Origin: a virus
Virus record (IMG/VR): IMGVR_UViG_3300032224_000787
Location: 1 to 58,339 of that record
Length of the DNA stretch: 58,339 nucleotides
Reading direction: 5' to 3' (one strand)
Part shown: piece after piece, positions 1-58,339 of the stretch
Layout: each line of letters opens with the position of its first letter
Position numbering within the stretch: the first letter of the stretch is position 1
Position numbers and translations under genes: made by a program
The notes under the pieces: generated by a model
Told to the model about the DNA's origin: nothing
Database searches by the model: none
What the model saw: the letters and a program-made list of their open reading frames with translations, nothing else

Positions 1-95
1 GGGGTGCAGGTGCTACACTATGCCACGGATGTAGAGTAGTAATATCAAAGGGATTTACTAAGGATTTAAGATGTGAGAAATGCACAATATATTAG
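1..95 (+). CDS. C-terminal part of a small zinc-ribbon protein (runs over the window ends)
   Basis: Reading in the frame of base 3, the DNA encodes about 30 residues with two CxxC pairs (CHGC and CEKC) before TAG at 93-95. There is no start codon at this edge. If the window is circular, the frame continues back in phase to an ATG at 58291, giving a 47-residue protein with a basic N-terminus and a four-cysteine zinc ribbon. Small zinc-ribbon proteins of this pattern are common in phages of Bacteroidota, but their role is unknown. Function is not inferred beyond metal binding. Confidence 0.6.
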   Translation, partial: GAGATLCHGCRVVISKGFTKDLRCEKCTIY

Positions 96-160
96 CCATA
101 ATCGGTAAAAAACCGACTAAATGACTAATATATTACACTTTTGGAGAAAAACATTTAATT

Positions 161-316
161 ATGGAAGAACAAGAAACAGGATGGGTAAGCGCCCTTATTA
201 AATGCGATTTATGTGGTCATGAGTCATTGTCAGTACACCATGTATCATGTGATAAACTTGAGTGTGTTAATTGTGAGCATATGTCTCACTATGAGGTATT
301 AGAAAATTATAAATAA
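161..316 (+). CDS. Small four-cysteine zinc-ribbon protein, copy 1
   Basis: A 51-residue protein with CDLC near residues 15-18 and CVNC near 35-38, plus several histidines, a typical zinc-ribbon arrangement. A near-identical protein lies at 57476-57631. About 47 of the 51 residues match, while the DNA differs at many third codon positions, so both copies appear to be kept as proteins. It follows an AT-rich leader without a Shine-Dalgarno sequence. Specific function unknown; nucleic-acid or protein binding would be usual for such folds. Confidence 0.75.
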   Translation: MEEQETGWVSALIKCDLCGHESLSVHHVSCDKLECVNCEHMSHYEVLENYK

Positions 317-322
317 ACAACA

Positions 323-517
323 ATGAAATACGAACTAAATGTAAAATCAGACCACTGGAGAAGCTGCTATACAATCCGATTGAAGTATGCGTCAGGAGTA
401 GAAAAGTACAGAACTAATCGCTTACCAAAAGACGAATTTGAATCGATGTTGAATTACACCAATGATGATTGGGAAAAGTACCTAGACACATCTGATAACT
501 ATAATCTAGTAAAATGA
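323..517 (+). CDS. Hypothetical protein, 64 residues
   Basis: A small soluble protein rich in charged and aromatic residues, with no motif I recognise. It starts six bases after the zinc-ribbon gene with an AACAACA leader, and its stop overlaps the next start by four bases (ATGA), so it belongs to the same early operon. Confidence 0.6.
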   Translation: MKYELNVKSDHWRSCYTIRLKYASGVEKYRTNRLPKDEFESMLNYTNDDWEKYLDTSDNYNLVK

Positions 518-741
518 AAGCAATTTTAGAATTCGATGACGAGCAGGATCTCAGGGATGCTATTGACGGATGGAAATGGAAGAATGTAGCCTGGGAGCTA
601 GACAAAGAGCTTCGCAGTATACTCAAGCATGGGCACATCGGTAGCAGAGAGGCTACAGAAGCAGAGATTGAAATGGCAGACTACTGCCGAACAAAACTTA
701 GAGAATTAATTAGCAATGATGCATTAAATTTAGACTCATGA
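514..741 (+). CDS. Hypothetical protein, 75 residues
   Basis: An acidic, probably helical protein with no recognised domain. It overlaps both neighbours by four bases (ATGA), which suggests translational coupling in the rightward early operon. Confidence 0.6.
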   Translation: MKAILEFDDEQDLRDAIDGWKWKNVAWELDKELRSILKHGHIGSREATEAEIEMADYCRTKLRELISNDALNLDS

Positions 742-971
742 CAGAATACGAATTAGACTTAACGTCAGAAGATCTCGGAGAGATTATAGAAATAATCAGA
801 GTGCAGCACTTTAAACTACACGCTGAACCATTCGCTAAGAAGATAGGATTGAAAGAAAATGTTCTCCTGTCAGTAGAAGAAGGGCGAGGCCCACACGGAT
901 TACTCGCCCTAAAGAAAATTAATGAAGCCTTCCATAACGTGAAGGTTACTTTTAAGGTACAGGTTACCTAA
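738..971 (+). CDS. Small XRE-like helix-turn-helix protein
   Basis: 77 residues. The middle section (about residues 30-60) has the spacing of a helix-turn-helix: FAKKIGL, then a VLLSVEEGRG turn, then a LLALKKINEAF helix. It is the last gene of the rightward arm and meets the leftward arm tail to tail, its stop overlapping the opposing stop at 968-970. A regulatory role is inferred from the motif only. Confidence 0.5.
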   Translation: MTEYELDLTSEDLGEIIEIIRVQHFKLHAEPFAKKIGLKENVLLSVEEGRGPHGLLALKKINEAFHNVKVTFKVQVT

Positions 972-1102
972 CCTTGGCCACGGTTTCGTTTCTTATAAAG
1001 CTTAGAACCCTTAATCTTTGAAGACTTGGATTTGCTATGCACGCCAGGTCTTTTCTTTTTAGTGGTCTCTAACTTAATGCCAGTGTTAATCTGCTTTGCC
1101 AT
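968..1102 (-). CDS. Small basic protein, 44 residues
   Basis: Reads from the ATG at 1102 to TAG at 968 and is mostly lysine, serine, glycine and arginine, with a RPGVHSKSKSSK stretch. Short, strongly basic proteins of this type recur next to lysis or virion genes in phages of Bacteroidota; function unknown. The start overlaps the preceding stop by one base (TAATG). Last gene of the leftward arm. Confidence 0.65.
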   Translation of the reverse strand: MAKQINTGIKLETTKKKRPGVHSKSKSSKIKGSKLYKKRNRGQG

Positions 1103-1383
1103 TACTTAAAGAATTTACGTTTCTTGTCAGCACGGTTCTTAGATTGTGACTGACTGATAGTTTTAGTTTTAGAAATGTGGGCGACATCGCGATTATCCCT
1201 ATTACCATGCGTCCCGTTCTCACGGTTTATAGCCTGTAGAACTGCACGATATTTCTTTCTAGCAGGTGTGTCCTGATACTTAGTGTCGTAAGCTACTTTC
1301 TTCTTACGAGCCTCAGGGTTCTCCTGATAGTACTTCGCACTCTTAGACTTACCTGTCTTTGTGCCTGCTAGTTTATTTCTCAT
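1102..1383 (-). CDS. Basic protein with NPEARKKK motif, 93 residues
   Basis: Highly basic throughout. It holds a KYYQENPEARKKK segment, a KKYRAVLQAINRENG segment and a GNRDNRDVAH segment, an arrangement I associate with a widespread but uncharacterised family of small phage proteins. Nucleic-acid binding is plausible from composition only. The stop of the upstream transpeptidase-like gene shares base 1383 with this start (TAATG coupling). Confidence 0.6.
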   Translation of the reverse strand: MRNKLAGTKTGKSKSAKYYQENPEARKKKVAYDTKYQDTPARKKYRAVLQAINRENGTHGNRDNRDVAHISKTKTISQSQSKNRADKKRKFFK

Positions 1384-1961
1384 TAGAATTCATTTATTAG
1401 ACAGTAGCTAACTGACTTCTCAGTCTTTAGCAACTTGATCATCGTTTTGTACTTGTCTACGTTGTTCACTACTTGGCAACCAGCTGACCACCAGCCGATG
1501 TTAGTTCCTGATGGTTTACTTAGGTCGTAAGTGTTTGGGTGGAAATTGATCCCGAAATAACCTTCCTGAAGCTTTCCTTGCTCTTCTGATTTATCATCCT
1601 TGTCGGTATCTCTGTATGCCTTAACCTTTGCCCCCAATTGTAATAAGGCTTCGACCTTTCCTTGGTGCTTACCAAACTTCCACACATTATAGTACCACTC
1701 CTCTGATTTGAGGACACCAGCTCCGTCTTTGTTAACTTTTTCAAATTGCTTTAGTGTAGGTGTTCCAGGATTTGTAGTTCCTGAGGTTACTATAATGAAT
1801 TCTTCCCCCTTGAATAAATAAAATTTGTCATCAAATGAGTTGGGTTTATCTTCATTTGATCGAACACCTAAAAGCCAATAACCTTTAGGTACTTCTTTGA
1901 ATGATTTGAGTTCCTTAACTCTAGCAAGTAACTCCTTATCAGTAAATGTTCTTACCGCCAT
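1383..1961 (-). CDS. L,D-transpeptidase-like (YkuD-like) endolysin candidate
   Basis: 192 residues. Near residues 140-165 a GINFHP segment is followed, about 18 residues on, by WWSAGCQVVNN. A histidine followed by S-x-G-C is the active-site layout of YkuD-type L,D-transpeptidases, where the cysteine is the nucleophile. There is no signal peptide, as expected of an endolysin that depends on a holin. It sits beside two holin-like genes and a spanin-like gene. Peptidoglycan cleavage or remodelling at lysis is inferred; the exact bond attacked cannot be told. Confidence 0.6.
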   Translation of the reverse strand: MAVRTFTDKELLARVKELKSFKEVPKGYWLLGVRSNEDKPNSFDDKFYLFKGEEFIIVTSGTTNPGTPTLKQFEKVNKDGAGVLKSEEWYYNVWKFGKHQGKVEALLQLGAKVKAYRDTDKDDKSEEQGKLQEGYFGINFHPNTYDLSKPSGTNIGWWSAGCQVVNNVDKYKTMIKLLKTEKSVSYCLINEF

Positions 1962-2173
1962 TTGTCAATAGATTTATTCCAAACAGTTAATCCAATTGCA
2001 GTAGCTGAATAAGTTAGTAGTCCTACAAAAACAAATTCATGCACTTTAAAGTCTTTAAATAATGGTAGTAATGCATAAGCAATAGCTGCCCAGAATGAAG
2101 TGAATGCGCTCAATCTTTTGATTGACCATTTACCATTAGGCTTTAACGTATCGCTTATTAATTTTTTTATCAT
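1952..2173 (-). CDS. Holin-like membrane protein
   Basis: Starting at the ATG at 2173 (an in-frame ATG at 2188 is also possible), the protein has about 73 residues. It has a charged N-terminus and two hydrophobic stretches, one around AFTSFWAAIAYALLPLF and one around FVFVGLLTYSATAIGLTV, ending in charged residues. Two membrane spans and position next to the endolysin fit a holin. The 3' end overlaps the endolysin start and the 5' end overlaps the next small membrane-protein gene. Confidence 0.6.
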   Translation of the reverse strand: MIKKLISDTLKPNGKWSIKRLSAFTSFWAAIAYALLPLFKDFKVHEFVFVGLLTYSATAIGLTVWNKSIDKWR

Positions 2174-2363
2174 TTGGTAGAATTGCATATAATCTTTCCG
2201 GAATATCTATTCGTGTTTTTGTTGCCTGTCGGAAACTCTGTTCTTTGTAGCAGTCATAAAGAGCTGTTTCGACCTTATTCAATCTGTTATCTGTGTGCCA
2301 TAACCATAAAGCGAGCACTCCAGTGACTCCGTATTTTTTTACAATCGTAACGAATTCGGTCAT
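2136..2363 (-). CDS. Small single-span membrane protein of the lysis cassette
   Basis: 75 residues with one N-terminal hydrophobic segment (GVTGVLALWLWH) followed by a charged, probably helical tail. This resembles the small accessory membrane proteins that accompany phage holins. It overlaps the holin-like gene by 38-53 bases depending on the start used there. A holin partner or antiholin role is inferred from context. Confidence 0.45.
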   Translation of the reverse strand: MTEFVTIVKKYGVTGVLALWLWHTDNRLNKVETALYDCYKEQSFRQATKTRIDIPERLYAILPNDKKINKRYVKA

Positions 2364-2384
2364 TTCTAAACTAAGCTTTACGTT

Positions 2385-2819
2385 CTACATTCTAGTTATT
2401 CGCTTTAGATAATTAAAAGCGAAGTATACAATAGCAAAAATAATCAAAAAAGCTAATGTGTTGTTTAGAAGCTTCTTCCACCATGGGTACTTCTCATAGT
2501 ATTTTACAGGTACTTTGTGTTCTACAATTTTAGTAATATATACAGGATCACACTTGCCTTGTACATATACTTTTTTCTCTTTGGGTACATACCAAGTTTT
2601 AACAGTCACTCTATCTTTTGTAACGGTTATAGTATCAATAAGTTGATTAATAGTAACTACCGTATCCACTTCAACTTTTGGAATGTATAGTGAAATAGTA
2701 TCATGTATTGTTACAGTGTCAATATTCAGTAAGTATGGATACTTCTCAACTAAACGTGTAAATCTTTTTATAGGGCTACAAGCTACAATTAAAAAAACTA
2801 ATGGAATTAAGTACTTCAT
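2385..2819 (-). CDS. Unimolecular spanin-like lipoprotein
   Basis: 144 residues. The N-terminus is a lipoprotein signal peptide ending in a lipobox (LIVAC, cysteine at about residue 14). The middle is a beta-prone periplasmic region, and the C-terminus has one membrane span (LAFLIIFAIVYFAFNYL) followed by basic residues. An outer-membrane lipid anchor plus an inner-membrane span in one chain is the layout of u-spanins such as phage T1 gp11, which fuse the two membranes at the end of lysis. The neighbouring endolysin- and holin-like genes support this. Confidence 0.65.
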   Translation of the reverse strand: MKYLIPLVFLIVACSPIKRFTRLVEKYPYLLNIDTVTIHDTISLYIPKVEVDTVVTINQLIDTITVTKDRVTVKTWYVPKEKKVYVQGKCDPVYITKIVEHKVPVKYYEKYPWWKKLLNNTLAFLIIFAIVYFAFNYLKRITRM

Positions 2820-3626
2820 TTAATATGTTTTTGTTAATGTGAATAGATCTGAATAAATAATGTCTCTTGCACTAGCCGTGCCCCATTGAGCTGTAATTAC
2901 TAATCTATTAGCTACTTTTGTGTCAAATCCAGTAGATGTTTCTGTGCTAAAGTTTGTACCCTCAAATGTTAATGAAGCATCTTTAGTATATAAAAATGTG
3001 CCTCCTGTTGCTATGGATGCAACACCTGACTCTCCTATATTTCTTATCGTGAAATAAACATCCAGCTTCCAATGATTATTTGTTGTTGATGACATTGAAA
3101 TTGAACCTGTGTCAGCTAACACTGTTCCATCAGACTTGATTAGTATGCGTAATGTATGGTTGTTTTCTACTGAAATATGTCCAGTTAATACAGCAAAAAA
3201 GCTATCCCCAATTTTAAATCCATCAGCAGGAACTTCTAATGTGCCAACTCCATCACCAATCAACGACATTTCATCAGTGGTATTTGTAATTCTAGCACTT
3301 GCGCTTGTCTGTGCGTATAATCCACGAGGAGCAGAAGAATAGTCCGGTATATTCAATACGTTATTAATAAGCGTAGAGGGACCAGAAGAACCATTTGTAG
3401 TGAGATTTATTTTGTATGGCTTAGCATTTTCTAAACCTAGTATGCTAAGATCAATAGCTGATAGGTGTGTATCGATGTCGCTAATGTCAGAAGTATGTCC
3501 ATTAACTAATTTAGCTAATGCCCTAATGTCATCAATATTTTTATTGGCGGTAAGGCCATCAAGAATTTTCTTTTCCTGAAAGCTACTAGGTGAATTGGTG
3601 CGCTTAGATTTAGGCTTGTATGCCAT
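2820..3626 (-). CDS. Fibre-like virion protein with predicted jelly-roll C-terminus
   Basis: 268 residues: a basic N-terminus, a short helical section with IDTHLSAIDLS heptads, then a long beta-rich region with threonine- and serine-rich strands of the sort seen in C1q-like receptor-binding domains. Its C-terminal style resembles the protein at 38149-38721. Its place at the end of the fibre genes fits a receptor-binding or appendage protein. The start abuts the stop of the next gene upstream at 3626. Confidence 0.5.
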   Translation of the reverse strand: MAYKPKSKRTNSPSSFQEKKILDGLTANKNIDDIRALAKLVNGHTSDISDIDTHLSAIDLSILGLENAKPYKINLTTNGSSGPSTLINNVLNIPDYSSAPRGLYAQTSASARITNTTDEMSLIGDGVGTLEVPADGFKIGDSFFAVLTGHISVENNHTLRILIKSDGTVLADTGSISMSSTTNNHWKLDVYFTIRNIGESGVASIATGGTFLYTKDASLTFEGTNFSTETSTGFDTKVANRLVITAQWGTASARDIIYSDLFTLTKTY

Positions 3627-3823
3627 TATTCTGAAGGTGTATATTCTATTTGTTCAAGCTCAAGCAATTGCTCTTGAATCTCACTGAAGTTCGGGTCATC
3701 CAATACCTCAAGACCTACGATGAAGCGGTCACTGCCATCCTTGACGAATAGCAGCTCGCTTGCGTTTTTTTTATATCCGTTCAATGCTGTATATTGTTCT
3801 TGGTTTGGGTGTAGAACTATCAT
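3626..3823 (-). CDS. Small acidic protein between fibre genes, 65 residues
   Basis: An acidic protein with an opening MIVLHPNQEQYTALNGY and a glutamate-rich end. Overlaps the upstream fibre gene by four bases. Its size and location fit a fibre-assembly chaperone or small appendage subunit, but no family is recognised. Confidence 0.55.
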   Translation of the reverse strand: MIVLHPNQEQYTALNGYKKNASELLFVKDGSDRFIVGLEVLDDPNFSEIQEQLLELEQIEYTPSE

Positions 3824-5172
3824 AAGCTATTTTTATAAGTGTTCCAAGAGTTGATAAAATTGGTGTGCTCAGCAATCATTGAAGCTCCCATCGCATAAGC
3901 TGCGCAAGTGTGTGCTGCGTACACTGTGGAAGAACGTAGAACAAATTGGTTTGAACTCTGAACAGATGTTGAAGTCTGCGTTGTACTTGATCCTGTTGTA
4001 CTATTGTATAGAGTCACATCAACTAATGATGTTCTGTGAATTGATTTTGTGTTGACAGTAGCAGTAAAATCAAAGGCAGCTAATAAAAGGTTACTACTTC
4101 CAGCATTTATTCTTTGTTGATTAGTTGAAGATCTTAGCATTGAATTAATACCAGATAGTGCGTTACCATCAAATCTACCCGCACCACTAATTGCATGAGT
4201 AAAGAAGTAGCGTGAAGCGTTATTTAATGTGTATTGAACTCCTTGCGTTGCTGGGTTGAAGTTGGTATCGATATAGCTGCTTGTGCCGTTACCCATTAAA
4301 CCTCCATTACTCACAAATGTAGGAGCATTGACGAGTGTTGATTGGTTAGCATTAGGATTTTTCCAGTTGAGCGTGCCAAAATCAGATCCTCCATCTTGAG
4401 CGAACACATAGAATACATCCAGCTTCGCCCATACACCGATTGTTTTCATCGAAGTAAGCAATGTGTTCTGCTTAACTTTTACGCTGTCGCTTGGTAGGGT
4501 ATAACCAAAACCTACGGATGACGCCTTGTCCAAAATTGCTTGGTAGTCTGCATCAAAGGCAGCAACTGCAATGGCATTTGAGTTGGCAACAGTCGAGCCG
4601 ATTACATTGGTAGCAGTCACAACGCAACGCACATTCGCTCCCCTGTCAGCATAGACGAGAAGGTATGTCGATGATGTAGCACCCGAAATCGGTGAGTTAT
4701 TACGCTGCCATTGGTAGGCGTATGTAATTGGTAAAGGGTTGGCAGTCCAAGTTCCATCGGTTGTTGTCAAAGTTTGACCTACTACACCTGAACCACTAAC
4801 CACAGGGGCAACCGTATTGACAGGAGCTGTGAATGTTTGAACAGTAATTGTATTTGATGTTGCATTACCTGATCCCAAGTTGTTTGTCGCAGTTACAACA
4901 CAAGTAATATTTGCGGCTGAATCTGCCACAACAATGGTGTATGTCGATGAGGTTGCACCGGAAATTGGTGAACCATTACGGCGCCATTGATAAGTGTAAG
5001 TAGGTATAGGACTGCCTGTCCATGTTCCTGTAGTAGAGCTCAATACACTACCAAGAGAAGTGCTTCCGCTGATTACAGGGGCAACCGTATTTATAGGTAT
5101 AGTTCCTCCAATAAAAATACTTGTGCCATTAGGCCCTCCAAGTTTTTTAGAGAAATTTATGTTAGTAGCCAT
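3820..5172 (-). CDS. Ig-like repeat fibre protein with a lectin-like C-terminus
   Basis: 450 residues. Residues about 30-205 contain two tandem bacterial Ig-like repeats, each with a GTWT turn, a YQW strand, SPISGATSSTY and a C-VV-TATN end. The remainder resembles LamG or concanavalin-like phage fibre tips (SSYIDTNF, FTHAISGAG). Ig-like domains in phage virions usually help binding to host surfaces or mucus. The repeat-coding DNA looks richer in G+C than its surroundings, compatible with exchange between phages. Confidence 0.65.
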   Translation of the reverse strand: MATNINFSKKLGGPNGTSIFIGGTIPINTVAPVISGSTSLGSVLSSTTGTWTGSPIPTYTYQWRRNGSPISGATSSTYTIVVADSAANITCVVTATNNLGSGNATSNTITVQTFTAPVNTVAPVVSGSGVVGQTLTTTDGTWTANPLPITYAYQWQRNNSPISGATSSTYLLVYADRGANVRCVVTATNVIGSTVANSNAIAVAAFDADYQAILDKASSVGFGYTLPSDSVKVKQNTLLTSMKTIGVWAKLDVFYVFAQDGGSDFGTLNWKNPNANQSTLVNAPTFVSNGGLMGNGTSSYIDTNFNPATQGVQYTLNNASRYFFTHAISGAGRFDGNALSGINSMLRSSTNQQRINAGSSNLLLAAFDFTATVNTKSIHRTSLVDVTLYNSTTGSSTTQTSTSVQSSNQFVLRSSTVYAAHTCAAYAMGASMIAEHTNFINSWNTYKNSL

Positions 5173-5175
5173 AAA

Positions 5176-5721
5176 TTAGATAACGTAAATTATCAATAAT
5201 TCAGATCCAGCAAGGCTAGTGTCATAAGAGAATGTGTTTGAAACCATCATGTTTTCGTTTCTTGGATCGTAAGATATAGTTTCACCTGGCTTAAGAATTA
5301 CCGATGTACCTCCAACTACAATTGTAGCGTTAGCAGTTCCTGTACTAGCAAATGAAATAGAAAATACACTAGCTGTAATAGCAGTTAATGCAGTTCCACT
5401 TGATCTAATAATTCTAGGTGCTTTTGTAGCTAATGGGAAAACAACTTTCATTGTTGGATTTGCCCACGCTGATATTTGCTCAACAGCATTCTGAGCACCA
5501 ATAATATCATCAGTCCAACTTGGTTGATTAGTAATATCAACTAAATATAAACGAAGAGAATTGTTCTTGTCGTTAGCAATGAAGTTAATGGAAACATAGT
5601 AATTGCCTCTTAATGTATCAAATGCATGAGATATGCTCTTAAAGGTATGGAACTCATAATACTCTACAGAATTAGAGTAGCCTAATCTTAGTTGATTATT
5701 TGAATTTAAAACAGTATACAT
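5176..5721 (-). CDS. Beta-rich virion protein, 181 residues
   Basis: Contains an LRLYLVDITNQPSWTDD segment and an IIGAQNAVEQISAWA helix, a combination I associate with uncharacterised structural proteins in phages of Bacteroidota. Its end is strand- and glycine-rich. A neck or fibre-base role is inferred from neighbours. Confidence 0.5.
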   Translation of the reverse strand: MYTVLNSNNQLRLGYSNSVEYYEFHTFKSISHAFDTLRGNYYVSINFIANDKNNSLRLYLVDITNQPSWTDDIIGAQNAVEQISAWANPTMKVVFPLATKAPRIIRSSGTALTAITASVFSISFASTGTANATIVVGGTSVILKPGETISYDPRNENMMVSNTFSYDTSLAGSELLIIYVI

Positions 5722-5732
5722 TTTTTAATTTT

Positions 5733-6305
5733 TTAAACAGTTCGTAAATAATAGCAGTCGTTGGTTCTTCTTCCATTAGCATCCGTTACCCTAACTTTAA
5801 TTAATGCATCGCTAGGATTCACCGTAGGAGACAAAGTTACTGAAGCTGATGTAGATGATCCAGAGATAGTAATTTGAGCTCTAGAATCTTGAATAAACCA
5901 CTGATAAGTATATGGAGCAACACCACCTGATGAAGTAGCTAATAATGTATTTCCAGCTGTTTTAGTTATATCAACATAGACTTGTTGCTGACTCAAAGTA
6001 GTGATATCTGATTTTATACTAGTCAATGTAGTAAGAACAGCATTAATCACTTGCTGAGTAGAATATGTTCCGGCAGCAAGACCAATTGGATTAGGAGTAG
6101 TGATTACAACACTAACCATATTGTCTAATTCATTCACCATGTTGGTGGTATATGCCTCAAGCAAGGTGAGAATATCGTTTAAGGAAGCCCCACATGGAAC
6201 CTCCAATACGTTTAGTTGTCCATCAAATACCGTGATGTCTGATGTCTTATTAGGACAGTTATCAGAACAAGAACAGCTTTTGCTTCCGCAGTTAGTACAG
6301 CTCAT
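5733..6305 (-). CDS. Cysteine-rich N-terminus plus Ig/PKD-like virion protein
   Basis: 190 residues. Five cysteines lie in the first 17 residues (MSCTNCGSKSCSCSDNC). A helical coiled section follows, then an Ig- or PKD-like domain from about residue 110 (GGVAPYTYQWFI, then strands). The C-terminus is a short aromatic and basic tail. The cysteine cluster could bind metal or form disulfides. It is one of four consecutive cysteine-cluster genes of the virion block. Confidence 0.55.
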   Translation of the reverse strand: MSCTNCGSKSCSCSDNCPNKTSDITVFDGQLNVLEVPCGASLNDILTLLEAYTTNMVNELDNMVSVVITTPNPIGLAAGTYSTQQVINAVLTTLTSIKSDITTLSQQQVYVDITKTAGNTLLATSSGGVAPYTYQWFIQDSRAQITISGSSTSASVTLSPTVNPSDALIKVRVTDANGRRTNDCYYLRTV

Positions 6306-6308
6306 ATC

Positions 6309-6698
6309 TTAACAGTTACAGTTTTCATTCAAATTATTCATTAAGCATTGCTCGGTCTCTTCGCATAAAACACCATAAGGCAAACAATGCAATACATTCA
6401 GTATCAAGTGTTGTTTCGCTAGATCAGTCCATTCAGGTCCGCATTTAAAGCCAAACAGCTCTTTGCTACGAATAGCAGAAATACCGTCAACTAACTGATA
6501 TTTCTTTTTCTTGATAAAATTACTAAATCTTGGCGTATAATAATTACAGCAATCAAAACACTCAACTCCCTTGATAGAAAAGTAAGTGATTGTTTGACCG
6601 TTAGTTGTTGTCTCAAATGCACTAGAATATACACCATAAGGGCAATCCCCTGTTGCATTAGATGTCGATACCGTTGTTATGCAATTTTCTACGCTCAT
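6309..6698 (-). CDS. Cysteine-rich virion-block protein, 129 residues
   Basis: Carries 11 cysteines, including an ECFDCC cluster near residue 50 and a CNC end. The middle is basic (IKKKKYQL). No family recognised. The number and spacing of cysteines suggest metal binding or a cross-linked fold. Lies between two fibre-type genes. Confidence 0.5.
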   Translation of the reverse strand: MSVENCITTVSTSNATGDCPYGVYSSAFETTTNGQTITYFSIKGVECFDCCNYYTPRFSNFIKKKKYQLVDGISAIRSKELFGFKCGPEWTDLAKQHLILNVLHCLPYGVLCEETEQCLMNNLNENCNC

Positions 6699-6701
6699 AT
6701 A

Positions 6702-7856
6702 TTAAAATTTACGGATAGCTCTTACGTAGCAACTATTATCCCACCATAGATTACCATATGTGTAATATGTACCGTTGATGGCAACAGGTAGATTAGATCC
6801 TGTAATACTACTAGTCCAATAATAATTTTCTGGATCAATAATATTTCCAGATCCAAGAGCAGTAATCGCTAAGTTAATAGCTAATGCATTTTGCTTAACT
6901 GCCATCATTTCATAAATAGAAGGAAGATACCAATCTGATTTACCTCCATAAACCAATTGATCACAAGCATATGCAGCATAGTTAAAACTAGGGGAAGGTA
7001 CTCCGTAAAATGTAACAATTGCAGATGTATTTGCCGATCCATCAATATATGAATTTGCAGACAAAACAATGGAAGAACCTGAAGGTCTAAAAGTGAAATA
7101 ACTAGATACTGATCCAGGATTCCAAGTGACATTATCCTCACATAAGATTAATCCATGCTCAACACCTGATGAATCTTTCCATAAGTGAGCAATTGTACCA
7201 CCTTCGTACTTCTGTCCAATCCAATGAACAAATGATCCAGCTGCAACAGGACCGGTAGGACCAGCAGGACCTTGGGGACCTGTAGCGCCTGTCGGACCAG
7301 CAACACCTTGAATACCTTGAGGACCAGCAGGGCCAATTGGGCCTTGAGCACCCGTAGCACCTGTAGGGCCTGTAGCACCCGTAGGACCGGCAACACCAGC
7401 TGCACCAGCAGGACCTTGAGCACCCGTAGCTCCTTGAATAGAAAGTAAAGTCCAATGAGCTGTATCTATAATTGGATTCTGAGAAGGAGCAACAGGTCCA
7501 ACATTAGAAGAACAAATGTAAACTCTGTTTGAATAAGCAACAAAATTACCAGCAGTATAAGTAAGATCGCTACTCCAATTGCCAGCATAGGTTGTACCTG
7601 AAACAGCATTAACTCCGGCAGGACCCTGAGGTCCAACAGGTCCGGTAGCTCCAGTAGGTCCAGCAGGTCCAACAGGGCCAGTAGCTCCTTGGGCTCCAGT
7701 AGGTCCAACAGGTAAAGCAGAAATCAACTGACTACCTGCCAACTTCTTGGATACAAACGTACCGCCTCCTGGTTGTACTTCAGCAAGTTCAAATAAGTCA
7801 CCGGCTTGAATAGCTGTGGTCTTCGCAGGTAATTGGGTTATCTTTTTATTACTCAT
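6702..7856 (-). CDS. Collagen-like tail fibre with DUF1566/Lcl-type C-terminal domain
   Basis: 384 residues. After an N-terminal attachment region ([18 protein letters not shown], typical of fibre N-termini), two blocks of Gly-X-Y repeats (about residues 50-80 and 140-200) flank a small carbohydrate-module-like segment with YAGNWSS and WTLLS. The C-terminal part contains [20 protein letters not shown] and a VRAIRKF end, the hallmarks of DUF1566/Lcl-like domains related to C-type lectin folds. Trimeric collagen stalk plus lectin-like tip fits a receptor-binding fibre. Other-frame readings of the repeats are shadows. Confidence 0.75.
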
Positions 7857-7857
7857 T

Positions 7858-8799
7858 TTAATTTAGTTTTCTAAGGTTTTCGTATTCAGTTCTTCTATAA
7901 GCATTTTCTTCAGTAATCCTGTACTCATCATCACAGTCAGTTTGGATAACCCATGATGTGCCATCAAACAACACAAAGTACATCTCTCCGTCAACGTCAA
8001 AGAAATAGTATGGTTTACCATTTATAGCTAATGTATTCCCGTATTCGTCTTTTACTATCTCAGCGTTGTATACTTCTTCAGTGAATCCTTCATTGCTTTG
8101 AACAGTCATTGTTACCTGAATTTGCTCATCGCAACATCCGCATTCTACAGCGCTAGTTTTAAATACATATCCAGATGATCCTGAATTCTGTGTGTAGATA
8201 TTTAACGCTACACCTGTACTAATATTAAAGAATGAACCAATAGGACAAGATAAATTCAACTCATTTATTTGACCAACATCCTGATTCAAAATCATATCTC
8301 TTAATGTCCACTTGCCTGAAGTTGAATTAAAATATATTCGGTAATGCTTAAGTGTACCTAAGAGATTTGCATCAAACTCAAAAGAATGGTATCCATTAAT
8401 TATTGATCCTGTCCAATTGAAATTCAATTGCTGGTTATTCCCATAAATCATTAATAAAGATAAGCACTCTGTATCCCAATCACATTGACTCAATGGGCAA
8501 TTAGATGGAGATTTAAGTAAGCCAAGTAATATTTTTTGATTTGTGATATCATCAATATAGTATACTTCCCAACTTTGATTTACTTGATTAAAGTTGATAT
8601 AGCAAGGAACTGTTGGTGATGGGCTTATGGCTAAGTCATCAAAACATATAAAGAAAGGATACTCAGGTACAGATCCCTCATGACCAGTAAACACAACTGA
8701 GTCAATCATCAATCCATTCTGATAGATGTAAAGTTGAACACCGCAAGAACAATCTACAGCGGTATTACAATCATTAGTGTGGTTACAGTTACAGGCCAT
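7858..8799 (-). CDS. Cysteine-rich N-terminus virion protein, 313 residues
   Basis: Five cysteines lie in the first 19 residues ([19 protein letters not shown]), more occur in the middle (CGCCDEQ), and the rest is beta-rich with tryptophan-glycine strands. The C-terminus is charged and helical. It overlaps its upstream neighbour by one base. Structural role inferred from location; the cysteine head is shared in style with the genes at 5733 and 6309. Confidence 0.5.
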
Positions 8800-9548
8800 T
8801 AGTTACAGCAACAAAGTGATTTAAGTATATCCATATGCTTCTGAGCGTTAACGTAGTCAAAAGCACAAGCAGCAAATTCTAATCCGTCTAGAGTAATTCT
8901 CATCTTCATAGCCTTCATAAATGATTTGTTGTCACACATATCTTTACAAGGGTTAGTTTGCATACCACAGAACGCATCAGCAACAGCCTTACGGTAGCAG
9001 TCTTCAATAGAGATGCAAGTAATTACAATCGTTTGCGAAGTACAGTAACGGGTGTCGCTGCAATCGCTAGTATCAGTGTAGACAGACCAATAAGTGTGGT
9101 TCGTATCAAGAGCAGGATCGACAGCGGTAGAAGAACCAACAGCCTGATAAAGCACACCATTGCGCAAAACAATCGGCTTAAGGAACGCTTGATAGAATAC
9201 ATCGTCTTGCCAATTAGGATAAGTACATAATTCAACTTTCCATAGACCATCCTCATCAGTGTTCGTAAATGAATACGAAAACGTGTTGTTAGAAATAGAA
9301 TGAGGAGGTATGGTGAAATCCCTATTAGCAATATCAGACGTAGCCATGATGTATGAACTGCCGTCACCACGAGTTATCGTAATGGTACGGCTAGTAAAGT
9401 CAGCTGACGCATGACCAGGCAAATCGTTAGTATCGTAGTTAGATGTGTCCTTGAAAGTAATCTTTTTGCAATCGCAAGATACCTCTAATGAACTACATCC
9501 GTCAACGAGTAACGAAGCTTTGAATGGATTGGTAATAGGTGTTGCCAT
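8799..9548 (-). CDS. Virion protein ending in a cysteine triplet, 249 residues
   Basis: Contains CDCKKITFKDTSNYD near residue 25, a beta-rich region, a RYCTSQTIVITCISIEDCYRKA section and ends CCCN. The style matches other structural proteins of phages of Bacteroidota that carry FTD/ITF strands and paired cysteines. First gene of the fibre block; a TAAATTTG promoter-like element lies 15 bases upstream of its start. Confidence 0.5.
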   Translation of the reverse strand: MATPITNPFKASLLVDGCSSLEVSCDCKKITFKDTSNYDTNDLPGHASADFTSRTITITRGDGSSYIMATSDIANRDFTIPPHSISNNTFSYSFTNTDEDGLWKVELCTYPNWQDDVFYQAFLKPIVLRNGVLYQAVGSSTAVDPALDTNHTYWSVYTDTSDCSDTRYCTSQTIVITCISIEDCYRKAVADAFCGMQTNPCKDMCDNKSFMKAMKMRITLDGLEFAACAFDYVNAQKHMDILKSLCCCN

Positions 9549-9563
9549 TTTTTGTTATTGTTA

Positions 9564-9571
9564 CAAATTTA
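9564..9571 (-). promoter_or_regulatory. Possible -7 element (TAAATTTG)
   Basis: On the minus strand this reads TAAATTTG, matching the Bacteroidota -7 consensus TAnnTTTG, 15 bases before the start of the gene ending at 8799. No good -33 TTG is seen, so it is weak. Confidence 0.3.
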
Positions 9572-9600
9572 AGTTTTATTTACTTGTACTTATTTTAGAG

Positions 9601-12600
9601 CTAGTTAAAATCTCCAATACCCTTTTTTTCTTTGAAATCACCAAAGCCTCCGGCATCATTAAAATTACCAAAGCCTTCACTATCATTAAAATCAAAATTC
9701 ATAGAATTACTTGATTTAGATGCTTTGTATTTATTATCGTAATACTGAACGCCTTCACCTAGTATACTTAATCCAATTAGAGCTGATCCAACCCCATATC
9801 CTTGTTCTTTCATAATTGGTTCAACGTCACGCATCCACAATGGAATAAGTAAATCTTGAGCAGAAACAGGTATTCCCATTCTATTAAAAGCGTTATCTTC
9901 ACCTGCTTCTTCAGCTATTCTATTTGCTTTTTCTTTTTCAGTTAAGCTTGCCCACTGATAAAATTTAGATGGTAATGGCGCTAATTTATTAGCAAAGAAT
10001 TGTTCACCAACGTCTTTTCTAGTTGTTTTACCAAATCCTTGATTAAGATCTTCAATTCTTCCTGTGGTTGGACTTTTCTTTTGTCCAGACGCAAATTGAG
10101 CAAGAGTTCTGTAGTAAACAGCCATACCACCTGTTATATCAACACGGGTGTTGCCTAATTTAATCTTACCAAAGTCTGTACTTCTTGGATCAACGTCTAC
10201 AGATGTTTTATCGTCATCATCATTATTATAATACAATGCAGCCATCCCAATAATTAATGATGTAGAAGCCATAAATCTACTCATTGTTTTAAGCGCCATA
10301 GCTCGTGCAGCAGGATTCATTCTTGAATAGTACAAAGGAGATAGCCCAAGAACCTCTAATCGGGCCTTAATCAACCTAGGAGAGAAGAATACTGGACTTA
10401 ATCCAACAGCTAATTGAGGATTCATATCACCTCTACCTGTTGCAGAATTACAAAATTTAGCCCAATCTTTAAATACTTGAGGATTAGCGGCCATTGTATA
10501 ACCTTGCTCCTTAAGTAAATCAGCTCCTTCCATGAATGATTGAACACGCATATTGTTTAGGAAACCTGTATAGGCAACTTCTGACTTCTTGTATAAGTTT
10601 GCGCCTGGTACTTTTACTCCACCAACAGTATATGATTGTCCTAGAATTGGAATTTTATTTCCTAGGTTATTCATGAATTGTTCTTCCATTGCAGATAGCT
10701 TTCCATTCTGCTCAGCAACATAAAGTCCGCTTGCTTTTATTAATGGATAGAATTCAGATGATTTTAACTCAGATAACCACTTATCATATGTTTCAGGATT
10801 TTTCCAAAAGCCCATCATTTGTTTAATCTGACGAGCAGTTTTTATAGGGCTCTGAGACATTACTCCGATAACACCCTGTCTAAATGGAGCAGATAAGTCA
10901 ATTGATGCAATCAAACCTTTTGGCAAGTTGAATACGTCTAGTAAACGTCTTCCTATTTTTTGTAGGTCAGGTTCAACAGCCAATTGAGCTCTCATTTTTT
11001 CGTACTCAAACTGTTCAATAAGTGCTTGACGTTCAATCTCTAACTTACGTGCTTCTTCATCAAGTTCAAATGCTTTAGTTCTAGTTTTAGTTGAAAAATC
11101 TCCTTCTTTGATTCTTCTTTCTAGCTCTTTATTTCTGTCATTCAAGCTCTTTTTATAAGCTTCTAATTTGTTTTCCTGGAATGCTTTTAATTCTTCTTCA
11201 GTGACAGGAATGTCAGCCATAGCTTCTTTAATAGCTCTACGGAGTTCTCTTTCTCTATCTGTTAGAATTTTTACAGCTCTTGTTCTTACTGATTCATTTT
11301 TTATCTTACCTACTTTAGTAGCAAGTTGCTTTTGGATATCCTCAAGCTTAGAAATCATTCTACCAACAGATCTAATTCTGTTTACCTCATCGGATAAATC
11401 ATCTTTGGTTTTACTGACCTCTCTTCCGTAGTTAGATATTGCATCACGTATTTGACGATCCGTAGCATCAGGGTATTTAGACGTAACTTCTTTGCGTACA
11501 GCTTCAATAACTTCCTCTATTGTTTTGGCTCCTTCAGATACTGCTTTTCTGATGCTATCAATACTTACAGCTACCTTGCCATCTTTAGATAAAGATTTCT
11601 TGCCTGATGCTTTTTTAGATTTACTATTTTTAATATTTTCTACAGCCTCATCATCTTTAGCCTCATCAGCTTGTTTACGTTTTGTTTCAATCTCACGATT
11701 CAACCTACGTAATTCTTTTTGGGCTTTTTCAATCTCCTCTTTAAGACCTTCTGGCATTTCTTTGCCTGCATCGTTGTATATCTTCTGAATTCTAGGTAGG
11801 AATAATCCATACTCTGAATTCATCATGATTCTACGTAATGAAAATGATAGACCTTGTTGACTACCAGAAATACTAGTTGCTACTTCATGTTGAAGTAAAT
11901 CACTTTCTAAAATTTCTATTTTTTCTCTAAGGGCTGAAGTGTCAGCATCAGAGTTCGTATCATTTAGTTGTCTGTACAAGTCATCTAAATCATTAAGCAT
12001 TTTTGTTTTGCTATAAATTAATACAGCTGTTTCTAATGGAGTAGTTGGTCTTGGATCTTTAATCAACTGTTTAACAAGGAAGTTTGGATCTATTTCTCCA
12101 TTTTTAATTGCCTGCTCTGCTGAATCAATAATTTCCTGAATTGTTGCATTTTCAATCCCAATACTAGCAATTTTCTTAGCTGTTTCACTAGCCATATCAT
12201 TTTTAATAGATGATAGACCTGACTCCCTAGTTACTTTGTCACTATTGACTTCATCCATGAAATCAGCAGCTTGTTTGTCTGTAATTTGACCGCTTTTTAC
12301 AGCTTTATCAAATACTGTACGTGCAGCATCATTAAGCGCAAATGTTAAATCAACACCTTTAAATAAAGCCTCCTTAACTAAATCAAGGATTTCATTCCAC
12401 AATTTAGGAGGGATAAGAGATGACACAGCTAAGTTCTTTGTGTCAAATTTAGCCCCATCTATAATATCATTAATAACTTGCTTAACTTCTTCCTTGCTTT
12501 TAGGGGCTCGTTTAGGATTTTTATCAACGAATTCTTTCTGTACTTTATTAGCTTCGTCTTTAGAAATAGCAGATAAAGAACCATCTGATTCCGAATATTT

Positions 12601-14295
12601 TTTCCAAGAATTATTCTTAAAATCAAAATAGAATTTTTCACCATTTAGATTTACTTCTTTTTTATCCTTACGTGTATAGTTTACAGCATCATTAGCTTGA
12701 GCGTTTCTGCTATCGTTAGCATCAGCCCATTCGCCTTTGCCATTTAAAGCTTGCCATCTGCCTGTTGCTCTATTTAGTTTGTGAACTAAAGGCTCGTTGG
12801 TCCTACTGTAAACAATAGCATAATCACCATTACTTTGTTTAGCGATTTCAATGTACTCATCTCTAATTTGTGTAGGTGTTTTGCCTTCTGTTTTAACTTC
12901 TTTTACTTCAACTTCTTTAGCTCTATCAAGATAAACAGTGTCTCCTTTTGAAGTTATTGCAACACGCTCTCCATTTATATTAGTTGTAATCTTAGCGGTT
13001 TCTTTAGGAGGTGTAAGTTTTCTTCCATCAGCAGTTTCAATAGCTTCACCTTGTACAGTAGCTGTTTTTCCGTCAGCTGATATCTCAATTGTAAAGTTAC
13101 GGTCAAAAGCTTGTTTAGTTCTACCCGGAGCAACCATCTTCTTAGGTGCTTCTTCTTTTTGGTATTCAGCCTCAGGTTCTTTTGCTTGAGTAGGTTCAGC
13201 TTGAGTTTTTGCCTTTGTGGACTTACTAGATTTTATATCATCAATTACTTCATTAATATCACTAGTATATGTCTCTGTTGTTTTTCCGTCAATTCCTTCT
13301 GATATTTTTGAATATACCCAAACATATTCTTTTGGATCTCCAAATTTATCTTCTGCTTCAGATGTAGAATCTGGATCTTCAACTTTACTAAGCCCATACA
13401 ATTCTCCATCAATGTTTATAATGAATCCATGCTCATTGCTTAATTCAAATGCATTATCCATTGTTAGCCTTTTTGGCTTATTCATTGGCTTTGGAGCTAC
13501 TATTCTAGCTTCATATAGTTTTATTGCATCAGATCCACCTGGTAACGATTCTCTAGGTATTCTATCATTAAACCAATCATCAATAAAATTATCTATCTCT
13601 TCTTCTGACATATTTTTAAGCATATCAGCGCCACGAGTAATTTTTTCTGTATTTGATTCAGCTACAGGTGCTTCTGTTTTAGTTTCAATAACAGGTGCAG
13701 TTGTTTCTGTTTCGGCAGTTGGTGTAGTTGTTTCTACTTTGGGCGCTTCTGTTTTAAGAGTTGATTCCTTAGTCTCAGTAATTGCAGCCCTTTTACTTTC
13801 TAAATAATTTTTAAAGAATCGAGTATCCCTTATTCGATATGCATTTCTTTCTACCTTAACTCCTTTAGGGCTAAGAGCTCCTGATTTATTTCTTTTAAAT
13901 GTTAATCGAGTTACACTGTCTTCTTCATCAAAATTATTATATTCAAAAGTAACGATATCACCAAAGTCTGTAACTATAGGTTCAGCCTGAGGAATAATTT
14001 TATTTTTTTTAATAACAGCTCGTCTTACATCAGAGTCTTTATCTCTTGTTTCTTCATCAGGGTCGTATTCTACTAATGATTCGTCTGATATTTCCTCAAT
14101 TGGATTAACAGGTGCTTCTACAGCAGGAGCCTCTACAACAGGAGCTGCTTGAGCTTTAGGCTTGAAATTAGGAATGGCAATTGTGCCTTCACTAATATAC
14201 TTATCAATAAGCCCATCATTGAGTGCTTTCTTAAATTCAGATTCAGACATCCATTGGTCTTCACCTGGCAATTGGTATCTGCAAGGCTTTGCCAT
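9601..14295 (-). CDS. Giant internal virion protein (1564 residues) with FG-repeat tail
   Basis: Order: a short N-terminal motif (YQLPGEDQWMSESEF), a long proline/alanine/glutamate linker region, several small beta segments (about 230-620), a long charged coiled-coil region (about 800-1150), then a compact region with GLIASIDLSAPFRQGV and a hydrophobic segment STSLIIGMAALYY. It ends in three near-repeats of G-(F/I)-G-(N/D)-F. The mixture of linkers, coiled coils and a membrane-like segment matches large ejected or polyvalent proteins of podoviruses, delivered into the cell with the DNA. No polymerase motif was seen. Follows the ferritin gene by one base. Confidence 0.6.
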   Translation of the reverse strand: MAKPCRYQLPGEDQWMSESEFKKALNDGLIDKYISEGTIAIPNFKPKAQAAPVVEAPAVEAPVNPIEEISDESLVEYDPDEETRDKDSDVRRAVIKKNKIIPQAEPIVTDFGDIVTFEYNNFDEEDSVTRLTFKRNKSGALSPKGVKVERNAYRIRDTRFFKNYLESKRAAITETKESTLKTEAPKVETTTPTAETETTAPVIETKTEAPVAESNTEKITRGADMLKNMSEEEIDNFIDDWFNDRIPRESLPGGSDAIKLYEARIVAPKPMNKPKRLTMDNAFELSNEHGFIINIDGELYGLSKVEDPDSTSEAEDKFGDPKEYVWVYSKISEGIDGKTTETYTSDINEVIDDIKSSKSTKAKTQAEPTQAKEPEAEYQKEEAPKKMVAPGRTKQAFDRNFTIEISADGKTATVQGEAIETADGRKLTPPKETAKITTNINGERVAITSKGDTVYLDRAKEVEVKEVKTEGKTPTQIRDEYIEIAKQSNGDYAIVYSRTNEPLVHKLNRATGRWQALNGKGEWADANDSRNAQANDAVNYTRKDKKEVNLNGEKFYFDFKNNSWKKYSESDGSLSAISKDEANKVQKEFVDKNPKRAPKSKEEVKQVINDIIDGAKFDTKNLAVSSLIPPKLWNEILDLVKEALFKGVDLTFALNDAARTVFDKAVKSGQITDKQAADFMDEVNSDKVTRESGLSSIKNDMASETAKKIASIGIENATIQEIIDSAEQAIKNGEIDPNFLVKQLIKDPRPTTPLETAVLIYSKTKMLNDLDDLYRQLNDTNSDADTSALREKIEILESDLLQHEVATSISGSQQGLSFSLRRIMMNSEYGLFLPRIQKIYNDAGKEMPEGLKEEIEKAQKELRRLNREIETKRKQADEAKDDEAVENIKNSKSKKASGKKSLSKDGKVAVSIDSIRKAVSEGAKTIEEVIEAVRKEVTSKYPDATDRQIRDAISNYGREVSKTKDDLSDEVNRIRSVGRMISKLEDIQKQLATKVGKIKNESVRTRAVKILTDRERELRRAIKEAMADIPVTEEELKAFQENKLEAYKKSLNDRNKELERRIKEGDFSTKTRTKAFELDEEARKLEIERQALIEQFEYEKMRAQLAVEPDLQKIGRRLLDVFNLPKGLIASIDLSAPFRQGVIGVMSQSPIKTARQIKQMMGFWKNPETYDKWLSELKSSEFYPLIKASGLYVAEQNGKLSAMEEQFMNNLGNKIPILGQSYTVGGVKVPGANLYKKSEVAYTGFLNNMRVQSFMEGADLLKEQGYTMAANPQVFKDWAKFCNSATGRGDMNPQLAVGLSPVFFSPRLIKARLEVLGLSPLYYSRMNPAARAMALKTMSRFMASTSLIIGMAALYYNNDDDDKTSVDVDPRSTDFGKIKLGNTRVDITGGMAVYYRTLAQFASGQKKSPTTGRIEDLNQGFGKTTRKDVGEQFFANKLAPLPSKFYQWASLTEKEKANRIAEEAGEDNAFNRMGIPVSAQDLLIPLWMRDVEPIMKEQGYGVGSALIGLSILGEGVQYYDNKYKASKSSNSMNFDFNDSEGFGNFNDAGGFGDFKEKKGIGDFN

Positions 14296-14296
14296 A

Positions 14297-14764
14297 TTAC
14301 TTTCCTAATTCTTGATCAATCAAAATAGGTTCGCTAGTTCTGCTTAAACGAGCGATTAAATCACCATACTCTCCAACGCTTTCTACTTGGATTTCGATAT
14401 AATGGTGGATAAGTGGTTTGATTTTAGGACTACACTTGTCCCAAGCAGCTTCGTATTTAGCAAGAAGGTCTGTTTCCATCTCCATAGCAACCTCGAATGC
14501 CTCCATAAGGTCATCTACGTCTACATCTATAGCTTCTAATGCACGAACTTCAATCTGCTCATTCATATCATTCATGAACGTCTCTAATCCGTTAAAATGC
14601 TCACGCTCACTATTTGACTCATTCATAAAGAACTTTTCAGCACCAAAGAACCCAATAGTTTTCATTGTATTAGACAGGTGAAGGTACGTCTGACTAGCTT
14701 TAAGCTCTTCATGCCCTAAAGAGTTAATCATCTCTACTTCTTGATTTGTCAATAGTCTTTTCAT
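14297..14764 (-). CDS. Ferritin-like diiron protein
   Basis: From the ATG at 14764 (two bases after the upstream stop; an alternative ATG at 14773 overlaps that gene) the protein has 155 residues, the usual size of bacterial non-haem ferritin. It shows the four-helix ferritin pattern: HEELKAS in helix A (metal-binding E), SEREHF in helix B (E-x-x-H), EMETDLL in helix C, QVES in helix D, and the C-terminal ILIDQEL matching the FIDKEL end of E. coli FtnA. The key diiron ligands are therefore present. Iron oxidation and storage is the family role. It lies in the block of large virion proteins, so incorporation into the particle, or iron handling during infection, is inferred. Confidence 0.85.
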   Translation of the reverse strand: MKRLLTNQEVEMINSLGHEELKASQTYLHLSNTMKTIGFFGAEKFFMNESNSEREHFNGLETFMNDMNEQIEVRALEAIDVDVDDLMEAFEVAMEMETDLLAKYEAAWDKCSPKIKPLIHHYIEIQVESVGEYGDLIARLSRTSEPILIDQELGK

Positions 14765-14766
14765 TG

Positions 14767-17700
14767 TTAGCAATCTTTATTGATTAAATTATTCTTTTCT
14801 AGTGTTTTTACTATCCTAGCAAAGTTAGTATCTATTTTTGAAATTCTATTATAGTCAGGTCCATACTTCTTCTTGAGGTCCTTAATAGCGTTTGTCTTAG
14901 CTGTACCTTTTAGCTTATTAGCATCTGATATTTCATCGAATGGATTACCTGTTGTTTCAGCAGCTGGCAACTCTTTGGTTTTTCCGACAAGTTCAGCAGA
15001 TGGCAACTCTTCGGTTTTTTCGGATGGTTCAGCAGCAGGAGTTTCTTCAGGTGCTACCTCTTGCTGTTTAGCTCCGGCAATCTTAGTTGTTCTAGGTCTT
15101 CTTCCTTTTTCTTTTTCAGTAGTTGTTTCAGTAGCTACTTCTTGAGTTTGCTCTTGTTCTCCTTGAACCACTCCACTAGGGCTAGGCGCTTCTTCGCTTG
15201 GTTTAGTGACAGGTTGTTCTTCGACAGGTTTTTCCCCTTCTCCGACTTTACTTGGTAACCCTTGCTGGTTTTCTTTATCATTTCCTTCAGTATTAAATAA
15301 TTCTACAGGCTCAGTAAATGTTGATTCCTCAACTTCAACTGAGGATGGTTTACCTTCTGCTGTTCTTTCTATTCCTTCTACGTCAAATTGGATATCACCG
15401 CTTTCAGTTACTTCCTGTTTGATTTCAGGGTCTTTCTCTACGTTTTCTTGACGTTTATTCTGACGTTCCTGAGCTTCAACGTAGTCCTCAGTTTTATTCT
15501 CTGCATAGTTATAATCAGCCTTCACAGCATTGATTACATCGTTTACCTGCTTTTTCTTTTCGTCACTTAGTGATTCGTAAGCATCATCAGCAGTGCTTCC
15601 TGATACAAGACCGAAGCCAGCACCCATAACAAATGAGGAAACTAAGAATTTCTGAACCTCATCAAGTGTTCCAAATCTTGATTGTACCTCATCAAAGAAT
15701 CCACGGTTACGTAACTCGTCAGTATATATGTTGGTAAGTTCCTGTGCTGCTTCCTCTACTGTTTCAACAACACCACGAACAGAAGCTTCTCCGCCTTTCT
15801 TAATAGCTTTCATTGCTAGGTTTGCGTTAGCACCAAACATTGATTGAATGTATTGAGCAGCCTGAGGCGGTGTCATTTTAGCAAGTACTTTGGTAAATGC
15901 GTTAGATGCAGCTCCACCCATTAAACCTGACATGAAGTACATCTCATCTTCTGTAGATCCAAACAATCTACCTGTAGCCTCGAACTTAGCACCTTCTTTT
16001 ACAGCAGGCAATAAGAATCTACCAAGTTTAGTAGTAGACATAGCAGCATCAAAAGCATCAGTTGCTCTGTTTACATATTGGGCTGCTTTCTGAACATTGT
16101 TAGTTCCTGCTACTAGTTTCTCTACGGCATTACCTACTTTAACTGCTGATCCTGGAACCATTTCAGTAGCAATAAGCGGAGCAATAATACCTGCCGTTGT
16201 ACCAATCATGTTACCCCAATTCTCTCTACTCAAGAAGTTCACACGTGTAGCATCCTCAAGTGCTTTCATGGCGTCATCATCCATCATGTCCTCTTCAGTG
16301 AATCCCTTCTCTTCCAAGAAGTTTTTCATTGTATTGGCTGCCTCAGATTGATTGAAATAACCTTCAGCACCTGCTGTATTCGGTAGTAACGTTTTATCAA
16401 AACTATTCATGAATGACTCAAAGAAATCACCAGTTGATTTAGTGATGCCTAAGTCATTGTTATAGTACATTGGAGCTAACTGATTAAGCATAGCTTTATT
16501 ATGCAAATAATCTTTTTCAGCTTCACTAAGAGAGAAATACCCACCCCAATCAAGCATATCTTTAAACCTTCTAGAAAGTCTATTTAAGTAGTCTTCATCA
16601 ATTTGATTTGCTTTAGCCAATCCATCATTAGCATTAGACAATTGGCGATAAAAGAAGTCAAATCGTTCTTTAGGGCTGAACTCCTTAGGGATAGCTGATA
16701 AAATAGTCTGAGATGTCTCAGTCATATTTTTAGCTGTTTCCTTTGCAAACTTTTGTGGCTCAGTTTTGAACACGGTAGATAGCAACGATTCTTTGTTGTC
16801 AATCTTCTTTTCAAGTAACTGCTTTTGTTTATTAAGCCCAAACAATTGACCGTTAATCTCTTTTAATCTAGGGTCATCAGAGCTTAATCCCTGAGCTTGT
16901 TTTTTAAGTGAGTTAATCTGAGCGTTAATACCAGATAGCTCACCTTTAAATTGACTGATTTCGCCACGAACGCCTGAATAGTTTTCCTGTTGTAGCTTTT
17001 CATAATCGGTTGTCATCTTAGACAACTGTGTCTCAATGTATCTTTTTTCTGTCTCACTGATGTTATTGGAGAACTTATATCCACCATTAACTCTGTCGTA
17101 AAGCATTTTACCTGAATCAATATTCTCTTGAATAAAGTCCGCAATCTTTACAGTAGATTCAAATGATTCTTTAGCTGCTTCTTGGAAATCACCATTACCT
17201 TTTAAGTTTAATTGCTCCAAGTAGTCCTGCTTCTTCTGATCAAGCGAATACTTACCAAGGCTCATGTCTTTAGAGTAGGCCTCATTAACAAATGTATTTA
17301 CGTCTTTTGCTTGATTAAAGAAGTTTTCAGTATTAGCCATAACACCTGCCAAAGCCTTAGCCTTATCAGCAGTATATGTTCCGTCACCAACAATTTTCTT
17401 AACTTGATCTTGATACTTTACTAACTGAGTAAACTGATCTTTAGATAACTTATTGTTTTTAGCAAACATAGTCATCAAGTCCTTACCTGCAAAGTTAGCT
17501 GCATTGTCAAAAGCTTGTTGATACTGTGGTCCTTTGAGTTCTTCTGCGCTATTCTTAACAGCATTTAAGTCAAGACCTGTAACTAGTTTCACTGTTGGAA
17601 GACTAGCTTTAGGAGTAGGTTTATTAGCAGCATCTATTACAACTCTAGTTTCAGGAGCTGCATTAGCATAATTAGCATCGTAATTAAAATTATACGTGCC

Positions 17701-18810
17701 ATCATCATTGTACATTCTGTCCTTTCCTGCAATCTTAGGTGCAGTAAGAGAGCTAAATGACATACCTGATGCGACAGTTTTATCACCACCAGATGTTAAT
17801 AAGTTGTATGAGTTGAAGTCACCTATTCTACCGTACTTAGGAGTGATTACATTCTCAGCCATATTCACAGCGTAAGACTTTCCTCCTGGTCTGTATGGAA
17901 TAGCATTTCTATTCAACTCAGCTTGTCGTTGAGCTACGTTACCTTCTTTAAGCTTAACAAAATCACCCTTGACTTCTTTGTACCAAGCATTGCCTTTCTT
18001 CTGATAAAGATGCTTATCGTAGACATAGTAGTCTCCACCTTTGTTATAGTTAAGAGTTCTAGCGTTAGTGTTAAGTTCTTTGGTACGTTCCTCAGCGTCT
18101 TTTTCAATTAGTTTGAATCCACCTTGTCCGGTAACATCCTTATACCACTGATCACCTTTCTTTTGATAGATATTATCACCGTATTTATAGAAACCATCAC
18201 CTTTAGCTTTTGCTGTTTTGACTTCAGGATTCTTTACTACGTGACCCTGATTTGTTACTGTGACAGGTTTATTTTTATACTCAATGCTAGTTTGTTTAGG
18301 CGTAGTAGATTGAATAAGAATGCCCGGATTGTTAGGGTCCTCAACTAATGGCGCAGGAATATCGATAGGCTTCTCAGGCTCTACTTTTGTTTCAGGAAGA
18401 TTTTCGTCCTCAATAATATTAAGTGGTTGAACCAAAGATGTGTCAACCTCAGTAATCTCACCAAGCTTAGGTGTTTCAGGATTAGGTGGTTGATTAGGAA
18501 TAGATAATGGCTTAGGCTTTACTATCTCATCATCATTGAATATAGCATCTAAATCATCTACAGGTTGTACAGGAACAGTCTCTTCAACAGGTGCTGTAGG
18601 AAGTATAGCTTGTTGCTGTGCTTCTTGCTGTGTAGGAACTGTTGCAACGGGTTTTACAGGCTCTGTTGGCTCAACATAAGCAGGGGGCTCACTATCAACT
18701 GGAGGATTAATTTTTACGTCAAATTGCTCAGCAGAGGGTGTTGGTTGAGTCTGAAGTTGAACAGTTTCTCCCGTACCACCCGTTTGAGTCTGCATTAAGT
18801 TTTCTTCCAT
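14767..18810 (-). CDS. Large internal virion (cargo-type) protein, 1347 residues
   Basis: The N-terminal 200 residues are a proline/glutamate/valine-rich linker. Next come repeated short modules of the form YKYGDNIYQKKGDQWYKDV (about residues 205-280, three related copies), then long coiled coils (about 500-700). A helical, glycine/alanine-rich possibly membrane-interacting region (about 860-1080, GTTAGIIAPLIATEM) follows, and the end is a disordered acidic tail. This is typical of ejected podovirus proteins. A TATCTTTG element lies just upstream. Confidence 0.55.
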   Translation of the reverse strand: MEENLMQTQTGGTGETVQLQTQPTPSAEQFDVKINPPVDSEPPAYVEPTEPVKPVATVPTQQEAQQQAILPTAPVEETVPVQPVDDLDAIFNDDEIVKPKPLSIPNQPPNPETPKLGEITEVDTSLVQPLNIIEDENLPETKVEPEKPIDIPAPLVEDPNNPGILIQSTTPKQTSIEYKNKPVTVTNQGHVVKNPEVKTAKAKGDGFYKYGDNIYQKKGDQWYKDVTGQGGFKLIEKDAEERTKELNTNARTLNYNKGGDYYVYDKHLYQKKGNAWYKEVKGDFVKLKEGNVAQRQAELNRNAIPYRPGGKSYAVNMAENVITPKYGRIGDFNSYNLLTSGGDKTVASGMSFSSLTAPKIAGKDRMYNDDGTYNFNYDANYANAAPETRVVIDAANKPTPKASLPTVKLVTGLDLNAVKNSAEELKGPQYQQAFDNAANFAGKDLMTMFAKNNKLSKDQFTQLVKYQDQVKKIVGDGTYTADKAKALAGVMANTENFFNQAKDVNTFVNEAYSKDMSLGKYSLDQKKQDYLEQLNLKGNGDFQEAAKESFESTVKIADFIQENIDSGKMLYDRVNGGYKFSNNISETEKRYIETQLSKMTTDYEKLQQENYSGVRGEISQFKGELSGINAQINSLKKQAQGLSSDDPRLKEINGQLFGLNKQKQLLEKKIDNKESLLSTVFKTEPQKFAKETAKNMTETSQTILSAIPKEFSPKERFDFFYRQLSNANDGLAKANQIDEDYLNRLSRRFKDMLDWGGYFSLSEAEKDYLHNKAMLNQLAPMYYNNDLGITKSTGDFFESFMNSFDKTLLPNTAGAEGYFNQSEAANTMKNFLEEKGFTEEDMMDDDAMKALEDATRVNFLSRENWGNMIGTTAGIIAPLIATEMVPGSAVKVGNAVEKLVAGTNNVQKAAQYVNRATDAFDAAMSTTKLGRFLLPAVKEGAKFEATGRLFGSTEDEMYFMSGLMGGAASNAFTKVLAKMTPPQAAQYIQSMFGANANLAMKAIKKGGEASVRGVVETVEEAAQELTNIYTDELRNRGFFDEVQSRFGTLDEVQKFLVSSFVMGAGFGLVSGSTADDAYESLSDEKKKQVNDVINAVKADYNYAENKTEDYVEAQERQNKRQENVEKDPEIKQEVTESGDIQFDVEGIERTAEGKPSSVEVEESTFTEPVELFNTEGNDKENQQGLPSKVGEGEKPVEEQPVTKPSEEAPSPSGVVQGEQEQTQEVATETTTEKEKGRRPRTTKIAGAKQQEVAPEETPAAEPSEKTEELPSAELVGKTKELPAAETTGNPFDEISDANKLKGTAKTNAIKDLKKKYGPDYNRISKIDTNFARIVKTLEKNNLINKDC

Positions 18811-18825
18811 TATCTATATTTTATA

Positions 18826-18833
18826 CAAAGATA
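18826..18833 (-). promoter_or_regulatory. Possible -7 element (TATCTTTG)
   Basis: Minus-strand TATCTTTG, 15 bases before the start at 18810, matches TAnnTTTG. No clear -33 element. Confidence 0.35.
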
Positions 18834-18851
18834 GCCAATGAGGCTTTATTT

Positions 18852-21314
18852 CTATTGAGAACTCATTGATCCACTAGAAGAACTACTTGTTCCTCCTTGC
18901 TGAGTATATTGGAATTGTTTAGCATCGTTTCCAAACGCACCATCAGCTACTCTTCTTTGATTTTCGTCATTAATATCTGTAACAGTGTAAATAGTCCCCT
19001 TCAAAGCTGTCTTTGTATATTGAGGTTGACCATCAGCGCCTGGAATTATTTTACCGTTATCGTCTTTTAATACAGTATAACCATATCCTGTTCCAACTGA
19101 ATTCTTGATATTTACAGCTCTATTAGGGTCATAGTCCTTAATGGTTGTTGAGTTAACTGGTCTTTGGATTCCTGTCCCGCTCCCAGAAACACCGTAGTAG
19201 GTTTCATAAGCAGAAGGCTTGATAGCAACTGAATTCTGTTTCCATGCATTTTTCCATGCATTATGATTTTCAGATGTAACAGGACTGCCATCATCAAACT
19301 TATATTTTCCTGCTGCATTTTTATCGGCAACAAAATCAGATAAAGGCATACTGAAAGGAACCCATTTACCACCTTGCTTCTTAAATAGCTTGATAGAAGC
19401 TTGCTGATTTGTAGTATTTACATTCCAATAGTTACTTGATTCGTATTGACTAGCAGGAGATTTCATTATAACAGTCCCTAAGTGTTCATCCCATTGAGCG
19501 TTAGGGAATCCCATTTCTCTAGCTTTACGAAGCATATATGTTTTAAGCTGTGTTCCGGTATATCCTTTTCTACGTGCCTCAAGTAATTCTTGTTGCATAG
19601 TTTTACCCGTAGACTGACTAGTTCTATTCATTAGTTCATTAGCTACAGTCCAAGGAGTTTTACCTTCTTCTTTCTTTCGTTCAAATTCAGCATTAAACTG
19701 TCTTCTATCTTCAGCAATTCTTGCCATTTCAGCATCATCATTTTTAATAAAATCAGTTTTTAATTTAACCTGCTCTTGCATTTGGCCTGCAAAGTAATCA
19801 ATAGCAGCATCTCTTTGTTCTTCGCTGAACTTACCACTTTTAATAAGCCCATCAACAATTCTTTCGTAGTCACCAGTAAAAAACTTCTTGAACCCAGAAA
19901 GATATTCATCATTACCTAAGCTTCCTGATTTTAGTTTAACCATGAACTCATCTCTTTCTTGAGCAAATTCTTCAGGATCCATACCAGCAATACCTGTTTT
20001 CATATTTATTGGCATCTCTCCTAAATTTGCTGCATCAAGGGCTTGATTAGCAACAATAGTCATTTGAGGGATGATGTTCTGATATAGTTTAGCTTTGTCG
20101 ATATCAATGAAATCTTTCAAGCTTTTCTCACCTGATGCAATCTCATCCATGTGATCCATTACAGCCATTTTGATTTGACCTGCAATTTTTACACCTTCGG
20201 CAGTACCATAGTTTGCCTCCTTCTCAGCGTCTTTTAAATATCCATCAGCCCAAGTAGCCCAATATGTAATATCTTTTGCGTTAGAGAGTCTCTTAGCGTA
20301 CTCTTTACGCATATTAGGATCAGACAAGAACTTATCAGCATCGAAATTATACTTAGCTAAATTATCATTCAACCAATTGTTCCAACTCTCATTTACTGCT
20401 TTAGAGTATTGAGGAGCTGTTTCGATGACATCAAAGAATTTATCTAATTGCTTTTTCTTTTCGGTAGCGGCTTCTTTCAATGCTCTCTTTCTAGCATCGT
20501 ATAACCCCATAGGAAGTAATGCTCCTGCACCTGAATAGATAGTTTGACTACCAATACGGCTACCTGAGAAATTACCTACTGCGATGTCTCTACCTGCATT
20601 AGGGTAATAGTCTTGAATGCCTAATTTCTCAACTACAGCCTTTGGAATGCCCTCGTTGATTTTAGCATACATATCAACAACTCCATTCTGAACATCTTGA
20701 GTAGATCCCGTTTGTTCGTAGCTAGGTTTAATAACCTCTCCTTTAGTCGATACAACATTTGATACAGTGCTACCGTCACCAGGTACTGTTGTAACTTGAT
20801 CTTGAACATCTATAGTTGGAACCCCTTCAGTAGTGGTATTTGTGGTTGCAGTTGTTGATGTAGGTGCTGTATTTCCTGCTTGAGCAGTTGTCATTGACTC
20901 AGTATCTTCTGCATTAAATGAACCATAAGGAGCAACAGTTACGTTAGATTTATCTGAAAGTGCTTCATCAACATCACTCTCCATCTTTTGAGCTTCTTTC
21001 TTAGCTTCAGAAGATATCTGAACGGCTTGCTGTAATTGAGATGGACTTGATGCATCCTTAACTCCTGTGTCAAGCACTTGATTCTGAGTTACTTGAGAAA
21101 CAGGGTTTTTCTGAACTGCGGCAACTAATGATTTACCTTGAGTAGGCGTTGATTCAACAGCATCAGTTGCAACAGCTGTAGATTCAGTTATAGGTTCAGC
21201 CTTAGGTTCAATTGAAACTTCCTTACCTTGATTACCTAAAGTAACATCTGAGCTAACAGGTTTTTTAGCTGGTTCGTTAGAAATTACCTCTGCAATTTTT
21301 CTTCTTTTTCCCAT
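18852..21314 (-). CDS. Internal virion (cargo-type) protein, 820 residues
   Basis: A long low-complexity N-terminal region rich in S, T, V, Q and A (to about residue 200), then a helical central region with charged coiled segments (KEAATEKKKQLDKFFDVI, DAEMARIAEDRRQFNAEF), then a beta-rich C-terminal third and a serine/glutamine-rich end. It has no catalytic motif I can see. Its place after the tail hub and internal-core genes and before the other giant proteins fits cargo packed in the capsid. Confidence 0.5.
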   Translation of the reverse strand: MGKRRKIAEVISNEPAKKPVSSDVTLGNQGKEVSIEPKAEPITESTAVATDAVESTPTQGKSLVAAVQKNPVSQVTQNQVLDTGVKDASSPSQLQQAVQISSEAKKEAQKMESDVDEALSDKSNVTVAPYGSFNAEDTESMTTAQAGNTAPTSTTATTNTTTEGVPTIDVQDQVTTVPGDGSTVSNVVSTKGEVIKPSYEQTGSTQDVQNGVVDMYAKINEGIPKAVVEKLGIQDYYPNAGRDIAVGNFSGSRIGSQTIYSGAGALLPMGLYDARKRALKEAATEKKKQLDKFFDVIETAPQYSKAVNESWNNWLNDNLAKYNFDADKFLSDPNMRKEYAKRLSNAKDITYWATWADGYLKDAEKEANYGTAEGVKIAGQIKMAVMDHMDEIASGEKSLKDFIDIDKAKLYQNIIPQMTIVANQALDAANLGEMPINMKTGIAGMDPEEFAQERDEFMVKLKSGSLGNDEYLSGFKKFFTGDYERIVDGLIKSGKFSEEQRDAAIDYFAGQMQEQVKLKTDFIKNDDAEMARIAEDRRQFNAEFERKKEEGKTPWTVANELMNRTSQSTGKTMQQELLEARRKGYTGTQLKTYMLRKAREMGFPNAQWDEHLGTVIMKSPASQYESSNYWNVNTTNQQASIKLFKKQGGKWVPFSMPLSDFVADKNAAGKYKFDDGSPVTSENHNAWKNAWKQNSVAIKPSAYETYYGVSGSGTGIQRPVNSTTIKDYDPNRAVNIKNSVGTGYGYTVLKDDNGKIIPGADGQPQYTKTALKGTIYTVTDINDENQRRVADGAFGNDAKQFQYTQQGGTSSSSSGSMSSQ

Positions 21315-21315
21315 C

Positions 21316-21972
21316 TTAACTTCCTGTTGTTGCAGCTGGTTGAGCAGCTAGTTTACCTTGTAATTCTTTTATAATTGCCATTAAAGAACTAATCTGAGTA
21401 TTTTGATTATCAGCTTGTGATTTAAGGCCTTGATTTTCTTTATTTAATTTGCCTGCACCCATAGTTGCTAGTAAGTTTTGAGCGCCTGCCTGTTGCATTC
21501 TGGCTGCATCAGCTTTCATCTCATTTCTACGAAGCAAACTTAAGTCAGTAGCACGGTTAACCATTTGAGTGGCCTGCTGTTGTTCTTGACCTAATAATTG
21601 TGCTACTTGTTGACCTGATTGAGCGGCAATATTACCCATAGCATTTCCAATCAATTGATTGTACTGACCGTAGTTAACTTGACCTCCTGCTGCGGCTGCA
21701 TTATTCATCATGGTTTTTCCTAATTGACGAACAGATGCATTCTGAGCTGCATTGGCAGTTCCTGTCTCAATAGCTCTTCTACGTCTACGGATGGTGTTTA
21801 ACATCTGACGTTCCATAGCACTTTCTGCTGGAGGAGTCATAGCATTAGCCTGTTTATTTTTAATAGCACCCATTAAGGCTTGACCCCCTGAAAATGCTAA
21901 TTGAGCTGCTTGTCCGACACCAGGAGCCGTAGCGGCTGTCCCAATTTTTCCTAACGTAGATAGAAAATCCAT
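21316..21972 (-). CDS. Small alanine/glutamine-rich internal core-like protein, 218 residues
   Basis: Opens with a glycine/alanine-rich helix that could enter membranes (TAATAPGVGQAAQLAFSGGQALMG), followed by a long glutamine- and asparagine-rich helical region. This composition and size resemble internal core proteins such as T7 gp14, which help form the ejection channel. It sits between the hub-like gene and two giant cargo-type genes. Confidence 0.5.
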   Translation of the reverse strand: MDFLSTLGKIGTAATAPGVGQAAQLAFSGGQALMGAIKNKQANAMTPPAESAMERQMLNTIRRRRRAIETGTANAAQNASVRQLGKTMMNNAAAAGGQVNYGQYNQLIGNAMGNIAAQSGQQVAQLLGQEQQQATQMVNRATDLSLLRRNEMKADAARMQQAGAQNLLATMGAGKLNKENQGLKSQADNQNTQISSLMAIIKELQGKLAAQPAATTGS

Positions 21973-21998
21973 AATCTATATTTTTTCAAATTTAATAA

Positions 21999-24900
21999 TT
22001 ATTTCAAAGCCTTGTACTGCACCGCTGTACTTGTGACTAAGAAGTCTTCGTCAGCACTGCTTACAATCTTGAATATCACCATTCGACCTTGATTACGCTC
22101 ATACGGTGCGTAGATTGATCTAGGTATGTAGCACTCGTAACCAAAATAGTTCTTGATGCTTAATGGTACAGCGTTTGCATCTACTACAGAGTCATGCGTA
22201 TCAGTCTTGTAGTCATCATATGATTTGTAGAAATAAATCTGCTCAGGCTTACTATTTGAGTTCACACGAATGCGAATGAATTCTTTATCAGCAATGATTA
22301 CCGCATCGGATACATTTGATAGGTAGCAAGGCATATCATCACCATTGATTTCATTTCCAACACCTAATTCATACGTACCTGAACCTTTCATCCCAAATAA
22401 TCGGTTTTTGTAATAAAGGTATTTATCGTAGTCATAAGAACTTTGACATTGCAATGCAGCCTGTTGTGTTCCGTAAATCAATGTGCTAAACTGAGGGTCT
22501 AATCTATCTTGGTCATTGACGTTCATAATGTACTCTTTTGTAAGTACGTTGAAGCCACCTGATATTCTAGACTCATAGCCTTTGCCAATTAACTGATTAT
22601 ACTTACGATTAAGTAGCTCAAAGAACCCTGTTCTAGCAATATCATTTAATTGATTGTCAGAAAAAGTGTAAGCAGATATGCCATTAGTAAAGAAGAGAGC
22701 ATTAGAATATTCAGCCCAAGATCTCCAAGTCTCATCATGCATTCCAATAGTCTTGTCAATCCATAACTGATTAAGAATACCACCAACATCAGAGCCAATA
22801 GTAGCAAGTTCATTAGCGTTAATTTCGTGAATAACTCTTTTGTCTACAACCAATAAACAAACACCGCTGTCAGTAAATGCATATAAGTTGTTACCCTTGT
22901 TTCCTGACATAGCACTCCATCCAAACTTAATCTCTCCAGTATCATCTGAAATATCAAATATGTTAGCTAGAGGGAATGTTTTAATTGATGGTGCATTTTG
23001 AGCATTAGCAGGCCTTCTTAATGACCATATGATACGAGTACAGAAATCTAACTGTTCTTCAAATCCAACTACAGGCTTAGTAAAGAAGCTTTTGTTTGTT
23101 TGACTTTTTGAGTAATCAATGTTGGTCTGTAAGTCGTTCATCAAGAATCTAAAACCACCATTGTTCCACAAATTCCATTCATAACCATAGTCATTAAAGT
23201 AATCAGGAATCAAATGATTATCATCAGCAAACTGAACGGCATCAGTTGGATCACTTAGATTCCATTTGTAAGGTCTTGGTATATAGTTGATTAATGGATA
23301 GTACTGATCACTTACTGCTTTATCAGGTTGCTCTACATTAAATGCAAAAGATAAATTGACCCTTGTTTCTGCGGTCCATACAGCAATCATTTGACGAATT
23401 AATGCAGCGTTAGCTTTCGAATTGTTGCAGAACTGAAAGTGAATACCAAAGTCATAATTCCAAGGATCTGAATTTTGCCATATAGGATAGTTATCCACAA
23501 AATCATAAGACTTAAGTGGGAACGGTGCATTCATCTTAAACTCATTACTAGGATATATCCACCCTCCTTCTACGTTAGATGGCTCTCCATTATTCCCATA
23601 GTTGTTGTCAATCGGAGCCCAAATAGATTCATTGATATAAGTGTCTCCACCAAATACACGAACAGGGAATCTGTTGTCATACTGAACATATACTTTTGAT
23701 CCACTTTTAGGCACAGTAAATGCCGTATATCCAGATGCTAAATTAAAATTCAATGTAAATACACGACATATGTTATCTCCATCACCTGATGATTCGGTGC
23801 TACCATAAACACCATATATGGGGTAACCACCAGTAAGAACAGGGTCTACAAATGGAGCAGGAGAAGCTGCTGCTAGTCCAACCAATATAGCTGTTTTATT
23901 TGGTGTAGTTTCGAACTGATAGTTCATCCATCTTTTAATAGCTCCTGTAGGCTCTTGAACGTAAACAAATCTTTTTTGAGAAGCGTATGAGTTATTAACT
24001 TGACCTTGAATTTGAGGTATACAATCTTCCCATCGTTCAGAAACTAAAACTGCACTTTGATTTACAGCTCCACTTGACTCAAGAACTAAAGATTTAAATT
24101 TTACATAATTAGAACCATATTTATACTCAGTAGTTACGCCTGATGGTATGTCGACATTCTTAATAAGATTGATTACATACATTGGCTCCCTCCACTCCAT
24201 AACACCAGCTGCGTTAGCATTGTTTGTAGTGTTAGCAGCTCCATTCATACCTGCCTGATTGTAAATAGCTCCCGTAGCGGAATCATCAATAGCAATTCTA
24301 AAATATGATTGTCTAGTTGAATTTGTAGTTATATCATCTACCTGAACAATTGGAAATAATTTATTTCCTTGTCCATTTGAAGGGAATGCCGGAGAAGTAC
24401 CTCCACTCAATGAGTTTGTATATCTACCATAAGCAACGTACTTAAAACTATTGCCAGGATCAGAAGGATCAGATATACCTGAGCTAGTGCCTAATCCGGG
24501 ATTAATTTGATTAGAAAGTGTAAGAGTATTATAATCTCTAATGATTCTAGCATAAGTAATAATATCAGCTCCTTTTCTTCTGTCATCTAACTCAGCTTTA
24601 TCTGTGTTGTAAACTTCTGAGAAGTATCCTAGCGGCGATACTAATTGAAGGCTATATGTTGATGGGTTGTTAATAAGGTCTTCAGCAATCTCAGGATTTA
24701 ACACATCAAGGTCAGGAAAGTAAGACCAAAATGAATTTGTTTCTTTTTGAGTATCTGATCCAGCAGTAACATCGGCAGGAATCAAAGTGTAAAACCCTAA
24801 TCCTTGAGCAATTACACGTTTGGCAGGTTCAGTTTGAACAACAGAAAAACCATCAGCCCAAGAAGGATATGATTGTATTCCTTTAAATGCAAATCCTTGT

Positions 24901-26615
24901 GAGTAATAATTAGGACCAAATGCGTCAGGAGCATAATTATTCCATAATGGAGGGGATAGACCAATTCCAGAGTCAAGTGCAACCTTTTTATTTACAGCTT
25001 TGTTTAATTTGCTTTTAGTGTCAAATTGAGAAACAGGATTCATCTGTGCCTTAGTGTATTCCCACCAATTAGGAAGTAATGCAGAATCAGCACGATAATT
25101 GTACATTAATCCATCTGCATCCAAAGTATCATTTTGACCATTTTTACTTGTAGCATTAACAAGGTCGAATACCTCATGTGTTTGAGATACAACACCTGCT
25201 GTATTTGCGGCACGTACAGTTCCTTTATATGAAGTATTAAGAGTATTTGTTGATACTGCATCCCTTCTATTTGGAAAATCAAAATTTATAGCGTTAGGAA
25301 TTGGCAATGCAAACGTTGGATTGTTACTCTTGTCAAATAACACAACACCAAATCCTGTCTTTTCCCCACGCATATTGCTTTTATACATAGCAGCATTGTA
25401 TACGTGCTTATGACCTGCTGTGCCTAAGTTTTCAATTGTAGAGAATCTTCCAGAAATAGAACTATCCACAAATGTAACTTGATTCTCAATGTCTTTAGAC
25501 TCATAGCCAACATTCATTAAGTATAATCGGCTATTGAAATATCTAATAGCTTTTGCTCTATTTATGTTTGCTCCATTAGATGATTGCTCTTCAGGATCTA
25601 ATTCAGTTGCTCCATCAAATAAAGCATCAGCCTTATCTAATACGTTAATTACATTCATGCCTGTAGCAACAGGAATACTTGCAATAACTTGAGATACAGG
25701 TGGAGTTCCAATCGGGTCACCTGCATACCAGGAATCTCTTCTTAATTCGATGTAAGAGAACATATTGTCGTTCTGATACCTAATCCTTAAGTGATTACCG
25801 TAAGATGTAGGAGAACTGGTGTTAGGCTCACTAGAGAACGTTCTAGAGAATGGATATTGTGGTCCATTAGCTGAACTAGCATTTCTAACTACCGGAATTA
25901 ACTCGGTAATTGGTGAGAACTCAGTTGTTTCACCTTCTGAGTCAACAAATCGGTATGCGTAAGAATAGCTGCCTACATTCAACCCGGTTCCACCAACGAC
26001 ATAATCATAACCTGATGAGCTTGGATCCTGTTTAATGAAAGCAGGTTTATATAAGATAGCTGAGACTTGAATCTCATATGCATCTAACTGAAATTCAGAA
26101 AAGTATTTATCAGTACAATTTGTAGAGCTAGAATTATCAAGTAAGTCCTGAACATTAAAAACTAATGGAGGCGTATTGTTATTTGTTACATAAAATTCAC
26201 CACCTACACAGCTTTCATTCTTATCGTACTGAAGTGGATATGATAAACTAAATGGTAAATATTGAGAGTAAGCAACAATAACACCGTCAATACGAATCAT
26301 TGGTTTTTCACTTAACTCATTTGATGCCCATATTTCTACAATGTGCCCGTTGATTTCTTGGGACATCATGCATTGATACTTAGTAAATGTAATGACTCCT
26401 ACAGGTTTACATCTATTATCAATTAATGGAAAAAGTATTGACTCTCCTTTGATTTTTTTCTTAGCAAAGTTATCTCCATCCATAGAGATGCTGCGCATAT
26501 TAAGCGCATCTACGTGCTCTCCTTGTTCACTAGAACCTAAGAACTCATTATTGGTATCAGAATTAATACCTTTTTGATAAGTTTTAATATCTTGAGGATG
26601 GTGCTGCTGCTTCAT
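21999..26615 (-). CDS. Large tail-hub or muzzle-like ('stabilisation') protein, 1538 residues
   Basis: The N-terminus has YQKGINSDTNNEFL and a DALNMR motif, matching the opening of the stabilisation or muzzle proteins of crAss-like phages (a KGm-kD ... A-N--- pattern). The rest is beta-rich, with many repeated strand-turn segments as expected of propeller folds, such as NLYAFTDSGVCLLVVDKRVI near residue 1230. In crAss001 the equivalent protein caps the short tail and holds the cargo. Assignment rests on the N-terminal motif, size and order. Confidence 0.55.
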   Translation of the reverse strand: MKQQHHPQDIKTYQKGINSDTNNEFLGSSEQGEHVDALNMRSISMDGDNFAKKKIKGESILFPLIDNRCKPVGVITFTKYQCMMSQEINGHIVEIWASNELSEKPMIRIDGVIVAYSQYLPFSLSYPLQYDKNESCVGGEFYVTNNNTPPLVFNVQDLLDNSSSTNCTDKYFSEFQLDAYEIQVSAILYKPAFIKQDPSSSGYDYVVGGTGLNVGSYSYAYRFVDSEGETTEFSPITELIPVVRNASSANGPQYPFSRTFSSEPNTSSPTSYGNHLRIRYQNDNMFSYIELRRDSWYAGDPIGTPPVSQVIASIPVATGMNVINVLDKADALFDGATELDPEEQSSNGANINRAKAIRYFNSRLYLMNVGYESKDIENQVTFVDSSISGRFSTIENLGTAGHKHVYNAAMYKSNMRGEKTGFGVVLFDKSNNPTFALPIPNAINFDFPNRRDAVSTNTLNTSYKGTVRAANTAGVVSQTHEVFDLVNATSKNGQNDTLDADGLMYNYRADSALLPNWWEYTKAQMNPVSQFDTKSKLNKAVNKKVALDSGIGLSPPLWNNYAPDAFGPNYYSQGFAFKGIQSYPSWADGFSVVQTEPAKRVIAQGLGFYTLIPADVTAGSDTQKETNSFWSYFPDLDVLNPEIAEDLINNPSTYSLQLVSPLGYFSEVYNTDKAELDDRRKGADIITYARIIRDYNTLTLSNQINPGLGTSSGISDPSDPGNSFKYVAYGRYTNSLSGGTSPAFPSNGQGNKLFPIVQVDDITTNSTRQSYFRIAIDDSATGAIYNQAGMNGAANTTNNANAAGVMEWREPMYVINLIKNVDIPSGVTTEYKYGSNYVKFKSLVLESSGAVNQSAVLVSERWEDCIPQIQGQVNNSYASQKRFVYVQEPTGAIKRWMNYQFETTPNKTAILVGLAAASPAPFVDPVLTGGYPIYGVYGSTESSGDGDNICRVFTLNFNLASGYTAFTVPKSGSKVYVQYDNRFPVRVFGGDTYINESIWAPIDNNYGNNGEPSNVEGGWIYPSNEFKMNAPFPLKSYDFVDNYPIWQNSDPWNYDFGIHFQFCNNSKANAALIRQMIAVWTAETRVNLSFAFNVEQPDKAVSDQYYPLINYIPRPYKWNLSDPTDAVQFADDNHLIPDYFNDYGYEWNLWNNGGFRFLMNDLQTNIDYSKSQTNKSFFTKPVVGFEEQLDFCTRIIWSLRRPANAQNAPSIKTFPLANIFDISDDTGEIKFGWSAMSGNKGNNLYAFTDSGVCLLVVDKRVIHEINANELATIGSDVGGILNQLWIDKTIGMHDETWRSWAEYSNALFFTNGISAYTFSDNQLNDIARTGFFELLNRKYNQLIGKGYESRISGGFNVLTKEYIMNVNDQDRLDPQFSTLIYGTQQAALQCQSSYDYDKYLYYKNRLFGMKGSGTYELGVGNEINGDDMPCYLSNVSDAVIIADKEFIRIRVNSNSKPEQIYFYKSYDDYKTDTHDSVVDANAVPLSIKNYFGYECYIPRSIYAPYERNQGRMVIFKIVSSADEDFLVTSTAVQYKALK

Positions 26616-26616
26616 A

Positions 26617-26808
26617 TTATTTATTAAATGGGAAACGCTTATTTAAGGTATCCTTGCGTTTATTACAAGAGCTACAACCGCCACTAGTATCGCCAGATGC
26701 CTTAGCAACAAATTTAGCAACTTTATCCATTTGAGTAATTCTAGCGACCTTTTCTACAACATCGCCAAGACCTTTAATTTCAGACATTTCAAATATGTTT
26801 CTATTCAT
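26617..26808 (-). CDS. Small protein with C-x-x-C, 63 residues
   Basis: A helical N-terminus (LGDVVEKVARITQMDKVAKFVAK) followed by GCSSCNKRKDTLNKRF. The single CxxC and basic end resemble small adaptor proteins seen near the connector genes in related phages. Start overlaps the upstream stop by four bases (ATGA). Confidence 0.55.
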   Translation of the reverse strand: MNRNIFEMSEIKGLGDVVEKVARITQMDKVAKFVAKASGDTSGGCSSCNKRKDTLNKRFPFNK

Positions 26809-27134
26809 TGCATAGCCCTTTTAACGGCTTTCTTTTTGAATCTTTCTCCAACTCCAGATGATTTTCCCTCTCGATATACTTTAGATCCTTTAGACCATAA
26901 ATCATGAAAAGACCACCATCCAGCTGTTAATTTTGAAGAATTACCTTCTCCAGCATGGCGTCTACGATATTGCTTTCTAGCCTCTGCGGAGTAGTTAGAG
27001 CTGTATCCTTTTGCCCCATAGCGAACAATTTTTTCTTGTCCATTAGAACAGGCTTTTACAACTCTTTTATGCTTTCCATCATTGGCTGACCTTGGCCTAT
27101 TGCATGGCATTGAATCCTTATCTATTTTACTCAT
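26805..27134 (-). CDS. Basic protein of phage type with PCNRPR and VKACSNGQEKIVRYG motifs
   Basis: 109 residues, strongly basic. The motifs PCNRPR, VVKACSNGQEKIVRYGAKGY and RKQYRRRHAG are characteristic of a small family found in phages and other large viruses, of unknown function; nucleic-acid contact is likely from composition. It lies between connector-type genes and the tail hub. Confidence 0.6.
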   Translation of the reverse strand: MSKIDKDSMPCNRPRSANDGKHKRVVKACSNGQEKIVRYGAKGYSSNYSAEARKQYRRRHAGEGNSSKLTAGWWSFHDLWSKGSKVYREGKSSGVGERFKKKAVKRAMQ

Positions 27135-27140
27135 AATTCA

Positions 27141-27911
27141 TCACTTGTGGTACATACTTGAGATATATTCTTCCATAGAGGCTTTCTCTTTGGAGTCCAT
27201 AGCCTTGATACGCTTCTTGGCTTTGTTCCAGCTTCCGTTTACAAGGTCATTGAGTTTCTGATATGCATCCGTCCATAAAGGGCGATACATTCTAACGTCA
27301 CGAGCTTTCATTGCATTGTAGAACTTCTCTTCAACGTAGTCAACTACAGCACGCTCAAAGAATCTAGGGATAACAGGTAACTCACCGTTCTCCACGCCCA
27401 TACCGTTATAAACAATACGAACAAATGGATATCCCTTACATTCTTTACTGAACATAACCAATCCATTGATTACATTGTAGTAGTATTTAGGACCGTAATA
27501 ACCCTGCATATTGTGCGTATATACACGTTGGTTAGGCTGATAGATATCAGATCCGTTACTACCATCGTCTTTTACCTGTGCGGTGTATCCGTTACCATCG
27601 GCAGTATTGTTAAACAAACGTTTCCAATATACCATCTGAGTCTTTTGTGGATTACACAAAGAGCCATTGTACATATAGATTTCACGAATGTTGAATGTAT
27701 TCTTAGGCATTTCAATCTGACAGCTCTCAGGAAATTCAACGTCCTGTTGAACCTTTAGCCAAAAAGTGTCAAATGACAACTCCTGCATAGCATCCTGAAT
27801 ACGAGATATATACCATCCCTTAGGAAAGCCCTTCTTGTAGTCTGTGTCATTCACTGTAGCAGTAACTTCTGCTAATAAGTGCTCTATGGATACGTAGTCG
27901 TTAGAAGTCAT
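27141..27911 (-). CDS. Connector or ring-like virion protein, 256 residues
   Basis: An alpha/beta protein with EVTATVNDTDYKKGFPKGWYISRIQDAMQELSFDTFW near the start, then beta strands and a C-terminal helical, basic end. The 'tail' helices after a DYVEEKFYNAMKARD motif resemble head-tail connector proteins. Three adjacent genes of about 250 residues after the capsid gene match the ring-protein set of short-tailed crAss-like phages. Confidence 0.5.
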   Translation of the reverse strand: MTSNDYVSIEHLLAEVTATVNDTDYKKGFPKGWYISRIQDAMQELSFDTFWLKVQQDVEFPESCQIEMPKNTFNIREIYMYNGSLCNPQKTQMVYWKRLFNNTADGNGYTAQVKDDGSNGSDIYQPNQRVYTHNMQGYYGPKYYYNVINGLVMFSKECKGYPFVRIVYNGMGVENGELPVIPRFFERAVVDYVEEKFYNAMKARDVRMYRPLWTDAYQKLNDLVNGSWNKAKKRIKAMDSKEKASMEEYISSMYHK

Positions 27912-28639
27912 TATTGTGCGGTTTGTTGAGGTGTTGCATCAGGAGTAGGTACAGATCTGTTAGCGTATAACCTTGGATCAAGGTCTGCATTATCCTCTCC
28001 ATCATTAATATTTTCTTTAGGCATTAACATGACAAATCTACCAAGCTGTAGTACCTGCATCATCAATTCCTGAATAAGCTCCTCTGGTAGTGGAATTTCC
28101 TCATCTAGATTACATAGTGTTTTAGGATCAAGAGTTGCTTTAATTGCAATCTCAACATCCTTAACAGGAACACACTCTAATCCAAGTAGATAGATTCTAT
28201 TTACCTTAACTCCATCAATGTGATCTCCAATGCGATAGAAGTAAGGGTTCTGAGCGCTAGGCTTGGTATACTCATCTAGGTATAAGTGCTGAACACTACC
28301 TAAGTTTACACCTTGGAACCATACCTGAGCAAAAGAAGGACCTTCGCATTTGCAGGTTTCCTCATTATATGTGATATAGATTACACCGGAGTTATTAGGC
28401 AAATCCATAATTTGCACCGGTAAATCAATGTATTTTCTTCCTTTAGAATCGGTCTTAACTTCTATGCTATTAAACGTAGAAGTAAACAAGTCTGTATTGG
28501 TAACCATAGCTTGCTGTAAACGCATTCTATTGGCTACAACCATAACCCAGTATAGGATTTGGTTTAATGTGAAATCAGCATCATCAAAAGCCGAATTGAA
28601 GCTTTTTTGCAAATCATGTATTACATATCTGTACGTCAT
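27911..28639 (-). CDS. Connector or ring-like virion protein, 242 residues
   Basis: Starts with a helical segment (DLQKSFNSAFDDADFTLNQILYWVMVVANRMRLQQ), continues with a beta-rich centre, and ends in a helix plus an acidic/asparagine tail. Its stop abuts the next gene's start with one shared base. Position between the capsid gene and the hub suggests a neck ring protein; no family name is certain. Confidence 0.5.
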   Translation of the reverse strand: MTYRYVIHDLQKSFNSAFDDADFTLNQILYWVMVVANRMRLQQAMVTNTDLFTSTFNSIEVKTDSKGRKYIDLPVQIMDLPNNSGVIYITYNEETCKCEGPSFAQVWFQGVNLGSVQHLYLDEYTKPSAQNPYFYRIGDHIDGVKVNRIYLLGLECVPVKDVEIAIKATLDPKTLCNLDEEIPLPEELIQELMMQVLQLGRFVMLMPKENINDGEDNADLDPRLYANRSVPTPDATPQQTAQ

Positions 28640-28640
28640 C

Positions 28641-29399
28641 TTACATTACACTTAATAGTTGTTGAATATCTTGAGCTGTAACACCATAGATGTTAGTCTG
28701 ATCACCTTGTTTGTAGGCAATGTAATTCAGTGCTTTATCAAATAGCAACTGGAATACACTATTAGGAAATTCTACATTCTGAGACAAAGAAGTAATGACT
28801 GATGGTTTCTTTGCCCAAAATACAGTTACTTTTCCATTGATGATAGACGGTCTGATTTCTATCTCAGCAGAATTAACTCCTGAGTTAAGTCCTTGGTAAT
28901 TAAACGGTGATAAGTAGGCATACAATTTAAGAGCATCGCATATCTGATCTCCATCATATCCTGCCTCAAAAGGATTCGAAGCATTTGTTGCCCATTCTTC
29001 TACATTCAGTCTTTTACATGAATCGTAAGAAGACAAGTGACGTAAGTTGCTAAGAAAATAACTTTCTGTTACGTTAGGTGTAACTACAGGAGGATATCCT
29101 GCAATTACAGATGTTTTAGGATTAGCGTAGATGCCTAAAATAGTCCACACCTCGCTAGGGAATACGTTTAGGGAAACTCTAGAGGTGTCCGTTGTTTGGA
29201 ACACCCCTGAGTATGCTAAGTCCCTAAAGAACTCTTCCCCTAATTTATCCTGACCATAAGCAGCATTCACTACGTTTGTCAACCATTTGACAGAAGCATT
29301 AATCGCAGGGATATAATCTAAATCATCAAGGTAATGATCAGAGTTCTCCGCATCGAGTGCGAAAGCCATTTGGTTGCGTAGATCCTGTGCTAGTATCAT
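28641..29399 (-). CDS. Connector or ring-like virion protein, 252 residues
   Basis: Begins with LAQDLRNQMAFALDAENSDHYLDDLDYIPAINASVKWL, a helix-rich head of the sort found in head-completion proteins, and ends in a helix with QLLFDKALNYIAYKQGDQTNIYG. First of three tandem connector-sized genes downstream of the capsid. Function inferred from order. Confidence 0.5.
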   Translation of the reverse strand: MILAQDLRNQMAFALDAENSDHYLDDLDYIPAINASVKWLTNVVNAAYGQDKLGEEFFRDLAYSGVFQTTDTSRVSLNVFPSEVWTILGIYANPKTSVIAGYPPVVTPNVTESYFLSNLRHLSSYDSCKRLNVEEWATNASNPFEAGYDGDQICDALKLYAYLSPFNYQGLNSGVNSAEIEIRPSIINGKVTVFWAKKPSVITSLSQNVEFPNSVFQLLFDKALNYIAYKQGDQTNIYGVTAQDIQQLLSVM

Positions 29400-29401
29400 G
29401 G

Positions 29402-30193
29402 TTAGTTAATAATTGTTTTTTCAGTAATAACTCGGTTTGTACCACGCTCCAAGCTAGATTGCTTCAAGCTACCGTACAATAGTTTATCTTGCTGTGCTTT
29501 AGCACGCTCTGCCGTTAACTCAACAAGTTGTCTACGCATAGCCTCAGGGCTATTTGTAACTGACAATCCTTCTTGCTGAACACGAGCAATAACTTGCATA
29601 TCAGATAAACGTGAAATAGACTGTTGAGCCTCCATCATTTTCTGTGCCCAAGTAGAATCTACTGCCATAGCTGATGTCATATTCTCAAAGAATGCGATAC
29701 CATATTGGCTGTGGTTACGTAGATATTCAACTTCTAATGCAGAATTCACCTTGATAGATGAAACAGAAATAACTTGAACGTCACGGTTACGCTTACGTTT
29801 TGTGCGAACTAGCGGCTTGAATTTGATTGCACCATGCGGAGGTAAGCTTTCTACACCACGTTTTTTATCACCGTGAATAGAGAAGTTCATAGAGAATGCA
29901 AAGAATACAACTGGTTGTTCTAACCAATCATCTTGAAGATCCTCAACATATTTTAAATCAGCATCAATTTCTTTTTGAGCTTCTGCTGTTTTAAGTTTAT
30001 TGATTTGACTTGAAAACTTATTAAGGAGTTTCTCCTCAAGTTCTTTCATCATTTTTTCCACGATTGAAACAGGAAGTGCTTCTTCTTTTTTCTCTACAAC
30101 AACTTGCTCCTCTTTCATCTCTTGTGCGTTAAGCTCCTCAAATACTGTAGTTTCAGCTGTAGGAGTAACGTCTTGTACTTTTTTTACTGGCAT
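29402..30193 (-). CDS. Structural protein downstream of capsid, 263 residues
   Basis: An acidic coiled-coil N-terminus (to about residue 85), a beta-rich middle with basic patches (KPLVRTKRKRNRD) and a helical, glutamine-rich end. No family recognised. It follows the capsid gene across a strong terminator, so it is probably made at a lower level than the capsid. A connector or head accessory role is inferred. Confidence 0.45.
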   Translation of the reverse strand: MPVKKVQDVTPTAETTVFEELNAQEMKEEQVVVEKKEEALPVSIVEKMMKELEEKLLNKFSSQINKLKTAEAQKEIDADLKYVEDLQDDWLEQPVVFFAFSMNFSIHGDKKRGVESLPPHGAIKFKPLVRTKRKRNRDVQVISVSSIKVNSALEVEYLRNHSQYGIAFFENMTSAMAVDSTWAQKMMEAQQSISRLSDMQVIARVQQEGLSVTNSPEAMRRQLVELTAERAKAQQDKLLYGSLKQSSLERGTNRVITEKTIIN

Positions 30194-30210
30194 AATTAAA
30201 AAATTAAAGT

Positions 30211-30240
30211 TTTAAAAGAAGGGAGGCCGAAACCTCCCTA
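30211..30240 (-). terminator. Rho-independent terminator after the capsid gene
   Basis: On the minus strand an AGGGAGG/CCTCCCT stem (7 base pairs, loop TTTCGG) lies 20 bases after the capsid stop and is followed by TCTTTT. It probably lets only part of the capsid transcription continue into the downstream genes. Confidence 0.8.
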
Positions 30241-30258
30241 TCTAGTAGTTAACAGATA

Positions 30259-31497
30259 TTACATATTAACGTCAAGGTATGCACAAGCAAGTGGGTTGTG
30301 GAATTTCACGCCCATGTTGCAGTCTACCCATACGTCACCGTAACGCTTAGGAACACCATCCTCTAATTTGAGTGTGTCACCTGAACGCTCACCCCAAAGC
30401 TGAGTACGCTTGATGTTTTTCATATCAAGAAGTACAATACGATTCTCGAAAGAACCTGGGAATGATGCCTTATCTTCGAAACGTTTGAACGGAACGAGAA
30501 CGATACGTGAAGAACCAAGATTGATTTCTTTCAAGTTCAACAATGCGATCTCATCGTTAGGTGCGTAACGAGTAAGTTCTTCTTTGTAAGCCAAAGAAAG
30601 TGCACGGTGCATACGTGGAGTCATGTAAGCCATACGAGCTTGACCATAATCACCATATTCAGAAGACAATACGATATCTTCGAATGCGTCTACCAAAGTT
30701 GCAGTAGTTGCAACAGCGTTAGGAGCACCAGCTTCTACCATAGCAGAGAATACACCACCTGTAGTTTTAGCAGGAGTACCGTCAGCAGTGATGATCTCAC
30801 CTTTTTGACCAGTCCAGAATGCGTTAGAAAGGTCGATACGGTGTTGGTTGAACATCGCATTACGTTCCATTTCAAGGAAGTTAGAGGTAGTACCCATAGT
30901 CTTCAACTTGTGAAGCTCAACTTCAGAGTAACGGATAGCTTTGTTGAACAACTGAACGTAGTTTACACGCTCAATTGTAGAAGCACGGAAGTACTGAGCG
31001 AAACCGTCAGAACCATCATGGTCAACAGAAGATACGTTAGCAAGGATGTCATCAGCTGCAACAGCAGGAAGAGTGTCACCATTGTAAGGAGATACAGTTA
31101 CCGTCAACAAAGAAGTGTCAACAGAAATCACACTACCTTTTTGTCCGTTAGGATAAGAGATAATTGTGTTAGTTGAGATGTTGTCTGTAGATGTAACAGA
31201 AATTGTTTGAGTTGTAGGCCAAGAAACAGCAGCAGAAGAAGCTGTAGCTACAAGTGGCTCACGTTGGTAACCCATCTCTTGGTAGAAGAATTCGTCAGAG
31301 TTTACTTGCTCTGCCGCTACCATGTTTAACAATTTCAAATCCATGAACTGCTGAGGAGCAGCATCAAAGATTGCACGGTTAGTCAACTTTTGTACGAGTA
31401 ACGAGATATCGTGACCATACAAAGCTGCATACTCAGATCCTACGGAGTTGTAGTTCTGGTTAGTGAACTTAACGTTCGGTTCATTATATAAAGCCAT
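30259..31497 (-). CDS. Major capsid protein
   Basis: 412 residues, the usual size of an HK97-fold capsid protein. It lies after portal and scaffold-like genes, uses a restricted set of codons compared with its neighbours (suggesting high expression), and has its own terminator. Features include NSDEFFYQEMGYQREPLV near residue 65, a beta-rich inserted domain (about 85-155) and a C-terminal LGSSRIVLVPF ... GDVWVDCNMGVKFHNPLACAYLDV end like the A-domain strands of capsid proteins in phages of Bacteroidota. No N-terminal protease-like domain. Confidence 0.8.
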   Translation of the reverse strand: MALYNEPNVKFTNQNYNSVGSEYAALYGHDISLLVQKLTNRAIFDAAPQQFMDLKLLNMVAAEQVNSDEFFYQEMGYQREPLVATASSAAVSWPTTQTISVTSTDNISTNTIISYPNGQKGSVISVDTSLLTVTVSPYNGDTLPAVAADDILANVSSVDHDGSDGFAQYFRASTIERVNYVQLFNKAIRYSEVELHKLKTMGTTSNFLEMERNAMFNQHRIDLSNAFWTGQKGEIITADGTPAKTTGGVFSAMVEAGAPNAVATTATLVDAFEDIVLSSEYGDYGQARMAYMTPRMHRALSLAYKEELTRYAPNDEIALLNLKEINLGSSRIVLVPFKRFEDKASFPGSFENRIVLLDMKNIKRTQLWGERSGDTLKLEDGVPKRYGDVWVDCNMGVKFHNPLACAYLDVNM

Positions 31498-31530
31498 TTT
31501 GCTTCAGTTTAAAAATTTACAATTAATTTA

Positions 31531-32703
31531 CTATGCGTATGGATCTCCTTTGAATAAACCACTCAAGTGCTGTGCCGCCTGAGGAACTTGTCCTTGGTTT
31601 GGACCTGATGCTTTTTGCTTACGCAATTGCTTCGGACTTGAATCGACTATCTTTTGGTTAGCCACACTTTCACCTTGACGCTGGGCAATCTTCTTGACGG
31701 ATTCCAACATCTTCTTGCCGTACATAGCATACGCAACTAATTCAGCTGCATCTTCTTTATATGTACCATCGGCATTCATGAAAAGATTATCTGCTTTCCC
31801 CTCAACCAATATGTTCCTGATCTTAGAGACCTCGGACTTACTGAAGTTAGGGTAAGCCTTACTTAGATTTTCAACGGAAAGGAGTGCCGTTTTCTTCAAA
31901 GATTCATGTTCGTTTCTTTGACGATTCAGGAAGTCCTCACGCTCTTTCTCTAATGCTTTTTTGTCATCGACAAACAACCTTTTTGTTGAACTCGCTAGAA
32001 GCTTAATCCTATTCTGGTATTCAGACTCAGAAATATCTCCATCTTCAAATTCAGAGATAATCTCATCGTACTGCTCACCAAAATAATGCTGGACAAGGCT
32101 TTCAGGATCTTGTTTAGTAAAATCACCTGAAAAGTCCAGTCTTTGAGTCATAGTCAATGCCTTCGTGTAGTCCTCACCTGATGCCCACATCTCAATAGAT
32201 GCACGCAAATCAATTGGCAAAGCCTGCAAGTCAGCAGTTAACGCTTCGTACTCACGTTTTAATTCAGATCCCTCTTGGGCCTGACTTCTCCACGTTTCAA
32301 CAGATGAAAAGAACTTAGACGCATCATTCACGCCATAACGACTAGAGATAAGGTCAATCATCTCCTTCGGTGGCTCAAAATTAAGTTTAATTTCCTTTGC
32401 CTTTTTTGGAGCTGACATGATTCCAAAGATGTCATCGGGAGAACCACCTTGGTCTTCACTATCATCTTCTTCATCTTCGTCCTCATCTTCCTCACCGTTT
32501 TGAGGTGCTTGACTACTTGCCTGTAAGCTAGACATCAAGTCTTTATACTCCTGAGAGTTTGCGAAGCTAGGGTCCATTCCGGCCAAAGCTTCAATTTGTC
32601 GAAGTTGTTCTTGCATCCCCGGATCTAGCTCTGCAACAGCTGGGCTGTCAAAGATATCCTGAGACGCAACTTGAACTTCTTTTTCGAAGTTTGTATCACT
32701 CAT
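31531..32703 (-). CDS. Scaffolding-like protein, 390 residues
   Basis: Acidic and helical. A very acidic low-complexity stretch (EEDEDEDEEDD, about residues 75-87) separates an N-terminal helical part from a long charged helical part, and the C-terminus is basic with RKQKASGPNQGQ. Position directly between portal and capsid genes is the classic place for a scaffold, whose C-terminal basic helix binds the capsid protein. No protease signature is seen. Confidence 0.65.
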   Translation of the reverse strand: MSDTNFEKEVQVASQDIFDSPAVAELDPGMQEQLRQIEALAGMDPSFANSQEYKDLMSSLQASSQAPQNGEEDEDEDEEDDSEDQGGSPDDIFGIMSAPKKAKEIKLNFEPPKEMIDLISSRYGVNDASKFFSSVETWRSQAQEGSELKREYEALTADLQALPIDLRASIEMWASGEDYTKALTMTQRLDFSGDFTKQDPESLVQHYFGEQYDEIISEFEDGDISESEYQNRIKLLASSTKRLFVDDKKALEKEREDFLNRQRNEHESLKKTALLSVENLSKAYPNFSKSEVSKIRNILVEGKADNLFMNADGTYKEDAAELVAYAMYGKKMLESVKKIAQRQGESVANQKIVDSSPKQLRKQKASGPNQGQVPQAAQHLSGLFKGDPYA

Positions 32704-32733
32704 ACTTTACTTTATTTGTTCAAAAATAATCAT

Positions 32734-34938
32734 TTATTGCAAACCTTGCATTTTAATTATATCCCTTTCTGTTTTGGCATCTTCTTTCATAGCAACTTTT
32801 TCCATTTCTTGCTGATGTTTCATTTGATCCATGTCAATTTGTTTTTGCTCTTGCTCTTGTTGAGCTTGTTGCAACTGACCAACCATATCTGCTTGAGCTG
32901 CCATTCCTGCTGCCGCTCCTTCATTAGCTGCTTTATCAGCTTGTTGTTGAGCCATCAATTTATCTCTTTGGAATCTGCGTAGTGCATCGGCAACCAACTC
33001 AGGTGTAGCACGATTGAATAAGTTTGCAAACGTAATCTGATCAATCATACCTGCTTGAAGCAACGTAAACAACAATTGATTTGCTGCATTGATTCCTTGC
33101 TCAGGAGTTTCTGAACGCTTAATAAATATTCTATAGTCTTGCAGTAAGTGGTCTTTGGTAATCATAATTCTACCCAATCCATCATCACCAACCATCATAG
33201 CTAGTTTACGTGGGTTGTCGTGGTAGATAGCTTTACCAACTGTAGCCATATGCTCGTATGCCTGACGTAAGATAGATGTCAATGCCCAATAAAACGGCTC
33301 TTGTACTAGTGAACCACGCTGAATCTGAGCTTCAACAACTCCAACCAATACATCGCCACCACCTTGAGTTCCTGTCATAGCCTCATTCACACCTGTAACA
33401 TCCTGAATAGATTGTTGTACAGCTTGAATAACTTGGAACATCTGTAGCGTTCCAGTACCAATGTTTGTTCCATAAGTACCAATAGCATTTTGTACTGATC
33501 CAACACGGTCAGTATCTACAAAGATTGGTTTAGATGAGTTGATGTTACGATTGATGTCTGCTTCACCATCTCTATCGTCAACAGCTGACTTGGAGATAAC
33601 AGTACCGCTACCACGCATATTTGCCATCTGAGACTCGATAACTGATATAGTGCGGTTAAGGAACCTTTGTGGATCGATAACGTCATCTAGTGGCGTTAAA
33701 ACCTCTCCACGGTCATATACCCAAGTGTAGCACTTATACGGGAAGCGAACGTTGGCAGGGTCGTAAAGGTTTTTCTCTTGGTAAGGCATAATTCCGTACT
33801 CAAGAACGATGTCTCCGTAGCCAATTTCCTCTTGAGGAATCATAATGCAGTAACGAAGGATATCTACGTAGATAGTCTGCTTCTTTTTGTTACCCATTTC
33901 CTCTTTATGTTTTTCAGTTTGAGGTTCAATCAGGTCTTTATCAGTGTATTTAGAAGTTGAATCGTTAACCATGGTGTAGTAAGGATATCCATACTCATCC
34001 ATCACCCATCCATATTCTTTCTTCTCAACATCTTTCCAATATACTTCGTAAGTAGGAACTTTCCCACCAGGTATGGTGTAGATTCCATTTACAATTTTGT
34101 GCATATTGTTTTGATTCGTGTGGTTTGAGTAGTTCTCAATTGCCTCACGCTCATCGTTTGTTAAGTGTGGATACTTCTCAAAGATAGATGGACTATCCAT
34201 GTAGTACCATTCACCCATAAACTCAGCATCAGTTAAGTCAGGTTTCTTAGCAGACATATCCCACAAGAAGAATAGTGGGTTTACAGATTCTGCCATGTAG
34301 TTTTCCCCTGCCTCATAACCTTTGTAGATACCTAATCCACAAAGAGCTAGGTTACGAGTGATTTGAGTTTTTAACTCATCGATGTTAACTTCATTAGCAA
34401 TGAATTCAAGCAAGTTATTTATATCCTTTTCGTAATTCTCAACGAAAGTATTGTAAAACAACTCTTCTGTCTCCATCTCAGTGTCAAGAACAGGATTGTT
34501 TTCCTGGATAATTTCTTTTAGAAACGGCATTGCATCCCCAACTTTTTGTAGGGACTTAAGTCTTTTGAGTTCTTGCTCACGCTTGTTGATTACGAAATCA
34601 GACACGCAGTTGGCACGAGCATCGTATGATAAACGAATAGCATTACCAACGTACTGTTGTACCATTGGCTTGATAACGTTCTTTGTCCATTTAAGTCGGT
34701 TACGAACATCTCCTGACTCATCCAAGAAGAATGCTTCGATGTCCTCTTCGAATATCCACTGACCATCTTGACCTTTGAAGAATGACCAGTTGATCAAGCA
34801 CTTGTTGATATATCTGCGGTAGATGTAATTGCTCATAATAGCAAGACAGTACTTCGCATATTCCTTGTGGTAGTCCTTATCCTTTTTTCCTTGTAGCTTA
34901 TTAGGTCTAAGTCTACCTGTGCTGAACATATAACTCAT
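32734..34938 (-). CDS. Portal protein
   Basis: 734 residues, the usual size for crAss-like and related large portals. It opens with a helical region including YAKYCLAIMSNYIYRRYINKCLINWSFFKGQD, has a DPQRFLNRTISVIESQMANMRGSG segment (portal stem/wing region), a VTGVNEAMTG motif, and a glutamine-rich coiled barrel-like C-terminus (about 660-734). It forms the dodecameric DNA entry ring. Gene order terminase, portal, scaffold, capsid supports it. Confidence 0.8.
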   Translation of the reverse strand: MSYMFSTGRLRPNKLQGKKDKDYHKEYAKYCLAIMSNYIYRRYINKCLINWSFFKGQDGQWIFEEDIEAFFLDESGDVRNRLKWTKNVIKPMVQQYVGNAIRLSYDARANCVSDFVINKREQELKRLKSLQKVGDAMPFLKEIIQENNPVLDTEMETEELFYNTFVENYEKDINNLLEFIANEVNIDELKTQITRNLALCGLGIYKGYEAGENYMAESVNPLFFLWDMSAKKPDLTDAEFMGEWYYMDSPSIFEKYPHLTNDEREAIENYSNHTNQNNMHKIVNGIYTIPGGKVPTYEVYWKDVEKKEYGWVMDEYGYPYYTMVNDSTSKYTDKDLIEPQTEKHKEEMGNKKKQTIYVDILRYCIMIPQEEIGYGDIVLEYGIMPYQEKNLYDPANVRFPYKCYTWVYDRGEVLTPLDDVIDPQRFLNRTISVIESQMANMRGSGTVISKSAVDDRDGEADINRNINSSKPIFVDTDRVGSVQNAIGTYGTNIGTGTLQMFQVIQAVQQSIQDVTGVNEAMTGTQGGGDVLVGVVEAQIQRGSLVQEPFYWALTSILRQAYEHMATVGKAIYHDNPRKLAMMVGDDGLGRIMITKDHLLQDYRIFIKRSETPEQGINAANQLLFTLLQAGMIDQITFANLFNRATPELVADALRRFQRDKLMAQQQADKAANEGAAAGMAAQADMVGQLQQAQQEQEQKQIDMDQMKHQQEMEKVAMKEDAKTERDIIKMQGLQ

Positions 34939-34939
34939 A

Positions 34940-35503
34940 TCACTTCAATACATCATTAATTTTAACAAGCACTTGCTTCCTAGTCTTCTTGTCTACAGTC
35001 TTGGCTCCGTATGCTGATTCTAAGTTTTTAATCATTCCCGGAAGCTCATCATTAACCTTGACAACTAAGTCAGTGTACTTTTTCTTTTCATCAATGTCCA
35101 TGGCCGCAAGTGTCTGAGAGTCAAGGACAATCATTTCGTTCAATATTTCAAACATATATTGCGTCATCAACTTTGCCCTCAACCTGTACTCAGGATTGAA
35201 TGACTCCATTTTTTTGACGGCATTGACGATATAGTCAGGAAGCTCCCCTCTGATAATCTCGCCAAGGTCTTTGCGGATATGGTAATCTCTTCCGTAGGTT
35301 AACTCTAGGGCTTTTGATAACCGATCCTTTTTGCTTAGTCTGTAAATTGGACTTGTTCTATTTCCAAGTAACCAACTAAGTCTTACCTCTTTTGCTTTCA
35401 GTCCTTTAAACTCGTCTATCTCAGCTAACTCAGGGTACTCTAACCTCAGATCGTTTTCTGTTTCTAGCCCGAATAGAACTAATTCAACTTCTTTTTCAGC
35501 CAT
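34940..35503 (-). CDS. Helical protein upstream of portal, 187 residues
   Basis: A charged, helical protein with YPELAEIDEFKGLKAKEVRLSWLLGN near the start. Its position immediately upstream of the portal and a similar size make it a candidate small terminase subunit or head-assembly factor, but no helix-turn-helix is evident. Its start lies about 45 bases downstream of a TATCTTTG element. Confidence 0.45.
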   Translation of the reverse strand: MAEKEVELVLFGLETENDLRLEYPELAEIDEFKGLKAKEVRLSWLLGNRTSPIYRLSKKDRLSKALELTYGRDYHIRKDLGEIIRGELPDYIVNAVKKMESFNPEYRLRAKLMTQYMFEILNEMIVLDSQTLAAMDIDEKKKYTDLVVKVNDELPGMIKNLESAYGAKTVDKKTRKQVLVKINDVLK

Positions 35504-35510
35504 AAAAGTA

Positions 35511-35548
35511 ATAAAAAAATAGGGTAGACAATTTAATGCCTACCCTAC
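35511..35548 (-). terminator. Rho-independent terminator after the abundant structural gene
   Basis: Minus strand: a TAGGGTAG/CTACCCTA stem with a 12-base loop followed by seven T, 20 bases after the stop at 35568. Confidence 0.8.
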
Positions 35549-35555
35549 AAAGATA
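35548..35555 (-). promoter_or_regulatory. Possible -7 element (TATCTTTG)
   Basis: Minus-strand TATCTTTG directly before the terminator and upstream of the gene starting at 35503. It could restart transcription for the portal operon. No clear -33. Confidence 0.3.
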
Positions 35556-35567
35556 ATTAAAATTTAA

Positions 35568-36398
35568 TTATACTGCTGGACAACCTAAGTAGTCTACATA
35601 CTGAGTAGAAGTTGCAGCATAAGAACCGTTCAAGATTGAAGTCAATTTTGTAACAGTTGCAGCAGCACCAGCATCAGCAGCATTCAAGTATACCAAAGCA
35701 GTAACCGGCTTAGAAACCTCCATACCATTAACTAGGTTTGTGCGGATTTTTTTACGGTAAATAATTTGGTAAGTTTGGTAAAGAGCAGCAGAAACTAAAC
35801 CAGCATTGTTGATTTGAGCAAGAACTTGTGATGGAGTTCCATTAGGAGATACCCATGCAGTAGAATCAGTAACTGTAGCGCCAACAGGAGCAACAACGTT
35901 CAATGCACCGTAACCTGGGTTCTTAGCTGTGATACGAACAGTTGTAGAAGAAACTACAGCAGCAGTAAAGTAAGCATTGATGTCAGCATTGATTTCAGCA
36001 ACAAGCAATGTAGCTACTTCAGCAGCAGTTGGTGTAGCGTCTGTACCAACAGTGTAAGTGCGAGCTTGGAAAACAGCGCTAGTTTCAACACCTCCACTAA
36101 AGAAAGCTTGAGCGTAAGGAGCAGAAACAGTAAGAGTTACAAGACCATTTCCAGGAGTAGGGAATGATAATGGAACACCAGATAATTGAACATCAACTAC
36201 GTTAGCAGTACCAGCAGTACCAGCAGTGTAGCGGAAACCAAGAAGGTCAGAAGCTTTGAGTTTCAAAGCAACAGCTCCAGATTCGTCTTTAATGCTCAAC
36301 AAGCCAGAAGCAAGGACAACATCAGTAGCGGCTACTGGTGTGTTTAGTAATAATGCAGAATCAGCATTGATTACCGGAAGTTTAAAAGTAATTGCCAT
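35568..36398 (-). CDS. Abundant alanine/threonine-rich structural protein, 276 residues
   Basis: The start at 36398 (MAITFKLPVINADSALL) is preferred over a longer opening from 36455, which would read through the palindromic leader. The protein is beta-prone and very rich in A, T, V and S, with strand repeats. Its codon use resembles that of the capsid gene. Its own promoter, operator-like leader and terminator suggest high and separately controlled expression. A capsid decoration, head fibre or major tail-tube-like role is possible; no family recognised. Confidence 0.55.
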   Translation of the reverse strand: MAITFKLPVINADSALLLNTPVAATDVVLASGLLSIKDESGAVALKLKASDLLGFRYTAGTAGTANVVDVQLSGVPLSFPTPGNGLVTLTVSAPYAQAFFSGGVETSAVFQARTYTVGTDATPTAAEVATLLVAEINADINAYFTAAVVSSTTVRITAKNPGYGALNVVAPVGATVTDSTAWVSPNGTPSQVLAQINNAGLVSAALYQTYQIIYRKKIRTNLVNGMEVSKPVTALVYLNAADAGAAATVTKLTSILNGSYAATSTQYVDYLGCPAV

Positions 36399-36449
36399 TT
36401 TAAATAAAATTATACACCGACCTAAGTCTGTGTGGTTAAAACAATAACC

Positions 36450-36462
36450 ATGCACCGTGCAT
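36450..36462. promoter_or_regulatory. Operator-like palindrome
   Basis: ATGCAC-C-GTGCAT is a perfect 6+1+6 inverted repeat lying about 10 bases downstream of the minus-strand TATATTTG element and 52 bases upstream of the start at 36398. It may be a repressor site or a leader hairpin. Confidence 0.45.
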
Positions 36463-36471
36463 AGTACTTGG

Positions 36472-36479
36472 CAAATATA
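36472..36479 (-). promoter_or_regulatory. -7 element (TATATTTG) of the abundant structural gene
   Basis: Minus-strand TATATTTG matches the Bacteroidota -7 consensus exactly. The -33 region is only T-rich. The transcript would carry a roughly 70-base leader. Confidence 0.5.
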
Positions 36480-36489
36480 GACAAAAAAT

Positions 36490-36665
36490 TAATAAAAAAT
36501 TTTGGGTTTGGGTTTCTTTCTTTTTCTTTTTGATTAAGTATATGTGAGTATATACGTAGTATATACGAATATATAGTTAATCTTTTCTTTTCTCTTTTTC
36601 TTTTTTTGCTTCTTTTTTTCTTTTTCTCTTTTCTTATTTTTCTTTTTCTTTCTTTAATTTTTTTT
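36490..36665. other. Polypyrimidine/polypurine tract with alternating TATAC repeats
   Basis: From 36505 to 36535 and again from 36580 to 36665 the plus strand is almost purely T and C; between them lies a run of GTATATAC-type elements (about 36537-36578). No gene fits here. Such strand-asymmetric tracts can form triplex or unwound DNA, and mark origins or regulatory zones in some genomes. The role here is unknown. Confidence 0.6.
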
Positions 36666-36711
36666 ACCCAAGATTTGGTAGATACAAAAAAGGTTCGTAG
36701 GTTTGTACCGA

Positions 36712-36791
36712 GACTAGCACCTCAGCATTTTTCTTCATAAGGTTTTTCTACCCCCTGTTTTCCTGCTAGTCTTACGGGGGGTTATTTTTTT
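36712..36791 (+). terminator. Terminator-like hairpin interleaved with a second inverted repeat
   Basis: ACCCCC (36750-36755) and GGGGGT (36777-36782) form a stem followed by TATTTTTTT, a rho-independent terminator ending five bases before the ATG at 36796. GACTAGCA (36712-36719) and TGCTAGTC (36764-36771) form a second perfect 8-base inverted repeat whose right arm lies in the terminator loop. The two stems can form a pseudoknot or exclude each other, as in an attenuator. Confidence 0.6.
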
Positions 36792-36795
36792 AGTT

Positions 36796-37080
36796 ATGGA
36801 TAATTTCAGAGTAGTTTGCGTTAACGATTCCGGTATGCCAAGTACATTCCCTAAATCATCTTGGATCAAGAAAGGTTCAGTTTACACAGTTGTGGATGCA
36901 GCAAAGCTTGCTAGGCAACACATGGTTCTTGGATATAAGCTTGCAGAGGTGGACATTCCATCAAACTCTCCGTATGAGTATTTTCTAGCAAATAGATTCC
37001 GTCCGTATTCTGATGATGATGCTATTGCAGAAAAGTTGGTGGAGGAATTAATCGAAGAATTAGAGCTAGAGAATGTTTGA
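36796..37080 (+). CDS. Hypothetical acidic protein, 94 residues
   Basis: Begins VVCVNDSGMPSTFPKSSWIKKGSVYTVVDAAKLARQHMVLGYKLAEVDI, which could be a small SH3-like beta barrel, and ends in a glutamate-rich helix. First gene of a three-gene rightward island inside the leftward arm. Its stop overlaps the nuclease start by eight bases. Function unknown. Confidence 0.6.
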   Translation: MDNFRVVCVNDSGMPSTFPKSSWIKKGSVYTVVDAAKLARQHMVLGYKLAEVDIPSNSPYEYFLANRFRPYSDDDAIAEKLVEELIEELELENV

Positions 37081-37813
37081 GATATTCGAAAAACTAGATA
37101 AGTTCAATGGAATTGTTTTCCATGAAGAGGAGCATAAGTACCTGTACGATGGTGTTGAGTGCGTATCGGTAACCACCATGATTAAAAACTTTGAGCCTAT
37201 ATTCAATCAGGAGCTCATGGCAAGCCTATACGCAAAGAAGCATGGCTTAGAGATGTTCGAGGTCCTTAAGAGCTGGGAAAACGTCAGAGATAGATCAGCG
37301 CTCGTAGGAACAGAGATACACAAGTACGCAGAAATGCGGTTCAATCAGAAATGCTATACGCCTGATCCTACTCATCTAATCCCCGTAAATTTAATGGGAA
37401 TGGTGGAAGATTTTTACTCAATGGCTAAGGGTAGACTTATTCCTGTAAAAATGGAATGGGTTGTAGGTGACAAAGAAAAAGGAATCTGCGGAATGGTGGA
37501 CAAGTTGTTCTACAACGTCAGAGCTAAAGAGCTTCAGATATGGGACTACAAGACTAGTAAGAAGATTGATTCAAAATCAATTTACAACAAGAAGATGAGG
37601 GGCCCAATTACGCACCTAGAATCATGTGAGTTAGTTAAGTACAGTCTTCAGCTAGGCGTGTATAAAAAAATAATTGAGAAAAATTGTCAAATTAAATTAG
37701 GTAATTCCTATATTTGTTGGTTAAATGAAGTGAATGAGAGCTTTAAGGTCATTGAAACACTTGATTTAAGTAATGAAGTAGACCTAATTTGGAATGCCTA
37801 TGAGCACATCTAG
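37073..37813 (+). CDS. PD-(D/E)XK family nuclease (RecB/Cas4-like)
   Basis: 246 residues. The catalytic signature is present: GTEIHKYAE (helix with H), GMVDKLF (metal-binding D), then WDYKTSK (D-x-K), followed by a LQLGVYKKII helix (the Q-x-x-x-Y motif). This is the RecB/lambda-exonuclease/Cas4-like core. There is no cysteine set for an iron-sulphur cluster. Likely a phage exonuclease for recombination or DNA processing, possibly a partner of the Rad52-like protein far downstream; that link is inference. Confidence 0.8.
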   Translation: MFEIFEKLDKFNGIVFHEEEHKYLYDGVECVSVTTMIKNFEPIFNQELMASLYAKKHGLEMFEVLKSWENVRDRSALVGTEIHKYAEMRFNQKCYTPDPTHLIPVNLMGMVEDFYSMAKGRLIPVKMEWVVGDKEKGICGMVDKLFYNVRAKELQIWDYKTSKKIDSKSIYNKKMRGPITHLESCELVKYSLQLGVYKKIIEKNCQIKLGNSYICWLNEVNESFKVIETLDLSNEVDLIWNAYEHI

Positions 37814-38141
37814 TGCCTATTCAAGCAATAAACTTAAGCAAGTTTTAGAAAATAAGACTCAGCATTTTATCCTCAAATCTTTCGTGTATCCTGCCTTTGA
37901 GCATCACCGTAAGAAATCAGAATATCACCTGTACTGGATTAATATGAATAAAGGAGTATTTGAGGAGTACCCTAAGTACAAAAATATGTCCTGCAAGATG
38001 TTAAACAAGAAAGAGATGAAATTATTTCTTTCTGTTCTAAATGAATATCATCAAGCCGTAAATAATAAATACGGAATAGTATGGGAAAATAAAAAACTAG
38101 GCCTTGATAAAAACCTAGTTCTAAATCAATCTCAAGAATAA
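37794..38141 (+). CDS. Hypothetical protein, 115 residues
   Basis: Overlaps the nuclease by 20 bases (a second ATG at 37800 is equally possible). Lysine- and tyrosine-rich, with an EHHRKKSEYHLYWINMNKG segment. No family recognised. Ends eight bases before the opposing gene's stop at 38149, so the island meets the leftward arm tail to tail. Confidence 0.5.
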   Translation: MPMSTSSAYSSNKLKQVLENKTQHFILKSFVYPAFEHHRKKSEYHLYWINMNKGVFEEYPKYKNMSCKMLNKKEMKLFLSVLNEYHQAVNNKYGIVWENKKLGLDKNLVLNQSQE

Positions 38142-38148
38142 AATATTT

Positions 38149-38721
38149 TTATCCTACGTTAAATATATTAAAGTTCACAGATGGTGATAAAGGTCTCGTT
38201 GGATTAGTACCTGATGGTGTTGCTAAAAGCTTCATACCTGTAACTGCTGACCACCAATAAAATTTAATATATTGACCTGCATTTAAGGCAACTGTGTCTG
38301 ATAACCTACCTAAAGTTTGATCATTTTGTGCTCCAGTAGTTGTAAATGTAAATGCTGAGTTTGGAACAATTACGTCATCTACAGTATACCAAATAGTTAC
38401 ATTGTAAGGTGATGAAGCTCCACCTGTAAAACTAAGTTGAACAGCAAAATCCATATAGTAATTTCCTGAAACGCTAACATTTACTCTATTGTCAGGACCT
38501 AATGTAAATCCATTAGCATTTTGTGTAGAGTTAATTAAAACTTGATTAGCAACAGTTGCTCCGGCATTATTTTGAGTTGTAGTATCAAAGAATGTTGCTG
38601 ATCTTAAAAGTGTATCGTTGTAATTTAATTTAGATACAATATCATTTATATCCTCTACGATATACTTTTCATTGGTGCTCTGACCAAATCCTTTGAGTTG
38701 AGATCTTTGTTGGATAGACAT
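38149..38721 (-). CDS. Jelly-roll-type virion protein, 190 residues
   Basis: A short helical N-terminus (YIVEDINDIVSKLNYNDTLLRSA), then a beta-rich domain with GNYYMDFAVQLSF, VTIWYTVDD, ALNAGQYIKFYWW and a SPSVNFNIFNV end, typical of C1q/TNF-like jelly rolls in phage appendages. It may be a head or tail fibre. It has a TATCTTTG element upstream. Confidence 0.55.
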   Translation of the reverse strand: MSIQQRSQLKGFGQSTNEKYIVEDINDIVSKLNYNDTLLRSATFFDTTTQNNAGATVANQVLINSTQNANGFTLGPDNRVNVSVSGNYYMDFAVQLSFTGGASSPYNVTIWYTVDDVIVPNSAFTFTTTGAQNDQTLGRLSDTVALNAGQYIKFYWWSAVTGMKLLATPSGTNPTRPLSPSVNFNIFNVG

Positions 38722-38738
38722 AACTAATTATTTTATAG

Positions 38739-38746
38739 CAAAGATA
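38739..38746 (-). promoter_or_regulatory. -7 element (TATCTTTG)
   Basis: Minus-strand TATCTTTG, 17 bases before the start at 38721. No obvious -33 TTG. Confidence 0.35.
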
Positions 38747-38753
38747 ATTGTTT

Positions 38754-40814
38754 TTAATTCAGTATTTTTAGGATGCGACCCGTTCGCTTATCCACCTTAG
38801 CCAACTTCATGCGATAATTCGTCTCTTTGGATTGGACATATTTCGTGACTACGTGTGTTTCTTTATCCTGTGACTTGATATTCTCAGGTTCGTACCTTGC
38901 GTGCGACTGCGCATTGATATATGCGAATCCAATAGCAAAGATGGCATCATCATAATCGTACCTTGTATCCGCTGCTTGATATCTAGTTTGGCGATGGCTA
39001 GTCGAGCTCTTCAAATCCTTCTCAACAAAAGTCTTGAGCTGCTCCCAGATCCAGGGAACGTCTATATTGATGCCGTAGGCATCAATCATTTCCTCCACTT
39101 TTGCAATAATCCTTGGTGCTGTGTTTGCTTTATTGGAAATGCCGAACCATTTCCCACCATAAGTTTGAAAGTATTCTGGAAGCTGCGTGTTTGCGGTAAA
39201 CTTATTCTTGAATCCGTGTATTTCTTGGAAGTCTACGTGCATATCTCCGATGTTATTCTCTACTAGTTCTTTTACACCACCTCTTTTTTGCTGATCATAG
39301 TACAGACTTTGCAAAAGTACCTGTAGGTAAGTGTACTTAAACTTGCGGTCCCTATGAAATACTACAGAAGAAACGGAATTAGTAAGTGAATCCCATATGG
39401 CGCTACACATCATGGAGTGACCTGTCTCTGAGTTGATGGGGTCAGTCCCTTGATACCAGCGATTCTTCCATATCTCACCGTTTGGTGGATGGTGTACAAT
39501 CATTGCGGTGGTGGATACGTCTTCTCTACCTGATGTATTGATCCATCTAGCGCCTGTAATGCGATATTCTGTGATTAGGTCTGGCGTAGGCTGCGACATA
39601 TCCATGATAGGCTCAAAGTAACCATACTCGATGGGCACATCTTTGCCGTATATATCACTTAATCTTTGGTTACAGTAATGAATCGGAACGAGCGTTCTTG
39701 CTTTTCGCAGGAACATATCGTCAATTGTGATAGGATAATGCTGGTGGAACTGAACTTTGGCAACTTCTCCCTTCTTGGTTCCTTCCAATGCAAGGTATGC
39801 TTTACGTTCGTTGTTGATGTGTTCGTCTGTGACTCCTCTTCGTGCATAGGCGTTGAAGAATAATGGTATGATTCCATACTCGTAGTTTTTATCCCTCCAC
39901 TGACTGAGTGCCATCTTGAACTCTGCCTCGAATACCGAGCCCCCTTTGTCCATTTCACCTCCTGTACCCCACGCTAAGAACTGCTGCTGCATGGTCATTT
40001 TGCCAGTTTCCGGGTTGTACTTAAATAAAGCAGGTCGACCTTCACGCATCATCTCACCGAATATGTCGAATAGACCGATCTCATCGATGAATACTGCTGA
40101 TGGAGAACCCCCGTTGATTGCATCTACCTGAGGACTATCTACCTGAAAGCGAGATGCACCACCTTCGTCACGACCTTTCTTATCACCCTTCTTATCGAAT
40201 GACATCACCTGGTCTGTCCAGTTTTTTACGTCCTGAGCAATATAGTCAGGAATCTTAGTGTAGGTCCACTTTACTTTATCTCGGAAGATCTCGACCCCTT
40301 TATCTTTGGAGTGGGTAACAAACTTTATAAAGTAGGACTTATTAAGGTTTACTCTCTTCATCCCCGCAAGACACATCGTGGTGGTAAAACCAATTTGTCG
40401 GGCTTTACCAATCATCATGGAGTATCCGCAGTCGAATAAGAATAAGAGTACTTTCTGTGCATCCCACGCCTGATAGCGCAGCATACCGTTTTCGGCTTTA
40501 TCTTCTTTAATGAAACCGTATTTGTTACAGAAGTATAGTGTGTTGTCGTTACATTTCTGTATCTCTGTGGCCAGCCAGTTGTATTGATCTTCTTCGTTGT
40601 CGAAATCGGTTAACATGGTGTCATCCTGTAACCAGATCCTAGCTTGTTCGCAGTATAAATCGAAAGGCTTAAAACTTATCTTGTTCTGCCAGCCGCTGTT
40701 GATGCTATCAACCCAATCCACGAATGGCTTTGGGTAATCAAACTCAGCATGGCTAGGTTTCCAGTCGGTAGTAAGTATTGGCCTTCGAGCTACACCGTCT
40801 TTAGTTTGACGCAT
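38754..40814 (-). CDS. terL: Terminase large subunit
   Basis: 686 residues. A deviant Walker A (MIGKARQIGFTTT, about residue 137), Walker B with catalytic glutamate (AVFIDEIG, about 240), a WGTGG coupling segment near 280, and a nuclease domain opening with WYQGTDPINSETGHSMM near 455 with the metal-binding aspartates. This is the ATP-driven packaging motor and nuclease. The stop is at 38754, and the gene follows two small basic proteins. Confidence 0.9.
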   Translation of the reverse strand: MRQTKDGVARRPILTTDWKPSHAEFDYPKPFVDWVDSINSGWQNKISFKPFDLYCEQARIWLQDDTMLTDFDNEEDQYNWLATEIQKCNDNTLYFCNKYGFIKEDKAENGMLRYQAWDAQKVLLFLFDCGYSMMIGKARQIGFTTTMCLAGMKRVNLNKSYFIKFVTHSKDKGVEIFRDKVKWTYTKIPDYIAQDVKNWTDQVMSFDKKGDKKGRDEGGASRFQVDSPQVDAINGGSPSAVFIDEIGLFDIFGEMMREGRPALFKYNPETGKMTMQQQFLAWGTGGEMDKGGSVFEAEFKMALSQWRDKNYEYGIIPLFFNAYARRGVTDEHINNERKAYLALEGTKKGEVAKVQFHQHYPITIDDMFLRKARTLVPIHYCNQRLSDIYGKDVPIEYGYFEPIMDMSQPTPDLITEYRITGARWINTSGREDVSTTAMIVHHPPNGEIWKNRWYQGTDPINSETGHSMMCSAIWDSLTNSVSSVVFHRDRKFKYTYLQVLLQSLYYDQQKRGGVKELVENNIGDMHVDFQEIHGFKNKFTANTQLPEYFQTYGGKWFGISNKANTAPRIIAKVEEMIDAYGINIDVPWIWEQLKTFVEKDLKSSTSHRQTRYQAADTRYDYDDAIFAIGFAYINAQSHARYEPENIKSQDKETHVVTKYVQSKETNYRMKLAKVDKRTGRILKILN

Positions 40815-40828
40815 ATAGCAGTTTTAAA

Positions 40829-41140
40829 TTATACTCGTCTCTTAGTTTTTCCCATAGTAGGCTGACCAGCTAGAGGAGCAGCTGTTCTTTTCTCTGCGGA
40901 AACAGAAACAGATGTTGGCTTTAATGTAGCCATTGGACTCATAGGAGTTCTTTTTGGTGTATAAACCTCTTTGAGTTTGCTTTGCATTTTAGGATAACCA
41001 GCTGTTTTTCCTAATTCTTTACCAACTTTATTACCATAACTTCCTTTAGGTGGAACAGGGTTGTTGTTTTTGCTTTTAGGATCACCAGGTCCACTTGCTG
41101 CACGATTCGCAGCTGCTTGAATTTTAGATTTTAAGTTCAT
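40829..41140 (-). CDS. Basic low-complexity protein with MNLKSKIQAAANRA head, copy B
   Basis: 103 residues, basic, proline-, lysine- and serine-rich, probably unfolded. Its first 14 residues are identical to those of the next gene upstream, after which the two diverge. This suggests a common N-terminal handle, such as a binding or packaging peptide. The location just before the terminase fits a small virion or packaging-associated protein. Confidence 0.6.
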   Translation of the reverse strand: MNLKSKIQAAANRAASGPGDPKSKNNNPVPPKGSYGNKVGKELGKTAGYPKMQSKLKEVYTPKRTPMSPMATLKPTSVSVSAEKRTAAPLAGQPTMGKTKRRV

Positions 41141-41158
41141 GATTATTTAATTTAAATA

Positions 41159-41512
41159 TTATCCTTTTTTTATTTTGTTTAATGTAGAAGGAACTTGATT
41201 TCTGCCTATTGTTGATGTTTTTGATTCAGTTTTTACAGGACCAGTTGTTTTATCTCCATATCCATACTCTGTTTTTACATTAAAAGATTTTTTACCGGCA
41301 GAATATCCAGTTGTATCCATTGATGTTTTTTTATATGAATAAGGTTCAAAAACTCCTCCATTGGTTGTTCTAGTCGATTCAAATCTTGATTCTGTTCCTT
41401 TTCTTGATGAAACATTTACTTTTTTTGATCCTGCTGAATTTGAATTTTTTGGCTTTACAGGATCAATATTTGCTCGATTTGCCGCCGCCTGAATTTTAGA
41501 TTTTAGATTCAT
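41159..41512 (-). CDS. Basic low-complexity protein with MNLKSKIQAAANRA head, copy A
   Basis: 117 residues; the same 14-residue head as its neighbour, then a serine-, lysine- and threonine-rich chain with tyrosine-glycine segments. Start overlaps the upstream stop by one base (TAATG). Function unknown. Confidence 0.6.
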   Translation of the reverse strand: MNLKSKIQAAANRANIDPVKPKNSNSAGSKKVNVSSRKGTESRFESTRTTNGGVFEPYSYKKTSMDTTGYSAGKKSFNVKTEYGYGDKTTGPVKTESKTSTIGRNQVPSTLNKIKKG

Positions 41513-41673
41513 TACTTACGTTTTTTAAATTTAGACATCATTTTTTCTTTCGCCTCAGTCTTTTTTGACTCACGTTTTTCGTGTTTAACCATAGACTTTT
41601 TGGATGGATACTTTTCTTCTGCCATAGATCCTTCGTATTCCATCAATGCTTTTTTAATTGCTCTTCCTTTCAT
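41512..41673 (-). CDS. Highly basic small protein, 53 residues
   Basis: Reads from the ATG at 41673 to TAA ending at 41512, sharing one base with each neighbour. About a third of the residues are lysine or arginine (KKSMVKHEKRESKKTEAKEK). Likely nucleic-acid associated; no family recognised. Confidence 0.6.
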   Translation of the reverse strand: MKGRAIKKALMEYEGSMAEEKYPSKKSMVKHEKRESKKTEAKEKMMSKFKKRK

Positions 41674-41852
41674 TAGTCGCAGTATTTTTTATCTTTAGTA
41701 TTCTTGTACATCAGTTTAAATGAATGTTTGCATCCACAAGACATATCATCATTAAGGCTATTGGGCGATGCCGGACGGCCTTCTACACGACCTTTGTCAG
41801 TATAGCTTCCATTCATTTTAGGGTTTGAAGCCCAGTACTTATCTCCTTTCAT
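41673..41852 (-). CDS. Small protein with a CGC motif, 59 residues
   Basis: The start at 41852 (MKGDKYWASNPKMNGSYTDKG) is chosen because a longer opening runs through the promoter and terminator. Polar and probably disordered, with CGCKHSF and a terminal CD. Function unknown. First gene of the operon leading to the terminase. Confidence 0.6.
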   Translation of the reverse strand: MKGDKYWASNPKMNGSYTDKGRVEGRPASPNSLNDDMSCGCKHSFKLMYKNTKDKKYCD

Positions 41853-41868
41853 ATCAATGTATTTGTCA

Positions 41869-41876
41869 CAAATATA
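41869..41876 (-). promoter_or_regulatory. -7 element (TATATTTG)
   Basis: Minus-strand exact TATATTTG, 16 bases before the ATG at 41852 and just after a terminator; weak -33. Confidence 0.45.
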
Positions 41877-41890
41877 CAAATAATTAGTAC

Positions 41891-41920
41891 AAAAAATAAG
41901 GGGGCTATTACACCCCCTCA
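41891..41920 (-). terminator. Rho-independent terminator after the metallophosphoesterase operon
   Basis: Minus strand: AGGGGG/CCCCCT stem with a short loop, followed by TTATTTTTT. It separates the HNH/RepL/phosphoesterase operon from the terminase operon. Confidence 0.75.
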
Positions 41921-41970
41921 GATCAAAACAACAGATAAACAAACAAAAAACAATAGTTCAAATATAATAA

Positions 41971-42855
41971 TTATAATGGAAACTTAATACTATCGATTAA
42001 TTTTTCTGCTCGATCAGTATTATTTTTTTTATCAATAATTCTTTTGGTGTCTATGATGAGTATTCTGCTACCCACAGGTTTAACAGGTGCGCCACGCTCA
42101 ACGTGCCAGCCTTTTGATCCATCACCGAACTCCTCTTTGTAGGTTCCGGTGATCATCATGTGGATCTGCTTTTGTTTGCTAAACCATCCGCACGCAGGGT
42201 TGTGGTCAATGGTATCTCTAGCAACATTGGTACATTTGTTCTCGTGGATATGTCCCATCGCAAACACCTCAAAGTCCTCATACATTTCTAGGGCACGAGT
42301 GAGGTTTATCTCACCACGCGTAACAATTCCACCGCCTCCACTTCCATGGAAATATCGCACCTTGGTAGATACTCTATGTCCAGGTCTAATGGTTTGATTT
42401 ACTACAATCCATCCACCGTAACCTCCGGTCTGAACGTTAGTGTGGTTTTTGTAATTAAGTAGGTCAACAAAGCGCTGAAGTACATCTGTCTCATGGCGTT
42501 TAAGTATTGCGGTTTCGTGGTTACCATATCCTACAACGGTAATTAGGTGTGAGTATGGGCTAAAGAAATCTACAGCCGTTTCTATGATAGAATCTAGGTA
42601 GCGAATATTGTTATGCTCAGGACGGATATCAGATTTAGTACCCCTTGGGTCCCATTTCCCCTGCATGAGGCAGAAGGTATCTCCGTTGAACATCATCGGA
42701 ATAGATTCTCTAAGGCAATAATCTAAATCTCTCTTGAGTAGTTTCCAGTCGCACTTAGGGTTGTCCCAGTGGATATCGCTGAACATAGCGAGTTTAACTT
42801 TAGTTCCATCCATCTTTAGTTCATGGATGTTTTTTGAGTGTCTAATTAATTCCAT
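41971..42855 (-). CDS. Calcineurin-like metallophosphoesterase
   Basis: 294 residues with all core motifs: FSDIHWDN (D-x-H, about residue 27), MFNGDTF (G-D), GYGNHET (G-N-H-E/D), FHGSGGG and AMGHIHEN (G-H-x-H). The fold hydrolyses phosphodiesters or phosphomonoesters with two metals; Mre11/SbcD nucleases and many phage phosphatases share it. It directly abuts the RepL-like gene, so a role in replication or repair is possible, but the substrate cannot be told. Confidence 0.85.
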   Translation of the reverse strand: MELIRHSKNIHELKMDGTKVKLAMFSDIHWDNPKCDWKLLKRDLDYCLRESIPMMFNGDTFCLMQGKWDPRGTKSDIRPEHNNIRYLDSIIETAVDFFSPYSHLITVVGYGNHETAILKRHETDVLQRFVDLLNYKNHTNVQTGGYGGWIVVNQTIRPGHRVSTKVRYFHGSGGGGIVTRGEINLTRALEMYEDFEVFAMGHIHENKCTNVARDTIDHNPACGWFSKQKQIHMMITGTYKEEFGDGSKGWHVERGAPVKPVGSRILIIDTKRIIDKKNNTDRAEKLIDSIKFPL

Positions 42856-43395
42856 TTATTCGTTATTTGAGTACTGCTCCTCTAGATCCTCATTTCGTTG
42901 AGGCATACGATCAAATTCTTTTACGCAGTAGAAGAGCTTCTTAATTGTTCCTTTGTAAAAGTATATAGGGTTGACCATGTAGGTTCGGCGATTTTTTTCG
43001 ATTGTAAATCTAATAATATCTTTGGCACAAAGTTCTTTGATGCTACTCATCACAAACTTCATATTCATATCCGTTAACTGTTGGATATCACGCAAACTGT
43101 AATTTTTCAAAGTATTACCGTATCCCATCTGTTGGGTCATAAAGCGCAACATACGATTAGCCGAAGGCTTAACTTGATTCATAATGGTAAGTGACTCAGT
43201 AAAGGTAATCATGTACCTCATCTTTTTCCTACGCAATAAGTTCGCAATGACATCGTCAGCCTGCGCATTATACCCCTCGGCAATAGGAACGAACTCTCCT
43301 CTCTGATTCTTGTAGTACAGATCCAGGCCCTTTACTTTTTGATTGATCACCCTGTCGGCCTCCAGCAGGATTAAGTCGAATACTATGTTGTTCAT
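42856..43395 (-). CDS. RepL-like winged-helix replication protein
   Basis: 179 residues. The central region has a winged-helix pattern (YSLRDIQQLTDMNMKFVMSS recognition part, then KELCAKDIIRFTI) and ends with YMVNPIYFYKGTIKKLF, which strongly resembles the 'yminP-yf-kG' end of RepL-family plasmid replication initiators. Likely binds DNA at the origin or regulates the early region. First residues overlap the HNH gene by four bases. Confidence 0.55.
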   Translation of the reverse strand: MNNIVFDLILLEADRVINQKVKGLDLYYKNQRGEFVPIAEGYNAQADDVIANLLRRKKMRYMITFTESLTIMNQVKPSANRMLRFMTQQMGYGNTLKNYSLRDIQQLTDMNMKFVMSSIKELCAKDIIRFTIEKNRRTYMVNPIYFYKGTIKKLFYCVKEFDRMPQRNEDLEEQYSNNE

Positions 43396-43712
43396 TTCTT
43401 AGATTGTAAATTACGATTCACAATAAGTGAATCCACATTAAGTTTAATTTTCTTTAGGTGTGATATCGTCTGCTTATGTCGGGTATGCTCATAGAATATC
43501 AATCCATTTAGAGCCCTCCCGAATTCAATAACACTCATATCTCCTTTCATCTTATTACAATCTCCACAGGCAGGTACTTTATTTGCATTACTCAACTTAC
43601 CCCCTCTGCTCTTAGGTACTAAGTGATCTAATGTAAAACTATATTCATCAAGAGAAACTTTGCAGTATGCGCAAACATCAAGGTTTACACCGTTTTTACT
43701 ATACCCCCTCAT
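43392..43712 (-). CDS. Small HNH endonuclease
   Basis: 106 residues: CAYC zinc pair, FTLDHLVPKSRGGKLSNANKVPAC core (D-H, then N), then CGDCNKMKGD. This is the complete HNH fold with a four-cysteine zinc site. Such small HNH proteins often assist DNA packaging near terminases, or act as mobile nickases. Overlaps both neighbours. Confidence 0.85.
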   Translation of the reverse strand: MRGYSKNGVNLDVCAYCKVSLDEYSFTLDHLVPKSRGGKLSNANKVPACGDCNKMKGDMSVIEFGRALNGLIFYEHTRHKQTISHLKKIKLNVDSLIVNRNLQSKK

Positions 43713-44232
43713 TTAAAGATTCTTTTAGTTTTTGATTATATGCGTATGCTGCTTTTGTTTCGCAATTAAACCTTCCCATTCTATGTTTTTTCCCATTGAT
43801 TGATATTGATGCAACCCATTTACCTCGAGCCTTGTCAAATGTAACACCAATATAATTGCTGTATTTATTATTTCGGATGGATTTTATTGAGTTGACTCTT
43901 TGAGATGTTACCTGTAGATTAGACAAGTTGTTATTTAATTTGTCTCCATCAATATGATCTATCACTTGTTTCATGCCGCATCGTTCATAGCCAAGAAAGG
44001 TCATAGCTACCAAAGTGTGAATTCTGTACAAGGTATTCTTACCCGTCCATAAGTTAACAGAATAGTATCCCTTATTATTTAATGAAGGTTTTAATATATA
44101 TTCTTCTTTTGGATAAGGTGTATTTTTATTCCAACATAATCTATTCAGACTTTTAACCCTGCCTAAATTACTTACCTGGTATCTAAATTCAAAGCCAGGT
44201 ATATCTCTCCAAATTTCATTGACTGCTTTCAT
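43699..44232 (-). CDS. NUMOD4-HNH-AP2-type homing endonuclease
   Basis: 177 residues. NUMOD4 opening (EIWRDIPGFEFRYQVSNLGRVKSL), HNH core (RIHTLVAMTFLG, then VIDHIDGDKLNNNLSNLQ), then an AP2-like DNA-binding end (SNYIGVTFDKARGKWVASI, KKHRMGRF). This architecture is that of free-standing homing endonucleases. Start lies only five bases after a perfect TATATTTG element, so the mRNA may be nearly leaderless. First gene of the leftward arm. Confidence 0.85.
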   Translation of the reverse strand: MKAVNEIWRDIPGFEFRYQVSNLGRVKSLNRLCWNKNTPYPKEEYILKPSLNNKGYYSVNLWTGKNTLYRIHTLVAMTFLGYERCGMKQVIDHIDGDKLNNNLSNLQVTSQRVNSIKSIRNNKYSNYIGVTFDKARGKWVASISINGKKHRMGRFNCETKAAYAYNQKLKESLNEGV

Positions 44233-44236
44233 GTTG

Positions 44237-44266
44237 CAAATATATAAATTATATTTAAGAAAACAA
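44237..44266 (-). promoter_or_regulatory. Promoter of the leftward arm (TTG-N19-TATATTTG)
   Basis: Minus strand: TTG at 44266-44264, 19 bases, TATATTTG at 44244-44237. Both Bacteroidota elements with correct spacing; the ATG follows after four bases. Confidence 0.7.
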
Positions 44267-45006
44267 GCACTTTGTAGGCACTTCTGTCAGAACAACTTGT
44301 GTATACTTTTTCACATACTAACTTGTTACTAATCAACAACTTACAAATAGTCTCTATATACTGTTTATCTCTACATGATCCTAACAGAATATCATTGATG
44401 CCCATAAATAAGTAATTAGGTGTACGCAGTACTCCTGATTGATTATTGCCGGGATAGTATCAGCCTGTATACTAATCATTTATTTCTATACACACGTCTG
44501 GTACTTGGATAGTACTACTACCCCTCCCCTTTTATATCGGAACTTTTATACAATTTAGTTATATACCTTGTGTCTCCTGGAAAAGTTTCTGTATTTTTTG
44601 AGGTTGACTCAGAATAGTTTCTGTATTTTTTGAGGACTTATACGCCTTAACCCATCCCCTCCCGTTCTCCACCGAAAACTCGCTTGCCAAAGTGCCTCAT
44701 TCTCAGCAACTTAACTATCTTTTATTCAACCTTTAGTTCACGTTCTTTGCCTCATTCGTGGTTTGTTATGTATATACGTATTTATGTGGCGGATATAGAC
44801 ATACATCTAACCTATTTTTACTACTTAATTACGCTAAAAATAGCTACATTTTGTTCCGTTTGTTTGGGTCTTATTCGTTCTAAAAATACCCTTTTTTGTA
44901 CTAAATTCATGTTTTTTATCAATTTGTAAATAACTGATTTTCAGTTAGTTATAATTTCAAGATTACATTTTTTATAATTTTTTATTGAAATTCAAAATTT
45001 AGTTTA
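44245..45006. other. Gene-free divergence region between the two arms
   Basis: About 760 bases between the divergent promoters. It is AT-rich and holds a pair of 20-base direct repeats (44584-44603 and 44616-44635). An 81-codon plus-strand frame inside (44684-44929) has no leader or family and looks random. This is the likeliest place for an origin or control region. Confidence 0.5.
44584..44635. repeat. Two 20-base direct repeats, 32-base period
   Basis: AGTTTCTGTATTTTTTGAGG occurs at 44584-44603 and again, identical, at 44616-44635, three helical turns apart. May be initiator or regulator binding sites. Confidence 0.8.
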
Positions 45007-45014
45007 TATATTTG
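44985..45014 (+). promoter_or_regulatory. Promoter of the rightward arm (TTG-N19-TATATTTG)
   Basis: TTG at 44985-44987, 19 bases, TATATTTG at 45007-45014, matching the divergent leftward promoter in sequence and spacing. An ATG follows two bases later. Confidence 0.7.
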
Positions 45015-45016
45015 GA

Positions 45017-45172
45017 ATGTCATTGAACGACAGCCAACGGGCTTCACATAGTTGCAATGACGGAACGATACGCAGCAATGCACAACGGGCGCAATGCTCG
45101 GCAAAGCTGCAAAGGTTTACGCAATGTTTACCGATACCTTTTATAGGGCGTTTCAAGTTCTTTGAAATATAG
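45017..45172 (+). CDS. Doubtful 51-residue reading frame after the rightward promoter
   Basis: Opens at the ATG two bases after the TATATTTG element and runs 51 codons with three cysteines and many R, Q and S residues. Composition is unlike the neighbouring proteins. The DNA is locally G+C-rich and contains four GCAATG copies, so it may instead be a structured leader RNA or binding-site array. Low confidence. Confidence 0.3.
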   Translation: MSLNDSQRASHSCNDGTIRSNAQRAQCSAKLQRFTQCLPIPFIGRFKFFEI

Positions 45173-45351
45173 TTTAGTAGTTGTTTGCAGCCGTCCGCAA
45201 GGGGAAAAGCAAGCACGCAAAGTTGGACGACCAACAAAACATGGCACATATAAGAGTGCAGCGGGCTAATTTAAGGGATTTACTTTAGCCGTATACATGG
45301 GATTCAAAATGAGATATGTATATAGAAATACTACAAACGAGCTTTAAAAAA
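45173..45351 (+). other. Leader region with small hairpins, before the first ribozyme
   Basis: No convincing gene. Hairpins GTTGG-ACGA-CCAAC (about 45221-45234) and GGCTAA...TTAGCC (about 45264-45289) can be drawn. It would be the 5' part removed by cleavage at 45414. Confidence 0.4.
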
Positions 45352-45420
45352 GGTTAACTGATGAGCTTTTATTAAGCGAAACGTGAGCAAGTTGAAATAA
45401 TTACTTGCTGCGTCTTAACC
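45352..45420 (+). ncRNA. Hammerhead ribozyme 1 (type I)
   Basis: All core parts are in place: stem I GGTTAA (45352-45357) with TTAACC (45415-45420), CTGATGA (45358-45364), stem II GCTT/AAGC with loop TTATT (45365-45377), GAA plus A (45378-45381), stem III ACG/CGT then AGCAAGT/ACTTGCT with a ten-base loop, and the cleavage triplet GTC ending at 45414. Self-cleavage should occur after 45414, leaving a 23-base leader before the histone-like gene at 45438. Stem I is open, hence type I. Confidence 0.93.
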
Positions 45421-45437
45421 ACTTAAATTTTTTTATC

Positions 45438-45824
45438 ATGAATGCAACTACAAAAAACACAGCAACAAAGAAAGCCGCAACAACTACAAAAGTAGTAAGC
45501 GCACCTAAAGCAGCAGCAAAGAAAGCAGCAGCAGCGCCAAAAGTTACTTATCTTGCAGAAGGTGTAACGGGCAAAAAAATGATGCAGTCAATTTATGCTG
45601 CAAACAATGCGCACAAAAAAGATATGGGCAGCTTTAGCCAATGTTTGAAACGTTCTTTAGAATTCGGAAGCGCTGAATTTACCAAAACTATCAAAGGCTT
45701 TGACGTCAAAGATTGCACACCGAAAAACTTAATCCCACTACGTAACGCAAAGCGTGGTGTTGATGCATCATTCAGTGTATACGAAGTATTGATGCTCATC
45801 AAGAAATTCTACCAAACAAAGTAA
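45438..45824 (+). CDS. Histone H1-like lysine/alanine-rich protein
   Basis: 128 residues from the ATG at 45438; an upstream ATG at 45405 lies inside the ribozyme and is rejected. Residues 1-36 form a K/A/T/P-rich tail (KKAATTTKVV, APKAAAKKAAAAPK) like histone H1 tails and bacterial H1-like proteins. Residues 37-128 form a folded, basic domain with two cysteines and no family I recognise. DNA compaction or binding is likely. The gene is bracketed by two hammerheads: cleavage would release a 477-base RNA carrying only this gene. The second ribozyme begins at the base after the stop codon. Confidence 0.75.
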   Translation: MNATTKNTATKKAATTTKVVSAPKAAAKKAAAAPKVTYLAEGVTGKKMMQSIYAANNAHKKDMGSFSQCLKRSLEFGSAEFTKTIKGFDVKDCTPKNLIPLRNAKRGVDASFSVYEVLMLIKKFYQTK

Positions 45825-45897
45825 GGTTAACTGATGAGTCCTAAATGGACGAAACGCGAAGGGGTGTACTATGTATGCCCCTTTTTGCGTCTTAACC
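45825..45897 (+). ncRNA. Hammerhead ribozyme 2 (type I)
   Basis: Stem I GGTTAA (45825-45830) with TTAACC (45892-45897), identical to ribozyme 1; CTGATGA (45831-45837); stem II GTCC/GGAC with loop TAAAT (45838-45850); GAA (45851-45853); stem III ACGC/GCGT continuing as AAGGGG/CCCCTT; cleavage triplet GTC ending at 45891. Stems II and III differ in sequence from ribozyme 1 but keep pairing, strong evidence for selection on the RNA. Cleavage leaves a 22-base leader for the next gene at 45914. Confidence 0.93.
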
Positions 45898-45913
45898 AAT
45901 TAATTATCTACCA

Positions 45914-46090
45914 ATGAAAAAGAACATTTTAATAGCCTTTATAGTATTGGGCTTAATAGGAATACTATGCTCGTTATGGCTCATGATGACCGCACAAGAT
46001 GTAAGCAATTTCAGGCTTTCGTACATAAGCCTATTCGGATGGGGCATTGTGTTCGGGGCATCGGCAATAGCAGAATGTGAAACAAACTAA
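45914..46090 (+). CDS. Small two-span membrane protein, 58 residues
   Basis: Two hydrophobic segments (ILIAFIVLGLIGILCSLWLM and LFGWGIVFGASAIA). Preceded by the ribozyme-2 cleavage leader ending ATCTACCA. Function unknown; inner-membrane location predicted. Confidence 0.6.
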   Translation: MKKNILIAFIVLGLIGILCSLWLMMTAQDVSNFRLSYISLFGWGIVFGASAIAECETN

Positions 46091-46102
46091 AGCAGAGAAC
46101 AA

Positions 46103-46324
46103 ATGAGAGTACAAATTAACAAGGTTTGGAGTGCAGAAGTACTGCGCCCAAGCAACAAGACAAATGTGTTCCTATGCAATCCTGGCGAGGTGAAGGGGCA
46201 ATGGATAAGCATAGATAGGTACGTCAAGCTGAAGGAATTGGTGCGAAAATACACCAACATACAGGAGGTACTATACGAAGATCAAGAGGACTATACTATT
46301 CACTACTTAATACAAAAGCCATGA
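46103..46324 (+). CDS. Hypothetical protein, 73 residues
   Basis: Small soluble protein with an even mix of strands and helix (VFLCNPGEVKGQWISIDRYVKLKELVRKY). No family recognised. Stop overlaps the next start (ATGA). Confidence 0.55.
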   Translation: MRVQINKVWSAEVLRPSNKTNVFLCNPGEVKGQWISIDRYVKLKELVRKYTNIQEVLYEDQEDYTIHYLIQKP

Positions 46325-46407
46325 GCGCAGGAGATATCATATACCTATCAATAGTACTAAACTTTGTACTATTCATCAAGTACTTACAATATAGACCAAA
46401 GAAATAA
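46321..46407 (+). CDS. Tiny membrane peptide, 28 residues
   Basis: Single hydrophobic helix (IIYLSIVLNFVLFIKYL) with a basic end, coupled by ATGA to the gene before. Plausible but too short for certainty. Confidence 0.4.
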   Translation: MSAGDIIYLSIVLNFVLFIKYLQYRPKK

Positions 46408-46414
46408 CATTCTG

Positions 46415-46473
46415 TTGTGGTAGATAGAGAAGAAAGGCGTGTCGTAACTGATGCGCCTATTTCTTTTACCACA
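46415..46473 (+). other. Long imperfect RNA hairpin
   Basis: TGTGGTA (46416-46422) pairs with TACCACA (46467-46473) and AGAA-GGCG (46431-46439) with CGCC-TTCT (46454-46464). It occupies the only gap between 46407 and 46488, so it may be an attenuator or RNA-stability element. Confidence 0.5.
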
Positions 46474-46487
46474 CAATACAAAACAAC

Positions 46488-46760
46488 ATGACACCATTTG
46501 AACAAGCACAAGAACAAGTAAAAAACGGAGAGCTAAAAGCCCCGAGAGTATCTAACAATCAAGGCAGCATAGACTACTTTGGATATCAATTATCAGTACA
46601 CCATTTCAATCTAAAGATTATGGCATCAGGCATGAAATTCAAAGGCGTAAAGTTTACCGACCTAAAGAAATACTACGGACTAAAAGGTAGAACGGCAAAA
46701 GATTGCCTTCATCAGTACGAACAAATCATGTCCGAATATAAACAGAGTCTAAACAATTAA
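46488..46760 (+). CDS. Hypothetical protein, 90 residues
   Basis: Helical and basic with VKFTDLKKYYGLKGRTAKDCLHQYEQI. An HTH-like turn (LKKYYGLKGRTAKDCL) is possible. Function unknown. Confidence 0.55.
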   Translation: MTPFEQAQEQVKNGELKAPRVSNNQGSIDYFGYQLSVHHFNLKIMASGMKFKGVKFTDLKKYYGLKGRTAKDCLHQYEQIMSEYKQSLNN

Positions 46761-46771
46761 TACAAAACAAC

Positions 46772-46861
46772 ATGAGAAAACTAATCACCATTACCGCAAT
46801 CATTGTAGCCATGAGTAGCTGCAAGAGTACAAAGTATCACAGCTGCGATGCATACAATTAG
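46772..46861 (+). CDS. Tiny lipoprotein-like peptide, 29 residues
   Basis: Signal-like start (RKLITITAIIVAMSSC) with a lipobox-like end, then a short polar tail. May be a membrane-anchored micro-lipoprotein. Overlaps the next gene by 14 bases. Confidence 0.4.
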   Translation: MRKLITITAIIVAMSSCKSTKYHSCDAYN

Positions 46862-47027
46862 AGACATCCTGGACTTATTAGATGAGTTCATAGAAGAGGG
46901 CAATGCTATGTGCATTGATGGCTTATGGCGTACACAATGTGCGCAGTATAGCAATAGATTAACTAAAGAAGAGTTAATCAAATACTTTATTAAGGAATAC
47001 TATCCCGAATACAACGACAAATACTAA
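46848..47027 (+). CDS. Hypothetical acidic protein, 59 residues
   Basis: Helical, acidic, tyrosine-rich end (FIKEYYPEYNDKY). Start lies within the end of the preceding micro-gene. No family recognised. Confidence 0.45.
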   Translation: MHTIRDILDLLDEFIEEGNAMCIDGLWRTQCAQYSNRLTKEELIKYFIKEYYPEYNDKY

Positions 47028-47032
47028 CAACA

Positions 47033-47473
47033 ATGAAATTACCACAAACAAAAATTACCGTCAAGACTAAGAAAGGTGACGGCATTACGTATCAAATGAA
47101 GAGCAGTGCAGATGCTGCCCAATTCTTCCGCACTATATTCGATGCGGATACAATACAATGGACTGAAGAGAGTGCCATGATCATACTCAATCGTGCTAAT
47201 GAAGTTATCTCAGTAGATAAACTAGCAAGCGGAGGTACATCAGGTGTAATCGTAGATACAAAAGTAGTGTTCACTCGTGCTCTATCAGTAGCAGGGCATA
47301 GTATTATACTAGCACACAATCACCCATCAGGCGCACTCAAACCAAGCGAGCAAGACATTGATATAACTCGCAAGCTACGCAAGGCCGGAGATATACTAGA
47401 CATACAAGTACTAGACCACATCATTCTATCAGATAGCGGATACCTATCAATGGCAGACGAAGGATATATTTAA
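47033..47473 (+). CDS. RadC-like JAB/MPN-domain protein
   Basis: 146 residues with the RadC signature: SVDKLASGG, then VDTKVVFTRALSVAGHSIILAHNHPSG (H-x-H-x7-S-x2-D-type metal site: HNHPSG, then SEQDIDIT), then LLDHIILSD-like VLDHIILSDSGYLS. This is the JAB fold C-terminal core of RadC without the N-terminal HhH part. JAB proteins may be metalloproteases or isopeptidases; in phages the role is uncertain but often near recombination genes. Confidence 0.85.
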   Translation: MKLPQTKITVKTKKGDGITYQMKSSADAAQFFRTIFDADTIQWTEESAMIILNRANEVISVDKLASGGTSGVIVDTKVVFTRALSVAGHSIILAHNHPSGALKPSEQDIDITRKLRKAGDILDIQVLDHIILSDSGYLSMADEGYI

Positions 47474-47492
47474 TAACCAAAAACAAATAAAA

Positions 47493-47762
47493 ATGAGTAA
47501 GCAATTAACAAACGAAGACTTAATCAAAAACTTGATGAACTATAGCCCATACGGTGGACTATGCCAAGCTTTTATTATGCAAGGACTCGAAACATTCTGC
47601 GATGAGGTAATATCAAGGAAAGAAGAGATGATTAAAGAAGAAGAAGAAATGATGCTAGAAAACAGAATACCAATCGTATCAGTCAAAGGATGGGTAGGTA
47701 TAGCTGAAGATATCAAAGAAAGAATTCGATTCTTCTACGACCAAGGTAAACTTAAATACTAA
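47493..47762 (+). CDS. Hypothetical acidic protein, 89 residues
   Basis: Opens with LTNEDLIKNLMNYSPYGGLCQAFIMQGLETFCDEVI and has a glutamate-rich helix and a WVGIAEDIKERI segment. I have the impression of a recurrent phage family from Bacteroidota, function unknown. Confidence 0.6.
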   Translation: MSKQLTNEDLIKNLMNYSPYGGLCQAFIMQGLETFCDEVISRKEEMIKEEEEMMLENRIPIVSVKGWVGIAEDIKERIRFFYDQGKLKY

Positions 47763-47774
47763 TAACAATCTACC

Positions 47775-48083
47775 ATGAAAAAGATAACAGCACAAGCAGT
47801 CGATGCATTCATGAACGCTCGACCATTCAAAAAAGACAACATGACAATAGAGGTGTTGCCAAATGTAACCATCATGAAGCTATACAGTAATCGCATTGCG
47901 TACCGATATAATGACCCTGAGCGCACTTTATCCATCTCGACAACAGGATGGTTCACCAACACCACGAAAGAGCGTCTAAACGCAATTCCTGGAGTACGCA
48001 TACACCAAAAGAATTGGCAATGGTATCTCAATGGTGATCAATGGGACGGACAATTAATAGATGTAAAAGGATTAGGAGTATAG
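47775..48083 (+). CDS. Hypothetical protein, 102 residues
   Basis: Contains YSNRIAYRYNDPERTLSIS, GWFTNTTKERLNAI and IHQKNWQWYLNG, an alternating strand/helix pattern. Leader ends ATCTACC like two other genes of this arm. Function unknown. Confidence 0.6.
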   Translation: MKKITAQAVDAFMNARPFKKDNMTIEVLPNVTIMKLYSNRIAYRYNDPERTLSISTTGWFTNTTKERLNAIPGVRIHQKNWQWYLNGDQWDGQLIDVKGLGV

Positions 48084-48084
48084 T

Positions 48085-48270
48085 ATGGTCAAGTGGTTTT
48101 ACATACCTGGCAATAAGAAAGGAGTAATGCATATTCAAGTACTTGATTGGGACACGAAAGAAGTCCTGCGTAATTGGAAATGCACAGATCAAATGGAAGC
48201 ATATGAGTATCTCTCTGAGGTAACTACTCACTACTATGCAGATAAAGTAATGAACTATTTAATTAAGTAA
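48085..48270 (+). CDS. Hypothetical protein, 61 residues
   Basis: Small, beta-start with two tryptophans (WFYIPGNK, NWKC), helical end. No family recognised. Confidence 0.5.
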   Translation: MVKWFYIPGNKKGVMHIQVLDWDTKEVLRNWKCTDQMEAYEYLSEVTTHYYADKVMNYLIK

Positions 48271-48272
48271 CT

Positions 48273-48632
48273 ATGGGACGATATTATTCAGGAGACATTG
48301 ACGGAAAGTTTTGGTTCGGTGTCCAATCAAGTAACGCAGCAGATAGGTTTGGGCAAAGAGGATATGAGCCAAACTATATTGAGTACTACTATAATGACAA
48401 TGACTTAGATGAAGTTGAAGCAGAGATAAAAAGAATTGAGAATGAGTTAGGCGATAAGCTTGAGGTTCTCAATAAATTCTTTTCGGAACGCTATGGCTAT
48501 AGCGATGCTGATTTATCTTCTATTGGCATCGACAATCATGACATCAGTGAGTATGCTGACCTTGGATTAGGTAAACAAATTAGAGATTGTATTAAACAAC
48601 ATGGCGTGTGTTCATTCACAGCTGAATTATAA
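48273..48632 (+). CDS. Conserved-type phage protein (MGRYYSGDIDGKFWFGVQSS)
   Basis: 119 residues. The opening with GRYYSGDIDGKFWFGVQ is a pattern seen in uncharacterised proteins of many phages. The middle is an acidic coiled helix (LDEVEAEIKRIENELGDKL) and the end is compact. Function unknown. Confidence 0.6.
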   Translation: MGRYYSGDIDGKFWFGVQSSNAADRFGQRGYEPNYIEYYYNDNDLDEVEAEIKRIENELGDKLEVLNKFFSERYGYSDADLSSIGIDNHDISEYADLGLGKQIRDCIKQHGVCSFTAEL

Positions 48633-48649
48633 ACCAATATATATATACC

Positions 48650-49054
48650 ATGAACAATTTAATTAACATTCAAGAACGCATGGACATCATGCAAGCAGAA
48701 TTAAACACATTGCAGTTATTAGTAAATGACTTCAAGGAAGAGCAGAGTAAGCCAGTAGATAAGTATGAGTTATCTGACCTAGTAAGAGAAACCATTGTGC
48801 AGTTACTCGACAGGTTTATTGACCATAATGTATTCGATCAACTTGATAGATCACACCAAGAAAATGTATCAATTGGTTGCATTGACATCGATATCACATT
48901 CGACCTACAAGATATCGTATCTGATCAAATAGCTTCATCACATAGATTAGCAAATGATTTTGTAGATGAACTTATCAGAGAGCTAGATGAATTAAAAAAT
49001 AATGAAGAAGATGAAGCTACTGAGTCCGGGGAGCAGCAACACCAAGACTGCTAA
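48650..49054 (+). CDS. Hypothetical coiled-coil protein, 134 residues
   Basis: Starts with an heptad-like helix (NIQERMDIMQAELNTLQLLVNDF), followed by acidic helices. Overlaps the following gene by 53 bases in another frame. No family recognised. Confidence 0.55.
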   Translation: MNNLINIQERMDIMQAELNTLQLLVNDFKEEQSKPVDKYELSDLVRETIVQLLDRFIDHNVFDQLDRSHQENVSIGCIDIDITFDLQDIVSDQIASSHRLANDFVDELIRELDELKNNEEDEATESGEQQHQDC

Positions 49055-49703
49055 GAACCCAATCAAAAGTTACATCATGCATCTTTCACCATACAAGCAG
49101 AATAGCTATGGTAAGAATGTATGTGGTCACGCATCAGTAGGATGTGCTACGGCTTGCCTTAACTCGGCAGGTCGTGGTGCATTCTCTAATGTACAATCAG
49201 CTAGGATACGCAAGACTGATTACTTCCTATCGGATAAGTCAGCGTTCCTCTCTCAGCTTTGGGGAGAACTTACCACTGTCAACAAAAATAATGCAGAAGT
49301 TGCGGTGCGTTTGAATGGTACTTCCGACATTGACTTCCTTGGATTACTTAAACTAAAGCTTAATGTAGATGCGCTCAACACGTTGACTAACATTAAGTTC
49401 TATGATTACACCAAGAATCTCAAGCGTGCAATACAATACCTGGGCACTGATTATCATTTGACATTTTCAAGGTCAGAGACCAATGATTTAGAATGTATTG
49501 AGTATCTTAGATTAGGAGGAAATGTAGCTGTAGTATTCGATACGTTACCCGATACATGGAATGGATTTCATGTGGTAAGTGGAGACGAAGATGACCTCAG
49601 GTACACCGATGAGCGAGGAGTTGTTGTAGGCCTCGTTGCAAAGGGTAAAGCAAAGAAAGATACAACGGGATTTGTTATTAACCACACCGCATTAGGTGTA
49701 TAA
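49002..49703 (+). CDS. GP88/DUF7227-like cysteine protein
   Basis: 233 residues (an ATG at 49011 is an alternative start). It begins with LLSPGSSNTKTAKNP, then CGHASVGCATACLNSAGRG, and later VRLNGTSDID, KFYDYTKN and FSRSETN. Phage proteins of this kind (often called gp88) share the SxGNxKTxK and C-x-x-x-x-C-x-x-x-C arrangement and an alpha/beta barrel-like order of strands; activity unknown. An iron-sulphur or zinc site formed by the clustered cysteines is possible. Confidence 0.65.
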   Translation: MKKMKLLSPGSSNTKTAKNPIKSYIMHLSPYKQNSYGKNVCGHASVGCATACLNSAGRGAFSNVQSARIRKTDYFLSDKSAFLSQLWGELTTVNKNNAEVAVRLNGTSDIDFLGLLKLKLNVDALNTLTNIKFYDYTKNLKRAIQYLGTDYHLTFSRSETNDLECIEYLRLGGNVAVVFDTLPDTWNGFHVVSGDEDDLRYTDERGVVVGLVAKGKAKKDTTGFVINHTALGV

Positions 49704-49714
49704 AATTATCTACC

Positions 49715-50020
49715 ATGAAGACACCAATTAAATACGAAATCATGTCAGCAATGCTCAAGTATGTAACTAATGCGAGCGCTGACGGATACGGACAGCTTAA
49801 GACAATGGATGTATACGCTGTATTCGGAGACCGCACTAAAGAGTTCCTTGAGTACCTTAAGAAAGACCCAATCATCAAGGTGAGTACATACGGATGGACA
49901 TATGGTACATACCAAGGCATCGGCGGCCTACATGACATCAAGGATGAGAACTTCCGCATGATGTGCCAAGAGGCTTGGGCAAATAACAAAAGTAAAACTG
50001 CAAACTTAAACCAATGGTAA
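49715..50020 (+). CDS. Hypothetical protein, 101 residues
   Basis: Alpha/beta, with YEIMSAMLKYVTNASADGYGQLKTMDVYAVFGDRTKEFLEYL. Leader ATTATCTACC. Overlaps the next gene by seven bases. Function unknown. Confidence 0.55.
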   Translation: MKTPIKYEIMSAMLKYVTNASADGYGQLKTMDVYAVFGDRTKEFLEYLKKDPIIKVSTYGWTYGTYQGIGGLHDIKDENFRMMCQEAWANNKSKTANLNQW

Positions 50021-50205
50021 GAGTATATTTCGAGAGAGGTGGGCACGCTGAGTTAGTCGCTGTGTTCATTGATGAGTACACATACAATGATTGTGTGCCG
50101 GCATTAGAGCGCCTATGTAAAGACATGGGCTTTGATAAGATGACTGAGTCGGTTGAGCACTCGTTAAAAAGTAGATTATTAATAAGCCAAATAGAGGAAT
50201 TATGA
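50014..50205 (+). CDS. Hypothetical protein, 63 residues
   Basis: Small protein with VYFERGGHAELVAVFIDEYTYNDCVPALERLCKDMGFDKM; strand-strand-helix. Overlaps the next start (ATGA). No family recognised. Confidence 0.55.
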   Translation: MVRVYFERGGHAELVAVFIDEYTYNDCVPALERLCKDMGFDKMTESVEHSLKSRLLISQIEEL

Positions 50206-50447
50206 GAATATGTGATGCAACAGGTGAACACATGACTGATGGCTATGTAGTTGACAACGGCAGCACGCTTTTGTACTTCAGTGAAAAGAAGTATTTAATT
50301 GAGCACCTACGAACACTTGAATGGATTGATGCTGACGGCAATGAAGTTAAGCTAGATGATGATCGAGACTTACTTGATTACTTCTATGCAGAGGAGTATT
50401 ATTATTACACAACCTTTGATGATGATGACTACGATGAGGAGATTTGA
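50202..50447 (+). CDS. Degenerate zinc-ribbon-like acidic protein, 81 residues
   Basis: The opening MRICDATGEHMTDGYVVDNG and a later LLYFSEKKYLIEHL, followed by an acidic tyrosine-rich tail, match a common phage and bacterial small-protein type that normally has CDxCG and YxCSxxC zinc ligands. Here only the first cysteine remains, so the metal site appears lost. The stretch from 50434 is shared with the next gene in another frame. Confidence 0.5.
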   Translation: MRICDATGEHMTDGYVVDNGSTLLYFSEKKYLIEHLRTLEWIDADGNEVKLDDDRDLLDYFYAEEYYYYTTFDDDDYDEEI

Positions 50448-50625
50448 GAACCTGATATACCTATTCGCCGGGATTGCAATAGGTATGCTTATGGCTGCAA
50501 CACTATACGAAAAAGAAATACAAAAGGTATATAGTACTGTGCAGATACCCAAGACTACCGACATAACTGATGACGTTAATGATTATGCCAAGGGATACTA
50601 CGAACACTTAATAAAAACAAAATGA
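50434..50625 (+). CDS. Small membrane protein, 63 residues
   Basis: Start chosen at 50434 (MRRFENLIYLFAGIAIGMLMAATLY), giving a basic N-terminus and one membrane span, rather than the longer opening inside the upstream gene. The outer part is polar. Function unknown. Confidence 0.55.
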   Translation: MRRFENLIYLFAGIAIGMLMAATLYEKEIQKVYSTVQIPKTTDITDDVNDYAKGYYEHLIKTK

Positions 50626-50834
50626 AAAGAGTATTAGCGGATGATACACGTAAGTATCTATTGAAAACAATTATCGAAACTGAATTCTCAAAAACCCTTG
50701 GAGGCTTAGATGCTGAAACAATTGCAGAGCTATCACTGGAAGACGATGAGGAGTTAGTGTATACTATATGTGAAATAGCATTTAGCCTATCACATAAACT
50801 AAATGATTTAATTAATCTAAGACAACAACAATGA
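50622..50834 (+). CDS. Hypothetical acidic protein, 70 residues
   Basis: All-helical, acidic centre (LSLEDDEELVYTICEIAFSL). Coupled by ATGA to both neighbours. Confidence 0.5.
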   Translation: MKRVLADDTRKYLLKTIIETEFSKTLGGLDAETIAELSLEDDEELVYTICEIAFSLSHKLNDLINLRQQQ

Positions 50835-51061
50835 ACAAAGAATTCGAATGCCTAGTAGGTAAGAAGATATCAGGTGTAAGGTACATGACTGATGGCGAGG
50901 CTAAAGACTTTGGCTTCTATAAGAAACCATTAGTAATTGTATTTGAGGGCGGTGACTTTATGCTGCCAGTACAAGATGACGAATGCAACGATGGTGGTGC
51001 AGCGTTATTCTTTGAGCGACAAAAAAATGGATATAAAGAAACACTAATCTATACAACATGA
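50831..51061 (+). CDS. Hypothetical protein, 76 residues
   Basis: FECLVGKKISGVRYMTDGEAKDFGFYKKPLVIVFEGGDFMLP followed by a DDECNDGGAALFF segment; a small beta-barrel-like protein reminiscent of phage proteins that start 'LVGkki--VRymt-eE'. Function unknown. ATGA coupling with the next gene. Confidence 0.55.
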   Translation: MNKEFECLVGKKISGVRYMTDGEAKDFGFYKKPLVIVFEGGDFMLPVQDDECNDGGAALFFERQKNGYKETLIYTT

Positions 51062-51216
51062 GTACATTTAAAATAATCTTCTTAGATATAAATGGAGATG
51101 AACTTTATTCAAAGGTAGATCGATTCTATGATGAGAAAGATGCAAGCCAATATGCCAACAAAGTTGTAGCAAACGGCAGACACAACGAACATTCATTTGA
51201 AATACATGAACTATGA
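51058..51216 (+). CDS. Hypothetical protein, 52 residues
   Basis: Starts STFKIIFLDINGDELYSKVDRFYDEKDASQYA, a strand-strand-helix unit; overlaps its neighbours by four bases at each end. No family recognised. Confidence 0.5.
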   Translation: MSTFKIIFLDINGDELYSKVDRFYDEKDASQYANKVVANGRHNEHSFEIHEL

Positions 51217-51383
51217 GTACGTATCACATATTCTACACACGTAAGGATAAGTTACCAACAGGCATTAATATCTCTGCAATAAGTGAGATAGATGCAATAA
51301 AGAAGTTTACTTCTGAGCATCAATACGATGAAATAATATACATAGCTAAACAAGAAACGTTATGGTCACTTCAGAAGATGTAA
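51213..51383 (+). CDS. Hypothetical protein, 56 residues
   Basis: Begins MSTYHIFYTRKDKLPTGINI. Its start resembles the preceding gene (MST plus strand), hinting at duplication. Overlaps the next gene by 22 bases. Confidence 0.45.
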   Translation: MSTYHIFYTRKDKLPTGINISAISEIDAIKKFTSEHQYDEIIYIAKQETLWSLQKM

Positions 51384-51529
51384 TACAGGTAGCTGAGTAT
51401 CTCCAGATTGATATTAATCAAGGTATCATTAATGAGGTTCTCAGGAGATACAATGAGTATGCAATCGGTGATCACATAGAAGATCAATTCAGGGCAATTG
51501 AAATCATATTGTATGGAATCATATTGTAG
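51362..51529 (+). CDS. Hypothetical protein, 55 residues
   Basis: Helical, acidic, starts inside the preceding gene. No family recognised. Confidence 0.45.
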   Translation: MVTSEDVIQVAEYLQIDINQGIINEVLRRYNEYAIGDHIEDQFRAIEIILYGIIL

Positions 51530-51682
51530 ATGATTAAAGTACTTGTACTACCTACATTGCTATTCATTATGGCAATAACATTCAAGTTTAATTCGTTTAT
51601 TAAAGTAACCTATGGCATTATTCTAGCTGTATCACTAGCAGTCATAATAATAATCAAGACAATGAAAAAAAATGTAAATTAG
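51530..51682 (+). CDS. Small two-span membrane protein, 50 residues
   Basis: Two hydrophobic segments (VLVLPTLLFIMAITF and IILAVSLAVIIIIK). Starts at the base after the preceding stop. Function unknown. Confidence 0.5.
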   Translation: MIKVLVLPTLLFIMAITFKFNSFIKVTYGIILAVSLAVIIIIKTMKKNVN

Positions 51683-51685
51683 AGT

Positions 51686-52072
51686 ATGAAAATTATAGAC
51701 ATATTACTTCAAAGATTACCTGAAAGATATGTTGACCTAGTCGTTAGCAACATGGATGATTTCAACGTAGCGTACAATGAAGAAGGTACGCTTGCATCAG
51801 TAGAACTCATGACGCTATTTGATTGGGAACAGTCTAGAGAAGGCTATGACTTTTGGGACCAGGTGTACCTATACTTACTCGGTGAATCAGAACTACCACA
51901 ACTTCCAATAGATATTATATATACCCCATCTACCGTGTTGGTGATGAAGGATGGTATGTACGTTATGAATTCGGGAGGATCCGGTATAAGTATCAAGTAC
52001 GAAATCATTATGCCTGAGCTTAAGAAAGCAAATAAGAAGGCTAGTGATCAGGTTTATGCATGGCTTAATTAA
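51686..52072 (+). CDS. Hypothetical protein, 128 residues
   Basis: LLQRLPERYVDLVVSNMDDFNVAYNEEGTLASVELMTLFDWEQSREGYDFW is the recognisable stretch. Acidic and aromatic, with no family known to me. Last gene before the structured gene-free region. Confidence 0.55.
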   Translation: MKIIDILLQRLPERYVDLVVSNMDDFNVAYNEEGTLASVELMTLFDWEQSREGYDFWDQVYLYLLGESELPQLPIDIIYTPSTVLVMKDGMYVMNSGGSGISIKYEIIMPELKKANKKASDQVYAWLN

Positions 52073-52112
52073 AAAATATCACTATCAAATTTTTTTATTT
52101 CAAAATGTTTAA

Positions 52113-52120
52113 TACATTTG
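52113..52120 (+). promoter_or_regulatory. -7 element (TACATTTG) of the candidate small RNA
   Basis: Matches TAnnTTTG; the -33 position is T-rich only. Initiation about four bases later would fall at the foot of the 5' hairpin. Confidence 0.5.
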
Positions 52121-52122
52121 TA

Positions 52123-52218
52123 GTGTCTAACTCCACCCTAGACACTTAGTTTTAGCATTATATCATGGTAGATATATATAAGACCCTAGTCGAGGTGGAG
52201 AAGCGGCTAGGGTTTTTT
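52123..52218 (+). ncRNA. Candidate small RNA with kissing hairpins
   Basis: About 95 bases. A 5' hairpin GTGTCTA/TAGACAC (52123-52129, 52139-52145) has a loop containing CTCCACC (52131-52137). A terminator hairpin ACCCTAG/CTAGGGT (52183-52189, 52207-52213) followed by TTTTTCTTTTT has a loop containing GGTGGAG (52194-52200). The loops are perfectly complementary over seven bases, all of them Watson-Crick. No reading frame lies here. Either a trans-acting small RNA or a folded leader that stops early. Confidence 0.6.
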
Positions 52219-52220
52219 CT
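52183..52220 (+). terminator. Rho-independent terminator
   Basis: ACCCTAG/CTAGGGT stem with a 17-base loop followed by a T-run. Confidence 0.8.
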
Positions 52221-52230
52221 TTTTACATAT

Positions 52231-52309
52231 CCTAAAGACCCGAAGTAAAGGCGCAGTATTTAAGCGAGATACCCCTCCGAGTCACAAGCAAGGATTTCGG
52301 AGTCTTAGG
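52231..52309 (+). other. Structured intergenic element
   Basis: Outer pairing CCTAAAGAC (52231-52239) with GTCTTAGG (52302-52309), one bulge; inner hairpin CTCCGA (52275-52280) with TCGGAG (52297-52302). No gene. Could be part of a further RNA. Confidence 0.4.
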
Positions 52310-52438
52310 GTTCGAGAGATGGAATGATTCCGAATTAAAATAATTAATCTTAAATGATGCAAAAGGGTTTTCTCATGACTTGTTACCCGGCATCAGCCTC
52401 AAATGAAACTAAGAACTCAACGGAAGTAAGTTATATAT

Positions 52439-52502
52439 GGTGATTAACTAGTCAACTCTTTGCTTTAGGGGGAGCAGGGGGTTGACTTGTTTTTTAATCA
52501 CC
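52439..52502 (+). terminator. Two-tier hairpin, terminator-like
   Basis: Inner stem AGTCAAC/GTTGACT (52450-52456, 52481-52487) followed by TTGTTTTTT; outer stem GGTGATTAA/TTAATCACC (52439-52447, 52494-52502). The outer pairs enclose the T-run, so it can work as a terminator or as a stable folded RNA end. Confidence 0.55.
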
Positions 52503-52535
52503 TTAATTCTACGTCAAATCTAACAAAAGTAAGTT

Positions 52536-52778
52536 ATGAAATCTAGAAAACGAATACACGTTAATCAACATCACATTAGGTCCAACAAGACAAAAGGTAC
52601 TGATTTACCTGTTATAACAATCAAGCAAGGTAAAACAAATACCTACTGCAACGAAGTAAATATACTAGGTCCTAGTAAAATAATTTATTCTGGTTCTGGT
52701 TGTGATGTAAATCCTTTATTAGGTTGTGGCGCAAGAGTAGTTATTGAGACTTATGCCGATTTAGAAATAATAAAATAA
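52536..52778 (+). CDS. Conserved-type phage protein with NQHHIRSNK motif, 80 residues
   Basis: Pattern VNQHHIRSNK, then LPVITIKQGKTNTYCNEVNILGPSKIIYS, then GCGARVVIETYADL. I associate this with a widespread small phage family of unknown function. The ATG lies in a second copy of AAGTAAGTTAT, 103 bases after the first. Confidence 0.65.
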   Translation: MKSRKRIHVNQHHIRSNKTKGTDLPVITIKQGKTNTYCNEVNILGPSKIIYSGSGCDVNPLLGCGARVVIETYADLEIIK

Positions 52779-52782
52779 AACA

Positions 52783-53028
52783 ATGGAAACTAAATTAGAA
52801 AGATTAAACCCTGAACAGATTATGTTCAACTTGTCATTCATGTTTATGAAAAACAATCCTGAAATGACACTAGCACAAGCTTGTGAATTCGGTACCAAGT
52901 GTGGTCACGCAATCATCGAAGCATTCCAAAGACAAGGATTAGAACCACCTAAAGAATATGTTGAGGCAACATCACTGCTGTATACAAGATTAGTAGAACA
53001 AACTATAATTGAAAATGAAAAACAATGA
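52783..53028 (+). CDS. Hypothetical helical protein, 81 residues
   Basis: LNPEQIMFNLSFMFMKNNPEMTLAQACEFGTKCGHAIIEAFQ. Helical, no family recognised. ATGA overlap with the next gene. Confidence 0.55.
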   Translation: METKLERLNPEQIMFNLSFMFMKNNPEMTLAQACEFGTKCGHAIIEAFQRQGLEPPKEYVEATSLLYTRLVEQTIIENEKQ

Positions 53029-53246
53029 ATCAGACACCGAAAGATAAAGCGAAAGAACTATTTGATAAGTTCATGAAGCCAATAGACGGCTTACATAAAT
53101 ATCCAATGTGTTTTGATACGGCCAAACAATGCGCCATGATTGCAGTTGATGAAGTAATTGAGGCTTTACACGAGCATCATTGGCAAAATAGACTAATAAT
53201 AGATTATTGGGAAGAAGTTAAAAACGAAATTGAAAATTATGGATAA
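53025..53246 (+). CDS. Hypothetical protein, 73 residues
   Basis: Helical, with AKELFDKFMKPIDGLHKYPMCFDTAKQCAMIAVDEVIEALHEHHW, a pattern common in small phage proteins that accompany KYG-type proteins. Function unknown. Confidence 0.55.
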   Translation: MNQTPKDKAKELFDKFMKPIDGLHKYPMCFDTAKQCAMIAVDEVIEALHEHHWQNRLIIDYWEEVKNEIENYG

Positions 53247-53595
53247 CTGGAATAAAGCTTGGGAAGAAGCAATGAGAAAAAGATTTAATGAGGGCATAGA
53301 GAAGTTGTATACTAGCATTAGTCACGGAAAGATTAGTAATGGATACCTTGACCTTATGAACTCACCTGAGAAACCTGTAAACGTAGAAACCATTACTGAT
53401 CCTGTAATCGAAATGCTCAAGCAAAAATTTGATGAACGTAGCCAAGCAGGAATCAATAAGTATGGTACAACACTAGCTGATAATAACCACGATGATTTCC
53501 TTATGCACCTGCTAGAGGAACAGATGGACAGCTGCGCATATCTAATGAAATTAATCTTAGATAGAAGAGGTAATAATTTACCTGATATTAAATAA
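53239..53595 (+). CDS. Phage protein with KYGTTL...HLLEEQMD motif (MazG-like helices)
   Basis: 118 residues from the ATG at 53239. The segment FDERSQAGINKYGTTLADNNHDDFLMHLLEEQMDSCAYLMKLI matches a common family of small all-helical phage proteins whose EE-x-x-D helix resembles MazG/dUTPase-like nucleotide pyrophosphohydrolases. Nucleotide hydrolysis is possible, but not all catalytic acids are evident. Confidence 0.55.
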   Translation: MDNWNKAWEEAMRKRFNEGIEKLYTSISHGKISNGYLDLMNSPEKPVNVETITDPVIEMLKQKFDERSQAGINKYGTTLADNNHDDFLMHLLEEQMDSCAYLMKLILDRRGNNLPDIK

Positions 53596-53600
53596 ATTTT

Positions 53601-53631
53601 TTGGTAAATAAAACTTAAGTTGTTATATTTG
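53601..53631 (+). promoter_or_regulatory. Promoter (TTG-N20-TATATTTG) of the XRE-type gene
   Basis: TTG at 53601-53603, 20 bases, TATATTTG at 53624-53631, then an 18-base leader to the ATG at 53650. Confidence 0.65.
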
Positions 53632-53649
53632 TAGCAAATCAAATCACTT

Positions 53650-53934
53650 ATGAACAAAAAGAAAGGTATTCGAGACCTTATGAAATCGAAGCGATACAGT
53701 GCTGTGCACCTCAAAGAAGCTCTAATTGAACGCAATGTTCCTGGCAATTGGGATACGTATCAGAATGTTTACAACTTAATGTCCGGTAGAACTCCTCGTG
53801 ATTCTTATGCCTTCATTGTAATTGCAGATTTGCTTGATGAAGATCTAAGAAATATCCTGATGAGATACTCTACTGTACAGGAAGATGTAATGATTAATGT
53901 AAGAAAAGAATTAGAAGAAGATTTTAACTGGTAA
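53650..53934 (+). CDS. XRE-like regulator, 94 residues
   Basis: Basic start (KKKGIRDLMKSKRYSAVHLKEALIERNV), a YQNVYNLMSGRTPRDSYAFIVIADLLDEDL section with the spacing of a Cro/XRE helix-turn-helix, and an acidic end. It has its own strong promoter, as expected of a regulator. Confidence 0.55.
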   Translation: MNKKKGIRDLMKSKRYSAVHLKEALIERNVPGNWDTYQNVYNLMSGRTPRDSYAFIVIADLLDEDLRNILMRYSTVQEDVMINVRKELEEDFNW

Positions 53935-53936
53935 TT

Positions 53937-54155
53937 ATGAGCGAAGAAACAATTGTATCATTCCATATGGATGTAAAAGAAAATAACTTTCAAATGGAGT
54001 TGAAAGGTAAACACAGCGATGTATTAGCTGCATTTTTGTATGCTATGAGTGAAGAGCCTGGGCTGTATCAATTAATGAAGATGGCATCATCCATCTACGA
54101 ATCTCAAGATTTCAAGAATGAATTCAGTAAACAACAAACGCAAGGAGATGCGTGA
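53937..54155 (+). CDS. Hypothetical protein, 72 residues
   Basis: Strand-strand-helix start (VSFHMDVKENNFQMELKGKHSDVLAAFLYAM), acidic; no family recognised. Upstream of the Rad52-like gene. Confidence 0.55.
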   Translation: MSEETIVSFHMDVKENNFQMELKGKHSDVLAAFLYAMSEEPGLYQLMKMASSIYESQDFKNEFSKQQTQGDA

Positions 54156-54219
54156 TAAAGCAGTAGACTTAATAGGAACTATAATCGGATTAATAATCTT
54201 AATTTATTTTTACTCATGA
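54148..54219 (+). CDS. Tiny membrane peptide, 23 residues
   Basis: Polar start then a single hydrophobic helix (LIGTIIGLIILIYFY). Overlaps both neighbouring genes by a few bases, filling the gap before the Rad52-like gene. Could be real or a coupling leader. Confidence 0.4.
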   Translation: MRDKAVDLIGTIIGLIILIYFYS

Positions 54220-54513
54220 ACTTAAATGAACTAACAAGACCATTAGATATTAGTGACATCGACTTCCGAGTACAGTCAATTAATAACGGTGGCTATGCTA
54301 CAATATTAGCATACAAGGACGCACGTGTGGACATGGCACGATTAGATGCTGCTGTTGGACCATTAGGATGGCAACGTAAGCATGAGTTTATTAACGGCAA
54401 GTTATTCTGCCACGTAGGTATTTATTCTGCTGAATATGTTGACTTCGTATGGAAGTCTGACGTAGGTACTGAGTCAATGACTGAAGCAGCCAAGGGCGAA
54501 GCATCCGATGCGT
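54216..54513 (+). CDS. Rad52-like single-strand annealing protein, exon 1
   Basis: Encodes residues 1-99 and the first base of codon 100. Features YKDARVDMARLDAAVGPLGWQ, CHVGIY and WKSDVGTESMTEAAKGEASDA, the conserved core of phage Rad52/22-type annealing proteins. The unspliced frame stops four codons into the intron (DALTN then stop). Joining base 54513 (T) to 55630 (TT) makes TTT (F), giving EASDAFKRSCFNWGIG, as in intact homologues. It probably anneals single strands for recombination-dependent replication or repair. Confidence 0.75.
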
Positions 54514-54548
54514 TAACAAATTAATATCTGTTATTTGCCATTTATTCT

Positions 54549-54556
54549 TATATTTG
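54549..54556 (+). promoter_or_regulatory. -7 element (TATATTTG) inside the intron
   Basis: Exact consensus four bases before the ATG of the GIY-YIG gene; upstream element weak. Would give a separate, nearly leaderless transcript for the endonuclease. Confidence 0.5.
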
Positions 54557-54560
54557 CATT

Positions 54561-55562
54561 ATGAAAAAATACATAGTATATAAAATAGTGTTTAGAGAAC
54601 ATATGGCAGTTTATGTTGGGTGTACAAGCAATTTAAAACAAAGACTAAGTCAGCATAGGGAGTGCAGAACAAACACTAGGATCTATAACTTTATTAAAAA
54701 AAATAATTTAGTAGATGATCTTGAGTTAATTCCTGTTGCTTCTTTTAATTCCAAGCGAGAAGCATTGACGTTTGAGAAGAGGTTTATATATAGAGTTAGT
54801 ACAATGACACTATATAACATTTTAAATCAAACGTGGACTAAGGAATGTAAATTCCCTGCCTCTGGACTTAGTGGAGAGTTAAGCAAGTCTTCTAAAGAGT
54901 GGGCCGTATTAAATCTAAAAAGCAAAGAAGTTATGAATGTCATATCTTTGAAGAGCTTTGGTGATAAAAACAACCTTAACTATAAAGATTTGCACGCTTG
55001 CGCATTAGGTAAAATTAATATCTCTCAAGGATATAAGTGCTTTAGAAAATCCGAATGGGATTCTTTTACTGATGAACAAAAAGATTATTACGCTTCTGAT
55101 GACTTCCTTAATAATCTAAAGGAAGTAAAGTCGCAAAAACTTTTTAATGTGAACGCAAAAGAATACATAGTGTTGACTCCTGATGGAGATAAGTTAAATG
55201 TAATTGGTTTAGATAGATACGCTGAATCAAAAGGACTTAACAAAGGTAACCTGGCCTCAACAGCAATGCCTAAAAATTACGGTAAGTATTGTAAAGGCTA
55301 TCGAGCATTTAGAATTAATGATTGGAATAATTTTACACAACAACAAATAAATGATATTTTAAGCGCATCTAAAACCTATCGAATTGCTGGGAAGCCTAAA
55401 CGTAAAGACGTAGGTAATCAGCAGCCAAGCTGTGGAAACACAGAAGGTTCAACGACTATCGAAAGCATGATTGATGAAAGTCAATTAGAAGCGAGTAGAG
55501 TAGGGCACAAGCTATTGGTGTCCGAAGCGGTAGGCATACGTAAGTATGATGATATAGTCTAA
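54561..55562 (+). CDS. GIY-YIG homing endonuclease (intron-encoded)
   Basis: 333 residues. N-terminal GIY-YIG domain: IVYKIVF..., VYVGCTSNLKQRLSQHR (catalytic R), then E in the FEKRFI helix. Two NUMOD-like DNA-binding repeats follow (residues about 120-175 with YKDLHACALGKINISQGYKCFR, and about 200-265 with KGNLASTAMPKNYGKYCKGYRAF), then a basic tail. The reading frame continues through the P, Q, R and S elements and stops one base after S, so the last ~60 residues are encoded by the ribozyme core. It spreads the intron by cutting intronless alleles. Confidence 0.9.
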   Translation: MKKYIVYKIVFREHMAVYVGCTSNLKQRLSQHRECRTNTRIYNFIKKNNLVDDLELIPVASFNSKREALTFEKRFIYRVSTMTLYNILNQTWTKECKFPASGLSGELSKSSKEWAVLNLKSKEVMNVISLKSFGDKNNLNYKDLHACALGKINISQGYKCFRKSEWDSFTDEQKDYYASDDFLNNLKEVKSQKLFNVNAKEYIVLTPDGDKLNVIGLDRYAESKGLNKGNLASTAMPKNYGKYCKGYRAFRINDWNNFTQQQINDILSASKTYRIAGKPKRKDVGNQQPSCGNTEGSTTIESMIDESQLEASRVGHKLLVSEAVGIRKYDDIV

Positions 55563-55629
55563 TCTATATAGAAATATATAGCAGTTTAATAAACGGTTAT
55601 GAATTTAGCGAGTCATAATGAATATAATG

Positions 55630-56318
55630 TTAAAAGATCCTGTTTCAATTGGGGTATTGGCCGTGAGTTGTATGACTATCCTGTAATCTCTGTCAAGCTT
55701 AATGACAATGAATGGACAAAAGATGGTGGTCGACCTAAGCAAACGTATAACCTTAAGATCCGTGATTGGACTTGGTACTCTGAGTTCACTGATAATCGTG
55801 TATCATTCCTTGCCGCTAAGGATGAGAATGGTAAGGTGAGATTCAAGTGGGGTGAGATGAAACCTAAGCAAGAAGAACCTAAGTTCAAGCCTGCTGCTGC
55901 ACCTGTAGAAGTACAAGAAGAAGTACAACCTGCTCCAGTACAGGTAGCTGATGAAGCTAATGTCAAGGGCATACTTAAGCCACAAGCTGATGATGAATCT
56001 GATCCGGTACGTGATGCATTGATTTCTGAGTACAATCAGTTGTATGGTAAGAATCCTGATAAGCGAATGAAGAATGAGACAATCAAGAAAGCTATCCAGG
56101 ATAAGGTAGATGAGATACTTGATGAGGGCTTGACTGAAGAAAATAAATTTGAAGAGGAAACTATCTCTGATTACTTTGATTCGGTAAAATCAATTACTGA
56201 TCCTAAGCAGTTCATTCAATGGGCTAAGGATACGGTAGCTAAGTTTCCTGATGCGCCACAAGATTATGTGGATATGTTCAAAGAACTATGCAATGCTCAC
56301 TACAAATCTATTATGTAA
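55630..56318 (+). CDS. Rad52-like single-strand annealing protein, exon 2
   Basis: Continues from exon 1 with FKRSCFNWGIGRELY, then PVISVKL, a YNLKIRDWTWY strand pair and a proline/valine/glutamate linker, ending in an acidic helical C-terminus that may bind partners. The full spliced protein has 328 residues. Without splicing only a 102-residue fragment is made, so the annealing function depends on intron removal. Confidence 0.75.
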
Positions 56319-56518
56319 TGGAGTACACTCGTGAGCAAAATCAACTTGTGTATACCTTGAAAAGAAGGATGCTTAAAATGGTTGAGGATTGCGCAACTAC
56401 TGAGTGCAGGTCTTCATTAAGCACTATGCGTAATGATGTTATTCATACACTTGAGTTGCTAGGATTCGAAGACAAAACTTCTATTGATTTATTTTTTAAC
56501 AAAGAAAACAATGATTGA
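56318..56518 (+). CDS. Hypothetical protein, 66 residues
   Basis: Start at 56318 overlapping the Rad52-like stop (TAATG). Helical, with two cysteines and a VYTLKRRMLKMVEDC segment. No family recognised. Confidence 0.55.
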   Translation: MEYTREQNQLVYTLKRRMLKMVEDCATTECRSSLSTMRNDVIHTLELLGFEDKTSIDLFFNKENND

Positions 56519-56993
56519 TATCTTTAAAGAAGATAGCGCAGGAATGGTTATAGCCTTGGATAATTTGTCTAAGGCTAACCTTTCTAGTATCGCTAGTCAA
56601 ATAGTAAGTACCTCTATTGACGGAGGTTACGAAGACCCAATTGAAGCTTACGTTAAAGCTAAAGGTGTCGCAGAAATTGCTGATCAAATCATGAACGGAC
56701 TGAAGCACTATGCTATTCAGGATGCGTATAAGTTTGAGAAGGATCAGAAAGTATTAGGTTGCTCGGTTGTTGTGAAGAACACACCTACTACCTACGACTA
56801 CTCACATAACGATGAATGGTCTGAGATAAATGACCAAATCGTATATCTTAAGGACCGTCAGAAAGAAATCGAGAAGCAGATGATTCAGGCTATGTCAGTT
56901 GCCCAGCTAATCGATAACGATGGCGTAGTAGTTGAGCCTGCTGTAATCAAGAAGAGTGGCTCAGAGACAATACAAATTACAATACCTAAGTAA
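56511..56993 (+). CDS. Hypothetical coiled-coil protein following the Rad52-like gene, 160 residues
   Basis: Start at 56511 overlaps the preceding stop by eight bases. Helical, with IYLKDRQKEIEKQMIQAM-like coil (VYLKDRQKEIEKQM) and a beta end (SETIQITIPK). The coil-then-strand layout is common in small phage proteins that accompany annealing proteins; function unknown. Confidence 0.6.
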   Translation: MIDIFKEDSAGMVIALDNLSKANLSSIASQIVSTSIDGGYEDPIEAYVKAKGVAEIADQIMNGLKHYAIQDAYKFEKDQKVLGCSVVVKNTPTTYDYSHNDEWSEINDQIVYLKDRQKEIEKQMIQAMSVAQLIDNDGVVVEPAVIKKSGSETIQITIPK

Positions 56994-57187
56994 TGAAAAC
57001 AGCAGTAGAATGGTTAGTGCATGAATTAGGTTTAGATTGCACAACTGACCACGAAGATGAAATTCAAGAAGCCAAAGAAATGGAGAAGGAATATATAGTT
57101 AATGCTCATTATCAAGGATATAGACCTTCTATTGGTACTACAGAAATATCAGAAAAATACTTTAACGAAACCTTTAAATCAAAATAA
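56993..57187 (+). CDS. Hypothetical protein, 64 residues
   Basis: Starts KTAVEWLVHELGLDCTTDHEDEIQEAKEMEKEY, a type of small helical phage protein (W-V-E-L plus acidic helix) seen in many phages of Bacteroidota. Function unknown. Confidence 0.6.
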   Translation: MKTAVEWLVHELGLDCTTDHEDEIQEAKEMEKEYIVNAHYQGYRPSIGTTEISEKYFNETFKSK

Positions 57188-57188
57188 G

Positions 57189-57269
57189 ATGAGAAAATAC
57201 ATAGGGTATTATAATACCAACTTAATTATCAAAACACGGAATGTGAAACTTAAACAACAAGAACAATGA
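57189..57269 (+). CDS. Tiny protein, 26 residues
   Basis: Basic, ending KLKQQEQ, with the end encoded by the repeated leader AAACAACAAGAACA that precedes the next ATG. May be a translational leader peptide. Confidence 0.35.
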   Translation: MRKYIGYYNTNLIIKTRNVKLKQQEQ

Positions 57270-57463
57270 AAATAATAAGGCGAACAATGAAACATTTTAT
57301 ATTAAGACTATTATTTGGTAAGCCATTAATTATGAGTGTTTATCAAGATAAGTATGGTAATAAGTATGGAGGATTTATACATGAACAAGATGATAAATCA
57401 TATGTTGATACAACTTCTCATATTGAAGAGCCAACTTATTTGGGTGAATTAAAAATATACTAA
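57266..57463 (+). CDS. Hypothetical basic protein, 65 residues
   Basis: Basic/hydrophobic start (RRTMKHFILRLLFGKPL) then a tyrosine-glycine segment. An internal ATG at 57287 is an alternative start. No family recognised. Confidence 0.5.
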   Translation: MKIIRRTMKHFILRLLFGKPLIMSVYQDKYGNKYGGFIHEQDDKSYVDTTSHIEEPTYLGELKIY

Positions 57464-57475
57464 ACAACAAGAACA

Positions 57476-57631
57476 ATGAAAGAGAAAGAAACAGGATGGG
57501 TATCTGCTTTAATTAAGTGTGACCTATGTGCTCATGAATCATTGTCAGTACATCATGTTTCTTGTGATAAGCTTGAGTGTGTTAATTGTGGGCATATGTC
57601 TCACTATGAAGTATTAGAAAATTATAAATAA
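57476..57631 (+). CDS. Small four-cysteine zinc-ribbon protein, copy 2
   Basis: 51 residues; the twin of the gene at 161-316, differing at a few positions (such as CDLCA and CVNCG). Both end HMSHYEVLENYK and are followed by the same TAAACAACA leader. On a circular map the copies lie about 1.0 kb apart, suggesting local duplication. Confidence 0.75.
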   Translation: MKEKETGWVSALIKCDLCAHESLSVHHVSCDKLECVNCGHMSHYEVLENYK

Positions 57632-57643
57632 ACAACAAGAATA

Positions 57644-57775
57644 ATGATGATGATTAATTTATTTATATCCACTATTTTAATATTATTCACTATAATAATG
57701 GTTGGTATTAAACTAGAAGCAAAACTTATTAAAATTCAAGAAGACATTAATAAACTTAAACAACAAGAACAATGA
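57644..57775 (+). CDS. Small single-span membrane protein, 43 residues
   Basis: One hydrophobic segment (LFISTILILFTIIMVGI) then a charged helix ending KLKQQEQ, encoded by the repeated leader before the next gene. Overlaps the next start (ATGA). Confidence 0.5.
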   Translation: MMMINLFISTILILFTIIMVGIKLEAKLIKIQEDINKLKQQEQ

Positions 57776-58086
57776 ACATATCAGAAGCAATAGGGATATT
57801 GAGACTACACAGAAAATGGGAAAAAGGTGTAGACATTGTAAAGATTAGCACAGAAGACTTACAACTGGCAATAGATACAATCATTGACTTACTTGACCCT
57901 GAATTTATAGTAGGTATGACTCCAAATGCTTGGGACTTATCCTTCATACGTAAGTTACAGATAGAAATAGGTAAACTACCATATCACCAAGGATTAGATG
58001 ATGGTGGTTTTAATGATGGATTAACTCAAGGTTTTGAACAAGGAGCACAATGGGTATGGGATAACTTTAAACTAGAAGTAAAATGA
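57772..58086 (+). CDS. Hypothetical protein, 104 residues
   Basis: Helical with ISEAIGILRLHRKWEKGVDIVKISTEDLQLAIDTIIDLL. Acidic and glycine-rich end (DDGGFNDGLTQGFEQG). Overlaps the next gene by four bases. No family recognised. Confidence 0.55.
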   Translation: MNISEAIGILRLHRKWEKGVDIVKISTEDLQLAIDTIIDLLDPEFIVGMTPNAWDLSFIRKLQIEIGKLPYHQGLDDGGFNDGLTQGFEQGAQWVWDNFKLEVK

Positions 58087-58339
58087 AAACAGGAACATCA
58101 AGTCTTATGGACGGTAAAGATTACCAACAAAGAAAAGTTATGAGAATAGATGACATTAATGCAATGGCTGATGTAGACATAAGAGAGAATGAACGACTTG
58201 AGAAATTAGCTGAAGAACAATCTAAAATACTAGGTTGGGGAGAATATCAAGGACTTTCTGAACAAAATGGGTTTAAAGATGCATACATAAATGGATACAA
58301 CAAAGCAAAAGAAACTTTATATACAGAAAAACAAGTTAC
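58083..58339 (+). CDS. Hypothetical protein running off the right edge
   Basis: From the ATG at 58083 at least 85 residues: acidic helical, with INAMADVDIRENERLEKLAEEQSKI and a GYNKAKETLY end. If the molecule is circular the frame continues from base 1 and ends with TAG at 32-34 (96 residues). It overlaps the zinc-ribbon gene that starts at 58291. Confidence 0.55.
   Translation, partial: MKTGTSSLMDGKDYQQRKVMRIDDINAMADVDIRENERLEKLAEEQSKILGWGEYQGLSEQNGFKDAYINGYNKAKETLYTEKQV
58291..58339 (+). CDS. N-terminal part of the zinc-ribbon protein that ends at base 95
   Basis: ATG at 58291 opens a frame (MDTTKQKKLYIQKNKL) that continues in phase at base 1 into the CHGC and CEKC zinc-ribbon part. Complete protein 47 residues. 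Confidence 0.55.
   Translation, partial: MDTTKQKKLYIQKNKL

Follow-up and report, generated by a model that had tools for sequence, protein, structure and literature searches.

The two hammerhead ribozymes that flank a 128-aa gene in this virus (IMG/VR record IMGVR_UViG_3300032224_000787; the window is the whole stretch of 58,339 nt that was analysed) probably act as intercistronic punctuation, cutting themselves at gene junctions so that single-gene mRNAs with short leaders and 5′-OH ends would be released. A long phage transcript would begin near position 45020. Ribozyme 1 would remove its non-coding leader by cutting 23 nt before the 128-aa gene, and ribozyme 2 would cut 22 nt before a 58-aa gene. 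Each gene would thereby gain its own mRNA, with a 20–30 nt leader and a 5′-OH, and the upstream piece would retain its whole ORF and end in stem-loops II and III with a 2′,3′-cyclic phosphate. We infer that cutting takes place in the infected cell. More speculatively, its purpose may be to free translation starts and to protect mRNA ends against host decay enzymes that depend on a 5′ phosphate or a 3′-OH. A single-gene mRNA with a 5′-OH end had been part of the original prediction, and is supported here at the level of sequence.

Structure and setting of the two hammerheads

Ribozyme 1 reads GGTTAA CTGATGA GCTT-TTATT-AAGC GAA (stem-loop III) C TTAACC, and ribozyme 2 reads GGTTAA CTGATGA GTCC-TAAAT-GGAC GAA (stem-loop III) C TTAACC. 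Both combine the CTGATGA core, a 4-bp stem II, GAAA, a stem III and the cut site GTC, and share the same 6-bp stem I (GGTTAA/TTAACC). They have the CUGANGA…GAAA core and NUH cleavage triplet of type I hammerheads, with three helices arranged round the core and stem I open-ended. Coordinates are collected in Table 1.

Table 1. Features of the ribozyme-flanked gene and its surroundings (window coordinates)
Feature	Position	Strand	Remarks
Bacteroidetes-type promoter	44985-45014	+	TTG ... TATATTTG; from motif scan; directed at ribozyme 1
Non-coding leader, ~330 nt	45020-45351	+	structured (fold z -2.6); no good ORF
Hammerhead ribozyme 1, type I	45352-45420	+	predicted cut after C45414
Ribozyme 1 stem I	45352-45357/45415-45420	+	
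Ribozyme 1 core	45358-45364	+	
Ribozyme 1 stem-loop II	45365-45377	+	
Ribozyme 1 GAA	45378-45380	+	
Ribozyme 1 stem-loop III	45381-45413	+	
Predicted leader of the 128-aa gene mRNA after cutting, 23 nt	45415-45437	+	5′-OH to ATG
128-aa gene	45438-45824	+	Lys/Ala/Thr-rich N-terminal tail; conserved C-terminal domain of unknown function
Hammerhead ribozyme 2, type I	45825-45897	+	predicted cut after C45891
Ribozyme 2 stem I	45825-45830/45892-45897	+	
Ribozyme 2 core	45831-45837	+	
Ribozyme 2 stem-loop II	45838-45850	+	
Ribozyme 2 GAA	45851-45853	+	
Ribozyme 2 stem-loop III	45854-45890	+	
Terminator-like hairpin	45861-45886	+	GGGG...CCCC + TTTTT; part of ribozyme 2 stem III; from alignment with L003, L005 and L015
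Predicted leader of the next gene after the ribozyme 2 cut, 22 nt	45892-45913	+	
Next gene, 58-aa membrane-type protein	45914-46090	+	preceded by ribozyme 2

A covariance model trained on other phages scores ribozyme 1 at 55.4 bits (E 2.6e-14) and ribozyme 2 at 61.1 bits (E 4.7e-16), and both copies show the full family consensus. The core pattern by itself departs only weakly from chance in 58 kb (2 found, 0.49 expected); the full pattern including the GGTTAA stem I occurs twice, with 0.00 expected from shuffled windows. Ribozyme 2 has a fold z of about -4.5. Judging from their sequences, the pair are two real, active-looking type I hammerheads. The original prediction of two complete hammerheads at these positions is thus borne out by core, stems and model scores; its cuts after 45414 and 45891, and the 477-nt RNA that they would excise, agree with the cut sites predicted here, and ribozyme 2 does begin at the base after the stop codon (TAA, 45822-45824).

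The Rfam hammerhead search that had been proposed as a check of both segments gave sub-threshold matches only. Neither copy is reported at gathering threshold, the best scores being 24 bits for RF03152 (threshold 56.3) and 20.2 bits for RF00163 (threshold 34). Similarly, gathering thresholds recover 0 of 53 family members (the matches of a family model, R1, in 20 loci), and locus L020 has a sub-threshold Rfam hammerhead match like those at the window copies. Since the other members tested fail as well, we ascribe this to the coverage of the Rfam models and not to absence of the fold.

The framed gene had been described as histone-like. This is unsupported: no histone, HU or H1-like match was found, and the likeness of the protein to histone-like proteins is confined to its N-terminal tail. 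Searches with the 128-aa protein gave no Pfam or PHROG match and, by tblastn against named phages, no match. Among PDB profile matches, one to designed PPR repeats (E 1.3e-8) was judged an artefact of a four-sequence profile and rejected, and the others are very weak. The predicted structure is uninformative (pLDDT 38). For the 58-aa protein, matches to membrane families are all sub-threshold.

The promoter directed at ribozyme 1, with which the plus-strand operon begins, points to a transcription start near 45020. Its -7 box, and GGAATGTCA after it, are shared by a related contig (L004). Relatives conserve ribozyme 1 but share little of the intervening leader sequence; the leader is expected to be removed by the ribozyme 1 cut and, once cut off, might be an RNA with a role of its own. 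Shine-Dalgarno motifs are almost absent from the window (2 of 33 genes). Together with the Bacteroidetes-type promoters, this indicates that the host is probably a Bacteroidota bacterium. A TerL search returned distant T4-type matches only.

We note several further features of this region. A second Bacteroidetes-type promoter on the minus strand (44237-44266) mirrors the plus-strand one, both being near-perfect, and the divergent pair parts leftward from rightward gene blocks. Beside this promoter region lie adjacent HNH and NUMOD4/HNH/AP2 homing endonuclease genes (43392-44232, minus strand). Within the leader upstream of ribozyme 1, the motif (GC)AAGTTCTTTGA(AA) at 45155-45167 recurs in the leaders of several relatives, and AGTTCTTTGAAA is found near the start of Tenacibaculum phage Gundel_1 (sites outside the window: L015 10415-10429, the L004 leader and L091); we take the motif to resemble the boxA antitermination element of Bacteroidota rRNA leaders. 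Elsewhere in the window, the stretch of a group I intron (55322-55581, plus strand; RF00028, 88.3 bits) takes in the end of an ORF for a GIY-YIG homing endonuclease (54561-55562).

A family of hammerheads at phage gene junctions

All family counts given here are lower bounds. A search with the GGTTAA stem I pattern found at least 75 loci in viral contigs, in which a structural finder located at least about 108 distinct ribozymes, 1–5 per record, with runs of up to 5 among the matches listed and all copies within a record on one strand. In an alignment of 32 ribozymes, 99.6% of cells are paired, both-sided changes occur in 13 of 15 pairs and covariation is seen in all three stems, figures to be read with the fact that the finder required pairing. 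Since the finder demanded paired stems, the alignment alone is no clean test, and we therefore ran a search blind to stem I, in which the pattern fixes the core, loop II and cut triplet only and the cut site is chosen from stem III alone.

This blind search recovered at least hundreds of phage relatives. Among the matches listed in the first sample, 129 of 131 have a stem I of exactly 6 bp, and 128 of 129 carry an A on both sides of it; with shuffled partners, a 6-bp stem I appears in 13 of 131. A second sample from new scans gave the same picture among the matches listed (exactly 6 bp in 437 of 446, A/A flanks in 437 of 437). There are dozens of stem I sequence types, so it is the length and flanks that are conserved and not the sequence.

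Family members also occur, one each, in the cultured phages Flavobacterium phage vB_FspP_elemoB (ribozyme at MT497068.1:17213-17270, minus strand; cultured with Flavobacterium sp. BAL314), where the predicted cut lies about 26 nt before an ATG, Agrobacterium phage OLIVR1, and the Pelagibacter phages HTVC019P and Jormungand. Genome collections yielded three matches, including ribozyme runs in L083 and L082. A phylum sample of 395 Bacteroidota genomes added no match beyond a known one, in a Niabella MAG. The contigs with runs were binned as Streptomycetaceae and betaproteobacteria MAGs; in these two cases phage contigs have probably ended up in the wrong bins, one proteobacterial and one actinobacterial.

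The placement of these ribozymes is precise. They lie between operon genes on the coding strand, often in runs. The upstream stop codon coincides with the edge of the ribozyme or falls slightly within it, and the most frequent cut-to-ATG distance is 22–26 nt. Among the matches listed, the median distance from cut to next ATG is 23 nt in the GGTTAA set, 22 nt for the 96 leaders of that set without a Shine-Dalgarno motif, and slightly longer, 26 nt, for 61 leaders of the blind set with one (against 22–23 nt where it is lacking), which fits a leader just long enough for ribosome loading. A stop at the ribozyme edge together with an ATG 15–40 nt past the cut was found in 74 of 94 members of the GGTTAA set and 76 of 106 of the blind set (72–79%, among the matches listed), and the ATG placement alone in 324 of 422 of the second sample (among the matches listed). 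Internal stops at -6, -10 and -20 were considered as strong evidence and rejected, since the motif itself supplies them in its three frames. For the same reason, the naive null was replaced by random insertion of the same ribozymes on the same strand, which gave the joint placement in 131 of 2000 cases (6.6%).

Most of the genes at these junctions are short and match no family; among those that do are genes for ArdC-like anti-restriction proteins, GP88 and a MazG-like protein. Exactly one ORF lies between neighbouring ribozymes in 58 of 120 pairs and then in 96 of 216 pairs (among the matches listed). Such one-ORF pairs are common and can be explained by a junction rule, under which every ribozyme goes with the junction ahead of the next gene. 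To regard a matched pair around one gene as an unusual unit is not supported, since about half of all neighbours bracket a single ORF, runs reach 5 among the matches listed, and three of the five lineages with the 128-aa gene have ribozyme 1 only.

Intercistronic processing is further supported by published work on comparable prophage hammerheads in tandem, which cleaved themselves in vitro and, in one threefold array, in E. coli (PMC3088659). Against it we count the scarcity of ribozymes in these phages, most of whose gene junctions lack one (1–5 per record, among the matches listed). A more elaborate possibility, which we consider unlikely but worth stating, is that cutting depends on translation of the upstream gene, making the ribozyme a translation-coupled RNA switch in many phage groups. 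The upstream stop codon lies within stem I, the core or loop II, or on their border, so that a terminating ribosome would cover and unfold the ribozyme, and release of the next gene's short-leader mRNA would be set by how heavily the upstream gene is translated.

Relatives of the 128-aa gene and competing explanations

Relatives of the 128-aa gene were found on four viral contigs (70–75% identity, best segment), and a further relative in L015 (67% over 91 aa), giving five lineages: the window, L003, L004, L005/L006 and L015. Ribozyme 1 is present in all five, and ribozyme 2 in the window and L004 only. Ribozyme 1 is therefore the steadier element. In addition, the stem III loop of ribozyme 1 (within 45381-45413) carries GAAATAATT, invariant in all five lineages, within a variable stem.

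These relatives bear on several claims of the original prediction. Conservation of structure stands: both copies persist in L004, where changes in stem III compensate one another, and covariation extends across the family. The same ribozyme-gene-ribozyme unit was to be sought in related phages; L004 has it, whereas L003, L005 and L015 have ribozyme 1 only. Disrupted cores in relatives that keep the gene had been named as refuting evidence, and here the outcome is divided. L005 has a CCGATGA core in ribozyme 1, stem II of L003 begins with a C-A mismatch at its base, and three lineages are without ribozyme 2; L004 keeps both copies. With ribozyme 2 absent from three lineages and lesions in the ribozyme 1 of two of these, the gene does not require that both ribozymes be intact.

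Alignment of L003, L005 and L015 reveals a stand-alone hairpin followed by a T-run where ribozyme 2 would be, which places the gain or loss of ribozyme 2 around a 3′ hairpin. In the window, the corresponding hairpin and TTTTT lie within stem III of ribozyme 2. It is conceivable, if improbable, that ribozyme 2 combines a terminator with a ribozyme, such that most transcripts would end at the stem III hairpin and T-run, and read-through alone would complete the ribozyme, be cut and supply the next gene; the 3′ end of the 128-aa gene transcript would be nearly the same by either route. However, stem III pairs part of the T-run, a pattern tool calls no terminator there, L004 has only TTTCG at this position, and most family members have a short stem III and no T-run.

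The pair might also excise the gene as a 477-nt RNA that self-ligates into a circle in the manner of retrozymes, a fate that the original prediction had raised and that we regard as very unlikely. Closure is possible in the window because the stem I strands are identical: the 5′ TTAACC could pair with the GGTTAA of ribozyme 2 and rebuild a hammerhead across the junction. Among single-ORF pairs with differing stems in the first sample, 6 were forward-only and 0 reverse-only (among the matches listed). A directional test, fixed beforehand and repeated on new loci, asked that the 5′ end of the unit pair with the downstream stem I, and gave 2 forward-only against 3 reverse-only cases, with 25 of 36 differing-stem single-ORF brackets pairing in neither direction (both among the matches listed). 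L184 alternates two incompatible stems, and across phages neighbouring ribozymes agree in their stems no more than relatedness would explain. The absence of ribozyme 2 from three of five lineages counts against a circle as well, and prophage tandem hammerheads gave no detectable spliced or circular products (Perreault et al., PMC3088659). Joining into a circle is therefore permitted in the window and unsupported as a general function of the family.

Finally, the hammerheads might play no part in gene expression and be inactive remnants or mobile RNAs that merely hitch-hike. This agrees with the lesions in two relatives, the three lineages without ribozyme 2 and the mostly small genes of unknown function involved, but is highly improbable in view of compensatory changes, a stem I of exactly 6 bp and a precise position relative to start codons at no fewer than hundreds of phage junctions.

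Relation to known hammerheads and significance

The arrangement in the window is a known one. Perreault et al. described in 2011 multiple hammerheads flanking single prophage genes and proposed a role in transcript processing (PMC3088659). The prophage and metagenome type I hammerheads of that work share with ours the core, the topology, the clustering of copies around single genes or short blocks, and the proposed conversion of phage transcripts into single-gene mRNAs. In contrast to them, the subfamily described here is sharply defined by a 6-bp stem I, A/A flanks and a TNANT loop II, with no pseudoknot evident, and spans the interval from the stop codon to about 22–26 nt before the next ATG. 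In the part of the literature covered, we found no description of this strict 6-bp A/A subfamily or of its stop-to-start geometry.

Hammerhead_1 (RF00163), Hammerhead_3 (RF00008) and RAGATH-1-hammerhead (RF03152) of Rfam share the core and general fold, but the members of this family all fall far below their gathering scores. The HHphage of haloviruses HF1 and HF2 is likewise a hammerhead of a lytic prokaryotic virus, located 13 nt upstream of a start codon, and its authors related a transcript 5′ end to the cut (PMC3088659). It differs in having core insertions, and its close relative HHmeta is salt-dependent, whereas the window copies have a standard core. Retrozymes and other self-circularising RNAs (PMC4918200, PMC7229834) resemble the pair in that hammerheads flank an excised RNA. 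Compared with these, the window has a coding insert, no retroelement features were noted in it and its ribozymes are fitted to gene borders, and neighbouring stems in the phage family are not matched to each other.

A 2017 review (PMC6155905) treats the role of prokaryotic hammerheads as an open question. The strict order of stop, ribozyme, 20–30 nt leader and start, repeated at no fewer than hundreds of junctions, makes this question of function concrete and testable. Since Rfam thresholds miss a common phage ribozyme family, annotation based on Rfam undercounts its members. The geometry rule predicts exact 5′-OH ends, and the elemo, OLIVR1 and Pelagibacter phages offer cultured places in which to look for them.
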